A stretch of 35,677 nucleotides of DNA. Origin: a virus. The stretch spans positions 1 to 35,677 of the IMG/VR virus record IMGVR_UViG_3300030406_002290. One strand, written 5' to 3'. Below the pieces are notes generated by a model, which saw nothing but the letters and a program-made list of their open reading frames with translations, made no database searches and was not told the origin of the DNA. Below, in pieces: positions 1 to 35,677 of this stretch (the stretch's first letter is position 1; the number at the start of each line of letters is the position of its first letter). Both the position numbers and the translations under genes were made by a program.

Positions 1-749
1 GATGAAGCTGTCTGGTACACAGATAATCCATCTGCTTGGTTATCTTTAATTGTAATCTTGTTTGCGTTTATGTTTTCTAAGTTCAGAGTTTTGCAAGTAT
101 TTCTATTAAAAATTAACCTACCTATCTCAATTCTGGTATTGTTTCCATCAATTAAGATTGCCTCTGTTTTGCCTGTAGGAAGTGTTGAGCCTTGCCCATT
201 GGTTGTAAAAGAAGTTGCTACGTTTACATTAGATATATCAATAGTTTCTACTGGAGTATCATTTAAAACTACTCTTAAAGTGTTAGTTGTAACTTCATTC
301 TTAAACTGTTCTTCTAGTTCAGAGTTAGGTATTTCTGATGGTGCAAGATATACACCTGCATCACGATTACTAAACGATCTTTCTGCTAATATAGTTTCGT
401 TTACAACTACACCAGTACCTACAGTAGAACCAACAGCTAAGAAACTCATAGCCATCTGTGGACTAAATCCTAGTTTGAGAAGCATATTGTATGGACTTGC
501 CAGAACTTGAAAGAACCTGTGCCACTTCTTACTTTCTTGATCTAGGTAATCAACCTTAGCCATTACATAATCTCTAATGATAAGGCCTTTCTTATAGGCT
601 TGTATTGAAAGTAAAACTGGAGAATATAGAATAGAAAATATCATTCTTTTAAATGCTTTTGCAATCTCAAAGAAGAATCTTCCAAAACCTTTTACAACCT
701 TTACAGGTATTCCTGCTATTGTTTTGATTGCTTTTATTATCTTTTTCAT
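1..749 (-). CDS. Hypothetical virion or membrane-associated protein, cut by the window edge
   Basis: I do not recognise this family. The frame runs leftward from ATG at 749 and is still open at base 1 (249 codons). If base 1 is joined to base 35677, it closes after two more codons with TGA at 35673-35671, giving 251 residues. The N-terminus is basic and amphipathic (MKKIIKAIKTIAG), followed by hydrophobic stretches near residues 35-50 and 95-115. The C-terminal half is rich in Asn, Thr and Ile and looks beta-structured. The start codon overlaps the stop of the preceding small membrane-protein gene (ATGA). Its position at the distal end of the late operon, after small membrane proteins, suggests a virion or lysis-stage role, but this is inference. 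The reading frame is secure and the function is not. Confidence 0.75.
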   Translation of the reverse strand, partial: MKKIIKAIKTIAGIPVKVVKGFGRFFFEIAKAFKRMIFSILYSPVLLSIQAYKKGLIIRDYVMAKVDYLDQESKKWHRFFQVLASPYNMLLKLGFSPQMAMSFLAVGSTVGTGVVVNETILAERSFSNRDAGVYLAPSEIPNSELEEQFKNEVTTNTLRVVLNDTPVETIDISNVNVATSFTTNGQGSTLPTGKTEAILIDGNNTRIEIGRLIFNRNTCKTLNLENINANKITIKDNQADGLSVYQTAS

Positions 750-847
750 CTTGAATATATTTCTCCAATCACAATTATTGCTGCAAGGCATACGCCAAGA
801 CCAACAACTGTGGCTGTTATTTCTTTCTTTACTTTCTTCCTACTCAC
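746..847 (-). CDS. 33-residue single-span membrane protein (GTG start)
   Basis: A short frame starts at GTG 847 and stops at TGA 748-746, overlapping the next ATG by 4 nt. The product has a basic N-terminus (MSRKKVKKE) and one hydrophobic helix of about 20 residues (TATVVGLGVCLAAIIVIG). This fits an inner-membrane protein with its N-terminus in the cytoplasm. The GTG overlaps the last codons of the upstream two-helix protein, so translation is probably coupled. No ATG is available in this frame and the Shine-Dalgarno match is poor. Being packed between two genes, with overlaps on both sides, supports coding. A lysis-accessory or small holin role is possible but unproven. Confidence 0.5.
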   Translation of the reverse strand: MSRKKVKKEITATVVGLGVCLAAIIVIGEIYSR

Positions 848-992
848 TTTCCAATACTTTCATGCCTAGTGCTATTATACCACCAACACATCCAGTTGCT
901 ATTTCGTTGTACTCATAGACTATTCCAATGCTTGATAATATACCTAGAACAATGATTGCTAAAAATATTTGTGGTCTAAGTTTTCCCATCAT
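840..992 (-). CDS. Small two-helix membrane protein, candidate holin
   Basis: The frame gives 50 residues, starting MMGKLRPQ. There are two hydrophobic segments, about residues 9-25 (FLAIIVLGILSSIGIVY) and 32-45 (ATGCVGGIIALGMK), joined by a short acidic turn (EYNE). Small size, two helices and a charged C-terminus are typical of class II phage holins, which make holes in the inner membrane at lysis time. The start overlaps the stop of the preceding basic-protein gene (AATGATG), and the GTG of the next membrane protein overlaps its end. No endolysin is adjacent, so the holin assignment rests only on topology and position. Confidence 0.6.
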   Translation of the reverse strand: MMGKLRPQIFLAIIVLGILSSIGIVYEYNEIATGCVGGIIALGMKVLESE

Positions 993-1114
993 TTCTTTTT
1001 CTTCCTTCTAAGTTTCTTAAAGTCTGCACCTGTAATCTTGTTTCTTGGAGGTGCAACTCTAGCTATCTTCATCTGTGCCTTACTGTATTTCTTTTTACCT
1101 TTTGGTTTTGGCAT
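989..1114 (-). CDS. Small basic phage protein (41 aa)
   Basis: This 41-residue Lys/Arg-rich protein starts MPKPKGKKKYSKAQMKIAR, has the motif PPRNKITGADFKKLRRKKKK and then stops. I associate proteins with this kind of ending (NKIT..DF..LR.KKK) with the structural-gene end of marine phages, where they recur as conserved hypotheticals. That is recollection, not a search. The start overlaps the previous stop as TAATG, and the end overlaps the next ATG. The very high positive charge suggests nucleic-acid contact, for example with packaged DNA. It may be a minor virion protein. Confidence 0.7.
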   Translation of the reverse strand: MPKPKGKKKYSKAQMKIARVAPPRNKITGADFKKLRRKKKK

Positions 1115-1398
1115 TACTTCTTTCCTTTCTTTTTCTTGTGTCTTTTTGCGAAGTTTCTGGCAGCCTCTTTACTACCAAATCCCCATGCTTTAAGAGCTAA
1201 CTTGAGTCTAGTAGGTCTACCTTTCTTGTCTTTGAGAGGGCCTGCCATGCCACCAAATCGTGCAGCAAAGCTAACTCGTCTAGGGGATGTACCTGATTTA
1301 AGTGGTCTTTTGAGATTTGATCCTTCAGTTCTTTTGAAAAACTTTCGGCCTGCTTCGTTTAGTCCACCTTTTGGATTCTGATATTTCTTCTTAGGCAT
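1114..1398 (-). CDS. Small basic protein, DUF6321-like
   Basis: The product is 94 residues and strongly basic. It begins with a KGGLNEAGRKFFKRTEGSNL block and has a central RRVSFAARFGGMAGPLKD segment followed by KKGRPTRLKLALKAWGFG. The order GGLN..GR..F..T.GS.L, then R..SF..R..GM.GP..D.KG.PTR..LAL..W, matches my memory of DUF6321, a small domain widespread in viruses. The C-terminus is a run of Lys/His/Arg. The start overlaps the stop of the upstream basic gene by 8 nt. The molecular role is unknown, and DNA or RNA binding is plausible from charge. Confidence 0.75.
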   Translation of the reverse strand: MPKKKYQNPKGGLNEAGRKFFKRTEGSNLKRPLKSGTSPRRVSFAARFGGMAGPLKDKKGRPTRLKLALKAWGFGSKEAARNFAKRHKKKKGKK

Positions 1399-1633
1399 TT
1401 CTTACAGCCTTCCTTACTTTTCTGGAGTATTTAGCACGACTACCTACGCCACCAGCCTTACGTTTCTTACGATTACTTGCAGCTTTCTCTGCTGCAGTCA
1501 TCCTGTCACGCACTGATTTTGGTAAGTATCTGCCTCGTTTGCTTTTAGGTTTCTTTTCGTCACCCTTAGTAACATAACCCCAGTTCTGCTTACTCCATTT
1601 AGCAAGAGATTTCTGTGACTTTTTTCTAGCCAC
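1391..1633 (-). CDS. Small basic protein with W-W-Y and RGRYLP motifs (GTG start)
   Basis: I place the start at GTG 1633, giving 80 residues beginning MARKKSQKSLAKWSKQNWGY. In-frame GTGs at 1642 and 1645 would add three or four residues, and no ATG exists in this frame. Key features are KWSKQNWGYVTKG, then KRGRYLPKSVRDRMTAAEKA, then a basic tail. I recall similar DUF5872-like small proteins from marine phages, annotated as hypothetical. The GTG overlaps the TAG of the upstream gene (GTGGCTAG), as with the ATGGCTAG junction two genes upstream. The function is unknown. The charge suggests nucleic-acid contact. Confidence 0.7.
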   Translation of the reverse strand: MARKKSQKSLAKWSKQNWGYVTKGDEKKPKSKRGRYLPKSVRDRMTAAEKAASNRKKRKAGGVGSRAKYSRKVRKAVRNA

Positions 1634-1832
1634 GATAACCACCACCCTTAGCTTTATACTGCCTTGCTAACATTTGAGCCTTTCTTGCAGACCATTTACC
1701 CGGTGCACCACCTTTAGATCCACGCTTTATCTTTTCAAATAAACGCTTTCTCATAGTGGGCTTGGTGTAATTACCAGCCTCATTTACACGAGACTTGGTT
1801 TTCTTTTTAGTTGTTTTTTTTCTACTTGCCAT
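1626..1832 (-). CDS. Small basic protein (68 aa)
   Basis: This 68-residue, very basic protein has an N-terminal Lys/Thr run (MASRKKTTKKKTKSR), the motif VNEAGNYTKPTMRKRLF and the ending KWSARKAQMLARQYKAKGGG. Its VNEAGNYTKPTMRKR and KAQ.LA..Y segments resemble small proteins often found beside tail genes in marine phages. It overlaps the upstream 73-aa gene by 11 nt and the downstream basic gene by 8 nt. No catalytic motif is seen. It belongs to a run of five basic genes that may act together on DNA in the virion. Confidence 0.75.
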   Translation of the reverse strand: MASRKKTTKKKTKSRVNEAGNYTKPTMRKRLFEKIKRGSKGGAPGKWSARKAQMLARQYKAKGGGYRG

Positions 1833-2043
1833 TTCCTTTTAGTATACCTAGTCCATTTTTACCTGCAAGAGTAAGCCACTCTTGAGGAGTAACCTTGCCG
1901 TCTTCAAGTATATCTGCAAATAGGTTTCCTATTCTTACAAGCTCTTCTTTTTCATCTACATTTTTAAGTGTAGCCAAGAAGAACTTAACGATATTCTTGT
2001 ATGGTTGAGGCATCAAAGGTAGTAACGATGTAAATAGTTTCAT
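1822..2043 (-). CDS. Hypothetical protein (73 aa)
   Basis: The product is 73 residues and starts MKLFTSLLPLMPQPYKNIVK, with an amphipathic N-terminus. A C-terminal segment, ILEDGKVTPQEWLTLAGK, resembles one EF-hand-like helix-loop-helix, although one loop is too little to claim calcium binding. It overlaps the neighbours by 11 nt downstream and 4 nt upstream, so coupling is tight. It is the only non-basic member among the small genes here. I do not recognise a specific family. Phage-encoded proteins of this size and shape are sometimes annotated as holin-like or hypothetical. Confidence 0.65.
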   Translation of the reverse strand: MKLFTSLLPLMPQPYKNIVKFFLATLKNVDEKEELVRIGNLFADILEDGKVTPQEWLTLAGKNGLGILKGNGK

Positions 2044-2234
2044 CTTCCTACTGCTTTCTGTGATTGTTTGTGGGCTGCTGAGAACGAAGCACCCTTAGAC
2101 ATTCTTTTCTTCATGTCTCTTAGATGCTTTGCTGTGTGGTGTTTGCCATGTTTTTTCATAGCTTGCTGTTGCCTAGCTGTAAGGCCCGTTAGACTAACAC
2201 CTTTAACTTTAACTGTTTTTGTTTTACTAGCCAT
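2040..2234 (-). CDS. Small basic protein (64 aa)
   Basis: This Lys/His-rich protein starts MASKTKTVKVKGVSLTGLT and has a helical ARQQQAMKKHGKHHTAKHL segment followed by MKKRMSKGASFSAAH. The pattern L..RQ...MKKH..HHT..H...M...M..G.SF..AH..A is one I recall from conserved small phage proteins of unknown function. The high His and Lys content suggests binding to DNA or anions. Its ATG overlaps the previous stop by 8 nt (ATGGCTAG), and its end overlaps the next start (ATGA). Confidence 0.7.
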   Translation of the reverse strand: MASKTKTVKVKGVSLTGLTARQQQAMKKHGKHHTAKHLRDMKKRMSKGASFSAAHKQSQKAVGR

Positions 2235-2472
2235 TTACTTTCTCTTCTTTTTTTTCATTCCGTTTTTTTTCTTCTTCATTCCCATCCCTTTTCCCATTTT
2301 CTTTTTGGTTGTGTGGTAAGGCATTATCTGCTCCTTTTATTAGTTTATTTGCTTTGATCATTTGCAGTTCTAGTTCTTTTATTCGCAGGTCACGAACTGC
2401 TAACAGAGTGTTTAAATCTGCTATTGCATCTATATATTCTTGTTCACTTGGCATCTTATTTTTTAACTCCAT
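2227..2472 (-). CDS. Coiled-coil hypothetical protein (81 aa)
   Basis: The 81-residue product has an N-terminal predicted helix with heptad spacing (DLNTLLAVRDLRIKELELQM, residues about 19-38) and a charged, disordered tail of Lys, Glu and Asn. It overlaps the end of the upstream 208-aa coiled-coil gene by 17 nt. That context suggests the two proteins could associate, perhaps as fibre chaperones or minor tail components. No family is recognised. Confidence 0.65.
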   Translation of the reverse strand: MELKNKMPSEQEYIDAIADLNTLLAVRDLRIKELELQMIKANKLIKGADNALPHNQKENGKRDGNEEEKKRNEKKEEKVNG

Positions 2473-3082
2473 TTAACTTTTTAAAATCTTTAGGGTCTAA
2501 TATATGTTTATAATCTTTATTAATTGTTGCTAAAGGACCAAGCACATTTAATACTTCTGCTTGATTACTACCTTGCGTAAGTGTTACTGCTCGTTTCTGT
2601 AATCTAATTTCCATAGCTTCTTTGCCTGTTTCAAAATTATATACATCAGTATTATCAAAACTGCCATCATCAAACTCTTTTTTTAATTTTGACCACAGTT
2701 TAATTTCTCTGTATCTGTCCTTTGCTACTCGCAATAAACCACTTAAACCAAATTCAAGTTCATCAATTTTTATTTCTAACCTTCGTTTTTGATATGTGTT
2801 AGTTTCTTTTTGATATTGTTCTTTTGCTTCTTCTATATCAATAATTAGGTTTCTGTAAGCAAAAGAATCTTGGGTTAACTGTTCATACATAACTGCTTGT
2901 TCTCTTACACATTGCCAATATTTAGTAGCATTTGTAGGTTGTTTACCATCTTGCAAGACAGAGTATCTCATTTCAGCTTCTGTTCTATATATTTGGTTTT
3001 TTTCTACATTTTCTTCTAGCTCTTGTTTTAATTCTGCTAGTTCTTTGTTTTGTTCATCTGATAAAACTGGAAATTCATTCAT
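2456..3082 (-). CDS. Coiled-coil protein downstream of the fibre genes (208 aa)
   Basis: The protein is 208 residues and mostly helical, with charged heptads from about residue 8 to 120 (for example DEQNKELAELKQELEENV) and a second helical part to about 175. There is no signal peptide or membrane segment. It follows the 100-aa gene with an 8-nt overlap and precedes another short coiled-coil gene. Helical proteins coded right after tail fibres are often fibre-assembly factors or minor tail components, and that role is inferred here from position only. I do not recognise the family. Confidence 0.7.
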   Translation of the reverse strand: MNEFPVLSDEQNKELAELKQELEENVEKNQIYRTEAEMRYSVLQDGKQPTNATKYWQCVREQAVMYEQLTQDSFAYRNLIIDIEEAKEQYQKETNTYQKRRLEIKIDELEFGLSGLLRVAKDRYREIKLWSKLKKEFDDGSFDNTDVYNFETGKEAMEIRLQKRAVTLTQGSNQAEVLNVLGPLATINKDYKHILDPKDFKKLNGVKK

Positions 3083-3377
3083 TTACAATACTCCAATATG
3101 TGTCTATATCTGTTAATGCTACCATGCTTGATTTTTCTGTACCATATTCAATCGGTCTATTATCGTCATCATGTTCATTTTCTACATAAGTTTTCCATAA
3201 TGTTTTTGCTTGTGCTTCTGTCTTTTCTGTATAGCCAGTATTATTTGCTAACCACCTGTTTAAACTGCCACCCTCTTGTAATTTTACTAAAGTAGGTGTA
3301 AGTATCTTAGGTTTCATGCCATTGTATTGTCCTGTAGTAAATGTAAAAGTATTTGTAATTGTGTAATATTTTGCCAT
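3075..3377 (-). CDS. Hypothetical protein after fibre gene (100 aa)
   Basis: The product has 100 residues, is mildly acidic and soluble, and starts MAKYYTITNTFTFTTGQYNG. It has no motif I can name. The start overlaps the stop of the 340-aa fibre gene (TAATGGC) and its end overlaps the next gene by 8 nt, so it is translated with the fibre module. A fibre chaperone or small tail protein is possible. The evidence is positional only. Confidence 0.65.
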   Translation of the reverse strand: MAKYYTITNTFTFTTGQYNGMKPKILTPTLVKLQEGGSLNRWLANNTGYTEKTEAQAKTLWKTYVENEHDDDNRPIEYGTEKSSMVALTDIDTYWSIVNE

Positions 3378-4399
3378 TATCTATCGTAAAGACTAATTCT
3401 TGTTGATGCGTTACTATATCCACTACCACCTTCACGTCCACCAAATTGTGCAGTAGCTATACTTCCTGCTTGTGTTGTTGAGTTACTTGAACCATTTGGA
3501 TAACTATGACTACCACCAGTTGACCAACTACCACCACTAAATAATTGCATAGTTGAACTACCAGTATAATTTTTTATAGTGTGATAATGGTCATTTTCAG
3601 TACCACCACCTACACCACCACTACCTGATGCTGGTGCATTGTTACTACCTACACTCCAATTTGCTCCATCAAAGGAATAATGTTTATTTATGTTACCTCT
3701 GCTACAACTTGTTGAATGAGTTGAATAGTAGCCACAACTTATTCTTAATGAAGCATGACTTGAACCACCACCAAATTGATAAGCAGGACCATAAACAGCA
3801 CCTATAAAATTTGCTTCTTCTGTCCAGCTAGCTTGATCCCACGACATGTGGTAATCAGCGTTCATATCGCAATTACCAGATGATGTACCACCTACAAAAG
3901 AAACATCACCTGCCGAAGTTCCATGTCCTGAACCACCTTGAAAATAAACTTTGCTAGGAGAAGCTATAGATGACCAACTTCCACTACCCATTTCATAAGC
4001 ACTATTACCTGAAACATAAGAACCACTACTTGTTCCACCACCTACAACAGCACTTGTTGCTCCACCAGCACCTGCCATAATGCCTGATATACCAATAGTT
4101 TGTCCAGAACCTATTGTGTCATTTACACCATCGTATTCTTCCTCATCATTTTCTCTATCTGATAAACCACCTGTGCCATTACCACCAATAATTGCCATAG
4201 CAGACCTTGCTGAACCTTGTGCTGAAAAAAAATTACTTCTAGCAGTATTAAGTGAATCACCACTTGCTGACCAAGTACCAGCAGATAAACCTGTAAACTC
4301 TAAGCCATTTAATTTAGCTATATCGTTGTCTGTTTTACCATTAAACTTTTCAATGGTAGTTATTTCTTTTGCATTTACTTTTTCTATTTCGTTAGCCAT
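3377..4399 (-). CDS. Gly/Ser-rich tail fibre or adhesin
   Basis: This 340-residue protein has a short N-terminal region (MANEIEKVNAKEITTIEKFNG) that looks like an attachment segment, followed by a long low-complexity Gly/Ser/Asn/Thr region with aromatic residues. Segments such as QGSARSAMAIIGGNGTGG and ATAQFGGREGGSGYSNAST resemble the repeats of marine phage fibre proteins with GG-turn, propeller-like or collagen-like surfaces. It begins MANE, as does the fibre gene just upstream, and starts at a TAATGGC junction. The probable role is receptor contact at the distal tail. Confidence is moderate because low-complexity sequence can mislead family assignment. Confidence 0.7.
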   Translation of the reverse strand: MANEIEKVNAKEITTIEKFNGKTDNDIAKLNGLEFTGLSAGTWSASGDSLNTARSNFFSAQGSARSAMAIIGGNGTGGLSDRENDEEEYDGVNDTIGSGQTIGISGIMAGAGGATSAVVGGGTSSGSYVSGNSAYEMGSGSWSSIASPSKVYFQGGSGHGTSAGDVSFVGGTSSGNCDMNADYHMSWDQASWTEEANFIGAVYGPAYQFGGGSSHASLRISCGYYSTHSTSCSRGNINKHYSFDGANWSVGSNNAPASGSGGVGGGTENDHYHTIKNYTGSSTMQLFSGGSWSTGGSHSYPNGSSNSTTQAGSIATAQFGGREGGSGYSNASTRISLYDR

Positions 4400-6660
4400 T
4401 ACGCATGCTCTATTTCATCTATACTTGGCATAATGAAAGCAGTATTTGCTGCTATTGCTACACCAATTCTTTGAACAATATCTCCATCTGCTGCTGTATC
4501 AGAAGCAGTTGTTGTTAATGCACCACTACTGCCTGTAATTATAATTGGAGAACCTGCTGAAAAACTATAAGTATCATCATGATAAATTCCTAGTGTTAGT
4601 ATTTGTACTGTTGCACCAGAACTAACTGAAGACATTGCAATTCCTATTGCAGGTTTACCTGTAACGCTACTAAAATCAACATCTGGGTGTTGTGCTTTAC
4701 CATTGCTGTCTACATATACTGCTTTACCCTCTGTTAAACTAGCACCAGCTTCCATTGTTATTGAAATACCATGACCAGAATGTTCATCTCCAAAGTCATG
4801 AGCTTCTGTAGAGCCACCAATTTTTATAACTTTTTGTTTTGATAAATTAATATCATCGTCAGCAGTAAAGCCACCAGTAAATGTAGCAGCCTGTGGGAAT
4901 GTAACTCCACCACCATCTGCTATTGTTAGTGCATTATCTCCGTCAGTAAAGTCAATCGTTGCTGTTTCCACTGAACCACTTACATCTAAATTACCAGCTA
5001 CACTAAGAACTCCATCTGCTAATGTCATTAAGTCTGTATCGTCAGTATGCCCAATGGTTGTGCCATTTGTAATTACATTGTCTACTGTAAGAGTAGTAAG
5101 TGTACCAACACTTGTTAAGTTAGACATAGAAGTTATCTCACTACCAAAATATGTAGCAAATGTTTCAACGCTAGTTTGTTTCATAGTGCCACCATCGTTA
5201 GTAACAATTCCATCTCCATCTGCTACTGCTGTTGTACCCACAGATGTATTACCATCCATAATATTAAGTTCTGTTGCAGTAGCGTCTACTGCTGCTAACT
5301 TAGTAAAGTCAGCTTGTACCAATCCTGATACACCATCAAGTAAATTAAGTTCCGTAGCAGTTGATGTAAGAGCTACATCTTCGTTTATTTTTGGTGATGT
5401 AAGCGTTTTGTTGGTTAGTGTTTGAGTTGTGTCATCACCAACTAAATTTGTAGCAGCAGCAGGTAATACTACTGTTACATTTCCAGAGTAAGCAGAGTGT
5501 GGTGATGCTTGTAATTGCGTGTAATGTGCGTTTGATGATTCACAGTAAAATCTTACATAAGACTCTGCACCTGCGTTCTTAATTGATATAGCACCTGACT
5601 CTATGTCTACACCATTAGAACCATCAATCCTTACTACACCTGTTCCGTGAGGTGTAAGTGCTATGTTTCTGTTACTAGCACCTGTTACTATTCCGTGTGT
5701 AAGTACATCTAAATCTCCACCAAGTTCTGGTGAAGTGTCCTCTACAACATTTGATATTGCACCTGATGTTGCTAAACCAGCTACGATAGCACTTCTAGAT
5801 ATCTTTTTCAAACCACCACCTGATGTGTCTACTGCTATGAATACATCATCATTTGCTACTGTAGATATTTCTGATAAATCACCAACTGCTGTTGATGCAA
5901 ATGAACTTCCATTGGCAACCAATAAGTTACCAGAAGTGTTTGTTCCCATAGCCAAAGCATCTGTATTTACTGTGCCATCAAAATAGGCATCTTTAAATTC
6001 AAGTGAGCTTGTACCTAAATCAACATCGTTGTCTGTAACTGGTGCTAAAGCTCCATCAATTAACTTGATTTGATCTGCTGCTCCTGCTCTAAATATAATA
6101 TTGTTATCTGTGCCAAAATCTATATCGTTATCAGCATCCCTACCTATTACAAGACTTGTGTTTAATATAGATGTAATTGCTGTTTCTGCACCACCAGTTA
6201 ATACTGCTGTGCCACCAACTGTAATTGCATCAGCTTCTAGTGTTCCATCAAAGAAACCATCTTTAAATTGTAGAGAGGATGAGCCTAAGTCTATGTCATC
6301 ATCTGTTACAGGTAATAATGCACCATTAGTAAGTTTAATCTGGTCTGCACCATCAGCTCTAAATAAAATTGTGTTGTCAGTTGCAAAGTCGATGTCATTG
6401 TCTGCATCTCTACCTACAACCAAAGCTGTGTTAAGAACAGAAGTTACTCCTGTAAGTGCTGCTGTCCATGCAGGTATTCCACTGCTTACTTCCAAAACTT
6501 TACCTGCTGAACCTATTGCTAGTTTTATTAACTGACTGCTTGAGCTAGCATATATTAAATCTCCAGTTGCTTGGGAGTCAAGAACGTGTCCTGTCGTAGA
6601 TTCATACTCAGTCTGTGATAGCTGAGAACCTACTGTTGAGTGTTTAAATTCATTTGCCAT
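4399..6660 (-). CDS. Tail fibre protein with duplicated 90-residue unit
   Basis: The 753-residue protein has a fibre architecture. The N-terminus (about 1-70) includes SQTEYESTTGHVLDSQATGD. Two copies of a unit (about residues 73-148 and 163-238, period 90) each contain VGRDADNDIDF, LFRA/IFRA..ADQIKL and a PVTD.D.DLG(S/T)SSL.FKD ending. The middle (about 410-520) carries LTNKTLTSPKINEDVALTST and two TATELN-type motifs, which are classic phage fibre-shaft sequences. The C-terminus is a compact domain (about 640-753) with GKAVYVDSNGKA and a repeat of hydrophobic strands, probably the tip. The likely role is host recognition. The call as a fibre is firm, while the receptor is unknown. Confidence 0.85.
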   Translation of the reverse strand: MANEFKHSTVGSQLSQTEYESTTGHVLDSQATGDLIYASSSSQLIKLAIGSAGKVLEVSSGIPAWTAALTGVTSVLNTALVVGRDADNDIDFATDNTILFRADGADQIKLTNGALLPVTDDDIDLGSSSLQFKDGFFDGTLEADAITVGGTAVLTGGAETAITSILNTSLVIGRDADNDIDFGTDNNIIFRAGAADQIKLIDGALAPVTDNDVDLGTSSLEFKDAYFDGTVNTDALAMGTNTSGNLLVANGSSFASTAVGDLSEISTVANDDVFIAVDTSGGGLKKISRSAIVAGLATSGAISNVVEDTSPELGGDLDVLTHGIVTGASNRNIALTPHGTGVVRIDGSNGVDIESGAISIKNAGAESYVRFYCESSNAHYTQLQASPHSAYSGNVTVVLPAAATNLVGDDTTQTLTNKTLTSPKINEDVALTSTATELNLLDGVSGLVQADFTKLAAVDATATELNIMDGNTSVGTTAVADGDGIVTNDGGTMKQTSVETFATYFGSEITSMSNLTSVGTLTTLTVDNVITNGTTIGHTDDTDLMTLADGVLSVAGNLDVSGSVETATIDFTDGDNALTIADGGGVTFPQAATFTGGFTADDDINLSKQKVIKIGGSTEAHDFGDEHSGHGISITMEAGASLTEGKAVYVDSNGKAQHPDVDFSSVTGKPAIGIAMSSVSSGATVQILTLGIYHDDTYSFSAGSPIIITGSSGALTTTASDTAADGDIVQRIGVAIAANTAFIMPSIDEIEHA

Positions 6661-9182
6661 TATGTGGTTTTAACCTCCGTCATTGTCATTGTAACGAGTC
6701 TTGACTGGTCAGGAGCAACATTCCTCGTACTATATACTCTACTAGAAATCATCGAATCTGTGTATCTTAGATTGACGTAGTGAGATGAACCATCGGGATC
6801 TTGTAGCAAAACAAATGGTTCTTTTCTAAGGGTTTCTAAGTCTGACATCACTGATGTTTTTACCTGAGTTGACCTAACTCTCCTCAGTAACATAGACCTT
6901 TTATCTGATACTTTCACAACTGCAGTCCACTTCCTATAGTCAATAGGGTTCCAAGCTGCGTGAAATACCAGTGCGTTTATTCTTGGTGACACACCTGTAT
7001 CATCAGTGGTAAATACTATCTTAAACCTAATACGATCAAAGTTAGTAATTGTGCTGATGTCTGCCGTAACAGTTTGACCAGAGGATGTAAACTTACCTGT
7101 GCTACCAAAGGTTGTCCATCCAGTTGTGTCGTCATCAGTTGTGTCGTCAGTTTTATAAAATACAGTTACAAACTTACTTGAGTCTAAATTTAGTCCATTT
7201 ACTGTAAGTTTTACTGCAGCTTTATTTACATCAGGGTAGTTAAAGTTAATATAAGGTGTGTAAAAGTTTCCTGTAAGAGGGTGCTCTGTAATACTGTTTA
7301 GTGAAGGATTTTCGTTTCTGATAGGCATTCTAAGCCTAAATGACCTTGGTTCACGATTGTTGTCAGAATCTGCACTATCATCATTTATGTTGTTGCCAAG
7401 CACAAAGAGACTCATTCTTTCTGAACCCTTAAATTTACCCATGCTTTCTATTTCAGAAACTTCAAAGCTAGCAATAGTGTGTGCTACATCTTCGGGCCTA
7501 GATCCGGGTTCTTCTTGTTGTGTTCTTACAGACAATAGCTTTACTGTCTTTGATATGTTTGCTCCTGCGAATGAGAATGGGAAAGTGTAGGGGAAACCAG
7601 CAGACTCGGACTCTAAGTCGTCAGCCAAGGCGACAAAAAGATTATTCCTGTCTTGAGTCATTGCAGTTACTCTTCCACCAAAACCTCTATAAGCAGGAGC
7701 TTTAAATAAATATGACCTGTCTTCAAATAGGTAGGAACCAGAGAAGCTACCAAAAGATATTTTAAAAAAGGCCTGATCACCACCTGCAGCGAATATTGAT
7801 CCACCTCTACCCATAGCTGACTTGAAGTTTGAGTCGTCAGGAAACAGGTTTGCCTCTGGTTGTAAGTCTAAAAATTTAGCAGAAGATCTATCAAACTGAA
7901 AAAGCCCATCTTCTCTTCCAACGTAAATTAGATCATTAGCAGAAAAAAGATTTGTTATATCTCTATCGCTATCTCCACATTGTATTTCTGTAGCAAAATT
8001 GTTTGCATCAGTTGGTGTAGTTGTTACTGCAACTTGGTTTGCTCTTGTTTTAAATAAAGCTAAGTCACCAGATGCGTTTCTTCCTTTTGCAAAAAACTTT
8101 ACATGCCTGCCATTACCAGATGATATGTTAGATGGATTTTGCCAAGTTGTACCATTTGCAGAAAAGATATATGTTTCACTCTCACCTCTTGCTGCATAAA
8201 GATTGCCATCAAAAGATTCTAAATCTGTAATAGAGTGTGAGTCATCGAGATAGACAATATTCCATTTTTCATTTGTGTCATCCCATTTGTATATTGCTCT
8301 TGAACATGCAGCATAAATATTACCTTCAAATTCTTGAGGCTGAGTCCATTCTGCTCCACCCTCTGGGAAAACAGCAACATCATCTAATGCAAACTCATCA
8401 CCACTTGTAGATAAAAGTATTCTTACTTTTAGGGTGGTTGCGTCTGCTGCCACTGTATGCTCAACAGATGCAAATGTAAATGAGCTTGTATTTGTAATTG
8501 CAGATGACGATGAAGATCCAGAAGAATCAACAAGCTGTATTTTTGCATTTCCTGATCCTGATACTCTTCTTAAATAACAATGTGCAAAAAACTTTTTTCT
8601 ATTCTCAGAACCACTTATATCTTCTTTGAAAAAATCGTTAAATGTAATTTCTTGTTCTATATATCCATTATTAGAACTTGCAGTTACAACAACACCCCTG
8701 TTGCCACCTTTGACGTAAGTTGATGATGATGAAGCACTTGCATTTGTTGAATCCCAATCTGTAAGATCGTATTCGCTGTTTGCATTAAGTTTTTCAAATC
8801 TTCCGTTAGATATAAGTACATCTGTCTCATCTTGCTGATAGCCCAAAACAAGCTCTCCTCTAAACATAGACAGCACATTCTCACTGTAACCATACCTTGC
8901 CCTAGCTCTGTTCGCTTCTGTCGCTGTACCGAAACGTGTGATAGTTGCAGCACCAAATCCCCTGTGCCATGTATCTTGATCTAATACTAAACCTATGTCG
9001 GGAGATTGTTGCTGATAGTTTGCAGAATCACTAACTTGTCTTGGAGGTGCAGGTGAAACGTGCTCAGTTTTCCAACCTCCCGGCACAGAACTATTATCTT
9101 TATACAAAGTAAGACCAACCTTATTAGTAGATCCGTCTGATTTACTTATTACGATATCTGCGTTCTGTGGTGCTGTTGACAC
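6660..9182 (-). CDS. Large tail protein with propeller-like repeats and a carbohydrate-binding-like module (GTG start)
   Basis: The 840-residue protein starts at a GTG that overlaps the upstream TAG. Residues about 125-272 form a jelly-roll candidate: it opens with NGRFE and TDWDS and closes with EFALDDVAVF, the pattern of CBM4/9-type carbohydrate-binding modules. From about 280, repeated blades such as GNIYAACSRAIYKWDD, GNLYAARGESETYIFS and LIYVGREDGLFQFD suggest a beta-propeller. The C-terminal part is beta-rich. A propeller-containing protein of this size after the adaptor-like gene resembles the nozzle (tail tube B) protein of T7-like phages, such as T7 gp12 at about 790 residues. That homology is inferred from order and fold, not shown by sequence. 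Confidence 0.75.
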   Translation of the reverse strand: MSTAPQNADIVISKSDGSTNKVGLTLYKDNSSVPGGWKTEHVSPAPPRQVSDSANYQQQSPDIGLVLDQDTWHRGFGAATITRFGTATEANRARARYGYSENVLSMFRGELVLGYQQDETDVLISNGRFEKLNANSEYDLTDWDSTNASASSSSTYVKGGNRGVVVTASSNNGYIEQEITFNDFFKEDISGSENRKKFFAHCYLRRVSGSGNAKIQLVDSSGSSSSSAITNTSSFTFASVEHTVAADATTLKVRILLSTSGDEFALDDVAVFPEGGAEWTQPQEFEGNIYAACSRAIYKWDDTNEKWNIVYLDDSHSITDLESFDGNLYAARGESETYIFSANGTTWQNPSNISSGNGRHVKFFAKGRNASGDLALFKTRANQVAVTTTPTDANNFATEIQCGDSDRDITNLFSANDLIYVGREDGLFQFDRSSAKFLDLQPEANLFPDDSNFKSAMGRGGSIFAAGGDQAFFKISFGSFSGSYLFEDRSYLFKAPAYRGFGGRVTAMTQDRNNLFVALADDLESESAGFPYTFPFSFAGANISKTVKLLSVRTQQEEPGSRPEDVAHTIASFEVSEIESMGKFKGSERMSLFVLGNNINDDSADSDNNREPRSFRLRMPIRNENPSLNSITEHPLTGNFYTPYINFNYPDVNKAAVKLTVNGLNLDSSKFVTVFYKTDDTTDDDTTGWTTFGSTGKFTSSGQTVTADISTITNFDRIRFKIVFTTDDTGVSPRINALVFHAAWNPIDYRKWTAVVKVSDKRSMLLRRVRSTQVKTSVMSDLETLRKEPFVLLQDPDGSSHYVNLRYTDSMISSRVYSTRNVAPDQSRLVTMTMTEVKTT

Positions 9183-10507
9183 TATACTGCTCCTTTGAAC
9201 AGAGGCATAGCTGCCATCTGGCCTCTACCCTGTTCTGCCAAGTTTCTGTAGTGTGCGTATCTTCTCTGTGCAGCGTTAAGGTCGGTCACATCTAACTGAT
9301 CCAAGTCTTGCTGAAACCAAAGCATTGCAGCGTGAGCATAGAGTATTCTGAGTTGATCGCCTTCTATTTCCATAGTGTCTGATCCTGTTGATACGGATGA
9401 AAGGACACCCATGCCCTTCACTCTTAATGTTCTGTCTTTCTCTGTAGCAGAGTTTCTTAAAATAATTTCGTCACCCTCTTCTCTCCATGACATGATTGGG
9501 TGACCTGTTAGTCTAGGTATCTCACTTTGACCTGCAGTAACTATTATTTCGTCTGCATAAAAAACAAACGCATCAGAGTCACTTGTTACATGGAGTCCTA
9601 CTTTTATACTTGTGCCTAAGTCTTTTGCATCTAGTGTGTGGGTAAGTCTTTCCCAACCACCACCAGAGTGAGTTGTACCTGTTGATATACTGTCGCTGTC
9701 TATCTGTATTGCTGCAGATATTCTGCTTGCAGTTTTTGAGTAAACATATATTCCTACGTTTATCTCTTCACCTTGATAGTTAGTTCCGTCTGGTACAGTA
9801 AGCAAAGCCGTGTTTACAGCACTAGCTTGTACCTGAAACCTTGCAGAGTTTGTCCCTGCAAAAACCATATAGTTATCTGGAGCTGTTGTTTCTGACTCCT
9901 GAGATATGCTTGTGAAGTTTGAGTTTACCCAGTCTGCAGGTGTAGTTGAGTCTGTCCATGTTTCAAAGTCACAGTTAAGTGTTTGCACAATATTGTTTGC
10001 AAAGCTCTTCGCATCTATCCTTGGTTCTTCAAATATTTGTCTTACAAAGCCTTTTCGTATTGATGTGGGCCTTGCGTACCTATACTGATGACCAGCAAGC
10101 GTAAGCGATAAATCATTTACTTCTTTGTAGAGTCTTGGAAAAACATCTTCTCTTGCATCATTCAACATATCTTTTAACTGTGAAGGATCATATCTGTATA
10201 TTTCAAAAGTAGCCTGTGTGCTGCTATCATTGGTCAAATCAGTACCTGATACAGTAATTGTCCCAGAACTCGCTGTATAGTCCGTCACTAGCCTTACTGT
10301 TTCGTCATTGTTAGCACTTGTAATTCTTATGAAAGTATCATTAAGTGCATCATCATTGGTAAACCCAGAGTCTCTGAGTTCTGTAGATATCACTACAGTT
10401 AATGATCCTGTTGCACCAATAGCAGTTGTAGTAGTAAAAGAACCTACAAATGCACCTATGTACCTTGCAAATCCCGGTAACATTGTGTCTAAAGTAGTTG
10501 TTGCCAC
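9182..10507 (-). CDS. Head-tail adaptor-like protein with inserted carbohydrate-binding-like module (GTG start)
   Basis: This protein has 441 residues and starts at a GTG in a TAGTG overlap. The N-terminal part (about 1-170) contains LKDMLNDAREDVFPRLY and LAGHQYRYARPTSIRKG. The C-terminal part (about 335-441) contains EGDQLRILYAHAAMLWFQQD and is helical. Between them (about 178-325) lies a jelly-roll candidate beginning NCDFETWTDS and PADW, and ending AFVFYADEIIV, similar to CBM4/9-type modules. Split homology around an inserted module is a reasonable reading. The position between the capsid genes and the large propeller protein suggests a head-tail adaptor or tail-tube component. The family is not firmly recognised. 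Confidence 0.7.
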   Translation of the reverse strand: MATTTLDTMLPGFARYIGAFVGSFTTTTAIGATGSLTVVISTELRDSGFTNDDALNDTFIRITSANNDETVRLVTDYTASSGTITVSGTDLTNDSSTQATFEIYRYDPSQLKDMLNDAREDVFPRLYKEVNDLSLTLAGHQYRYARPTSIRKGFVRQIFEEPRIDAKSFANNIVQTLNCDFETWTDSTTPADWVNSNFTSISQESETTAPDNYMVFAGTNSARFQVQASAVNTALLTVPDGTNYQGEEINVGIYVYSKTASRISAAIQIDSDSISTGTTHSGGGWERLTHTLDAKDLGTSIKVGLHVTSDSDAFVFYADEIIVTAGQSEIPRLTGHPIMSWREEGDEIILRNSATEKDRTLRVKGMGVLSSVSTGSDTMEIEGDQLRILYAHAAMLWFQQDLDQLDVTDLNAAQRRYAHYRNLAEQGRGQMAAMPLFKGAV

Positions 10508-10968
10508 TATACTGGTATCTCCTGTGTTTTACCTGTGTCTAGATCAACCCTAATTTTTAAGGGCCTAGTCAAACCACTGGTTTCTGTTTTCATAAAAAGA
10601 TAATCTGTAGCAACGTGCTTTCCTGCATTATCAGTTACTTTAAACTGTTGCATCACAGGCATTCTACTAGCCATCTTGTTTACAGCCATCTTAAGTTTGT
10701 GTTCTTCTACAGATGAACCATTGTCTTGTTCTCTCTGCTTACGAACTTCCTCGTAAACCCTTTGACCTGCTTTAGTATCGCTTGAATGTTTGTTTGCTAA
10801 ATCACCTGCAATCTGTGCGTGTGACTCAACATCACCATATCCAATCTTACCTTCAGGGATTACCATCTTCATTTTTCTGCCGTTTTTCTCAACAGTGTGT
10901 TCTGAGACAGCAATCTCGGGTTTATCTCTAAAAATATTATTATTGTTAGACTTAGTATACTTTCCCAT
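10507..10968 (-). CDS. Hypothetical virion-module protein (153 aa)
   Basis: The product is 153 residues, hydrophilic and rich in Lys, Asn and Glu, starting MGKYTKSNNNNIFRDK. It has a helical centre (AGQRVYEEVRKQREQDNG) and a C-terminal beta segment, LKIRVDLDTGKTQEIPV. No known motif is seen. It starts in a TAATGGG overlap with the 100-aa gene upstream and ends in a TAGTG overlap with the adaptor-like gene. Its place within head-to-tail genes suggests a minor head or connector protein. Confidence 0.7.
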   Translation of the reverse strand: MGKYTKSNNNNIFRDKPEIAVSEHTVEKNGRKMKMVIPEGKIGYGDVESHAQIAGDLANKHSSDTKAGQRVYEEVRKQREQDNGSSVEEHKLKMAVNKMASRMPVMQQFKVTDNAGKHVATDYLFMKTETSGLTRPLKIRVDLDTGKTQEIPV

Positions 10969-11270
10969 TATTTACTAATTTTAATGCCGTGAAACCCACT
11001 GTGGTCCACACCATAAGCTATATTTAAAACTGCACTTGTGCTTGTGTCTCTAATCATTTGTATTTGATCTAGAGTATCTTCACCATAAATCTCTAAAAAT
11101 TCTCCATTAGTAACGAGAACTCCGTTTGTTCCTGTTGGTGCTGTACCATCATGTCTTACTCTAATTGCTGCTGTTTCTATACTTGCAACTGCATAGTTAG
11201 TGCCATCTGGAACTGTTAGAGATACGGCTGTGCCTGCTACTGTTTTGTTTACTTCGCTTCCAAAAGCCAT
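10968..11270 (-). CDS. Small head-decoration-like protein (100 aa)
   Basis: This 100-residue, beta-rich protein has segments NKTVAGTAVSLTVPDGTNYA and AAIRVRHDGTAPTGTNGVLV, which look like a small jelly-roll or barrel. Proteins of this size with IRVRHDGT.PT..NG motifs are common near phage capsid genes, and decoration or head-completion functions are usual guesses. SD AAGGAG lies 7 nt before ATG 11270. The structured element at 11284-11338 lies just upstream, so its translation or mRNA level may be regulated by that fold. The role is inferred. Confidence 0.7.
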   Translation of the reverse strand: MAFGSEVNKTVAGTAVSLTVPDGTNYAVASIETAAIRVRHDGTAPTGTNGVLVTNGEFLEIYGEDTLDQIQMIRDTSTSAVLNIAYGVDHSGFHGIKISK

Positions 11271-11283
11271 GTTTTCTCCTTAT

Positions 11284-11338
11284 GTAGTGAGGACCACGGG
11301 AATTAAATTTCCGTAACTTTAACTCTGGCCCTCACCAC
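11284..11338 (-). other. Strongly structured intergenic element
   Basis: Positions 11284-11296 pair with 11326-11338 (11 of 13 pairs, two A/C mismatches). Directly inside, 11297-11302 pairs with 11308-11313 (six pairs including one G-U, 5-nt loop), leaving 11314-11325 as a bulge. In the leftward transcript the element follows the 129-aa gene and ends about 13 nt before the ATG at 11270. There is no U-run, so it is not a standard intrinsic terminator. An RNase processing or stability element, or translation control, is possible. Confidence 0.55.
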
Positions 11339-11351
11339 AACTATTCATTTA

Positions 11352-11741
11352 TTATGCGTCAGATCCAGCTATGCCAATCCATCCGTTAGTCGCACCTGTC
11401 CAATAGCACAGAGCAGTTTCGTTTTGGGTTGGAGTCATAATTGTACCTGTAGTAGATGAACCATTCCATCCTCTCACAGTGATTACTTCGCTACCATCAG
11501 CAGTGTTGCTGATTACAAAGAATCCACTTTGAGCATCAACGTATCTATCTGTACCTGCATCACCCGTACCTTCAGAGTTAATGTCTGTAGTAAGAGTTCT
11601 CATGTCAGGAAGATCCACGTTTCTTGCAGAACCTCCGGGGTCTAAAAACTGATATTTAGAGTCTGTGACTGCTAAAGTTTTAGCTCCAGATAGAGTCTCT
11701 GCGTTTGATGATTCATACTTGTTACCCATAGTGTTACTCAT
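11352..11741 (-). CDS. Capsid decoration or fibre-like beta protein (129 aa)
   Basis: The 129-residue product starts MSNTMGNKYESSNAETLSGA, followed by KTLAVTDSKYQFLDPGGSAR and then NVDLPDM. The layout of a Leu/Thr strand, a d.kyq.LDP..g.R.v.LP motif, a FFVISNTADGSEVITVR strand pair and a Trp-rich end (YWTGATNGWIG) is that of a small beta-sandwich found in phage head-decoration or fibre segments. It lies two genes after the capsid gene, which favours head decoration. The protein is soluble with no signal peptide. The family is not named with certainty. Confidence 0.7.
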   Translation of the reverse strand: MSNTMGNKYESSNAETLSGAKTLAVTDSKYQFLDPGGSARNVDLPDMRTLTTDINSEGTGDAGTDRYVDAQSGFFVISNTADGSEVITVRGWNGSSTTGTIMTPTQNETALCYWTGATNGWIGIAGSDA

Positions 11742-11753
11742 CTTTTAAGTCTC

Positions 11754-12116
11754 CTATTTTTTTTCAAGTTTATCTAGTATTGGTTTCTCCGTTTCCATCT
11801 TGGGGAGCTGCTCTTTCGTCTTAGATGCTTCAACCTTTGCAGGGAGCTTCATAAGACCACCTTTCTCAAGATACCCAACGATGCTTTCTGGAAACATCCG
11901 AGCTCTTGTTTTATCATACCGAACATTTTTTCCATTTAAGGAATGTGTTGGCAGATATATGTAAGCCATAGTAGGATCATTTTCAGTCCATTCAGGTTCG
12001 GGAAGTTCCGAAAGTTTATTGTCCTTAAGATGTTTCTCAAGAACCTCTTTCGCTTTGTTCTCAAACTTGATTAGTTTTATGATGGTTTCCCATCGGCCTG
12101 TAATTTCAGTAGTCAT
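11754..12116 (-). CDS. Hypothetical head-module protein (120 aa)
   Basis: The product is 120 residues, starts MTTEITGRWETIIKLIKF and is helical at the N-terminus. A central part (TMAYIYLPTHSLNGKNVRYD) could be a beta hairpin, and the tail is charged (KPILDKLEKK). It starts in an ATGA overlap with the upstream 107-aa gene. No domain is recognised. Position after the capsid gene suggests a minor head protein or completion factor. Confidence 0.65.
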   Translation of the reverse strand: MTTEITGRWETIIKLIKFENKAKEVLEKHLKDNKLSELPEPEWTENDPTMAYIYLPTHSLNGKNVRYDKTRARMFPESIVGYLEKGGLMKLPAKVEASKTKEQLPKMETEKPILDKLEKK

Positions 12117-12436
12117 TTCTTTCTACCTCTCCTACCTCGTCTTCGTTTCCCAGCTTTAACCTGACTGTCAGGAGCAACCCTATCAGTCTCGCCGGAAGAC
12201 GGAGAACCAATGATTTCGTTTTTTGTTTTTACGAAGGCAGGTATCCACTCACCTGTGAATACCAACTTGTTGTCTACGATCTTAGATTTTCTCTTCAACT
12301 TAGTAAGATAATGACCTGCCATTTCAGTTTTTATCCTAAACGGATCTCCAGTAACAGAGTCATACAACACTGTGTACAGATGATCGTCATTACTTTCTAT
12401 ATGTTTAACGAAATAATCTTGTGATTGCGTAGTCAA
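12113..12436 (-). CDS. Hypothetical protein with basic tail, downstream of capsid (107 aa)
   Basis: This 107-residue protein has a mixed alpha/beta body (YFVKHIESNDDHLYTVLYD, then FRIKTEMAGHYLTKLKRKSK) and a highly basic C-terminus (KAGKRRRGRRGRKK). The tail could contact DNA or acidic partners. It lies 8 nt after the major capsid gene and overlaps the next gene by 4 nt, so it is very likely expressed with the capsid module. The function is unknown. Confidence 0.65.
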   Translation of the reverse strand: MTTQSQDYFVKHIESNDDHLYTVLYDSVTGDPFRIKTEMAGHYLTKLKRKSKIVDNKLVFTGEWIPAFVKTKNEIIGSPSSGETDRVAPDSQVKAGKRRRGRRGRKK

Positions 12437-12444
12437 TTAGCCTC

Positions 12445-13341
12445 CTATAGTGCGTCTGCTGCACCTATCATTTCAACACCCCAAGGATCAGCTACTTCAG
12501 CTTCTCCCCATTCACCAACCATAACCATTTCAGTACCTCTTAGTGAAGCATCTCTTTCTTCTTCAGCTTCCATTTCGTGAGCCATAGCCAAAGCTAGAGC
12601 CTGTGGAACGAAAACTGCACCTTTAGCGTCACCAGAACTATCTCTTCCTAATACACCTGATTGGAATATTGGAACACCGAAAGCTCTTTCGTTTCCTCTA
12701 AAGTAGTTTTGGATTACTTCTGCTGTGATACCTTCTGGGATTGGCTGTGCTGCCATACCAGAACCACCAGCTTGAATGCCAGTTACTTCTTGTACGAATC
12801 TTCTAATTTGTTCTGGGTGCATAACTGCGTTAGGCGTACCCGGAGCCATACCAAAAGATGAGTTGTTATCTGTTTTTAAGAAAGATACTGCACCAGCAAT
12901 ATCTCTGTAAGTTAAGTTACTTCCTGCTGATCCGATTTGGTTTGAAAACCCATCGAAAAGAGTGATAAGGTCGTCTTCAAGTAATCTACCTAAAGCTCCA
13001 CCTTGCACATCTCCAACGTGTGAAAGTATGTCTTCGTTATTTTGTCTTAGTAGTCTGTCAGATACAAAAGTCATTATTCCGTGTTCAGAGCTTGTAATGC
13101 TTGTCACAGTTACTGACAATTGTTGAGGAGCCGTTAAATCAACACCTTCTGATAAGGCTGCTGCATCGTTTCTACCCCAGATAGGGACATTAACTTGCTT
13201 GCTTCCTTGAGGAATGTCGTATCGGCTTACTAGCTGGTTTGTAGGACCAGCAGGCTCTATATTAGATATTGCGTTAGCAATAACGATACTAGATTGGTCT
13301 GATAGACTAGAACTTGACGATAAAGTCAATCCTGTTGCCAT
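12445..13341 (-). CDS. Major capsid protein, HK97-fold type
   Basis: The 298-residue protein builds the icosahedral head. It starts MATGLTLSSSSSLSDQSSIV and has a long N-terminal arm, then VNVPIWGRNDAAALSEGVDL (E-loop region). A helix and central domain follow around DDLITLFDGFSNQIG and AVMHPEQIRRFVQEV. The C-terminal part has RAFGVPIFQSG and GAVFVPQALALAMAHEME, followed by a DPWGVEMIGA segment. This order is typical of HK97-fold phage coat proteins of about 300 residues. A good SD (AGAGGT) precedes ATG 13341. Just upstream is an acidic scaffold gene, and the shared promoter at 14208-14238 would let the pair be made in excess. The maturation mechanism is not evident. Confidence 0.88.
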   Translation of the reverse strand: MATGLTLSSSSSLSDQSSIVIANAISNIEPAGPTNQLVSRYDIPQGSKQVNVPIWGRNDAAALSEGVDLTAPQQLSVTVTSITSSEHGIMTFVSDRLLRQNNEDILSHVGDVQGGALGRLLEDDLITLFDGFSNQIGSAGSNLTYRDIAGAVSFLKTDNNSSFGMAPGTPNAVMHPEQIRRFVQEVTGIQAGGSGMAAQPIPEGITAEVIQNYFRGNERAFGVPIFQSGVLGRDSSGDAKGAVFVPQALALAMAHEMEAEEERDASLRGTEMVMVGEWGEAEVADPWGVEMIGAADAL

Positions 13342-13353
13342 TTTATTTTACCT

Positions 13354-14136
13354 CTATAAAGTTGTGTATCCTTGATTTTTTATTTCACGCTGACCTTTTC
13401 TGAACTGCTCTGCTGTCAAAGATCCTTTTGCCATCTCTGATGCTAGATCAGAAACAGTTGAGAACCTTTTATTTCCAGCTTTAGGAGCACCTTCAGTAGT
13501 AGGTGGTGGAGGTGTTTGTTGAGGAGCTTGCTTTTGAGGTTGTTGTGTTTCTGGATTCTTAAGTTTGGCTAAATTAGAATTTGCTAGTGCAACTAACTCT
13601 TGGTCAGTCATACCAGCGTTTGCACCTTCCCAGAGTCTTTGATCATGTTTTACATCAACATTGACTCCAAGAGCCATTGCTGCACCTTGTGCTGCTGAGT
13701 AAACCTGAGAGAAATCTCTCTGTGGTTGTTGCTCTTGCACAGTTGGTTCAACGGGCTTTTGTGCCTTTTGCTTCCAATATTCAACCTGTTCTTCAGGATC
13801 CATCTGAGATAATCTCTGTTGCTCTAGAGCTTCTTGGTGCTCTTTGTACCCCTTGAGGTCTTCAGCAATGTTTTGTCTTATCTCTTTTAACTGTTGTGCA
13901 GTGTAATTGATTTGGTCTCCTCTGAGCTTATTCATCTCTTTAGAAACTGTATCTCTTATTATCTCTGCAACATCAACTTCCTGTTTAGGCTCTTCCTCTA
14001 CCTTCTCCAGTACCTCTTCCTGTACCTGCTCTTTTACTTGTTCAGAAACCTGTTCAACGATTTCTTGAGCTTTTTCCTCTGCCGTAACATCATTATTTTG
14101 CTCTGAGGCCGTGACCTCGTTTTTATCTGTAGTCAT
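13354..14136 (-). CDS. Capsid scaffolding protein
   Basis: The 260-residue protein is highly acidic and helical. Residues about 15-60 are Glu/Val/Gln-rich (QVSEQVKEQVQEEVLEKVEE), with a predicted coiled coil to about 125. A Gln/Pro-rich linker (QQTPPPPTT) lies near 205-215, and the C-terminal part has a short helical, basic segment (LTAEQFRKGQREIKNQG) that could bind coat protein. This composition, size and position immediately before the capsid gene are typical of scaffolds that template head assembly and are then removed. An SD (AAGGAG) lies 12 nt before the ATG. No protease domain is visible. Confidence 0.82.
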   Translation of the reverse strand: MTTDKNEVTASEQNNDVTAEEKAQEIVEQVSEQVKEQVQEEVLEKVEEEPKQEVDVAEIIRDTVSKEMNKLRGDQINYTAQQLKEIRQNIAEDLKGYKEHQEALEQQRLSQMDPEEQVEYWKQKAQKPVEPTVQEQQPQRDFSQVYSAAQGAAMALGVNVDVKHDQRLWEGANAGMTDQELVALANSNLAKLKNPETQQPQKQAPQQTPPPPTTEGAPKAGNKRFSTVSDLASEMAKGSLTAEQFRKGQREIKNQGYTTL

Positions 14137-14207
14137 TTGAGCCGTAACTCCTTAATTAATTACATTAAATTATTATAAATAATATATTTTATTATCTATA
14201 TATATAT

Positions 14208-14238
14208 ATTATAAACTCTTTCTCTCTCTAAATGTCAA
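14208..14238 (-). promoter_or_regulatory. Leftward promoter of the scaffold-capsid operon, with GA box
   Basis: On the minus strand, TTGACA (14238-14233) overlaps the stop codon of the 1725-aa gene. Downstream are TTTATA at 17-bp spacing (14215-14210) and a perfect TATAAT at 19-bp spacing (14213-14208). The spacer contains TTTAGAGAGAGAAAGAGT, which resembles the GA box in the early promoters. An untranslated leader of about 65 nt, extremely AT-rich, runs to the scaffold ATG. Confidence 0.7.
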
Positions 14239-17200
14239 TAGTATTCTGGGAATACTTGTTTTCTATTTCTCATTAATTGTGACCAATCAACAGGAATAAC
14301 ATCTCTTAGTGCATACAATTCAAGAGGGTTAGGTTCTCCATTTATTCTCCAAGCATCAGAAAGAAGTTCATTATCATATCCATTTCTATACACCCAAGCA
14401 TCAAGGTAAGGATCGTTCATTCTAAGTTGATCCCTTACTTTGTTTCTAACAGATATAAACTCTGCTAACCTTGGGTTTTCATCCCTAAGCACTCTTTTAA
14501 AATCTGGACTAGCACCTTGATATCTATCGTAATATATTCTTTCTACATCAGGAAACTCATTTAATGTAGCCGTGTCTGCACCTTGCCAATATTTACCACC
14601 AAATATGTGATGACCAATTACAACTTCTGCTTCAAACTCGTTTAGATCTTTCTTTTGAAATCTTATACTTACTATTTGATCATACAAATCTTTGTTTCCA
14701 TCAAGATCATATTGCAAAAAGTTTCTGTCTGCCTCTTGCATAGCTTGATAATCAAACTCTCCGTCTTCAAGATAATTAGCAGGATTATCAAAAACTTTTC
14801 TGTTATAAAGATCTAAATAAAATTTTATTGAATTTTCTGGGTTTTTAGCACTTTGTTCTTTATGATATGACTCAACATCAGTTGAAATTATTTTTTCTAT
14901 AGCGTCATATTTATCATCAGTAATTTCTTTTCTTTTTCTTCTAAATATTTGCATTGCAGATTCATATTGACGAGGACTAGATGCTAATCCACCCTGTTTT
15001 AATGTTTCAGTAAGTGCGTCAATTTTTGCTCTAGCTTCTCTCTCAATAGCATTTAAACTGTCATAGTATTCTTCCATAAATTCTGGTGTATTTGGATCAG
15101 TTACATTTGCGTATACTTTTTCTGAAACTCTTTTAAGGACTGCTGCATCGTTTAAAATTTGTGCTTTTTCTGATTCTGATAAGCCTTCAAGTATTTCAGA
15201 AGGTGGATTTTCTAGGCCCTCTCTCTGCAATCTGCTTAAATCTCTCCACTCTGTTAGTTTGCCTGTTCCACTAGGAAATCTTCTTGCTGCTATTTCGTCT
15301 CGTGTATTATAAAGGTAAGCCCAGTTTGATTGAGGATATTCTTTTACACCAAGAGGATTTAGTGCTTGCAACCAATAAAAATCTAACTCAGTTCCAATAA
15401 AAGGTAGTGTGTAATCAGGTTCTCTTGCTGCTCTGCTTACGTCATCAATTATTGCTGCTTGAAATGCAAAAGGTAAAGGTACAGGCAAATCTTTGTAAAA
15501 TTCTAAATCAAATGGATTTCTTGAAACATCGTATCCAAAATAATCTTCACCTGTGGCTATGTTCCATACTGTTCCTCCAAATACTGAGGACTTAGACCTT
15601 AATATTCTTGTTAATGGATTGTAAAACGTTCTGCCTTCTGATGTTTCTGTTGCAGTTTTTGACACAAATGCTTTCATGGCTTCTGGCCCTTCCATTGTTA
15701 TTTCTGCAGATTCAGCAAGCAATCTCATAGGTGCTGTAAGTGTTTGAGAAAAACCAACTGTGTTTCCACCCGGAAGCACTACAGATCCAAAATTTCCAGA
15801 AGAAGGATCAATGTTTAGCTCACCACCAGTAATGTCTGCATATTCTTTCATTAAAATAAACTGTGCAGTAACAAGTTTAGCCCACGCTTCTCTTGCTAGC
15901 TCACCTCTTAAATTACCTCTGAATGCGTCTACTGTTAAAGCTACAATACCTCTAAATAACCTTGGAGAGAAAAATGCTAAAGTGTTTTCTATTGCTTGTT
16001 GTGTTTGACCAATTCCCATTGCAGCAGTATCCATTGAACCTGTTGATGCTCTAATGAAATGATGCAGCTCGTCTAATTCTTGTGCATTTTTAATGAGTGG
16101 CTCATATGCCTCGTAAGTAAGTATCTTGTAAGCATCAAGTGGATCACTATATGTGCCCTGCAGTTTTCTTCCTATTTTACTTTTCATTTGATAAACAGGT
16201 ATGTCTGATTTTGAAAAATATGATTTGCCAGTCAATTTGCCAAACAATCTTGCTATTCTGCTTCCTTCGTCAAAATCTTTACCACCTTTAGTGTAAAGGT
16301 AAAAAAAGTCAGACGTTCTTGCACCAAGAGGTATGCCACCATCAATCATTTTTTGTATAGTATCGCTATGTTGTGAAATAAATTGATAGTAATATCTTTC
16401 ATCATTTAATGAATCTATCATTAATTTAGTTCCTTGTGCCCAAGACTTTGGATCTCTAGAAAGTATAAATTGACCTTGTAAAAGTGGTGCAGCAAGGTCA
16501 AAGTTAGCCATGATACCTTTCATAATATTTCCAGTTCTCTCAGCAAGTTCTAGTCCCCTTTTACCAATAGTTAAAAAGGCTTTACCAGTTGGGCTTGATT
16601 TAAGAGCCTTCATAAGCTCACTATCAAAGTCTGCAACATCTGATTTACCTAAAGCATCAGCTATTTTTTTTCTAGATGCTCTTGCTAAGTTTTCATCAAC
16701 AAGTGGATTACCAAACTCTGTATTTTTTGCAAAAGATGCGTATTCATTAGCAAGCTGCTCAGTTTCTTGTGCAACCTGATCTATTTGTCTTGATCTTTGT
16801 CCGTATACAGAATTAGGATTCTTTTTAATTGCCTCAATTTGTTTGTTGAGGGCCTTCAAAGCCATTTCTCTTTCACGGCCAGTAAGCCTTTCAGTTCTTT
16901 GAAAATCCTCTGTTAACTCTGGAAAATTGTATCTAAGTTTGTTAAATAAATTTACAGGTGTAGAAGGTATTTTTCCTAACAAAGAATCTTGAAGTTTATC
17001 TATTTCATCATCTAATATTTTTCTTCCTTCATAAAGACCTTCGTCTAGTTTAAGTGCAGCAATGTTTTGAGTTCTTTTCAAAAGTTCATCATCAAATTGT
17101 TTTTTGTATGTAGAATTTAAAAATGTTCTTATAATGTCAAATTCATCATTTTGGTATCTACCACCATCTTTTACAAATTGTTGTAAACTTTGTTCATCCA

Positions 17201-19412
17201 AAACTCTTAGCTTGGTAGGATCAAAACTTGCTCCTGCAAGAAGAGCTTTTTCTGCATCTGTGCCTTCCTTGATTATTTGTGCTGCAACCCTTGAAACATA
17301 AGATTCACCTTTTAAAAATGGTTGATCAAAAAACCTTGATCTATCATATCCATTAATGCTTCTAGCAAACATTTCTTCTAATCTGTCTTCAAAAATTTTT
17401 TGGAACTTTCTGACGTATTTTCCTGTCGGTGTTGCTGCTGCCTCACCTACATTTCTTGCTATGTTCCCAGATGAGTTTACAAGTTTCCAGTATTGTTGAT
17501 TGCCGGTTGTGGTAAAAAATTTACCATAAAACTCAGACGTTGGAATAATTAACTTTCCATCATCTGTTTTTGGTGGCACTTTAATACCTAAGTCTCTTAA
17601 AAGTTTTTCAGTGATCTCTGTATCGCCGATGTGAGTAATACCAGCAACAGGGTCTTTTCTAAAAGGGCTACCTATTTCTTTAAGTTCTGCAAATGCTGGT
17701 GATTTTTCTATTAAGTCAGGTATTGCTCTTGTTTGTTGCAGGTATACTTGATGAGCTGCTTCAAGATAATCACTTGGGTTGTCAAAATTGTAAAGAGCAT
17801 CTTTTCCTATAATTGCTCTAGGTGAAATAAAACCATATATAAATCTTTGGACTTTTCCTTTTATTGATGCACTTGATATAGTCTCTCCTGACAACACTGT
17901 TGCACCAGTAGGTGTTTCAAATAAAGTTTTAGCATTAACATCAATATCACTTGCTTTTTTAAATGGTGAGCTAGGTGTCTTATTGCCATACCTTACATTT
18001 TTTCTAGTTGAAGGTGTAAATACACCAGAGGTATCTCTAAGTAAATCTGCAGTAAAACTTCCTCTTGATTGTGCAGATATAACCTCATCATTTACTAAGA
18101 AATTATTTAATTTTTTAAGTAGTGCTTCTGATTCTTCTATTGTTCTTATTTTGCCACCAATAAAAGTAACTGGATTTGCGTTAGGATCAAGATTTTGTTG
18201 TTTTGAAAAAGATTGTTTTACTTTTGGTTGATTAAAATATTTAGCGTTATCAATTTCTGTAGTAAGCTGTTCAAATATTTCTACAAGCTCTCTTCTCTTA
18301 TAGCCAAGAATTGACGCTACTTGCTCTCCAACTTCAAAACCAGCTCTTGTAGGAAGATCCTCATTACCCAGCCCTGCTCTTCTTAGTCTTTCGTAAGATA
18401 TTACTTCTTCTGCTTCATCAGCATTAAGTAAAACATTTTTGTTTAATATTAAGCCATCTGAAGTAGCAGCTCTTGCAAGTGTATCTCTTCCAAGTTGAAA
18501 CTTAGATAAAGTTTTTGGTGCTCTTGCAGCTTTAACAACTAGACCAGCTTCAACAAAGTTAAGTGGATCGTATGTTAATTCTAGTCCAAATTTTTTAGAA
18601 AACTCTGGAATATTAGTTAAATTTTCAGGAACTGGCTCACCTTTGATTGCAGCTTCTAAATACATTTTTGCATTTGTACTTGCAACAGAAGGCTTAAGTA
18701 TTCTATCAGCTTGAGCATAAGGATTAAAAATACCTGCTATATCTTCAAGTATTCCTTTGTCATCAATAGTTGATATTCCAATGGTATTCAAACCAAACTC
18801 TACTGCATCGTTTACAGTTGAGTAATCGCCTAAGTCTGTTTGATCATACGAATCTATTATCTTTTTTTGTGATTCCGGCAACTCTCCATCTTTGCCAACC
18901 TCTGTAGAAAAAAAATCTGATGCGTTTACACCTTTTTCCCTTAGACTTTTTCCTAATTCGTTTAGTGCACCAAACTGAAGTGGGCCTCTAACAGATCTTG
19001 GCAAATGCTCGTTTGCAATTTCAAGTGGTGTCTTGTCGGTAAAAGGTAAATCTGTGGTACCAAGGTAAGCTACACCAGAAGCAAAACTTTTTTGTGCTCC
19101 TGTAATTTTAGAAAGCACGTCTTCACCAAACCTAGCAAAAACATTTCTTTTATCTGGCTGTTCTAGACCAAGTTCAGCTTCAGTACCACCAGCAGGTTTC
19201 CTGAGTTCTTGTGCAGTAACTACCTCTGGGCTTTCCTGAGTATCAGGTACTTGAGATTCAATACTTTCAACCCTTTCTCTAAACTCAGCTTCTTGTCTTC
19301 TTTTTCTAGCTTGTTCATATAGCCTAGGATCAGGTTGCTGAAGTAAACTATCAAGTTGTTTCTTTCTTGTCCTGTTCCTTAAAGTATTCTGTGGTCTATA
19401 CCTTTCAAGCAT
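14235..19412 (-). CDS. Giant internal virion / DNA-ejection protein (1725 aa)
   Basis: The 1725-residue protein is by far the longest here, about 15 percent of the window. It is helical and charged, with a basic N-terminus (MLERYRPQNTLRNRTRKKQ). Around 1000-1300 it has hydrophobic and amphipathic segments, such as DLAAPLLQGQFILSRDP and GIGQTQQAIENTLAFFSPRL. Such large proteins in short-tailed phages are carried inside the head and ejected to form a trans-envelope conduit (T7 gp15/gp16 class). The FSPR-type block is one I associate with large internal or polyvalent virion proteins of marine phages. I see no clear lytic transglycosylase motif, though one could be hidden. The start overlaps the previous stop (TAATG). 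The role is inferred from size, order and composition. Confidence 0.75.
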   Translation of the reverse strand: MLERYRPQNTLRNRTRKKQLDSLLQQPDPRLYEQARKRRQEAEFRERVESIESQVPDTQESPEVVTAQELRKPAGGTEAELGLEQPDKRNVFARFGEDVLSKITGAQKSFASGVAYLGTTDLPFTDKTPLEIANEHLPRSVRGPLQFGALNELGKSLREKGVNASDFFSTEVGKDGELPESQKKIIDSYDQTDLGDYSTVNDAVEFGLNTIGISTIDDKGILEDIAGIFNPYAQADRILKPSVASTNAKMYLEAAIKGEPVPENLTNIPEFSKKFGLELTYDPLNFVEAGLVVKAARAPKTLSKFQLGRDTLARAATSDGLILNKNVLLNADEAEEVISYERLRRAGLGNEDLPTRAGFEVGEQVASILGYKRRELVEIFEQLTTEIDNAKYFNQPKVKQSFSKQQNLDPNANPVTFIGGKIRTIEESEALLKKLNNFLVNDEVISAQSRGSFTADLLRDTSGVFTPSTRKNVRYGNKTPSSPFKKASDIDVNAKTLFETPTGATVLSGETISSASIKGKVQRFIYGFISPRAIIGKDALYNFDNPSDYLEAAHQVYLQQTRAIPDLIEKSPAFAELKEIGSPFRKDPVAGITHIGDTEITEKLLRDLGIKVPPKTDDGKLIIPTSEFYGKFFTTTGNQQYWKLVNSSGNIARNVGEAAATPTGKYVRKFQKIFEDRLEEMFARSINGYDRSRFFDQPFLKGESYVSRVAAQIIKEGTDAEKALLAGASFDPTKLRVLDEQSLQQFVKDGGRYQNDEFDIIRTFLNSTYKKQFDDELLKRTQNIAALKLDEGLYEGRKILDDEIDKLQDSLLGKIPSTPVNLFNKLRYNFPELTEDFQRTERLTGREREMALKALNKQIEAIKKNPNSVYGQRSRQIDQVAQETEQLANEYASFAKNTEFGNPLVDENLARASRKKIADALGKSDVADFDSELMKALKSSPTGKAFLTIGKRGLELAERTGNIMKGIMANFDLAAPLLQGQFILSRDPKSWAQGTKLMIDSLNDERYYYQFISQHSDTIQKMIDGGIPLGARTSDFFYLYTKGGKDFDEGSRIARLFGKLTGKSYFSKSDIPVYQMKSKIGRKLQGTYSDPLDAYKILTYEAYEPLIKNAQELDELHHFIRASTGSMDTAAMGIGQTQQAIENTLAFFSPRLFRGIVALTVDAFRGNLRGELAREAWAKLVTAQFILMKEYADITGGELNIDPSSGNFGSVVLPGGNTVGFSQTLTAPMRLLAESAEITMEGPEAMKAFVSKTATETSEGRTFYNPLTRILRSKSSVFGGTVWNIATGEDYFGYDVSRNPFDLEFYKDLPVPLPFAFQAAIIDDVSRAAREPDYTLPFIGTELDFYWLQALNPLGVKEYPQSNWAYLYNTRDEIAARRFPSGTGKLTEWRDLSRLQREGLENPPSEILEGLSESEKAQILNDAAVLKRVSEKVYANVTDPNTPEFMEEYYDSLNAIEREARAKIDALTETLKQGGLASSPRQYESAMQIFRRKRKEITDDKYDAIEKIISTDVESYHKEQSAKNPENSIKFYLDLYNRKVFDNPANYLEDGEFDYQAMQEADRNFLQYDLDGNKDLYDQIVSIRFQKKDLNEFEAEVVIGHHIFGGKYWQGADTATLNEFPDVERIYYDRYQGASPDFKRVLRDENPRLAEFISVRNKVRDQLRMNDPYLDAWVYRNGYDNELLSDAWRINGEPNPLELYALRDVIPVDWSQLMRNRKQVFPEYY

Positions 19413-21211
19413 TAACTTACTACTGCTCCTATTTGACTGGCTCGTCTATTTTGTACACCCGGCGTTCTGCCAAGACTTTCAAGAACTGCTTGATTTTGCG
19501 TTGTTCCTTGTCCTGCTAGATTACCAAGATATATTTGAAGTGCAGTAGGATTTTCTCTTTCAAGTTGTGCCAATCTTGCACTTGTCAAAGGAACACCAGT
19601 TTCAAGCGAACTCAAAACATCATCAGGAACTCTGCCAACTAAGGACTGCAAATAGTTTTGTGATATTGGTGCTGCTTGAGTTGTGCCACCACCAAGTTGT
19701 TCTATAACTGTTGGTATTACTTCTCTTGCACCATCAAATGCACCAAGCCTAGATAATAACCCTTCTACATTTTGAGTGCCTCCAAGAGCAGCTACTGTAC
19801 CCGGTTGAAAGAACCCTGATATAGCCTGTATCAAGTTTGGTCTTGCACCAATCCTTTGTTTTTCTAACTCCAACTCTATAAAGTCATCTGCACTTAAGCC
19901 TTGTCTTTCAAGAGATAATGCTTGTTCTGCAGTTAAACCAAATGGATTAGTTCTTAATTTTTCTATTTCAAGCTGATCTTGTGCAGTAAGTCCAAACGGA
20001 TTTGCCTGAGCCTCTGCTACTGCAAGTTCATTCTTTTGTTTCTGAGCCTCTCTAGCCATTAATAAAGCGTTACCTATATATTCGTTGTAAAAGTCCAACA
20101 GAAGCTCTCCTGCAGGATCTAAGGTAGGTACAACAGTTGTTATTGTGTCTGGTATACCTGCAGCAACTGCATCTTGAGGATCAAGTGCTAAGAATGCTGG
20201 ATTAGGAACAGTTTGTTCAACATTTCTTGTAAGCTGTTGTAATAACTCACCCGGGAACTCTGGTAATTTTGGAGAACCATTTTCATTAAATTGAAGTGGC
20301 TGAGATAATTGCTTAAAAAATTTATTTAAGAATACTGTATCTGCACCTGCAGATTCTACTGCAGCTCTACCTGAACTATAAGCAGATGTTAAAGCCTCTG
20401 AGGTCTGTACACCAAGGCCTGTATTCAATCCACCTATTTGAGTTTCCAAACTTTTTAAATTAGCATTATCAAATGTAGAGATTGCAGGTCCATCTTTACC
20501 TGTACCTGCTCCATCCTCTAATGATTCTTCAGTGCTTTCTTTATTAGGATCTTCAATGTCCTCAATAATGTCAGTAACTATAGGTGTACCTTGATCTCTA
20601 AGCATTTGTTGATATTGATCAGAATCTGTAATTTTATCTAAAGCATCACCAACAGTAGCACCTTCTTGACCTAAATTAAAACCTTCTGTAGGAGTCACAA
20701 ATAAATCACCAACTGATACTGATGGACCTGACTCAAATCCGGGTATGTTTGTATAAAGACCTTCAAGACCTTCAAAGCCCTGACCTCTTCCAAAACTCGC
20801 TCCTTGAGGTGGTGGAGGTGGTGGAGGTGGAAGTGGAGGTGGGAATGAGCCCTGTGGATTTGATATTATTCCTGTGCCTCTTTGTGCTGCCATATTACTA
20901 ATTCCTGCAGCGTCTAGAACTGGAGCTGTTCCACCTACAACTGTTTGACCACCTATATCAACCTGTCTATTTTCAGGTAAAACTTCTTGAGTCCTACTTG
21001 CTACAATATTTTGAAGAACATCAGGGTTTGGTTCAAATGTGCCTTGAGGAATAAAAGATTGCTGTTGTTCAAGCAAACCACCAGTAATTGCAGATGGACT
21101 TGTACCCGGTGAAAGCATACTTGTAGATTGATCTACATCTTGATTACGCCTTCTCCTTGCAGCTTCTTCTTGGGCTTGTGTTTGGCCCGTAAAATAATTA
21201 AACATTGTCAT
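19412..21211 (-). CDS. Internal virion protein with polyproline tract (599 aa)
   Basis: This 599-residue protein is low in Cys and rich in Gln, Gly and Pro. A FPPPLPPPPPPPPQG tract lies at about residues 123-137. Two NPFGLTA repeats lie near 410-430, with helices in between (FGLTAQDQLEIEKLR, FGLTAEQALSLERQ). The order portal, 59-aa gene, this gene and then the 1725-residue protein suggests a minor head or ejection protein. The start overlaps the 59-aa gene stop (ATGA), and a second in-frame ATG lies two codons later. The function is not recognised. The polyproline tract may act as a rigid spacer. Confidence 0.7.
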   Translation of the reverse strand: MTMFNYFTGQTQAQEEAARRRRNQDVDQSTSMLSPGTSPSAITGGLLEQQQSFIPQGTFEPNPDVLQNIVASRTQEVLPENRQVDIGGQTVVGGTAPVLDAAGISNMAAQRGTGIISNPQGSFPPPLPPPPPPPPQGASFGRGQGFEGLEGLYTNIPGFESGPSVSVGDLFVTPTEGFNLGQEGATVGDALDKITDSDQYQQMLRDQGTPIVTDIIEDIEDPNKESTEESLEDGAGTGKDGPAISTFDNANLKSLETQIGGLNTGLGVQTSEALTSAYSSGRAAVESAGADTVFLNKFFKQLSQPLQFNENGSPKLPEFPGELLQQLTRNVEQTVPNPAFLALDPQDAVAAGIPDTITTVVPTLDPAGELLLDFYNEYIGNALLMAREAQKQKNELAVAEAQANPFGLTAQDQLEIEKLRTNPFGLTAEQALSLERQGLSADDFIELELEKQRIGARPNLIQAISGFFQPGTVAALGGTQNVEGLLSRLGAFDGAREVIPTVIEQLGGGTTQAAPISQNYLQSLVGRVPDDVLSSLETGVPLTSARLAQLERENPTALQIYLGNLAGQGTTQNQAVLESLGRTPGVQNRRASQIGAVVS

Positions 21212-21387
21212 TGTTGGATTCCCCTTAGTAATTTTTCTAATGCTTCTTCTCTAGTTCTAGCCTGTCTTTGCTTTGGATCTTCAGGTTTCTGCATATCCTT
21301 GTAAGACTCTCCGACTGTTCCTAAAAATCTTTTCATTAGGTCATCTGTTTCTTTAAATGCGTTATTTATAAAATCGTTCTTGCCCAT
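21208..21387 (-). CDS. Small helical protein between portal and internal virion genes (59 aa)
   Basis: A 59-residue frame fills the gap between portal and the 599-aa gene. It starts directly after the portal stop (TAAATG) and ends in an ATGA overlap with the next gene. The sequence begins MGKNDFINNAFKETDDLMKR, is helical and charged throughout, and has a C-terminal TREEALEKLLRGIQQ helix. No domain is recognised. It may be a portal-associated or small head factor. The exact packing with its neighbours makes it a likely real gene. Confidence 0.7.
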   Translation of the reverse strand: MGKNDFINNAFKETDDLMKRFLGTVGESYKDMQKPEDPKQRQARTREEALEKLLRGIQQ

Positions 21388-23325
21388 TTATACTCCTAAT
21401 CCGGGTGGTAAGTCTCTACCCGGGACTCTTTGGTTTCCTGTTCTTGCTGGGCTAGCTATTTGACGAGCAACTAAATCTTGCTCTCTAAGACTTCCCGGTA
21501 TTACAGGTCTTGTGTTAGTTTGAACTCTTGCTCTTTCTGAGGCTAAAGTTCTTGGTGGTTGATTCACCGAACTAAAGTTTCCAGCGTTTGGTAGTTGCTG
21601 TGAGCCCTGAGTGTTTATAATGTTTTGTGCAATCTGCTCTGCTTGAGCCGTAGATGTCTGTCCACCACTAGCAGACTCAATGATCTGTGCTAACAATGGC
21701 ACTCTTCTAGCTGCCTCACCTTGAAGAACCTCTTGTACCTGTTGAGATTTCAAGAACTCTTCTGCCAGCAATCTAGATCTTACATCTAGTGCATTTGACA
21801 CACCTGCTTTTCTTAGCGATGTATCGTGGTCTATAAATCCTGATCTCCAAAGGTTTGCATAAAGATTTAGTTTTCTTTCCTGTTCCTCTGGAGATGTTGG
21901 TGTAAGTTGCACCATGTTCACATAGTGACCTCTAATATCGTTAGGCCTGATTATTGCATCTAGTGCACCAGCTTCTGTTTTTCCAAATACAGTTACCTTA
22001 TCTTGAATTACGTTTTCAATAATTTGTAACACAATAGAGTTTCTGTTCTGAAGGCCTCTTTGAGATGCTTCTACATACGGACCAAAGTTCAAAGCTGCTA
22101 TACCTGCAAGAACTGCAGTGTGATAACCAGATGCAGCACCTTGTGGCCGTTCTCCCCTGACAACAGCAGGTGCAGTATTAGATTCAATAGCTCTGCTCAT
22201 CATGCTCTGTGCAATCTGTATTGATGCAGGTGGTTCTGCTACTCTGCTCTGCTCAATAGTTACATTCTGAGGCATAAAGTTTTTAGCACCCGGTGTCTCT
22301 TCGTAACCATCCATAACTTGTTCTGTGATACCCGGAGGCCCTCTAAAGTCTCTAGTCGGCCATGCTGAGTTAGCAACAATGTCCATGTACTGTGAAGCCA
22401 GCCTAGACTCTGCTCTAAGCATATCGAAGTTACCATGCAGTATTCCTCTGTATAATCTTTCAGGTTCAGCGTCCTCGGTCATTAAACCTGTGTGAGGCCA
22501 ATACTGTGTAAATGGCAGAGTCTTGTATCCGTGTCGCCTTGGCTCTAATGCAAATTTGTCATCTGCTACATACGCTACTTGCGTTTTTGTCCAGTATTCA
22601 ATAAATTCTACTCTTCCTGTCATCGGGCCATCCCAATCAGGAAAGTGTGCAGAAACCCAGTCTGCGTCTACTTCGTAGTAGTGGATTATCCATCTAGGAT
22701 CTTGTCCATTGTTAAGATCCCAAACACAACTTTTTGGGTTTACTGTTGTAGTAATAACGGGGAATGTAAGATTTCTATTATCAAGAACTTCTTTTACACG
22801 TTCTTTATAATCTGCGTCTTGACCATCTGCTGGAGGTTCTGGAAACTCTTGCCACCTGTTTGCAGCAAACTCTGTCTTTTCCCAAGCAACTCCGTACAAT
22901 GCCATTTGCTTTGCAATCTCTCTTCTAGTTGGAGAAAACTGTTCTAGCATATGATTTGCACCGATCAAAAACTTTTCAATAAGTTCTGCTCTTGCTTGAC
23001 CTCTTGCTCCCGGTGATGGCACTGATATATCTAAGAACTGAGGTGTAACGTGTGCTACAAGTGAGTTGACAACACTTTGAGATGTACCAAGTCTAATTAG
23101 TGATCCAGTCTCTGGAACATCAAAATCAAACTCACCAAGATAAAATTCTTCAGACTCACTACACAAATCATAGAAATCTCTAAACTTTGATTTACCCTGA
23201 TTTAGCTTATCCATGATAAGTTCAAGACTAACCAAAGGTTCTTCTATAGGATTTGCTCCCTCTCTTGCTATCTCCTCTTCTGGATCAGAAGATGTCTGTT
23301 GATAGCCACCTTGATATGATACCAA
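21388..23325 (-). CDS. Portal protein
   Basis: The 645-residue portal forms the dodecameric ring at one vertex through which DNA enters and leaves. The N-terminal half has the usual alpha/beta mix: KFRDFYDLCSESEEFYLGEF, then GTSQSVVNSLVAHVTP and IAKQMALYGVAWEKTEF. The middle contains the stem and wing (YWPHTGLMTEDAEPERLYRG, GILHGNFDMLRAESRLASQY). The C-terminus is Gln-rich and ends GRDLPPGLGV. Length and gene order (TerL, portal) agree with short-tailed phage portals of about 550-750 residues. The start lies 9 nt after TerL. Confidence 0.85.
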   Translation of the reverse strand: MVSYQGGYQQTSSDPEEEIAREGANPIEEPLVSLELIMDKLNQGKSKFRDFYDLCSESEEFYLGEFDFDVPETGSLIRLGTSQSVVNSLVAHVTPQFLDISVPSPGARGQARAELIEKFLIGANHMLEQFSPTRREIAKQMALYGVAWEKTEFAANRWQEFPEPPADGQDADYKERVKEVLDNRNLTFPVITTTVNPKSCVWDLNNGQDPRWIIHYYEVDADWVSAHFPDWDGPMTGRVEFIEYWTKTQVAYVADDKFALEPRRHGYKTLPFTQYWPHTGLMTEDAEPERLYRGILHGNFDMLRAESRLASQYMDIVANSAWPTRDFRGPPGITEQVMDGYEETPGAKNFMPQNVTIEQSRVAEPPASIQIAQSMMSRAIESNTAPAVVRGERPQGAASGYHTAVLAGIAALNFGPYVEASQRGLQNRNSIVLQIIENVIQDKVTVFGKTEAGALDAIIRPNDIRGHYVNMVQLTPTSPEEQERKLNLYANLWRSGFIDHDTSLRKAGVSNALDVRSRLLAEEFLKSQQVQEVLQGEAARRVPLLAQIIESASGGQTSTAQAEQIAQNIINTQGSQQLPNAGNFSSVNQPPRTLASERARVQTNTRPVIPGSLREQDLVARQIASPARTGNQRVPGRDLPPGLGV

Positions 23326-23334
23326 TGCTACTCC

Positions 23335-24849
23335 TTATTGTTCTTTTATCAGGAGCTCAGGTTCTTCGTAGTTTTCCATCTCACGCTTCATCTGTCTCCA
23401 TCTTTTTATTCTGGATGACTTCTTAGAATAGCTTGAGTTTAGTGGGGTGATTCCAGACTTTGACGTAGGAAAGAATTTTTCTTCATTCATATCTACAGCA
23501 GGATCACAGGCCATTAAAGCCAAACATTCTGCATCCACCCAGTCATCATGCCTCCCGGACACAGTATAAAAAGTGTGTCCCCGATTTGCTGTTTCCCTAT
23601 GTGCAATGTCTTCTAACTGACTTATTAGTTTACCCCAACTCTGTGGAAATGCAACTGTTTCTTTTTCAAGCGACAGTGCATAGTCTAAAAATAATTGATA
23701 TTTTTTTGCAGGTGTAAAGTTGTACCCAACCACAGGAATAGACTCTTCCATAAGCTCACGATACAGCACGTCTTCTCCTAATTTACCACCTAGACCTGTA
23801 GAGTCCATGTAAATCTCTTGTACACCCCATCTAATCGCCTCACGCTTGATAGTTTCTACCTGCAGAGACCAATCTGTTTTTAAAAGTTCTACAGCAAACA
23901 CAGAAGTTCTGGATTGTCTGTCTTTGATAATCAAAACTGTCGCATCGTTAGTTCTACCTAGATCAAGACCTGCTACATAGAATCTATCTTCGTGTGGTCT
24001 TGCAAGTTCTACAGAATCTGGTTTTGAGTACGCTGCAGTAACATTTCTAAAAAAGTTACCTGCTCCCTCTGGTTGATGAGCCATGTAGAATCTTTCCCAA
24101 ATGTTCTCTGTAAGAGTTGCCTTTTCTTCTTCTATCTCCATCTTGTCGTCTTCAGTCAGATACGGATTATCAAACGTAGATGCGTGAAATGCCTCTCTTC
24201 TGTTTGATGGATTATCTTTTGCCATCTTAAAATTTCTTGCAAACCAGTGCTGTGAGCTTTCTGGAGGTATGCCTTCTACAATAGCCCTGCCCATTCTACC
24301 GGGAGAGTTAAGCGTAGGCCTGACCTTGTTCCACGCAGCTTCTTTGATGTCTTGGGATTCAGCCATGTGTAGAAAATCAAGACCTACAGTTTGCAGTCCT
24401 TCTGGATTATCGGCAGACTTCAGTTCCCAGAAAACAGATCTTCTCCACTTTCCTGCCATCCATTTGCCGTTTGTATCTTTAAAATCTAGCCACACGTTTA
24501 ATTCATCGTGTTTAAATCCACCACCTCTGCCACCTCTTTGATTATCTTTTTTTACTCTTACAAGATTCTCAGGTATAAACTCTTGCATCTCGTTCCACTG
24601 CTGTAACATCTGTGCTCTTGTAGGTGCAACTGTCCACACATGGATAGGTGGTATTAATCCTGCTTCATTTGCAGTTTGTTTTTTAGTTTCACCGGGAAAG
24701 ATGACAGGCATGACTGAGGCTTTCCGTATCACAGAGAGGGCTTCATTCAACGCAGAACGTGTTTTGCCAGCACGCCTGCCAGCTTGCACAAATTTAATCT
24801 TGGCTTCGCTTTCGTGCATATTCTGTTGCCAAGGGTATGGTTTATACAT
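23335..24849 (-). CDS. terL: Terminase large subunit (packaging ATPase and nuclease)
   Basis: The 504-residue motor pumps DNA into the prohead and cuts concatemers. Residues 24-30 (GRRAGKT) form the Walker A loop. The LDFLHMAESQD segment at about 157-167 carries the Walker B-like hydrophobic strand and the catalytic Glu (E164). The C-terminal RNase H-type nuclease shows acidic residues in GLDLGRTNDA (D296), YMDSTG (D349) and HDDWVDAE (D435, D436, D439). The length is typical of TerL. It starts in a TAATG overlap with TerS. The identification is firm, but whether packaging is headful (pac) or cos cannot be told from the protein. Confidence 0.95.
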   Translation of the reverse strand: MYKPYPWQQNMHESEAKIKFVQAGRRAGKTRSALNEALSVIRKASVMPVIFPGETKKQTANEAGLIPPIHVWTVAPTRAQMLQQWNEMQEFIPENLVRVKKDNQRGGRGGGFKHDELNVWLDFKDTNGKWMAGKWRRSVFWELKSADNPEGLQTVGLDFLHMAESQDIKEAAWNKVRPTLNSPGRMGRAIVEGIPPESSQHWFARNFKMAKDNPSNRREAFHASTFDNPYLTEDDKMEIEEEKATLTENIWERFYMAHQPEGAGNFFRNVTAAYSKPDSVELARPHEDRFYVAGLDLGRTNDATVLIIKDRQSRTSVFAVELLKTDWSLQVETIKREAIRWGVQEIYMDSTGLGGKLGEDVLYRELMEESIPVVGYNFTPAKKYQLFLDYALSLEKETVAFPQSWGKLISQLEDIAHRETANRGHTFYTVSGRHDDWVDAECLALMACDPAVDMNEEKFFPTSKSGITPLNSSYSKKSSRIKRWRQMKREMENYEEPELLIKEQ

Positions 24850-25475
24850 TATAGATCCGGTGCAATAGTTGGTAGATCATCTTCTTCTTTTTTACTAAAA
24901 TCAGGAAGTCCGTCATCAACAATCAGTTCTGTGTTATCAATGCTGTGCCCTTCAAGTACACCCGGGCCTTCTTTTTGCTGATCAAAGTAATGTTTGATCT
25001 CTGGTCTTTCAGATACATTCTCTACGATATCCAGCATTCCTGCCTCTAAAATTAATTTAATCGCAAAGTCAGTGCCTGCTTTACCTTGTGCTTTAGCATC
25101 TTCTAGGTGCATAAACTGAATCATCGCTGCCTCTTGAGTATAGAGGGTATTTAATTGTGCAGTAGTAAGTCTTGAGTTTCTTTTACTCTGTGGTATTTCT
25201 GGATACGCACCTTCTTCTCTGTATTCTTGAAGTGCATCATAAAAATCTTGACACTGCTCAATCTGTTCTTTTAACTCATTGGCATCCCATCCAAACTCAT
25301 CACACATCTCCCTGAGTGCAGCATTACTAGATCCGTATGTACCAAGCAGTATATAAACCTTCCTAAGTCTTCTAGGCCACTGTTTCCAAGCAGGTAGTAC
25401 CTTGAGTACCCTTTTCTCAATAGCAGTAAACCCTGTACCTATTCTGGCAATGATCTCTTGTACATTAACTGGCAT
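24849..25475 (-). CDS. Terminase small subunit-like protein
   Basis: The 208-residue protein sits directly before TerL with a TAATG overlap. A likely helix-turn-helix lies near 38-75 (YGSSNAALREMCDEFGWDANE), as in small terminases that recognise the packaging site. The centre (85-165) is helical and could form the oligomeric ring. The acidic C-terminus (KKEEDDLPTIAPDL) may contact TerL. A strong SD (GGGGAG) precedes the ATG, which lies inside the end of the HNH gene (11-nt overlap). The assignment rests on position and HTH-like sequence. A sequence family is not certain. Confidence 0.75.
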   Translation of the reverse strand: MPVNVQEIIARIGTGFTAIEKRVLKVLPAWKQWPRRLRKVYILLGTYGSSNAALREMCDEFGWDANELKEQIEQCQDFYDALQEYREEGAYPEIPQSKRNSRLTTAQLNTLYTQEAAMIQFMHLEDAKAQGKAGTDFAIKLILEAGMLDIVENVSERPEIKHYFDQQKEGPGVLEGHSIDNTELIVDDGLPDFSKKEEDDLPTIAPDL

Positions 25476-25719
25476 ATCTTTTTCTTCTCCCCTCTCTTTT
25501 TAAATTAGTCTTAGCAGTAGATACTCTTAGATTAGATCTCTTGTTATTCCTAGGATTATTATCTTTATGATCTGCGTGCTTACCATCACCTACCTTTAGA
25601 CCAAGCATTCTTCTTGCAGCATTACGACTGGCTCTTTCCTTTGCTCTATTGGGCCTATTCTTCTTCTCCCACGCCAACTCTTTTTTATAATCTCTTTTTC
25701 CATTGGTCATAAATGGCAT
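25465..25719 (-). CDS. HNH endonuclease-like protein
   Basis: The 84-residue protein is very basic, with an HNH-type core at about 47-73: GKHADHKDNNPRNNKRSNLR followed by VSTAKTN. The Asp-His pair (D50, H51), NN (58-59) and NLR then N (63-65, 72) match the AP2/HNH_3-style pattern DH.d.n..NN...NL.v.t...N. The last metal ligand is Asn rather than His. Small HNH proteins beside terminase genes help DNA cleavage during packaging in other phages (for example HK97 gp74). Here the gene directly precedes TerS and overlaps it, which fits that role. A homing endonuclease is the alternative. Confidence 0.8.
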   Translation of the reverse strand: MPFMTNGKRDYKKELAWEKKNRPNRAKERASRNAARRMLGLKVGDGKHADHKDNNPRNNKRSNLRVSTAKTNLKREGRRKRYAS

Positions 25720-25976
25720 TAGAGTTCCAACCTCTCAATAAACACCGGAGTATTTTCTCCCATGTATGCACCATAGACATTGTAATCCATGTATTCTTGA
25801 GCATCATCGGGACTTAACCCTTGATCCGTCAGGATCTCGATACATTTTGATTTATCGTACACTGCCATAAATTTAGAGAATTGTTGACCAATACCTATAA
25901 ACGCATCATCAAACCCATCAGCTAATAGTATTTCCATATCCGGGTATTCTTCATGTATTTTATTAGATAGTGTCAT
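25719..25976 (-). CDS. Conserved hypothetical phage protein, first gene of the leftward operon
   Basis: The 85-residue protein is acidic. The core YDKSKCIEILTDQGLSPDDA followed by EYMDYNVYGAYMGENTPVFI matches a motif I recall in many phage-encoded small proteins (mt.eEA.EY...NV.GAy.Ge.TPvF). Their function is unknown. It starts about 115 nt after the predicted leftward promoter start and ends in a TAATG overlap with the HNH gene. As the first leftward gene it may have a regulatory or packaging-related role. That is only an inference from position. Confidence 0.8.
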   Translation of the reverse strand: MTLSNKIHEEYPDMEILLADGFDDAFIGIGQQFSKFMAVYDKSKCIEILTDQGLSPDDAQEYMDYNVYGAYMGENTPVFIERLEL

Positions 25977-26100
25977 ATTGTAATCTCAACGCTCTGAGAG
26001 GTATACATATATATAATACATACCCCACTACGTCTATCGGCGTATTATTGCCAGTCAATAAAAATTAATCGATAGCCAATTATATATTATTGTCAAGTCA

Positions 26101-26129
26101 ATTATAACACATATTAGTTAATATGTCAA
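26101..26129 (-). promoter_or_regulatory. Leftward sigma70 promoter of the late/structural operon
   Basis: The minus strand reads TTGACA (26129-26124), 17 bp, TATAAT (26106-26101), a perfect match to the host consensus. The transcript would start near 26094 and run into the 85-aa gene, the HNH gene and the terminase. An 18-bp palindrome covers the spacer. Confidence 0.8.
26109..26126. promoter_or_regulatory. Palindromic operator candidate inside the leftward promoter
   Basis: ACATATTA-GT-TAATATGT is an 8+2+8 perfect inverted repeat lying between and partly over the -35 of the leftward promoter. A dimeric repressor bound here would block RNA polymerase. AT-rich sequence gives some palindromes by chance, so this is a candidate only. 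Confidence 0.45.
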
Positions 26130-26152
26130 GCTGAGAGAGAGAAAGAAAGCCC

Positions 26153-26181
26153 TTGACATATATATAAATATAGTATATACT
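26153..26181 (+). promoter_or_regulatory. Rightward promoter 1
   Basis: TTGACA (26153-26158), 17 bp, TATACT (26176-26181). The -35 is only 23 bp from the -35 of the divergent leftward promoter. The gap contains a GA-rich box (CTGAGAGAGAGAAAGAAAG). It points toward the early operon at 26487. Confidence 0.7.
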
Positions 26182-26193
26182 TAGATCATTATC

Positions 26194-26256
26194 TAATTAA
26201 TAATTAATATTATTAATATTATTAATATATTAAATATAATAAATTATATAAATAAT
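26194..26256. repeat. Tandem AT repeats
   Basis: TAATTAA occurs twice in a row (26194-26207). From 26204 come two copies of TTAATATTA and one of TTAATATAT, followed by nearly pure AT to 26256. The stretch would melt easily. A replication-origin unwinding element or an UP-element-like role for promoter 2 are both possible, and slippage of simple sequence is the null explanation. Confidence 0.6.
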
Positions 26257-26258
26257 AC

Positions 26259-26287
26259 TTGACAATATTAAAAAAGTTTGATAAGAT
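26259..26287 (+). promoter_or_regulatory. Rightward promoter 2
   Basis: TTGACA (26259-26264), 17 bp, TAAGAT (26282-26287). The -35 is perfect and the -10 has two mismatches. It lies downstream of the AT repeats and reads toward the early operon. Confidence 0.55.
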
Positions 26288-26386
26288 AATAAAAGAGATT
26301 AACAAAGTTACTTAATCAAATAGTTAAGAACTCTTTAAAGAAAAGCTTCTATAAGCACTGCTAAGCAGATAATTAGAAAAAGATAC

Positions 26387-26415
26387 TTGACAACTGAGAG
26401 AGAGAGTGATATAAT
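26387..26415 (+). promoter_or_regulatory. Rightward promoter 3, with GA box in the spacer
   Basis: TTGACA (26387-26392), 17 bp, TATAAT (26410-26415) is a perfect consensus. The spacer contains the 14-mer TGAGAGAGAGAGTG (26395-26408), which recurs exactly in promoter 4. It is the nearest promoter to the first early gene (ATG 26487). Confidence 0.85.
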
Positions 26416-26486
26416 AATCTCAAGAAGATTAAATAAAACTAAATAAAAATAGTCAGAACCAGACTAGCAAAACGGGAGTTGAGACC

Positions 26487-26705
26487 ATGAGCAGATATTG
26501 TTTATTACTCAACAGATGGGTCAAACCTAGAACTTGCAATCGTAAGCACGATAGCGTTGAGTGTGTAGCCCATACTGAAGAGAGAAGATTTAATATGCTA
26601 TGTACTGTTGGCAATGATATGCCATACAAAGCAAAGCAGAAACGGGGATCAGGTAGTGGAGTTGTACCAAACTTTACACCATACGGAAAACCAATATACA
26701 ACTAA
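26487..26705 (+). CDS. First early protein, small and Cys-rich (72 aa)
   Basis: The 72-residue basic protein starts MSRYCLLLNRWVKPRTCNRK and has five Cys (two in the first 17 residues, then CVAHTEERRFNMLC). A short Gly/Ser linker and NFTPYGKPIYN end it. An SD-like GGGAG lies about 8 nt before the ATG. It has its own promoter (26387-26415), with the start near 26422, and a further promoter follows it. A small basic Cys-rich protein in first position could be a regulator or a host-takeover factor. No family is recognised. Confidence 0.65.
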   Translation: MSRYCLLLNRWVKPRTCNRKHDSVECVAHTEERRFNMLCTVGNDMPYKAKQKRGSGSGVVPNFTPYGKPIYN

Positions 26706-26724
26706 ATAATATTATATCATGGTC

Positions 26725-26753
26725 TTGACTTGAGAGAGAGAGTGTGGTAATAT
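26725..26753 (+). promoter_or_regulatory. Rightward promoter 4, with identical GA box
   Basis: TTGACT (26725-26730), 17 bp, TAATAT (26748-26753). The spacer starts with TGAGAGAGAGAGTG (26731-26744), identical over 14 bases to the box in promoter 3. The predicted start near 26760 coincides with the first base of a stem-loop. Confidence 0.75.
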
Positions 26754-26759
26754 ATAATA

Positions 26760-26781
26760 AAGCTTAGAGATCAGTAAGCTT
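26760..26781 (+). other. 5'-terminal hairpin of the promoter 4 transcript
   Basis: AAGCTTA (26760-26766) and TAAGCTT (26775-26781) are perfect complements with an 8-nt loop. The stem begins at about the expected transcription start, 6-7 nt after the -10. Hairpins at the 5' end protect mRNA from RNase E and RppH in other systems, so a stabilising role is a reasonable guess. Confidence 0.5.
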
Positions 26782-26802
26782 GTAAAAATAAAAGTTCGGT
26801 TA

Positions 26803-26874
26803 GAGAGTGAGATTGATCGCATCAGATGTTAAACGCAAGTTGACGTAGATTGCTCTGCAGTCGGTCACACTCTC
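26803..26874 (+). other. Structured 72-nt leader segment
   Basis: GAGAGTG (26803-26809) pairs with CACTCTC (26868-26874) as a perfect 7-bp stem. Inside are TGAT-CGC-ATCA (26814-26824) and TGAC/GTCA (26841-26844 with 26864-26867). The segment is tRNA-sized but lacks a T-loop TTCRA, a canonical anticodon loop and CCA. It ends 28 nt before ATG 26903 and may control translation or stability of the early mRNA. Confidence 0.4.
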
Positions 26875-26902
26875 ACACATAACAACAATGAAAGGATACG
26901 TT

Positions 26903-27163
26903 ATGAAAGTACAGAAAAGAGACATACCTCTGAACGCTAAGAGTAAGGTAGGATACTATTACATTGGCGAGATTGGTAAACATAAAGAGTTATTAGATGG
27001 TATAGCTTGGAGATTGCCAAGACTATTCGACTCAATAGACAAGATGGATATTACATATGAATATATGGTAAGTAGCACTTTTTGGAAAGAGTCAATCAAT
27101 GACTACATAAGAAAAGAGTTACAAGATATAGAAAGACATAAAGAGTTGAAAGGATTGAAATAA
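26903..27163 (+). CDS. Early hypothetical protein (86 aa)
   Basis: I choose the ATG at 26903 because AAAGGA lies 6 nt upstream. An in-frame ATG at 26888 would add five residues without an SD. The 86-residue product starts MKVQKRDIPLNAKSKVGYYY, is basic and alpha/beta, and has a helical end (KELQDIERHKELKGLK). No family is recognised. It is the first gene after the structured leader. Confidence 0.7.
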   Translation: MKVQKRDIPLNAKSKVGYYYIGEIGKHKELLDGIAWRLPRLFDSIDKMDITYEYMVSSTFWKESINDYIRKELQDIERHKELKGLK

Positions 27164-27165
27164 AA

Positions 27166-27465
27166 ATGATTACAACAATAAATGAAAATGATTTTATCCA
27201 AGCATTTAAAGACATGGGAAGAGATGACCAATTCAGTTATGAAGGATTACAAAATTTATTCGCATATTATGAAGAGTACGAAGACTCAACAGGCGAACAA
27301 ATTGAATTAGATGTAATTGCAATATGCTGTGATTGGACAGAATACCAAAGTGAATACGAATTGGTTAATGCTTATGATATGAGTATAAAAGGTGGGCTTG
27401 ATGAAATCAAAGAAAAGACAACAGTATTAAAAGTCAAAAATCATTACCTAGTAATAGATTTTTAA
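27166..27465 (+). CDS. Conserved hypothetical early protein (99 aa)
   Basis: The 99-residue acidic protein contains FSYEGLQNLFAYYEEYEDST followed by GEQIELDVIAICCDWTEY. The segment EYE..TGE.IELDVIAICCD(Y/W)TEY is one I recall from many phage and mobile-element proteins of unknown function, so the reading frame is safe. It starts three bases after the preceding stop. The SD is poorly placed (AAAGGA about 13 nt upstream), so coupling to the upstream gene is likely. Confidence 0.8.
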   Translation: MITTINENDFIQAFKDMGRDDQFSYEGLQNLFAYYEEYEDSTGEQIELDVIAICCDWTEYQSEYELVNAYDMSIKGGLDEIKEKTTVLKVKNHYLVIDF

Positions 27466-27494
27466 TAAAAATAAATCAAAAAGAGAGGATTAAA

Positions 27495-27794
27495 ATGAAA
27501 GTTAAAATAAGTGAAAATAGTAATGCTTTGATAGATGACAAGATATATTTCTTTGCAACTAAAGAAGAGAAAAAAATTGCTAATGAAAGAGATATTGTTA
27601 TTGATAAATTGATAGCAATACAAGACAAGCTGGGACACGCTTGTATGAGAGATATGAAGTGGACTAATCTGAGGTTTAAGTTAATGGATATGGAAAGAGA
27701 ATTGAAGAAGACTTGTGGATACTTAAGCCCTGAAAAATCAATTGAATTTGAACAAGGTGGAGCAATTACAGAAGACGATATTATAAAACAATGA
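27495..27794 (+). CDS. Early hypothetical protein (99 aa)
   Basis: This 99-residue protein has a strand-rich N-terminus (MKVKISENSNALIDDKIYFF) and a helical centre (KKIANERDIVIDKLIAIQDK). SD AGAGGA lies 6 nt before the ATG. The end overlaps the next gene by 4 nt. No recognised domain; it is probably a host-directed early protein. Confidence 0.7.
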   Translation: MKVKISENSNALIDDKIYFFATKEEKKIANERDIVIDKLIAIQDKLGHACMRDMKWTNLRFKLMDMERELKKTCGYLSPEKSIEFEQGGAITEDDIIKQ

Positions 27795-28051
27795 AAACAA
27801 TAAAACCAAAAACAAAAAAAGAAATAGAAGATTACTTGGAAGATCTAGGTAATAAGTTAAACCAAATGGCTATGGAATATATTGAAGATCATCAAGGAAA
27901 ATATAAAAATAAAACTTTTAAAGATGCACTTGATGAGGCTTACAAAATATTGTATAGACAGGCTACAAGACAAGGTGGTTGGTTTCATCATTGGTATGAC
28001 AAGTATCAGTTATATGAAAAAAAATTAAATAATAAAAAAAAGGAGAAATAA
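27791..28051 (+). CDS. Early hypothetical helical protein (86 aa)
   Basis: The 86-residue basic protein starts MKTIKPKTKKEIEDYLEDLG in an ATGA overlap with the upstream gene and has no SD of its own. A Trp/His-rich part (QGGWFHHWYDKYQLYEKK) is distinctive. The C-terminal Lys run (NNKKKEK) also encodes the SD (AAAGGAG) of the next gene. No family is recognised. Confidence 0.65.
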   Translation: MKTIKPKTKKEIEDYLEDLGNKLNQMAMEYIEDHQGKYKNKTFKDALDEAYKILYRQATRQGGWFHHWYDKYQLYEKKLNNKKKEK

Positions 28052-28053
28052 AA

Positions 28054-28311
28054 ATGAAAGAAACAAAAAGTGACGTAAAATGGAGATCTGTTGTAAGACA
28101 TAAAAATTTTATAGAAAATCTTTTTATTGACAATAGAATGCGTCTAACAAAACAAGTGGATAAATTACATGAAAGTAACAGCACTAATTACAACTCAATA
28201 GTAATTAATGATATTAAAAACACTATTAAAAGTATTGAAAAATATAATAAAAAATTATATTTAGCAAATTTAAAAACTAATTATGAAATAAATAAAGATA
28301 ATATTTTATAA
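28054..28311 (+). CDS. Early hypothetical helical protein (85 aa)
   Basis: The 85-residue product is Asn/Lys/Ile-rich and mostly helical, starting MKETKSDVKWRSVVRHKNFI. SD AAGGAG lies 8 nt upstream. Its codon use is strongly A/T-biased compared with the replication genes downstream, perhaps showing recent gain. No domain is recognised. Confidence 0.65.
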   Translation: MKETKSDVKWRSVVRHKNFIENLFIDNRMRLTKQVDKLHESNSTNYNSIVINDIKNTIKSIEKYNKKLYLANLKTNYEINKDNIL

Positions 28312-28328
28312 ACAAGAAAGGAGTAAAA

Positions 28329-28535
28329 ATGAAAGAGTATGAGATTGAGATACACATTACAGCAAGAAAAAAAGTAAAGATCAAGGCTCACACAGAAGTA
28401 CAAGCAATCGCAAGTGCTGAAGTAGATGTTGCTGAAATGCTAATGCAAGATGAAGAGTCAGGCAGAAATAAATATGTAGGTGCTGAAGTACAGATACCTG
28501 CAGAAACATATGAACTAGAATGGGAGCAAGAATGA
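28329..28535 (+). CDS. Early hypothetical protein ending in EQE, module 1 (68 aa)
   Basis: This 68-residue acidic protein has MKEYEIEIHITARKKVKIKA, a two-strand start, followed by a helix (EVQAIASAEVDVAEMLMQ) and the C-terminus YELEWEQE. The ferredoxin-like beta-beta-alpha pattern with EAIA-type helix is common in small phage proteins. SD AAAGGAG is 7 nt upstream. Its last codons (GAG CAA GAA TGA) overlap the start of the next gene as the first of five identical junctions. Confidence 0.7.
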   Translation: MKEYEIEIHITARKKVKIKAHTEVQAIASAEVDVAEMLMQDEESGRNKYVGAEVQIPAETYELEWEQE

Positions 28536-28684
28536 TTGAGTATTCTTACAAGCAAATTTGCAGGGAGTGTGTAATGTTTGGGGAATGTAGGGATTGCGAT
28601 AATTGTAATGGTGTAGGTCATACCGAAAGCACTTCGGTTGAATTACCTGATGATGCTTACGACATAGTAAAGGAGCAAGAATGA
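28532..28684 (+). CDS. Cys-rich small early protein, module 2 (50 aa)
   Basis: A 50-residue frame between two copies of the 13-bp junction, starting MIEYSYKQICRECVMFGECR and having five Cys (CREC...CRDCDNC) that could bind one or two zinc ions. It ends DIVKEQE. The TGA overlaps the next ATG (AATGA). It is about as long as other minimal phage zinc proteins that interfere with host transcription, but the function is unknown. The identical start and stop context of its neighbours supports coding. Confidence 0.7.
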   Translation: MIEYSYKQICRECVMFGECRDCDNCNGVGHTESTSVELPDDAYDIVKEQE

Positions 28685-28848
28685 ATATAAAGAAAAAATA
28701 TAAATGCACAGAATGTGGTAGTAAAAATGTATTTTACTCAATCATTGTGGATCAAAAACAAAATCAATTTGGTGGAGTTGATTTAGGGTATTGTTATGAC
28801 TGCCCAGATGATATTTCAAATGAAAAACTTTTAGAGGAGCAAGAATGA
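28681..28848 (+). CDS. Zinc-ribbon-like small early protein, module 3 (55 aa)
   Basis: A 55-residue frame with CTECGSKNVFYS near the N-terminus and GYCYDCPDD near residue 38. The Cys spacing C-x2-C (9, 12) and C-x2-C (38, 41) is that of a single zinc ribbon. It ends KLLEEQE. It is flanked by the 13-bp junctions. Zinc ribbons of this kind bind nucleic acid or proteins; the partner is unknown. Confidence 0.75.
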   Translation: MNIKKKYKCTECGSKNVFYSIIVDQKQNQFGGVDLGYCYDCPDDISNEKLLEEQE

Positions 28849-29042
28849 GTGATCTATCTAAGCTAACAATTTATAGAGTTCAGTATTGGGATGAAGAAAC
28901 CAATGAGGTCTATGAACTTACTCATAAAGCAGATGTAGTAGAAGTTGATGCAGAAGAAGTGATGAGTGTATTTACCTCTGACGGAATTGAAACAACTGAT
29001 GAATTAATAAAACTAGGAATGATGAGAAAGGAGCAAGAATGA
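28845..29042 (+). CDS. Acidic small early protein, module 4 (65 aa)
   Basis: This 65-residue acidic protein starts MSDLSKLTIYRVQYWDEETN and ends LGMMRKEQE. It has a beta-strand start (TIYRVQYWDEETNEVYELTH) and a helical end. It begins and ends in copies of the GGAGCAAGAATGA junction. Its acidity would suit DNA mimicry or protein binding. No family is recognised. Confidence 0.7.
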   Translation: MSDLSKLTIYRVQYWDEETNEVYELTHKADVVEVDAEEVMSVFTSDGIETTDELIKLGMMRKEQE

Positions 29043-29221
29043 AAGATAGTGGATGGATAAAGATAAAAGACTTTGATAATAGTCATCAAGAATTATTAGA
29101 AGATTTTACAGATGTGCTTGATGAAATGGGGATAAAAGTTTCTTGGGATACTGATACTAAATTGTGGCGTGATAATGGTTATGATGCAGTAGTATACATA
29201 GAAAGAAAGGAGCAAGAATGA
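29039..29221 (+). CDS. Acidic small early protein, module 5 (60 aa)
   Basis: The 60-residue acidic protein has MKDSGWIKIKDFDNSHQELL, a helix (EDFTDVLDEMGIKVSWD) and a C-terminal strand (DAVVYIERKEQE). It is flanked by two junction copies, the upstream one sharing 18 bases with the downstream one. No domain is recognised. Confidence 0.7.
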   Translation: MKDSGWIKIKDFDNSHQELLEDFTDVLDEMGIKVSWDTDTKLWRDNGYDAVVYIERKEQE

Positions 29222-29496
29222 TTTGGTACAAGATAACTGAACGCAATGGTAATTATGAGTACACTCATAGATACTTTATGGAAGGAGATATTGAAGAGTA
29301 TGAAGGCACGAGAGAACAAGATGAGATTATCTTAAAACATTTTTATGGAGTAGAGTCACTTAATTATGATAGGACTGATAGAGCATGGTGGTTGCATGGA
29401 GAATGTTTGGTAAGTGTAGATGGAGTTGCAGAGTATGATGATGATGCACAAGCGTTGCATAAAATTTTAAATAAAAAACTAAACGGATTACTATAG
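29218..29496 (+). CDS. Acidic small early protein, module 6 (92 aa)
   Basis: This 92-residue protein starts MIWYKITERNGNYEYTHRYF, with many aromatic and acidic residues (YFMEGDIEEYEGTREQDE). A Trp/Cys part (AWWLHGECLVSVDG) follows. It starts in the fifth junction copy but ends differently (NKKLNGLL), so it closes the modular array. The function is unknown. Confidence 0.7.
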   Translation: MIWYKITERNGNYEYTHRYFMEGDIEEYEGTREQDEIILKHFYGVESLNYDRTDRAWWLHGECLVSVDGVAEYDDDAQALHKILNKKLNGLL

Positions 29497-29508
29497 AAAG
29501 GAGTAAAG

Positions 29509-29667
29509 ATGTACGGAGTTGAGAACTCACACTTCAAGTTTTATGAAACTGACAAGTTCATAGATGAAGTATTGAAAGAGCAGAGTCCAATAGACAAGCT
29601 CAATCAAGCAAACGCACAGCAGTTCAACAGAATTATGACTGAGATAGCTGCTGAAAAATTAACATAA
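29509..29667 (+). CDS. Early hypothetical protein (52 aa)
   Basis: A 52-residue frame, starting MYGVENSHFKFYETDKFIDE, helical and acidic to neutral. SD AAAGGAG is 7 nt before the ATG (the common GAAAGGAGTAAA leader also seen before 28329 and 31023). No neighbour overlaps it. No family is recognised. Confidence 0.65.
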   Translation: MYGVENSHFKFYETDKFIDEVLKEQSPIDKLNQANAQQFNRIMTEIAAEKLT

Positions 29668-29685
29668 CAATAGAAAGGAAAAGAA

Positions 29686-29934
29686 ATGACAGAAAAATAT
29701 TACAAAGATAAAACAAGATGGAGATGGAAAGATTGGAAAGTAAACTTTGAAATTACACATATTGACGGAGAGGTATACACCTTTGAGGAGGATGATTTAT
29801 CAGAGTCTGACAGAATAAAACTCATGACCATAATTGAAAACTATCTTAGATACGGAGGAGCAGAAGATGATCGGCCCGATACACCGGACACAGATAGTAT
29901 CGCAGAAAGAAACTATGAGAACAGGAAAACATAA
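29686..29934 (+). CDS. Early hypothetical protein (82 aa)
   Basis: This 82-residue protein starts MTEKYYKDKTRWRWKDWKVN, a basic aromatic head, followed by an acidic centre (EVYTFEEDDLSESDRIKLM) and a charged tail (DDRPDTPDTDSIAERNYENR). SD AAAGGA is 8 nt upstream. Its TAA overlaps the next ATG (TAATG). The split of charge is notable. The function is unknown. Confidence 0.65.
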   Translation: MTEKYYKDKTRWRWKDWKVNFEITHIDGEVYTFEEDDLSESDRIKLMTIIENYLRYGGAEDDRPDTPDTDSIAERNYENRKT

Positions 29935-30155
29935 TGGGTAAATACAAAGAAAGCGACTTAGACAAGTACGTTAGAAGCCTCATGGCAGATGAAATAATAG
30001 ATAACTACAAAGGTGCATGGGCATACGCAACCACTGACCAACTGATTGAAGAATTAGAAATCGTTTACAGATTGGGTGTCAAAGGCGTAGAGAATATGTG
30101 GTACGAAGAACTTAAAAGAGAACTTGAAGATCAGAAAGGAGACCATAATGAGTAG
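29934..30155 (+). CDS. Early hypothetical protein (73 aa)
   Basis: The 73-residue protein starts MGKYKESDLDKYVRSLMADE and is helical and acidic, ending LEDQKGDHNE. It is coupled to the upstream gene by TAATG and overlaps the following start by 8 nt. No family is recognised. Confidence 0.65.
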   Translation: MGKYKESDLDKYVRSLMADEIIDNYKGAWAYATTDQLIEELEIVYRLGVKGVENMWYEELKRELEDQKGDHNE

Positions 30156-30333
30156 AGTATTAACAGATAAAGAATGTCAGTATTTAGCCGAGATTGGAAA
30201 GAAAATAATCTTGGCTTTGCATTGCAACATAAATGGTACAGGGCTACCTTGTAGAACTGATAGACTTGCAAGTGTAAAACTAATGAGGGAATACCTAGCA
30301 ATTCATGATTATGAGCTAAATGAGAATATTTAA
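30148..30333 (+). CDS. Early hypothetical protein (61 aa)
   Basis: I choose ATG 30148 because AAAGGAG lies 7 nt upstream; an earlier in-frame ATG at 30124 has no SD. The 61-residue product starts MSRVLTDKECQYLAEIGKKI, with three Cys and a basic-to-neutral helical body (DRLASVKLMREYLAIHDYEL). It is the last gene before the 220-nt leader with the pseudoknot-like fold. Confidence 0.65.
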   Translation: MSRVLTDKECQYLAEIGKKIILALHCNINGTGLPCRTDRLASVKLMREYLAIHDYELNENI

Positions 30334-30473
30334 AAGACGAGACCCCTAAGTAGAAAGGTTGTTAGTTGATAGGATACACGAGAGGTAGTGCGATATATCA
30401 CTTGTGAGGAGTTGATACGAGAATAGATATGTAGAATACAGATGTGAAATCCCTAGTAACACAGTAAAAAACA

Positions 30474-30523
30474 CGTTTCGGGTTGGCATGGATTGTTGAA
30501 ACGCATTATCCCTTCCATGCCAA
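30474..30523 (+). other. Pseudoknot-like leader structure
   Basis: CGTTTC (30474-30479) pairs with GAAACG (30498-30503), and TTGGCATGGA (30483-30492) pairs with TCCATGCCAA (30514-30523). The order a-b-a'-b' is that of an H-type pseudoknot, or of two competing hairpins. Loops are 3, 5 and 10 nt. The element ends 32 nt before ATG 30556, leaving the SD (AAAGGAG) accessible. The rest of the gene-free stretch 30334-30473 has a direct repeat AGTTGATA (30364, 30410) and no ORF. Confidence 0.55.
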
Positions 30524-30555
30524 GAATAATAACTTTAGTTAGAAAGGAGAAAATA

Positions 30556-30750
30556 ATGGATGAAGTAACTTATACATCAAAAGAAGATCACCTATTACAT
30601 GGTGCGATACTTTTAATAGGATCTTTGGTGGCATCTATAATGGATGATGATTTACATGGAAAAGCTATCTATGATGGCAATCAGCAAATTATCAATGATG
30701 CTATTGAGTTTTATAAAAAGCATCGTGAAAAATATCCAAGCCTCACTTGA
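30556..30750 (+). CDS. Early hypothetical protein with a hydrophobic segment (64 aa)
   Basis: I choose ATG 30556 because AAAGGAG is 7 nt upstream; a frame from 30493 would begin inside the structured leader without SD. The 64-residue product starts MDEVTYTSKEDHLLHGAILL and has a moderately hydrophobic stretch (AILLIGSLVASIM) that could be a membrane or buried helix, followed by an acidic-basic helix. The promoter 5 -35 overlaps its stop. It may be controlled by the pseudoknot-like leader. No family is recognised. Confidence 0.65.
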   Translation: MDEVTYTSKEDHLLHGAILLIGSLVASIMDDDLHGKAIYDGNQQIINDAIEFYKKHREKYPSLT

Positions 30751-30774
30751 CATATAATTACAAATATGTATAAT
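30747..30774 (+). promoter_or_regulatory. Rightward promoter 5 for the replication block
   Basis: TTGACA (30747-30752), 16 bp, TATAAT (30769-30774). A GA-rich stretch (GAGAGAGTGAGAGAG) follows directly, so the GA box would lie over the transcription start. It points at the gene at 30818, which has the strongest SD in the window (AAAGGAGG). Confidence 0.75.
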
Positions 30775-30817
30775 GAGAGAGTGAGAGAGATTAACTAGCC
30801 TAAAGAAAGGAGGTTAT

Positions 30818-31009
30818 ATGAGAGTTGATTTTACTGAGATGGCTATCATCACAGGTCAGAAAGAATTAAATGATCTGATGGCTGAACAAAAAAGACAACG
30901 CAGTTGCAATCACTCCTATCAAATGTCAATACATGACTTACAGATATTTGTCTGTACCAAGTGTGATGACATGGTAGAAGTTGATGCACATAAAAACGAT
31001 AACAGATAG
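30818..31009 (+). CDS. Early protein with zinc-binding-like Cys/His (63 aa)
   Basis: The 63-residue product starts MRVDFTEMAIITGQKELNDL and carries RSCNHSYQM followed by FVCTKCDDMVEVD. The spacing C-x-H then C-x2-C is that of a small zinc ribbon. SD AAAGGAGG 7 nt upstream is near-perfect. It is the first gene after promoter 5 and so is probably made in quantity. A regulatory or replication-support role is possible. No family is recognised. Confidence 0.7.
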   Translation: MRVDFTEMAIITGQKELNDLMAEQKRQRSCNHSYQMSIHDLQIFVCTKCDDMVEVDAHKNDNR

Positions 31010-31022
31010 AAAAGGAGTAAAA

Positions 31023-31421
31023 ATGTTATTAGTAAAAACAATAATAATCTATAGCGATAAAGATTATTACAATTATGCAATAAATGAGGAATGGGTAGAG
31101 GTGGAAAATTACGATTGGCAGCAATTGATTGGGCATTCTGACAAGATGAAAGAGATTGCTAAAAAACTTACAGATAGGTTGTGGGACTTAGAAACATGGG
31201 GAGAGGAAGACTATGAACATAATGGGGACTTTAGTAATCGTGGACATCTATGGGAAATGCCAAAAGATTTGGCAGATAATTGGCCATCCGACAAAGTTCT
31301 AGTCGGAGCTAGTGGTTCTTGGTATGGGGTATCTGAAGATAAGGTTGATCAGTATAAACAACTTATTAATGTAAAAGACCACGAGTTTAGTGCATTTGAA
31401 TTAAGGAGATTTAAGTTATGA
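31023..31421 (+). CDS. Early hypothetical protein (132 aa)
   Basis: I choose ATG 31023 for its SD (AAAGGAG, 7 nt). The 132-residue protein starts MLLVKTIIIYSDKDYYNYAI and is acidic and aromatic, with a Trp-rich segment (RLWDLETWGEEDYEHNGDFS). A mid segment (KVLVGASGSWYGVSEDKVDQ) looks like a beta hairpin. It overlaps the next gene by 4 nt. The function is unknown. Confidence 0.7.
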   Translation: MLLVKTIIIYSDKDYYNYAINEEWVEVENYDWQQLIGHSDKMKEIAKKLTDRLWDLETWGEEDYEHNGDFSNRGHLWEMPKDLADNWPSDKVLVGASGSWYGVSEDKVDQYKQLINVKDHEFSAFELRRFKL

Positions 31422-31804
31422 AAGAAGAATACACAAAAAAAGATCTAAGAAAATATCTTACTTCTGCATTAAAAGAATTAGGTGCTTATGATCGTTTTGC
31501 AATTTCTTTTGAAATTTATGACGCAAAATTATCTGATCCTGAATATGAAAATTATTCATGGCGACCATATTTTAAAGAACATGAATTGAAATCTCTTGAG
31601 TATGGTCAAGATGTAGGTGGTATGTGTCAATTTTCAGATAGAAAAGGCATGATGGAATGGATGGTTGAGGGAGTAGTTTTAGAAATTCAAAGTTATGAAG
31701 ATTATAACAGGTGGACTGGTGGCGATGGTATTTGTGATTATTTTTATATTGAATTACCTACTAAGAGTAATCCGAATAAAGAATTAATTAAAGAAAGAGA
31801 ATGA
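31418..31804 (+). CDS. Early hypothetical protein (128 aa)
   Basis: This 128-residue acidic protein starts MKEEYTKKDLRKYLTSALKE in an ATGA overlap. It has an alpha/beta body (GMMEWMVEGVVLEIQSYEDY) and a Trp/Cys part (RWTGGDGICDYFYIELPT). SD AAGGAG is 10 nt upstream, inside the previous gene. No family is recognised. The next gene begins the recombination block. Confidence 0.7.
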   Translation: MKEEYTKKDLRKYLTSALKELGAYDRFAISFEIYDAKLSDPEYENYSWRPYFKEHELKSLEYGQDVGGMCQFSDRKGMMEWMVEGVVLEIQSYEDYNRWTGGDGICDYFYIELPTKSNPNKELIKERE

Positions 31805-31816
31805 GGAGAAGAATAA

Positions 31817-32236
31817 ATGAAAAAAGAAATAGAAAAGATGACTAACGAAGAACTTGCTAGTCTACACGCAGAGCTTGTTGAGGCAAAGCGTGAGATAGAA
31901 GGTAAGTTAAATCCTATCAAGGTAGCATTGCTACGCAGGATGGATGAGACCGGTGGAGATGCTCTGCCAGTTGAAGGGTTCAATGTGTCAAGGAAGATGA
32001 CTTGGCAGTATGATCCCAAGAGTTTGATGGCAGCTCTCTACGGAGAGGTCAGGCTTATCTCTGATGAAGAGTTGGCCAAGCTAATCAAACAGATACCACC
32101 AATGATGAAAGTTGATGGTACGACTGCAAGGTCTTTGATTAGTAAGTATGGGCTTGGATCTAAAGTCCATGAAGCAATAGAAAAAAATAGGGATGGCAAG
32201 TCAGTCATTCTTAAAGTTGAAAGGAGTGATCAATGA
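31817..32236 (+). CDS. RecT-operon hypothetical protein (139 aa)
   Basis: The 139-residue protein has an N-terminal coiled-coil segment (EELASLHAELVEAKREIEGK) followed by an alpha/beta part (EVRLISDEELAKLIKQIPPM) and a short C-terminal strand region. It ends in an ATGA overlap with the RecT-type gene, so the two are likely translated together. Partner genes of phage annealing proteins are often exonucleases or Gp157/Gam-like accessory proteins. This one is too short and lacks nuclease residues, so an accessory or regulator is more likely. SD AGGAG precedes the ATG. Confidence 0.7.
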   Translation: MKKEIEKMTNEELASLHAELVEAKREIEGKLNPIKVALLRRMDETGGDALPVEGFNVSRKMTWQYDPKSLMAALYGEVRLISDEELAKLIKQIPPMMKVDGTTARSLISKYGLGSKVHEAIEKNRDGKSVILKVERSDQ

Positions 32237-33153
32237 ATGATCCAAAGGCGTTAATGATGTGGGGAGAGATGGCAAGTCATAGTGGGCTTGCAAAGAACAT
32301 GAATGCTTACCAAGCAGGCATGATAATACAGGCAGGTTCTGAGCTAGGCTATGGGCCTGCAGCTTCACTGAACTGCTTTTACATAGTCGGTCACAAGGTT
32401 ACACCACTAGGTCAGACCATGGCTGCTATGATCAAAAAGTCAGGCAAGTACACATACAAGGTGCTCAGGAGCAATGATGAGCTTGCTGAGATTACCTTCA
32501 TGGAGAAAGATGGAGACAGCTTTCAGGAGCTTGGCACTGTGTCATTCGGTAAGAAAGATGCAGCAATGGCAGGTCTAGGTGGAGATGCTTGGAGAAAATA
32601 CCCAAGTAATATGTTCTTCTGGAGATGCCTATCCAAAGGTGCTAGGATGTTCTGTGCTGATGCAATGATGGGCATGATATACACACCTGAAGAACTAGCA
32701 GACCAACTGCCTCAAGGTGTAGAGGTAAGTATCGATGAAGATACAGGCGATCAAGTGATTGTTGATACTAGAGACAATGTAGTTCCACCTGCACCTCAGA
32801 TACCTGAGACTGCAAGTGAAGACTTCTCGCAACAGGACAATCATATGCAGGCAATGAGTCAGCCTGCAGATAAATCTACATTTAAAGGGCCTCATAAAGA
32901 AATGGTTTTAGAAATAAAAGATGAAAGTAGCATTGAAGAGCTTAAGGCAGCAGGTGTTACTAGAATGTTTACTGAATCTGACTACGGGGAAGTTGTAATG
33001 ATTGTAGGTAAAAACAAGGGCAAAACTGTAGATGAGTTGCAAGATAGTTACTTTAACTTTTTTAGAAAGGATATTGAAGCTGGCAATTTTGCACCGAATA
33101 CACTTAAATTCTTCAGAGCAAGATTAGAAAGGATAGATGATAATGGCGAATAA
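32233..33153 (+). CDS. RecT-family single-strand annealing protein
   Basis: The 306-residue protein promotes annealing of complementary single strands in phage replication and recombination. Residues about 23-66 (NAYQAGMIIQAGSELGYGPA; FYIVGHKVTPLGQTMAAMIK) and 104-155 (SFGKKDAAMAGLGGDAWRKY, then SKGARMF and MGMIYTPEELAD) match the RecT/RedB pattern of an A....AGl..k..W..YP..M...R..S...R....d...G..YTPEEL core. The C-terminal third (about 165-300) is a divergent, acidic linker followed by a small domain. No adjacent 5'-3' exonuclease partner is visible. Host or phage PD-(D/E)XK nuclease might supply resected ends. Confidence 0.85.
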   Translation: MNDPKALMMWGEMASHSGLAKNMNAYQAGMIIQAGSELGYGPAASLNCFYIVGHKVTPLGQTMAAMIKKSGKYTYKVLRSNDELAEITFMEKDGDSFQELGTVSFGKKDAAMAGLGGDAWRKYPSNMFFWRCLSKGARMFCADAMMGMIYTPEELADQLPQGVEVSIDEDTGDQVIVDTRDNVVPPAPQIPETASEDFSQQDNHMQAMSQPADKSTFKGPHKEMVLEIKDESSIEELKAAGVTRMFTESDYGEVVMIVGKNKGKTVDELQDSYFNFFRKDIEAGNFAPNTLKFFRARLERIDDNGE

Positions 33154-33622
33154 AACAACCAAGAGTAAGATCTGTCCTGAATGTGGTGCAGGTAATACTT
33201 ACACCAAAGTAAGTGGAGTTGTGGTTTGCAGGACTTGTGGATGGCAATCAGAAGAGGGTGCAATGCTAAAGATGAAAGGCCCTGCACCTGCTGGACCATC
33301 AAGAATGAGCAAGTGGTTTCAAGAATTGACTAACACTAGCTTCGTAAACCTAAACTCTTTCAAGAGTATCAATGCTACTTTTGAATTTATATCTGACATA
33401 GAGAGAGACTATGCAGGCATAAAGATAGAACAAGAGATTGTGAAGTGGAGAGAGTGGCATGAAGACAATAACAAAACACCAAAGACTTGGAGAACATCTC
33501 TGAGGACTTGGCTAAACAAATCAAAGGAAGGACCGGTAAGAAATGGCAGCAGAAAAAATGAAGCCAATAGCAGAATCACTGCAGGCAAGCCAAGAGATGA
33601 AGACCCGTTTGCAGACCTTTGA
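33143..33622 (+). CDS. Zinc-ribbon protein with DnaT-like motif, candidate replication initiator
   Basis: I choose ATG 33143 (AAAGGA 9 nt upstream). The 159-residue protein has a zinc ribbon at its N-terminus (KICPECG, C11/C14; VVCRTCGW, C29/C32). A helical part follows, with KWREWHEDNNKTPKTWRTSL and RTWLNKS (about 101-127), resembling the W..W...N..(K)T...WR..LR.WL motif of DnaT/DnaD-type and phage replication-organiser C-termini. It overlaps RecT by 11 nt, and its last 80 nt are also coded by the DnaC-like gene. The initiator role is inferred from context with the loader gene. Confidence 0.65.
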   Translation: MANKTTKSKICPECGAGNTYTKVSGVVVCRTCGWQSEEGAMLKMKGPAPAGPSRMSKWFQELTNTSFVNLNSFKSINATFEFISDIERDYAGIKIEQEIVKWREWHEDNNKTPKTWRTSLRTWLNKSKEGPVRNGSRKNEANSRITAGKPRDEDPFADL

Positions 33623-34469
33623 GTATAAAGATAGTTCTAAGATGAGTACATCTGAGGCTATCAAGTATGAAATAGGATACGTTGAAGCTAAGTTGGGTAG
33701 GGCACTTACAAGTGCTGAATCTGACACTATGGCTGTTGCTGTAAAAAAAGAAAGAAGGGGAGTAGAGTGCATACATTGTGACGATATGGGGTGGCTTGGT
33801 ACAGATGTAGGCACTGACCACCCTGAGTTCGGTAAATATAAAAAGTGCAACAAATGTCCAGTCGTTGATGACTCTAACACTGTAAACACTATGCTAAGAG
33901 TAGCAGGATTACCTCCAAGGCCTATGAAATTAGCAGAGTTTATGGCAAGTAGACAACCAAACTTAAATGCTGAGAATCAAGCAAGGAAAGCCAAAGATGA
34001 GGTTACTCGCTGGGTTTCCAGTGGTTCTCCTTTGCTAGTGGCTATTACAGGCCCTACAGGGTGTGGTAAATCACATCTTGCACAGGGTGCTGCAGTTCTA
34101 CTAGCAGAGACAGGCAAGAATGTTTGGTACTTGCCCGGTGCAGAGTTTTCACAACAGGCGAGGGGAGATCAGGTAAATACCTTTAAGAATAGAGTCATGA
34201 ACATTCCGTATCTTGTTCTTGACGAGGCTTATGTAAGCTATGATCCTTCAGGGTACATACAGGCAACTGTATCTGAGATACTGTCATATAGATATGATAG
34301 GCAACTTCCCTCATTGTTGCTTGGTAATATCATGGATGAAAAGGGTAAGACCAACGAAGAGAAACTATCCAATGTTATCGGCCAACGCTTGACATCAAGA
34401 CTACTTAGCAAAGATAATGGGATACTACTTTCAATGTGGAAGTGTAAAGATGTCAGAAGACAAAACTAA
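33543..34469 (+). CDS. DnaC-type helicase loader / AAA+ ATPase
   Basis: The 308-residue AAA+ ATPase probably loads the host replicative helicase at the phage origin. A zinc cluster at about 76-105 (CIHCDDMGW, then KKCNKC) precedes the ATPase. Walker A is GPTGCGKS at 170-177, Walker B YLVLDEA at 223-229, the sensor 1 region LLLGN at 258-262, and the arginine-finger region GQRLTSRLL at 280-288. This is the length and order of DnaC/DnaI and phage loaders. I use ATG 33543 (GGAAGGA upstream), although it overlaps the previous gene by 80 nt. Later ATGs at 33558 or 33597 are possible. No phage DNA polymerase or helicase is present. Confidence 0.85.
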   Translation: MAAEKMKPIAESLQASQEMKTRLQTFEYKDSSKMSTSEAIKYEIGYVEAKLGRALTSAESDTMAVAVKKERRGVECIHCDDMGWLGTDVGTDHPEFGKYKKCNKCPVVDDSNTVNTMLRVAGLPPRPMKLAEFMASRQPNLNAENQARKAKDEVTRWVSSGSPLLVAITGPTGCGKSHLAQGAAVLLAETGKNVWYLPGAEFSQQARGDQVNTFKNRVMNIPYLVLDEAYVSYDPSGYIQATVSEILSYRYDRQLPSLLLGNIMDEKGKTNEEKLSNVIGQRLTSRLLSKDNGILLSMWKCKDVRRQN

Positions 34470-34608
34470 AAAGCACATACACAAATTCATTTACCCACCA
34501 CCCAACGGACCAGAATCAATAGGCAAGTGCAAATGTGGAGAGAAGAAACTTGGTTACAACAGTATGGATGGAAGGGGTAGTAGCGTATGGAGAAAAAGAA
34601 ATGGATAG
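34450..34608 (+). CDS. Small zinc-binding-like protein (52 aa)
   Basis: I choose ATG 34450, giving 52 residues that start MSEDKTKKHIHKFIYPPPNG, because the preceding frame would otherwise overlap the loader gene with no SD. It contains SIGKCKCGEKKLGYNSMDGR, a Cys-x-Cys with GE that recalls small phage zinc proteins (H..., G.C.CGE...). It overlaps the DnaC-like gene by 20 nt and the nuclease gene by 8 nt. The function is unknown. Confidence 0.65.
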   Translation: MSEDKTKKHIHKFIYPPPNGPESIGKCKCGEKKLGYNSMDGRGSSVWRKRNG

Positions 34609-34984
34609 ATCAGTTTGGAAGAACTGGGAACGAAAAGTTGCTGAGTGGTTTGGTGGAGATGCAGTGAATGCTAAACGCATACCTGTAACCGGTAGGCAGT
34701 CAGGAGATGTGCCTGACGTAGAAACAATTAAGTTTGCCATAGAGGTAAAAGCAGGCAAGGTTGTCAGTTCCAGAACATTAAAAGCAGTAGATCAGGCCAA
34801 GAAAGCTGCTGTAGCCACTAATAAGATACCGGTGGTAGTGCAGGTGCATAAAGTCAATAAAAACGTGGCTGTGCCTCTTGTAACGCTTGATTTGGCTACT
34901 TTCTTAAAACTTACAGAGGGTATTAGAAAAGAAGAGATGAGGATCAAAAAAAGTCTTGACTCAACTAAAGAGCTAGGCATTTAA
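34601..34984 (+). CDS. PD-(D/E)XK nuclease, resolvase-like
   Basis: I choose ATG 34601 (GGAGA about 8 nt upstream), giving 127 residues; a frame from 34535 adds 22 residues without homology-like features. Core motifs are WERKVAEWFGG (E15), RQSGDVPDVETIKFAIEVKA (D36, D39, E48, K50), matching the fold's E...D-x8-E-x-K site. A later strand (PVVVQVHKVNKN) and a helix (LATFLKLTEGI) complete the small domain. Proteins like this cut or resolve branched DNA and are common next to recombination genes. It is the last gene of the rightward operon. Confidence 0.75.
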   Translation: MDRSVWKNWERKVAEWFGGDAVNAKRIPVTGRQSGDVPDVETIKFAIEVKAGKVVSSRTLKAVDQAKKAAVATNKIPVVVQVHKVNKNVAVPLVTLDLATFLKLTEGIRKEEMRIKKSLDSTKELGI

Positions 34985-35051
34985 TTCCAAACTGGCATTC
35001 TAAACTGGGAAATTTTGGGAAACTGTCCTTAACTTGTATGGACAATTTAAC

Positions 35052-35080
35052 TTGCATGATTAACATTCTCAAATTATAAT
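35052..35080 (+). promoter_or_regulatory. Promoter within the convergent intergenic region
   Basis: TTGCAT (35052-35057), 17 bp, TATAAT (35075-35080). The -35 lies in a 12-bp direct repeat, TTAACTTG(T/C)ATG, at 35029-35040 and 35047-35058 (18-bp offset), which could be a regulator site. No ORF follows, only a set of hairpins ending near 35171. Confidence 0.55.
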
Positions 35081-35085
35081 AAAGG

Positions 35086-35175
35086 ATCCACACTCCTTTC
35101 TTAACTGTGTGGTTACTGTTAATCTCAACTCTCAGTAAAAAAAGAGGACCTGCGTAATTGTAGGTCCTCTTAGTT
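35086..35175 (+). ncRNA. Candidate small RNA with three hairpins
   Basis: The promoter at 35052-35080 would give a short transcript of about 85-90 nt. Three perfect stems follow in order: CCACAC/GTGTGG (35088-35093 with 35107-35112), TTACTG/CAGTAA (35113-35118 with 35133-35138), and AAGAGGACCT/AGGTCCTCTT (35142-35151 with 35162-35171). The last would terminate it, although it lacks a strong U-run on this strand. The 34985-35239 stretch also holds three AAACTG repeats. A genuine RNA is plausible but unproven. Confidence 0.35.
35142..35171 (-). terminator. Intrinsic terminator at the end of the leftward operon
   Basis: On the minus strand a 10-bp perfect stem (AAGAGGACCT with AGGTCCTCTT, 10-nt loop) runs straight into a T7 stretch (complement of 35137-35143). 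It lies 68 bp after the last leftward gene. It also faces the rightward operon that stops at 34984, so it may act in both directions. Confidence 0.85.
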
Positions 35176-35238
35176 ATTTAGAAAGCTGACTTAATTGAAT
35201 AGCCAGTTGATTTGAATTTTCAACTTTCTACTTTCATA

Positions 35239-35394
35239 TTACATCTTGAAATCAAATTGGTAAAACTTCTTTCGTTCTTTACTTTTCTCTTTACACTTAG
35301 GGCACGTTTCTGCTGTGTCTTCAAAGCTAGTCAGTACCTCAAATGTTTCAGTTTCACAATCATTGTTATTGCATATGTACTCGTAGAGTGGCAT
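35239..35394 (-). CDS. FmdB-like zinc-ribbon protein
   Basis: A 51-residue frame starts MPLYEYICNNNDCETETFEV, the hallmark N-terminus of the FmdB/CxxC zinc-ribbon family (MP.YEY.C..C...FE). The second Cys pair is CPKC at 32-35. The first pair has a 4-residue gap (CNNNDC) instead of 2, a variant. It starts in a TAATG overlap with the 82-aa gene and is the last gene before the terminator. FmdB-type proteins are proposed regulators in bacteria; in a phage the job is unknown, and a transcription-related role is a guess. Confidence 0.8.
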   Translation of the reverse strand: MPLYEYICNNNDCETETFEVLTSFEDTAETCPKCKEKSKERKKFYQFDFKM

Positions 35395-35642
35395 TAATCT
35401 GCAACAGGCTTAGGTGTTACTTCATTCATACGAACTTCAATATTTCCGTCAACAATCCAATTAGCACTTGTAACTGTGCTTGATATTGTTAAGGCTTTAG
35501 TTACGATATTGTTATCGCCACCTATTCTATTAAATGTTACTTCTAGTTCACCAATATCTAGTTTCTTTAAATCGCAAGTTCCACCAGTTGATACAATGTT
35601 TTCTAACTTTAATTCATTTACATAAGTTTTGGTGGCTGTCAT
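35394..35642 (-). CDS. Beta-rich hypothetical protein (82 aa)
   Basis: The 82-residue product starts MTATKTYVNELKLENIVSTG and is beta-rich (LDIGELEVTFNRIGGDNN, ending EVRMNEVTPKPVAD). If the ends join, it starts 28 nt after the stop of the gene at base 1. It may be a small virion protein. Its SD is weak. The stop overlaps the FmdB-like start (TAATG). No family is recognised. Confidence 0.65.
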   Translation of the reverse strand: MTATKTYVNELKLENIVSTGGTCDLKKLDIGELEVTFNRIGGDNNIVTKALTISSTVTSANWIVDGNIEVRMNEVTPKPVAD

Positions 35643-35677
35643 AGAATCTAGTGGAGAAATGTGTAGTCGGTCATACA

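Follow-up and report, generated by a model that had tools for sequence, protein, structure and literature searches.

The region around positions 28523-29221 of an uncultured tailed phage is probably a cassette array of translation-coupled genes, shuffled at SD/stop/start joints whose sequence is copied or homogenised. The DNA comes from the virus record IMGVR_UViG_3300030406_002290, whose whole analysed stretch of 35,677 nucleotides we call the window.

A 13-bp word joins six small genes

The joint is the 13-mer GGAGCAAGAATGA, present in five exact copies on the + strand: at 28523..28535, 28672..28684, 28836..28848, 29030..29042 and 29209..29221. Within 28523-29221 only 0.01 copies are expected, and none of 100 shuffles reached five. 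No further exact copy exists outside this interval in the whole record. Allowing two mismatches adds only GGAGTAAAAATGA at 28320, which is an SD/start, and one in-gene match; the other early genes of the window do not have the word.

Six ORFs of 50-92 aa, all on the + strand, are chained by the five words. The left outer gene (28329-28535; 68 aa, MKEYEIEIH..LEWEQE) is followed by four cassettes: a Cys-rich protein of 50 aa ending in YDIVKEQE (28532-28684), a protein of 55 aa (28681-28848), an acidic protein of 65 aa for which the family search gave no family (28845-29042) and a protein of 60 aa for which it gave no convincing one (29039-29221). The right outer gene (29218-29496; 92 aa, MIWYK..) closes the row. 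The 55-aa protein was called a zinc ribbon in an earlier note on this DNA: it does have the CxxC..CxxC pattern, but its Pfam match to zf_Tbcl is weak and below the cut-off (E 0.08), and we keep to "zinc-ribbon-like".

Read in the frame of the upstream gene, all five junctions give xxG-GAG-CAA-GAA-TGA, that is E-Q-E-stop. GGAG always lies 5 nt ahead of the ATG, and stop and start overlap as ATGA. At copy 1, for instance, one stretch holds the SD, the EQE codons and TGA of gene 28329-28535, and the ATG of gene 28532-28684. The earlier description of five identical stop/SD/start junctions joining six genes, each using the same bases for all these roles, is thus accurate. With the SD inside the upstream ORF and the stop/start overlap, we infer that translation may be coupled across the junctions.

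The borders of the 13-mer are sharp. In 29 copies from 11 contigs, a count in which the 13 word positions are exact by construction, the flanks carry a near-random 0.1-0.6 bits per position; the exceptions are A at -1 (1.3 bits) and T at +14 (1.0 bit). The record IMGVR 3300030451_003333, from another sample and 98.9% identical to the window, has five copies at the same spacings, which makes an assembly error unlikely.

Among the genes of the array no mutual similarity is detectable at E 0.01, in agreement with the earlier claim that the proteins between the copies are unrelated; the common tail therefore does not reflect detectable shared protein ancestry. Codon-position tests show a third-position excess in two gene families of the related arrays described below, SQDTR and LIDDLGW, which supports coding. 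On the outer genes the same tests are uninformative or inverse: there is no third-position substitution excess among close relatives (e.g. 11/9/5 at positions 1/2/3 between the window and contig G011), which, in small numbers, suggests fast or diversifying protein evolution.

Relatives carry different genes between the same joints

Two contigs, G010 (3300030102_002557) and G011 (3300030372_002305), share both outer genes with the window; G011 was found via its RecT gene and not via the word. Amino acid identity to the window is 78-85% for the left outer gene and 84-93% for the right one, and their DNA is 88-97% identical. None of the genes in between is the same; the window has four cassettes there, G010 and G011 three each. 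Homology on the left ends at 28537 in both comparisons, at junction copy 1, and restarts on the right at 29202 (G010) and 29200 (G011) in window coordinates, at junction copy 5. G011 has two exact copies of the 13-mer and one variant. G010 keeps the 13-mer before the right outer gene, though the preceding gene stops with TAA upstream of the word. With outer genes in common, these relatives have other inserts between the same words, and the comparison shows that genes were replaced, lost or gained at borders that coincide with joints.

Individual cassettes also turn up in other surroundings. A distant contig, G013, shares with G010 a 33-aa Cys-rich cassette; the match is 116 bp long and 94% identical, starts at the first base of one 13-mer and extends 5 bp beyond the next, with unrelated neighbours on either side. 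The first cassette of the window (YDIV) has a homologue between 13-mers in G007, a member of a second, related clade (clade B). The TEEIRT/EDKY family is represented twice in G004 and once each in G001 and G019. G004 holds two paralogues of one cassette (58% aa identity) with another cassette between them, and its match to G019 (92% over 179 bp) ends 12 bp after the first base of a 13-mer, with different genes beyond. The earlier note had proposed a search in relatives for conserved 13-mers that enclose different genes. Exactly this is seen when the window is set against G010 and G011, for the 33-aa cassette shared by G010 and G013, for the YDIV cassette that the window shares with G007, and between G004 and G019.

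All these contigs are metagenomic fragments, and most of those with arrays were fetched by the exact word, so that its conservation is inflated and partly ascertained.

Arrays with other words and other tails

In contig G021 (3300025097_000996), two copies of GGAGCAAGAATGA are followed by five of GGAGAACGCATGA, and the tails encoded by GGAGAACGCATGA read -ENA. These five copies lie at 4381-5150 of locus L177 (38381-39150 of G021), adjoining the two copies of the window's word. The SQDTR gene of G010 and the LIDDLGW gene of G011 carry GGAGCAAGAATGA there; their homologues in G021 carry AACGC words. Likewise, the words on either side of the 33-aa gene are CAAGA words in G010 and G013, and GGAGAAAAAATGA, an AAAAA word, on either side in G019. 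The tail of the gene changes along with them, from SKEQE in G010 and G013 to SKEKK in G019, which bears out the earlier suggestion that the EQE tail comes from the junction and not from protein descent.

These comparisons show a word that is identical within an array and differs between arrays, even for one gene family. As judged from sequence, the word belongs to the array and not to the gene; it would therefore be copied or homogenised at gene exchange or cassette duplication.

As a control we used GGAGAAAGAATGA, a one-base variant of the word. It yielded arrays of 2-4 copies in other phages, in 8 contigs compared with 10 for the 13-mer and with the same spacing range: there are thus arrays built on different words, and nothing sets the 13-mer itself apart. 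Loci L181, L182 and L183, from unrelated phages, have arrays of 3-4 GGAGAAAGAATGA copies with -EKE tails. The L182/L183 array includes a tRNA-like stretch. At the end of L183 (contig G030) a cassette is repeated exactly over 114 bp from its word onwards, a duplication that may be an assembly edge.

Homology breaks at gene starts

Of the 39 alignment ends in the entire early region, 20 fall within 15 nt of a gene start, against 4.0 expected. Breaking at starts is thus a general property of these phages, of which the 13-mers are the most regular form. The cassette-array claim of the earlier note holds in that different genes do lie between constant 13-mers; the 13-mer is, however, not the one exchange site, as breakpoints are concentrated at gene starts of all kinds and the words differ in other phages.

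A recent change at one joint can be followed between G021 and G023. On the left, the two contigs have 4 differences in 3000 positions. They diverge inside the word (GGAGAA/CGCATGA vs GGAGAA/ATAATGA, with the slash at the point of divergence), after which G023 has a different gene and intergenic DNA. Over its first 230 bp or so, the gene that follows differs by about 9% between the contigs, which are then nearly identical over 900 bp. By these alignment limits one border falls in the joint and the other about 230 bp inside a homologous gene. A mixed mode seems likely here, with a short joint used on one side and ordinary homology on the other.

Possible mechanism of exchange

We propose that the array consists of very small, translationally coupled early genes for which the 13-bp word would act as a compact joint. 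A gene placed between two words would receive its own stop and the next start in frame, and any inserted gene would get the same SD spacing and ATGA overlap. While phage DNA replicates, misaligned SD/start joints would most likely undergo exchange through annealing or illegitimate recombination, with help from the homology of neighbouring genes. Selection would then retain recombinants that leave every gene translatable. Exchange of this kind, homogenisation of the word and selection for translatable products are all put forward on the pattern of matches, and some observations weigh against the scheme: breakpoints appear outside the words as well, and the diverged tract of G021/G023 has its right end inside a gene and away from any word.

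The window encodes a RecT-like ssDNA-annealing protein of 306 aa (32233..33153, + strand; PHROG 561, E 2e-12; PHROG 4171, E 7e-6), which its PHROG 561 match places among phage SSAPs. It is a possible actor in the exchange. Phage recombinases tolerate diverged DNA, and the minimal pairing length of Red-beta is 23-27 bp (PMC3945230). The words provide 13 bp of shared identity, and matches reach 20-22 nt at some junctions of other arrays; with 13 bp below the published Red-beta minimum, RecT is no more than a candidate.

Alternative explanations

The word could be a product of selection for translation alone: a very good SD with an ATGA overlap would be reached independently at each junction, exchange would happen anywhere, and only breaks between genes would survive. 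We find this rather unlikely. Single copies of the 14-mer AGGAGCAAGAATGA do occur in more than 120 viral contigs, so the word is a common RBS junction that can arise by convergence; 72 of 80 sampled copies have a downstream ORF and 39 of 80 are at stop/start overlaps. The clustering of breakpoints at all gene starts, beyond the 13-mers, fits this reading too. Yet the function does not fix the five spacer bases, and among the GGAGN5ATGA sites of the group, in contigs selected by the word, 23 of 47 have CAAGA and no other spacer occurs more than three times. Moreover, two words share one array in G021 (2x CAAGA, 5x AACGC), homologous genes adopt the word of their array, and three or more identical junctions were seen in 0 of 79 contigs fetched only for one copy of the 14-mer, which indicates that the array phenomenon is not general. 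At L166, L170/L171, G003 and G005/G009, unrelated by DNA, the word has 2-3 copies each that may be independent or due to chance; in L170 a real ORF follows only one of three copies.

Repeated tandem duplication of a gene with its junction, after which the genes diverged past recognition while the junctions stayed unchanged, is quite improbable. Duplication itself has left traces: the two recognisable paralogues in G004, two adjacent genes of L187 with the same N-terminus and upstream sequence, and the 114-bp second copy at the possible assembly edge of G030 (L183). In the window array, however, the cassettes have no detectable similarity to each other. Homologues of the cassette families sit elsewhere in other phages and beside different words, so the families predate the array. 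Identical junctions alongside whole-gene divergence would also need a further cause.

An operator reading is very improbable. A phage or host RNA-binding protein, or a small RNA, would set the translation of all array genes through the word, and swapped-in genes would acquire the local word. The sharp 13-nt borders, the identity within arrays and the different words of different phages are compatible with it, and an unexplained 13-bp start-associated repeat has been proposed as a possible binding site (PMC3203893). Against it, the remaining early genes of the window have no such word, two words stand side by side in G021, and the word is almost wholly SD, spacer and stop/start, coinciding with neither an inverted repeat nor an Rfam family.

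That the C-terminal tail common to all array proteins of one phage (EQE, ENA, EKE or EKK) is a selected protein tag, e.g. for stability, is extremely unlikely, as one protein changes its tail with the array (SKEQE vs SKEKK) and G010 keeps the word before the right outer gene although the preceding gene has already ended.

The cassette array shuffled at its joints is thus the reading we retain. A bolder version of it, which we think unlikely, would be gene capture at the level of translation without an integrase: the phage- or array-specific word would be actively maintained by recurrent recombination, by gene conversion or as the operator of a dedicated translational regulator. If true, any gene inserted in such an array would at once be terminated, started and regulated.

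Relation to known systems

How tiny phage early genes are taken in and ordered is an old debate, which opposes short shared boundary sequences to random illegitimate exchange followed by selection. The joints described here are short and precisely delimited, they recur and are specific to the array, and one gene can be found with different joints in different phages; the debate thereby becomes testable by sequence comparison and simple recombination assays. Identical GGAG-N5-ATGA words in a row also offer a search key for cassette arrays.

PeSLs are promoter plus stem-loop terminator elements between genes. They form promoter-terminator cassettes that undergo modular shuffling in T4-type phages (Arbiol 2010 and Comeau 2014, cited in PMC4503421). 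The likeness lies in a short repeated regulatory element between small ORFan genes and in gene shuffling among related phages; here too, different small genes lie between conserved elements (window vs G010/G011; G010 vs G013). The repeat of the window differs in being 13 bp, without promoter or terminator, in overlapping the coding ends of both genes and in setting translation. A promoter/terminator reading was rejected, as 28300-29700 has no + strand promoter or terminator and the words no inverted repeat.

A second parallel is the SAS of cluster K mycobacteriophages, a 13-bp word, GGGATAGGAGCCC, found in 11-19 scattered copies 3-7 bp before a start (PMC3203893). Both are 13-bp, one-orientation, GGAG-containing repeats just upstream of different small non-structural genes, the window having five + copies at starts of different gene families. 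In the available text of PMC3203893, however, the SAS is not described as including ATG or stop, both of which the window word includes, nor is array-wise switching of words described for it. The window has no match to GGGATAGGAGCCC at up to two mismatches and a single site with three, fewer than chance.

With Rad52-like/RecT phage recombinases, which allow relaxed exchange between diverged phages (PMC3945230), the window has its RecT-like gene in common; the difference is one of length, minimal pairing by Red-beta taking 23-27 bp (PMC3945230) where the segment shared here may be only 13 bp. Integrons likewise array exchangeable genes between constant short sites, but the window junctions are without attC-like inverted repeats and no site-specific recombinase is linked to the array. 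With no inverted repeat at the 13-mers and no integrase among the proteins scanned, a part of the ORFs, the integron reading was rejected. An RNA-family reading was also set aside, as no Rfam family coincides with the junction word. The general kind of arrangement is already known, from T4 PeSLs and the mycobacteriophage SAS; the in-frame stop/start form and the array-specific words appear to be new.

Beyond the group, no DNA similarity to the window was found in the phage collection or plasmids, and among the matches listed the identity of its terminase to known phages does not exceed 30%. The Roseobacter phages CRP-2, CRP-9 and CRP-603 have a homologue of one cassette family, and no repeated words were found in their small-gene regions. 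Prokaryote genomes gave one pair of 13-mers, in a Microcoleus contig, within a repeat without an ORF of useful length.

Other features of the early region

An HNH endonuclease gene (PF13392, E 1.4e-7; 25465-25719, - strand) lies between the terminase genes and the early region of the window, and G011 has an extra stretch inserted right beside it. About 220 bp of the window, 30334-30555, hold no obvious gene between 30333 and 30556 and are absent from G010 and G011, the alignment resuming at 30747. Finally, at 29869-29936, the 3' end of a gene and the next start (..DRPDTPDTDSIAERNYENRKT-TAATG) form a 68-bp segment whose conservation with G010 and G011 is 88-97%; upstream of it, the body of the gene cannot be aligned between the window and G011, at least. 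The segment has the look of a constant joint, only longer and with a tail in common.
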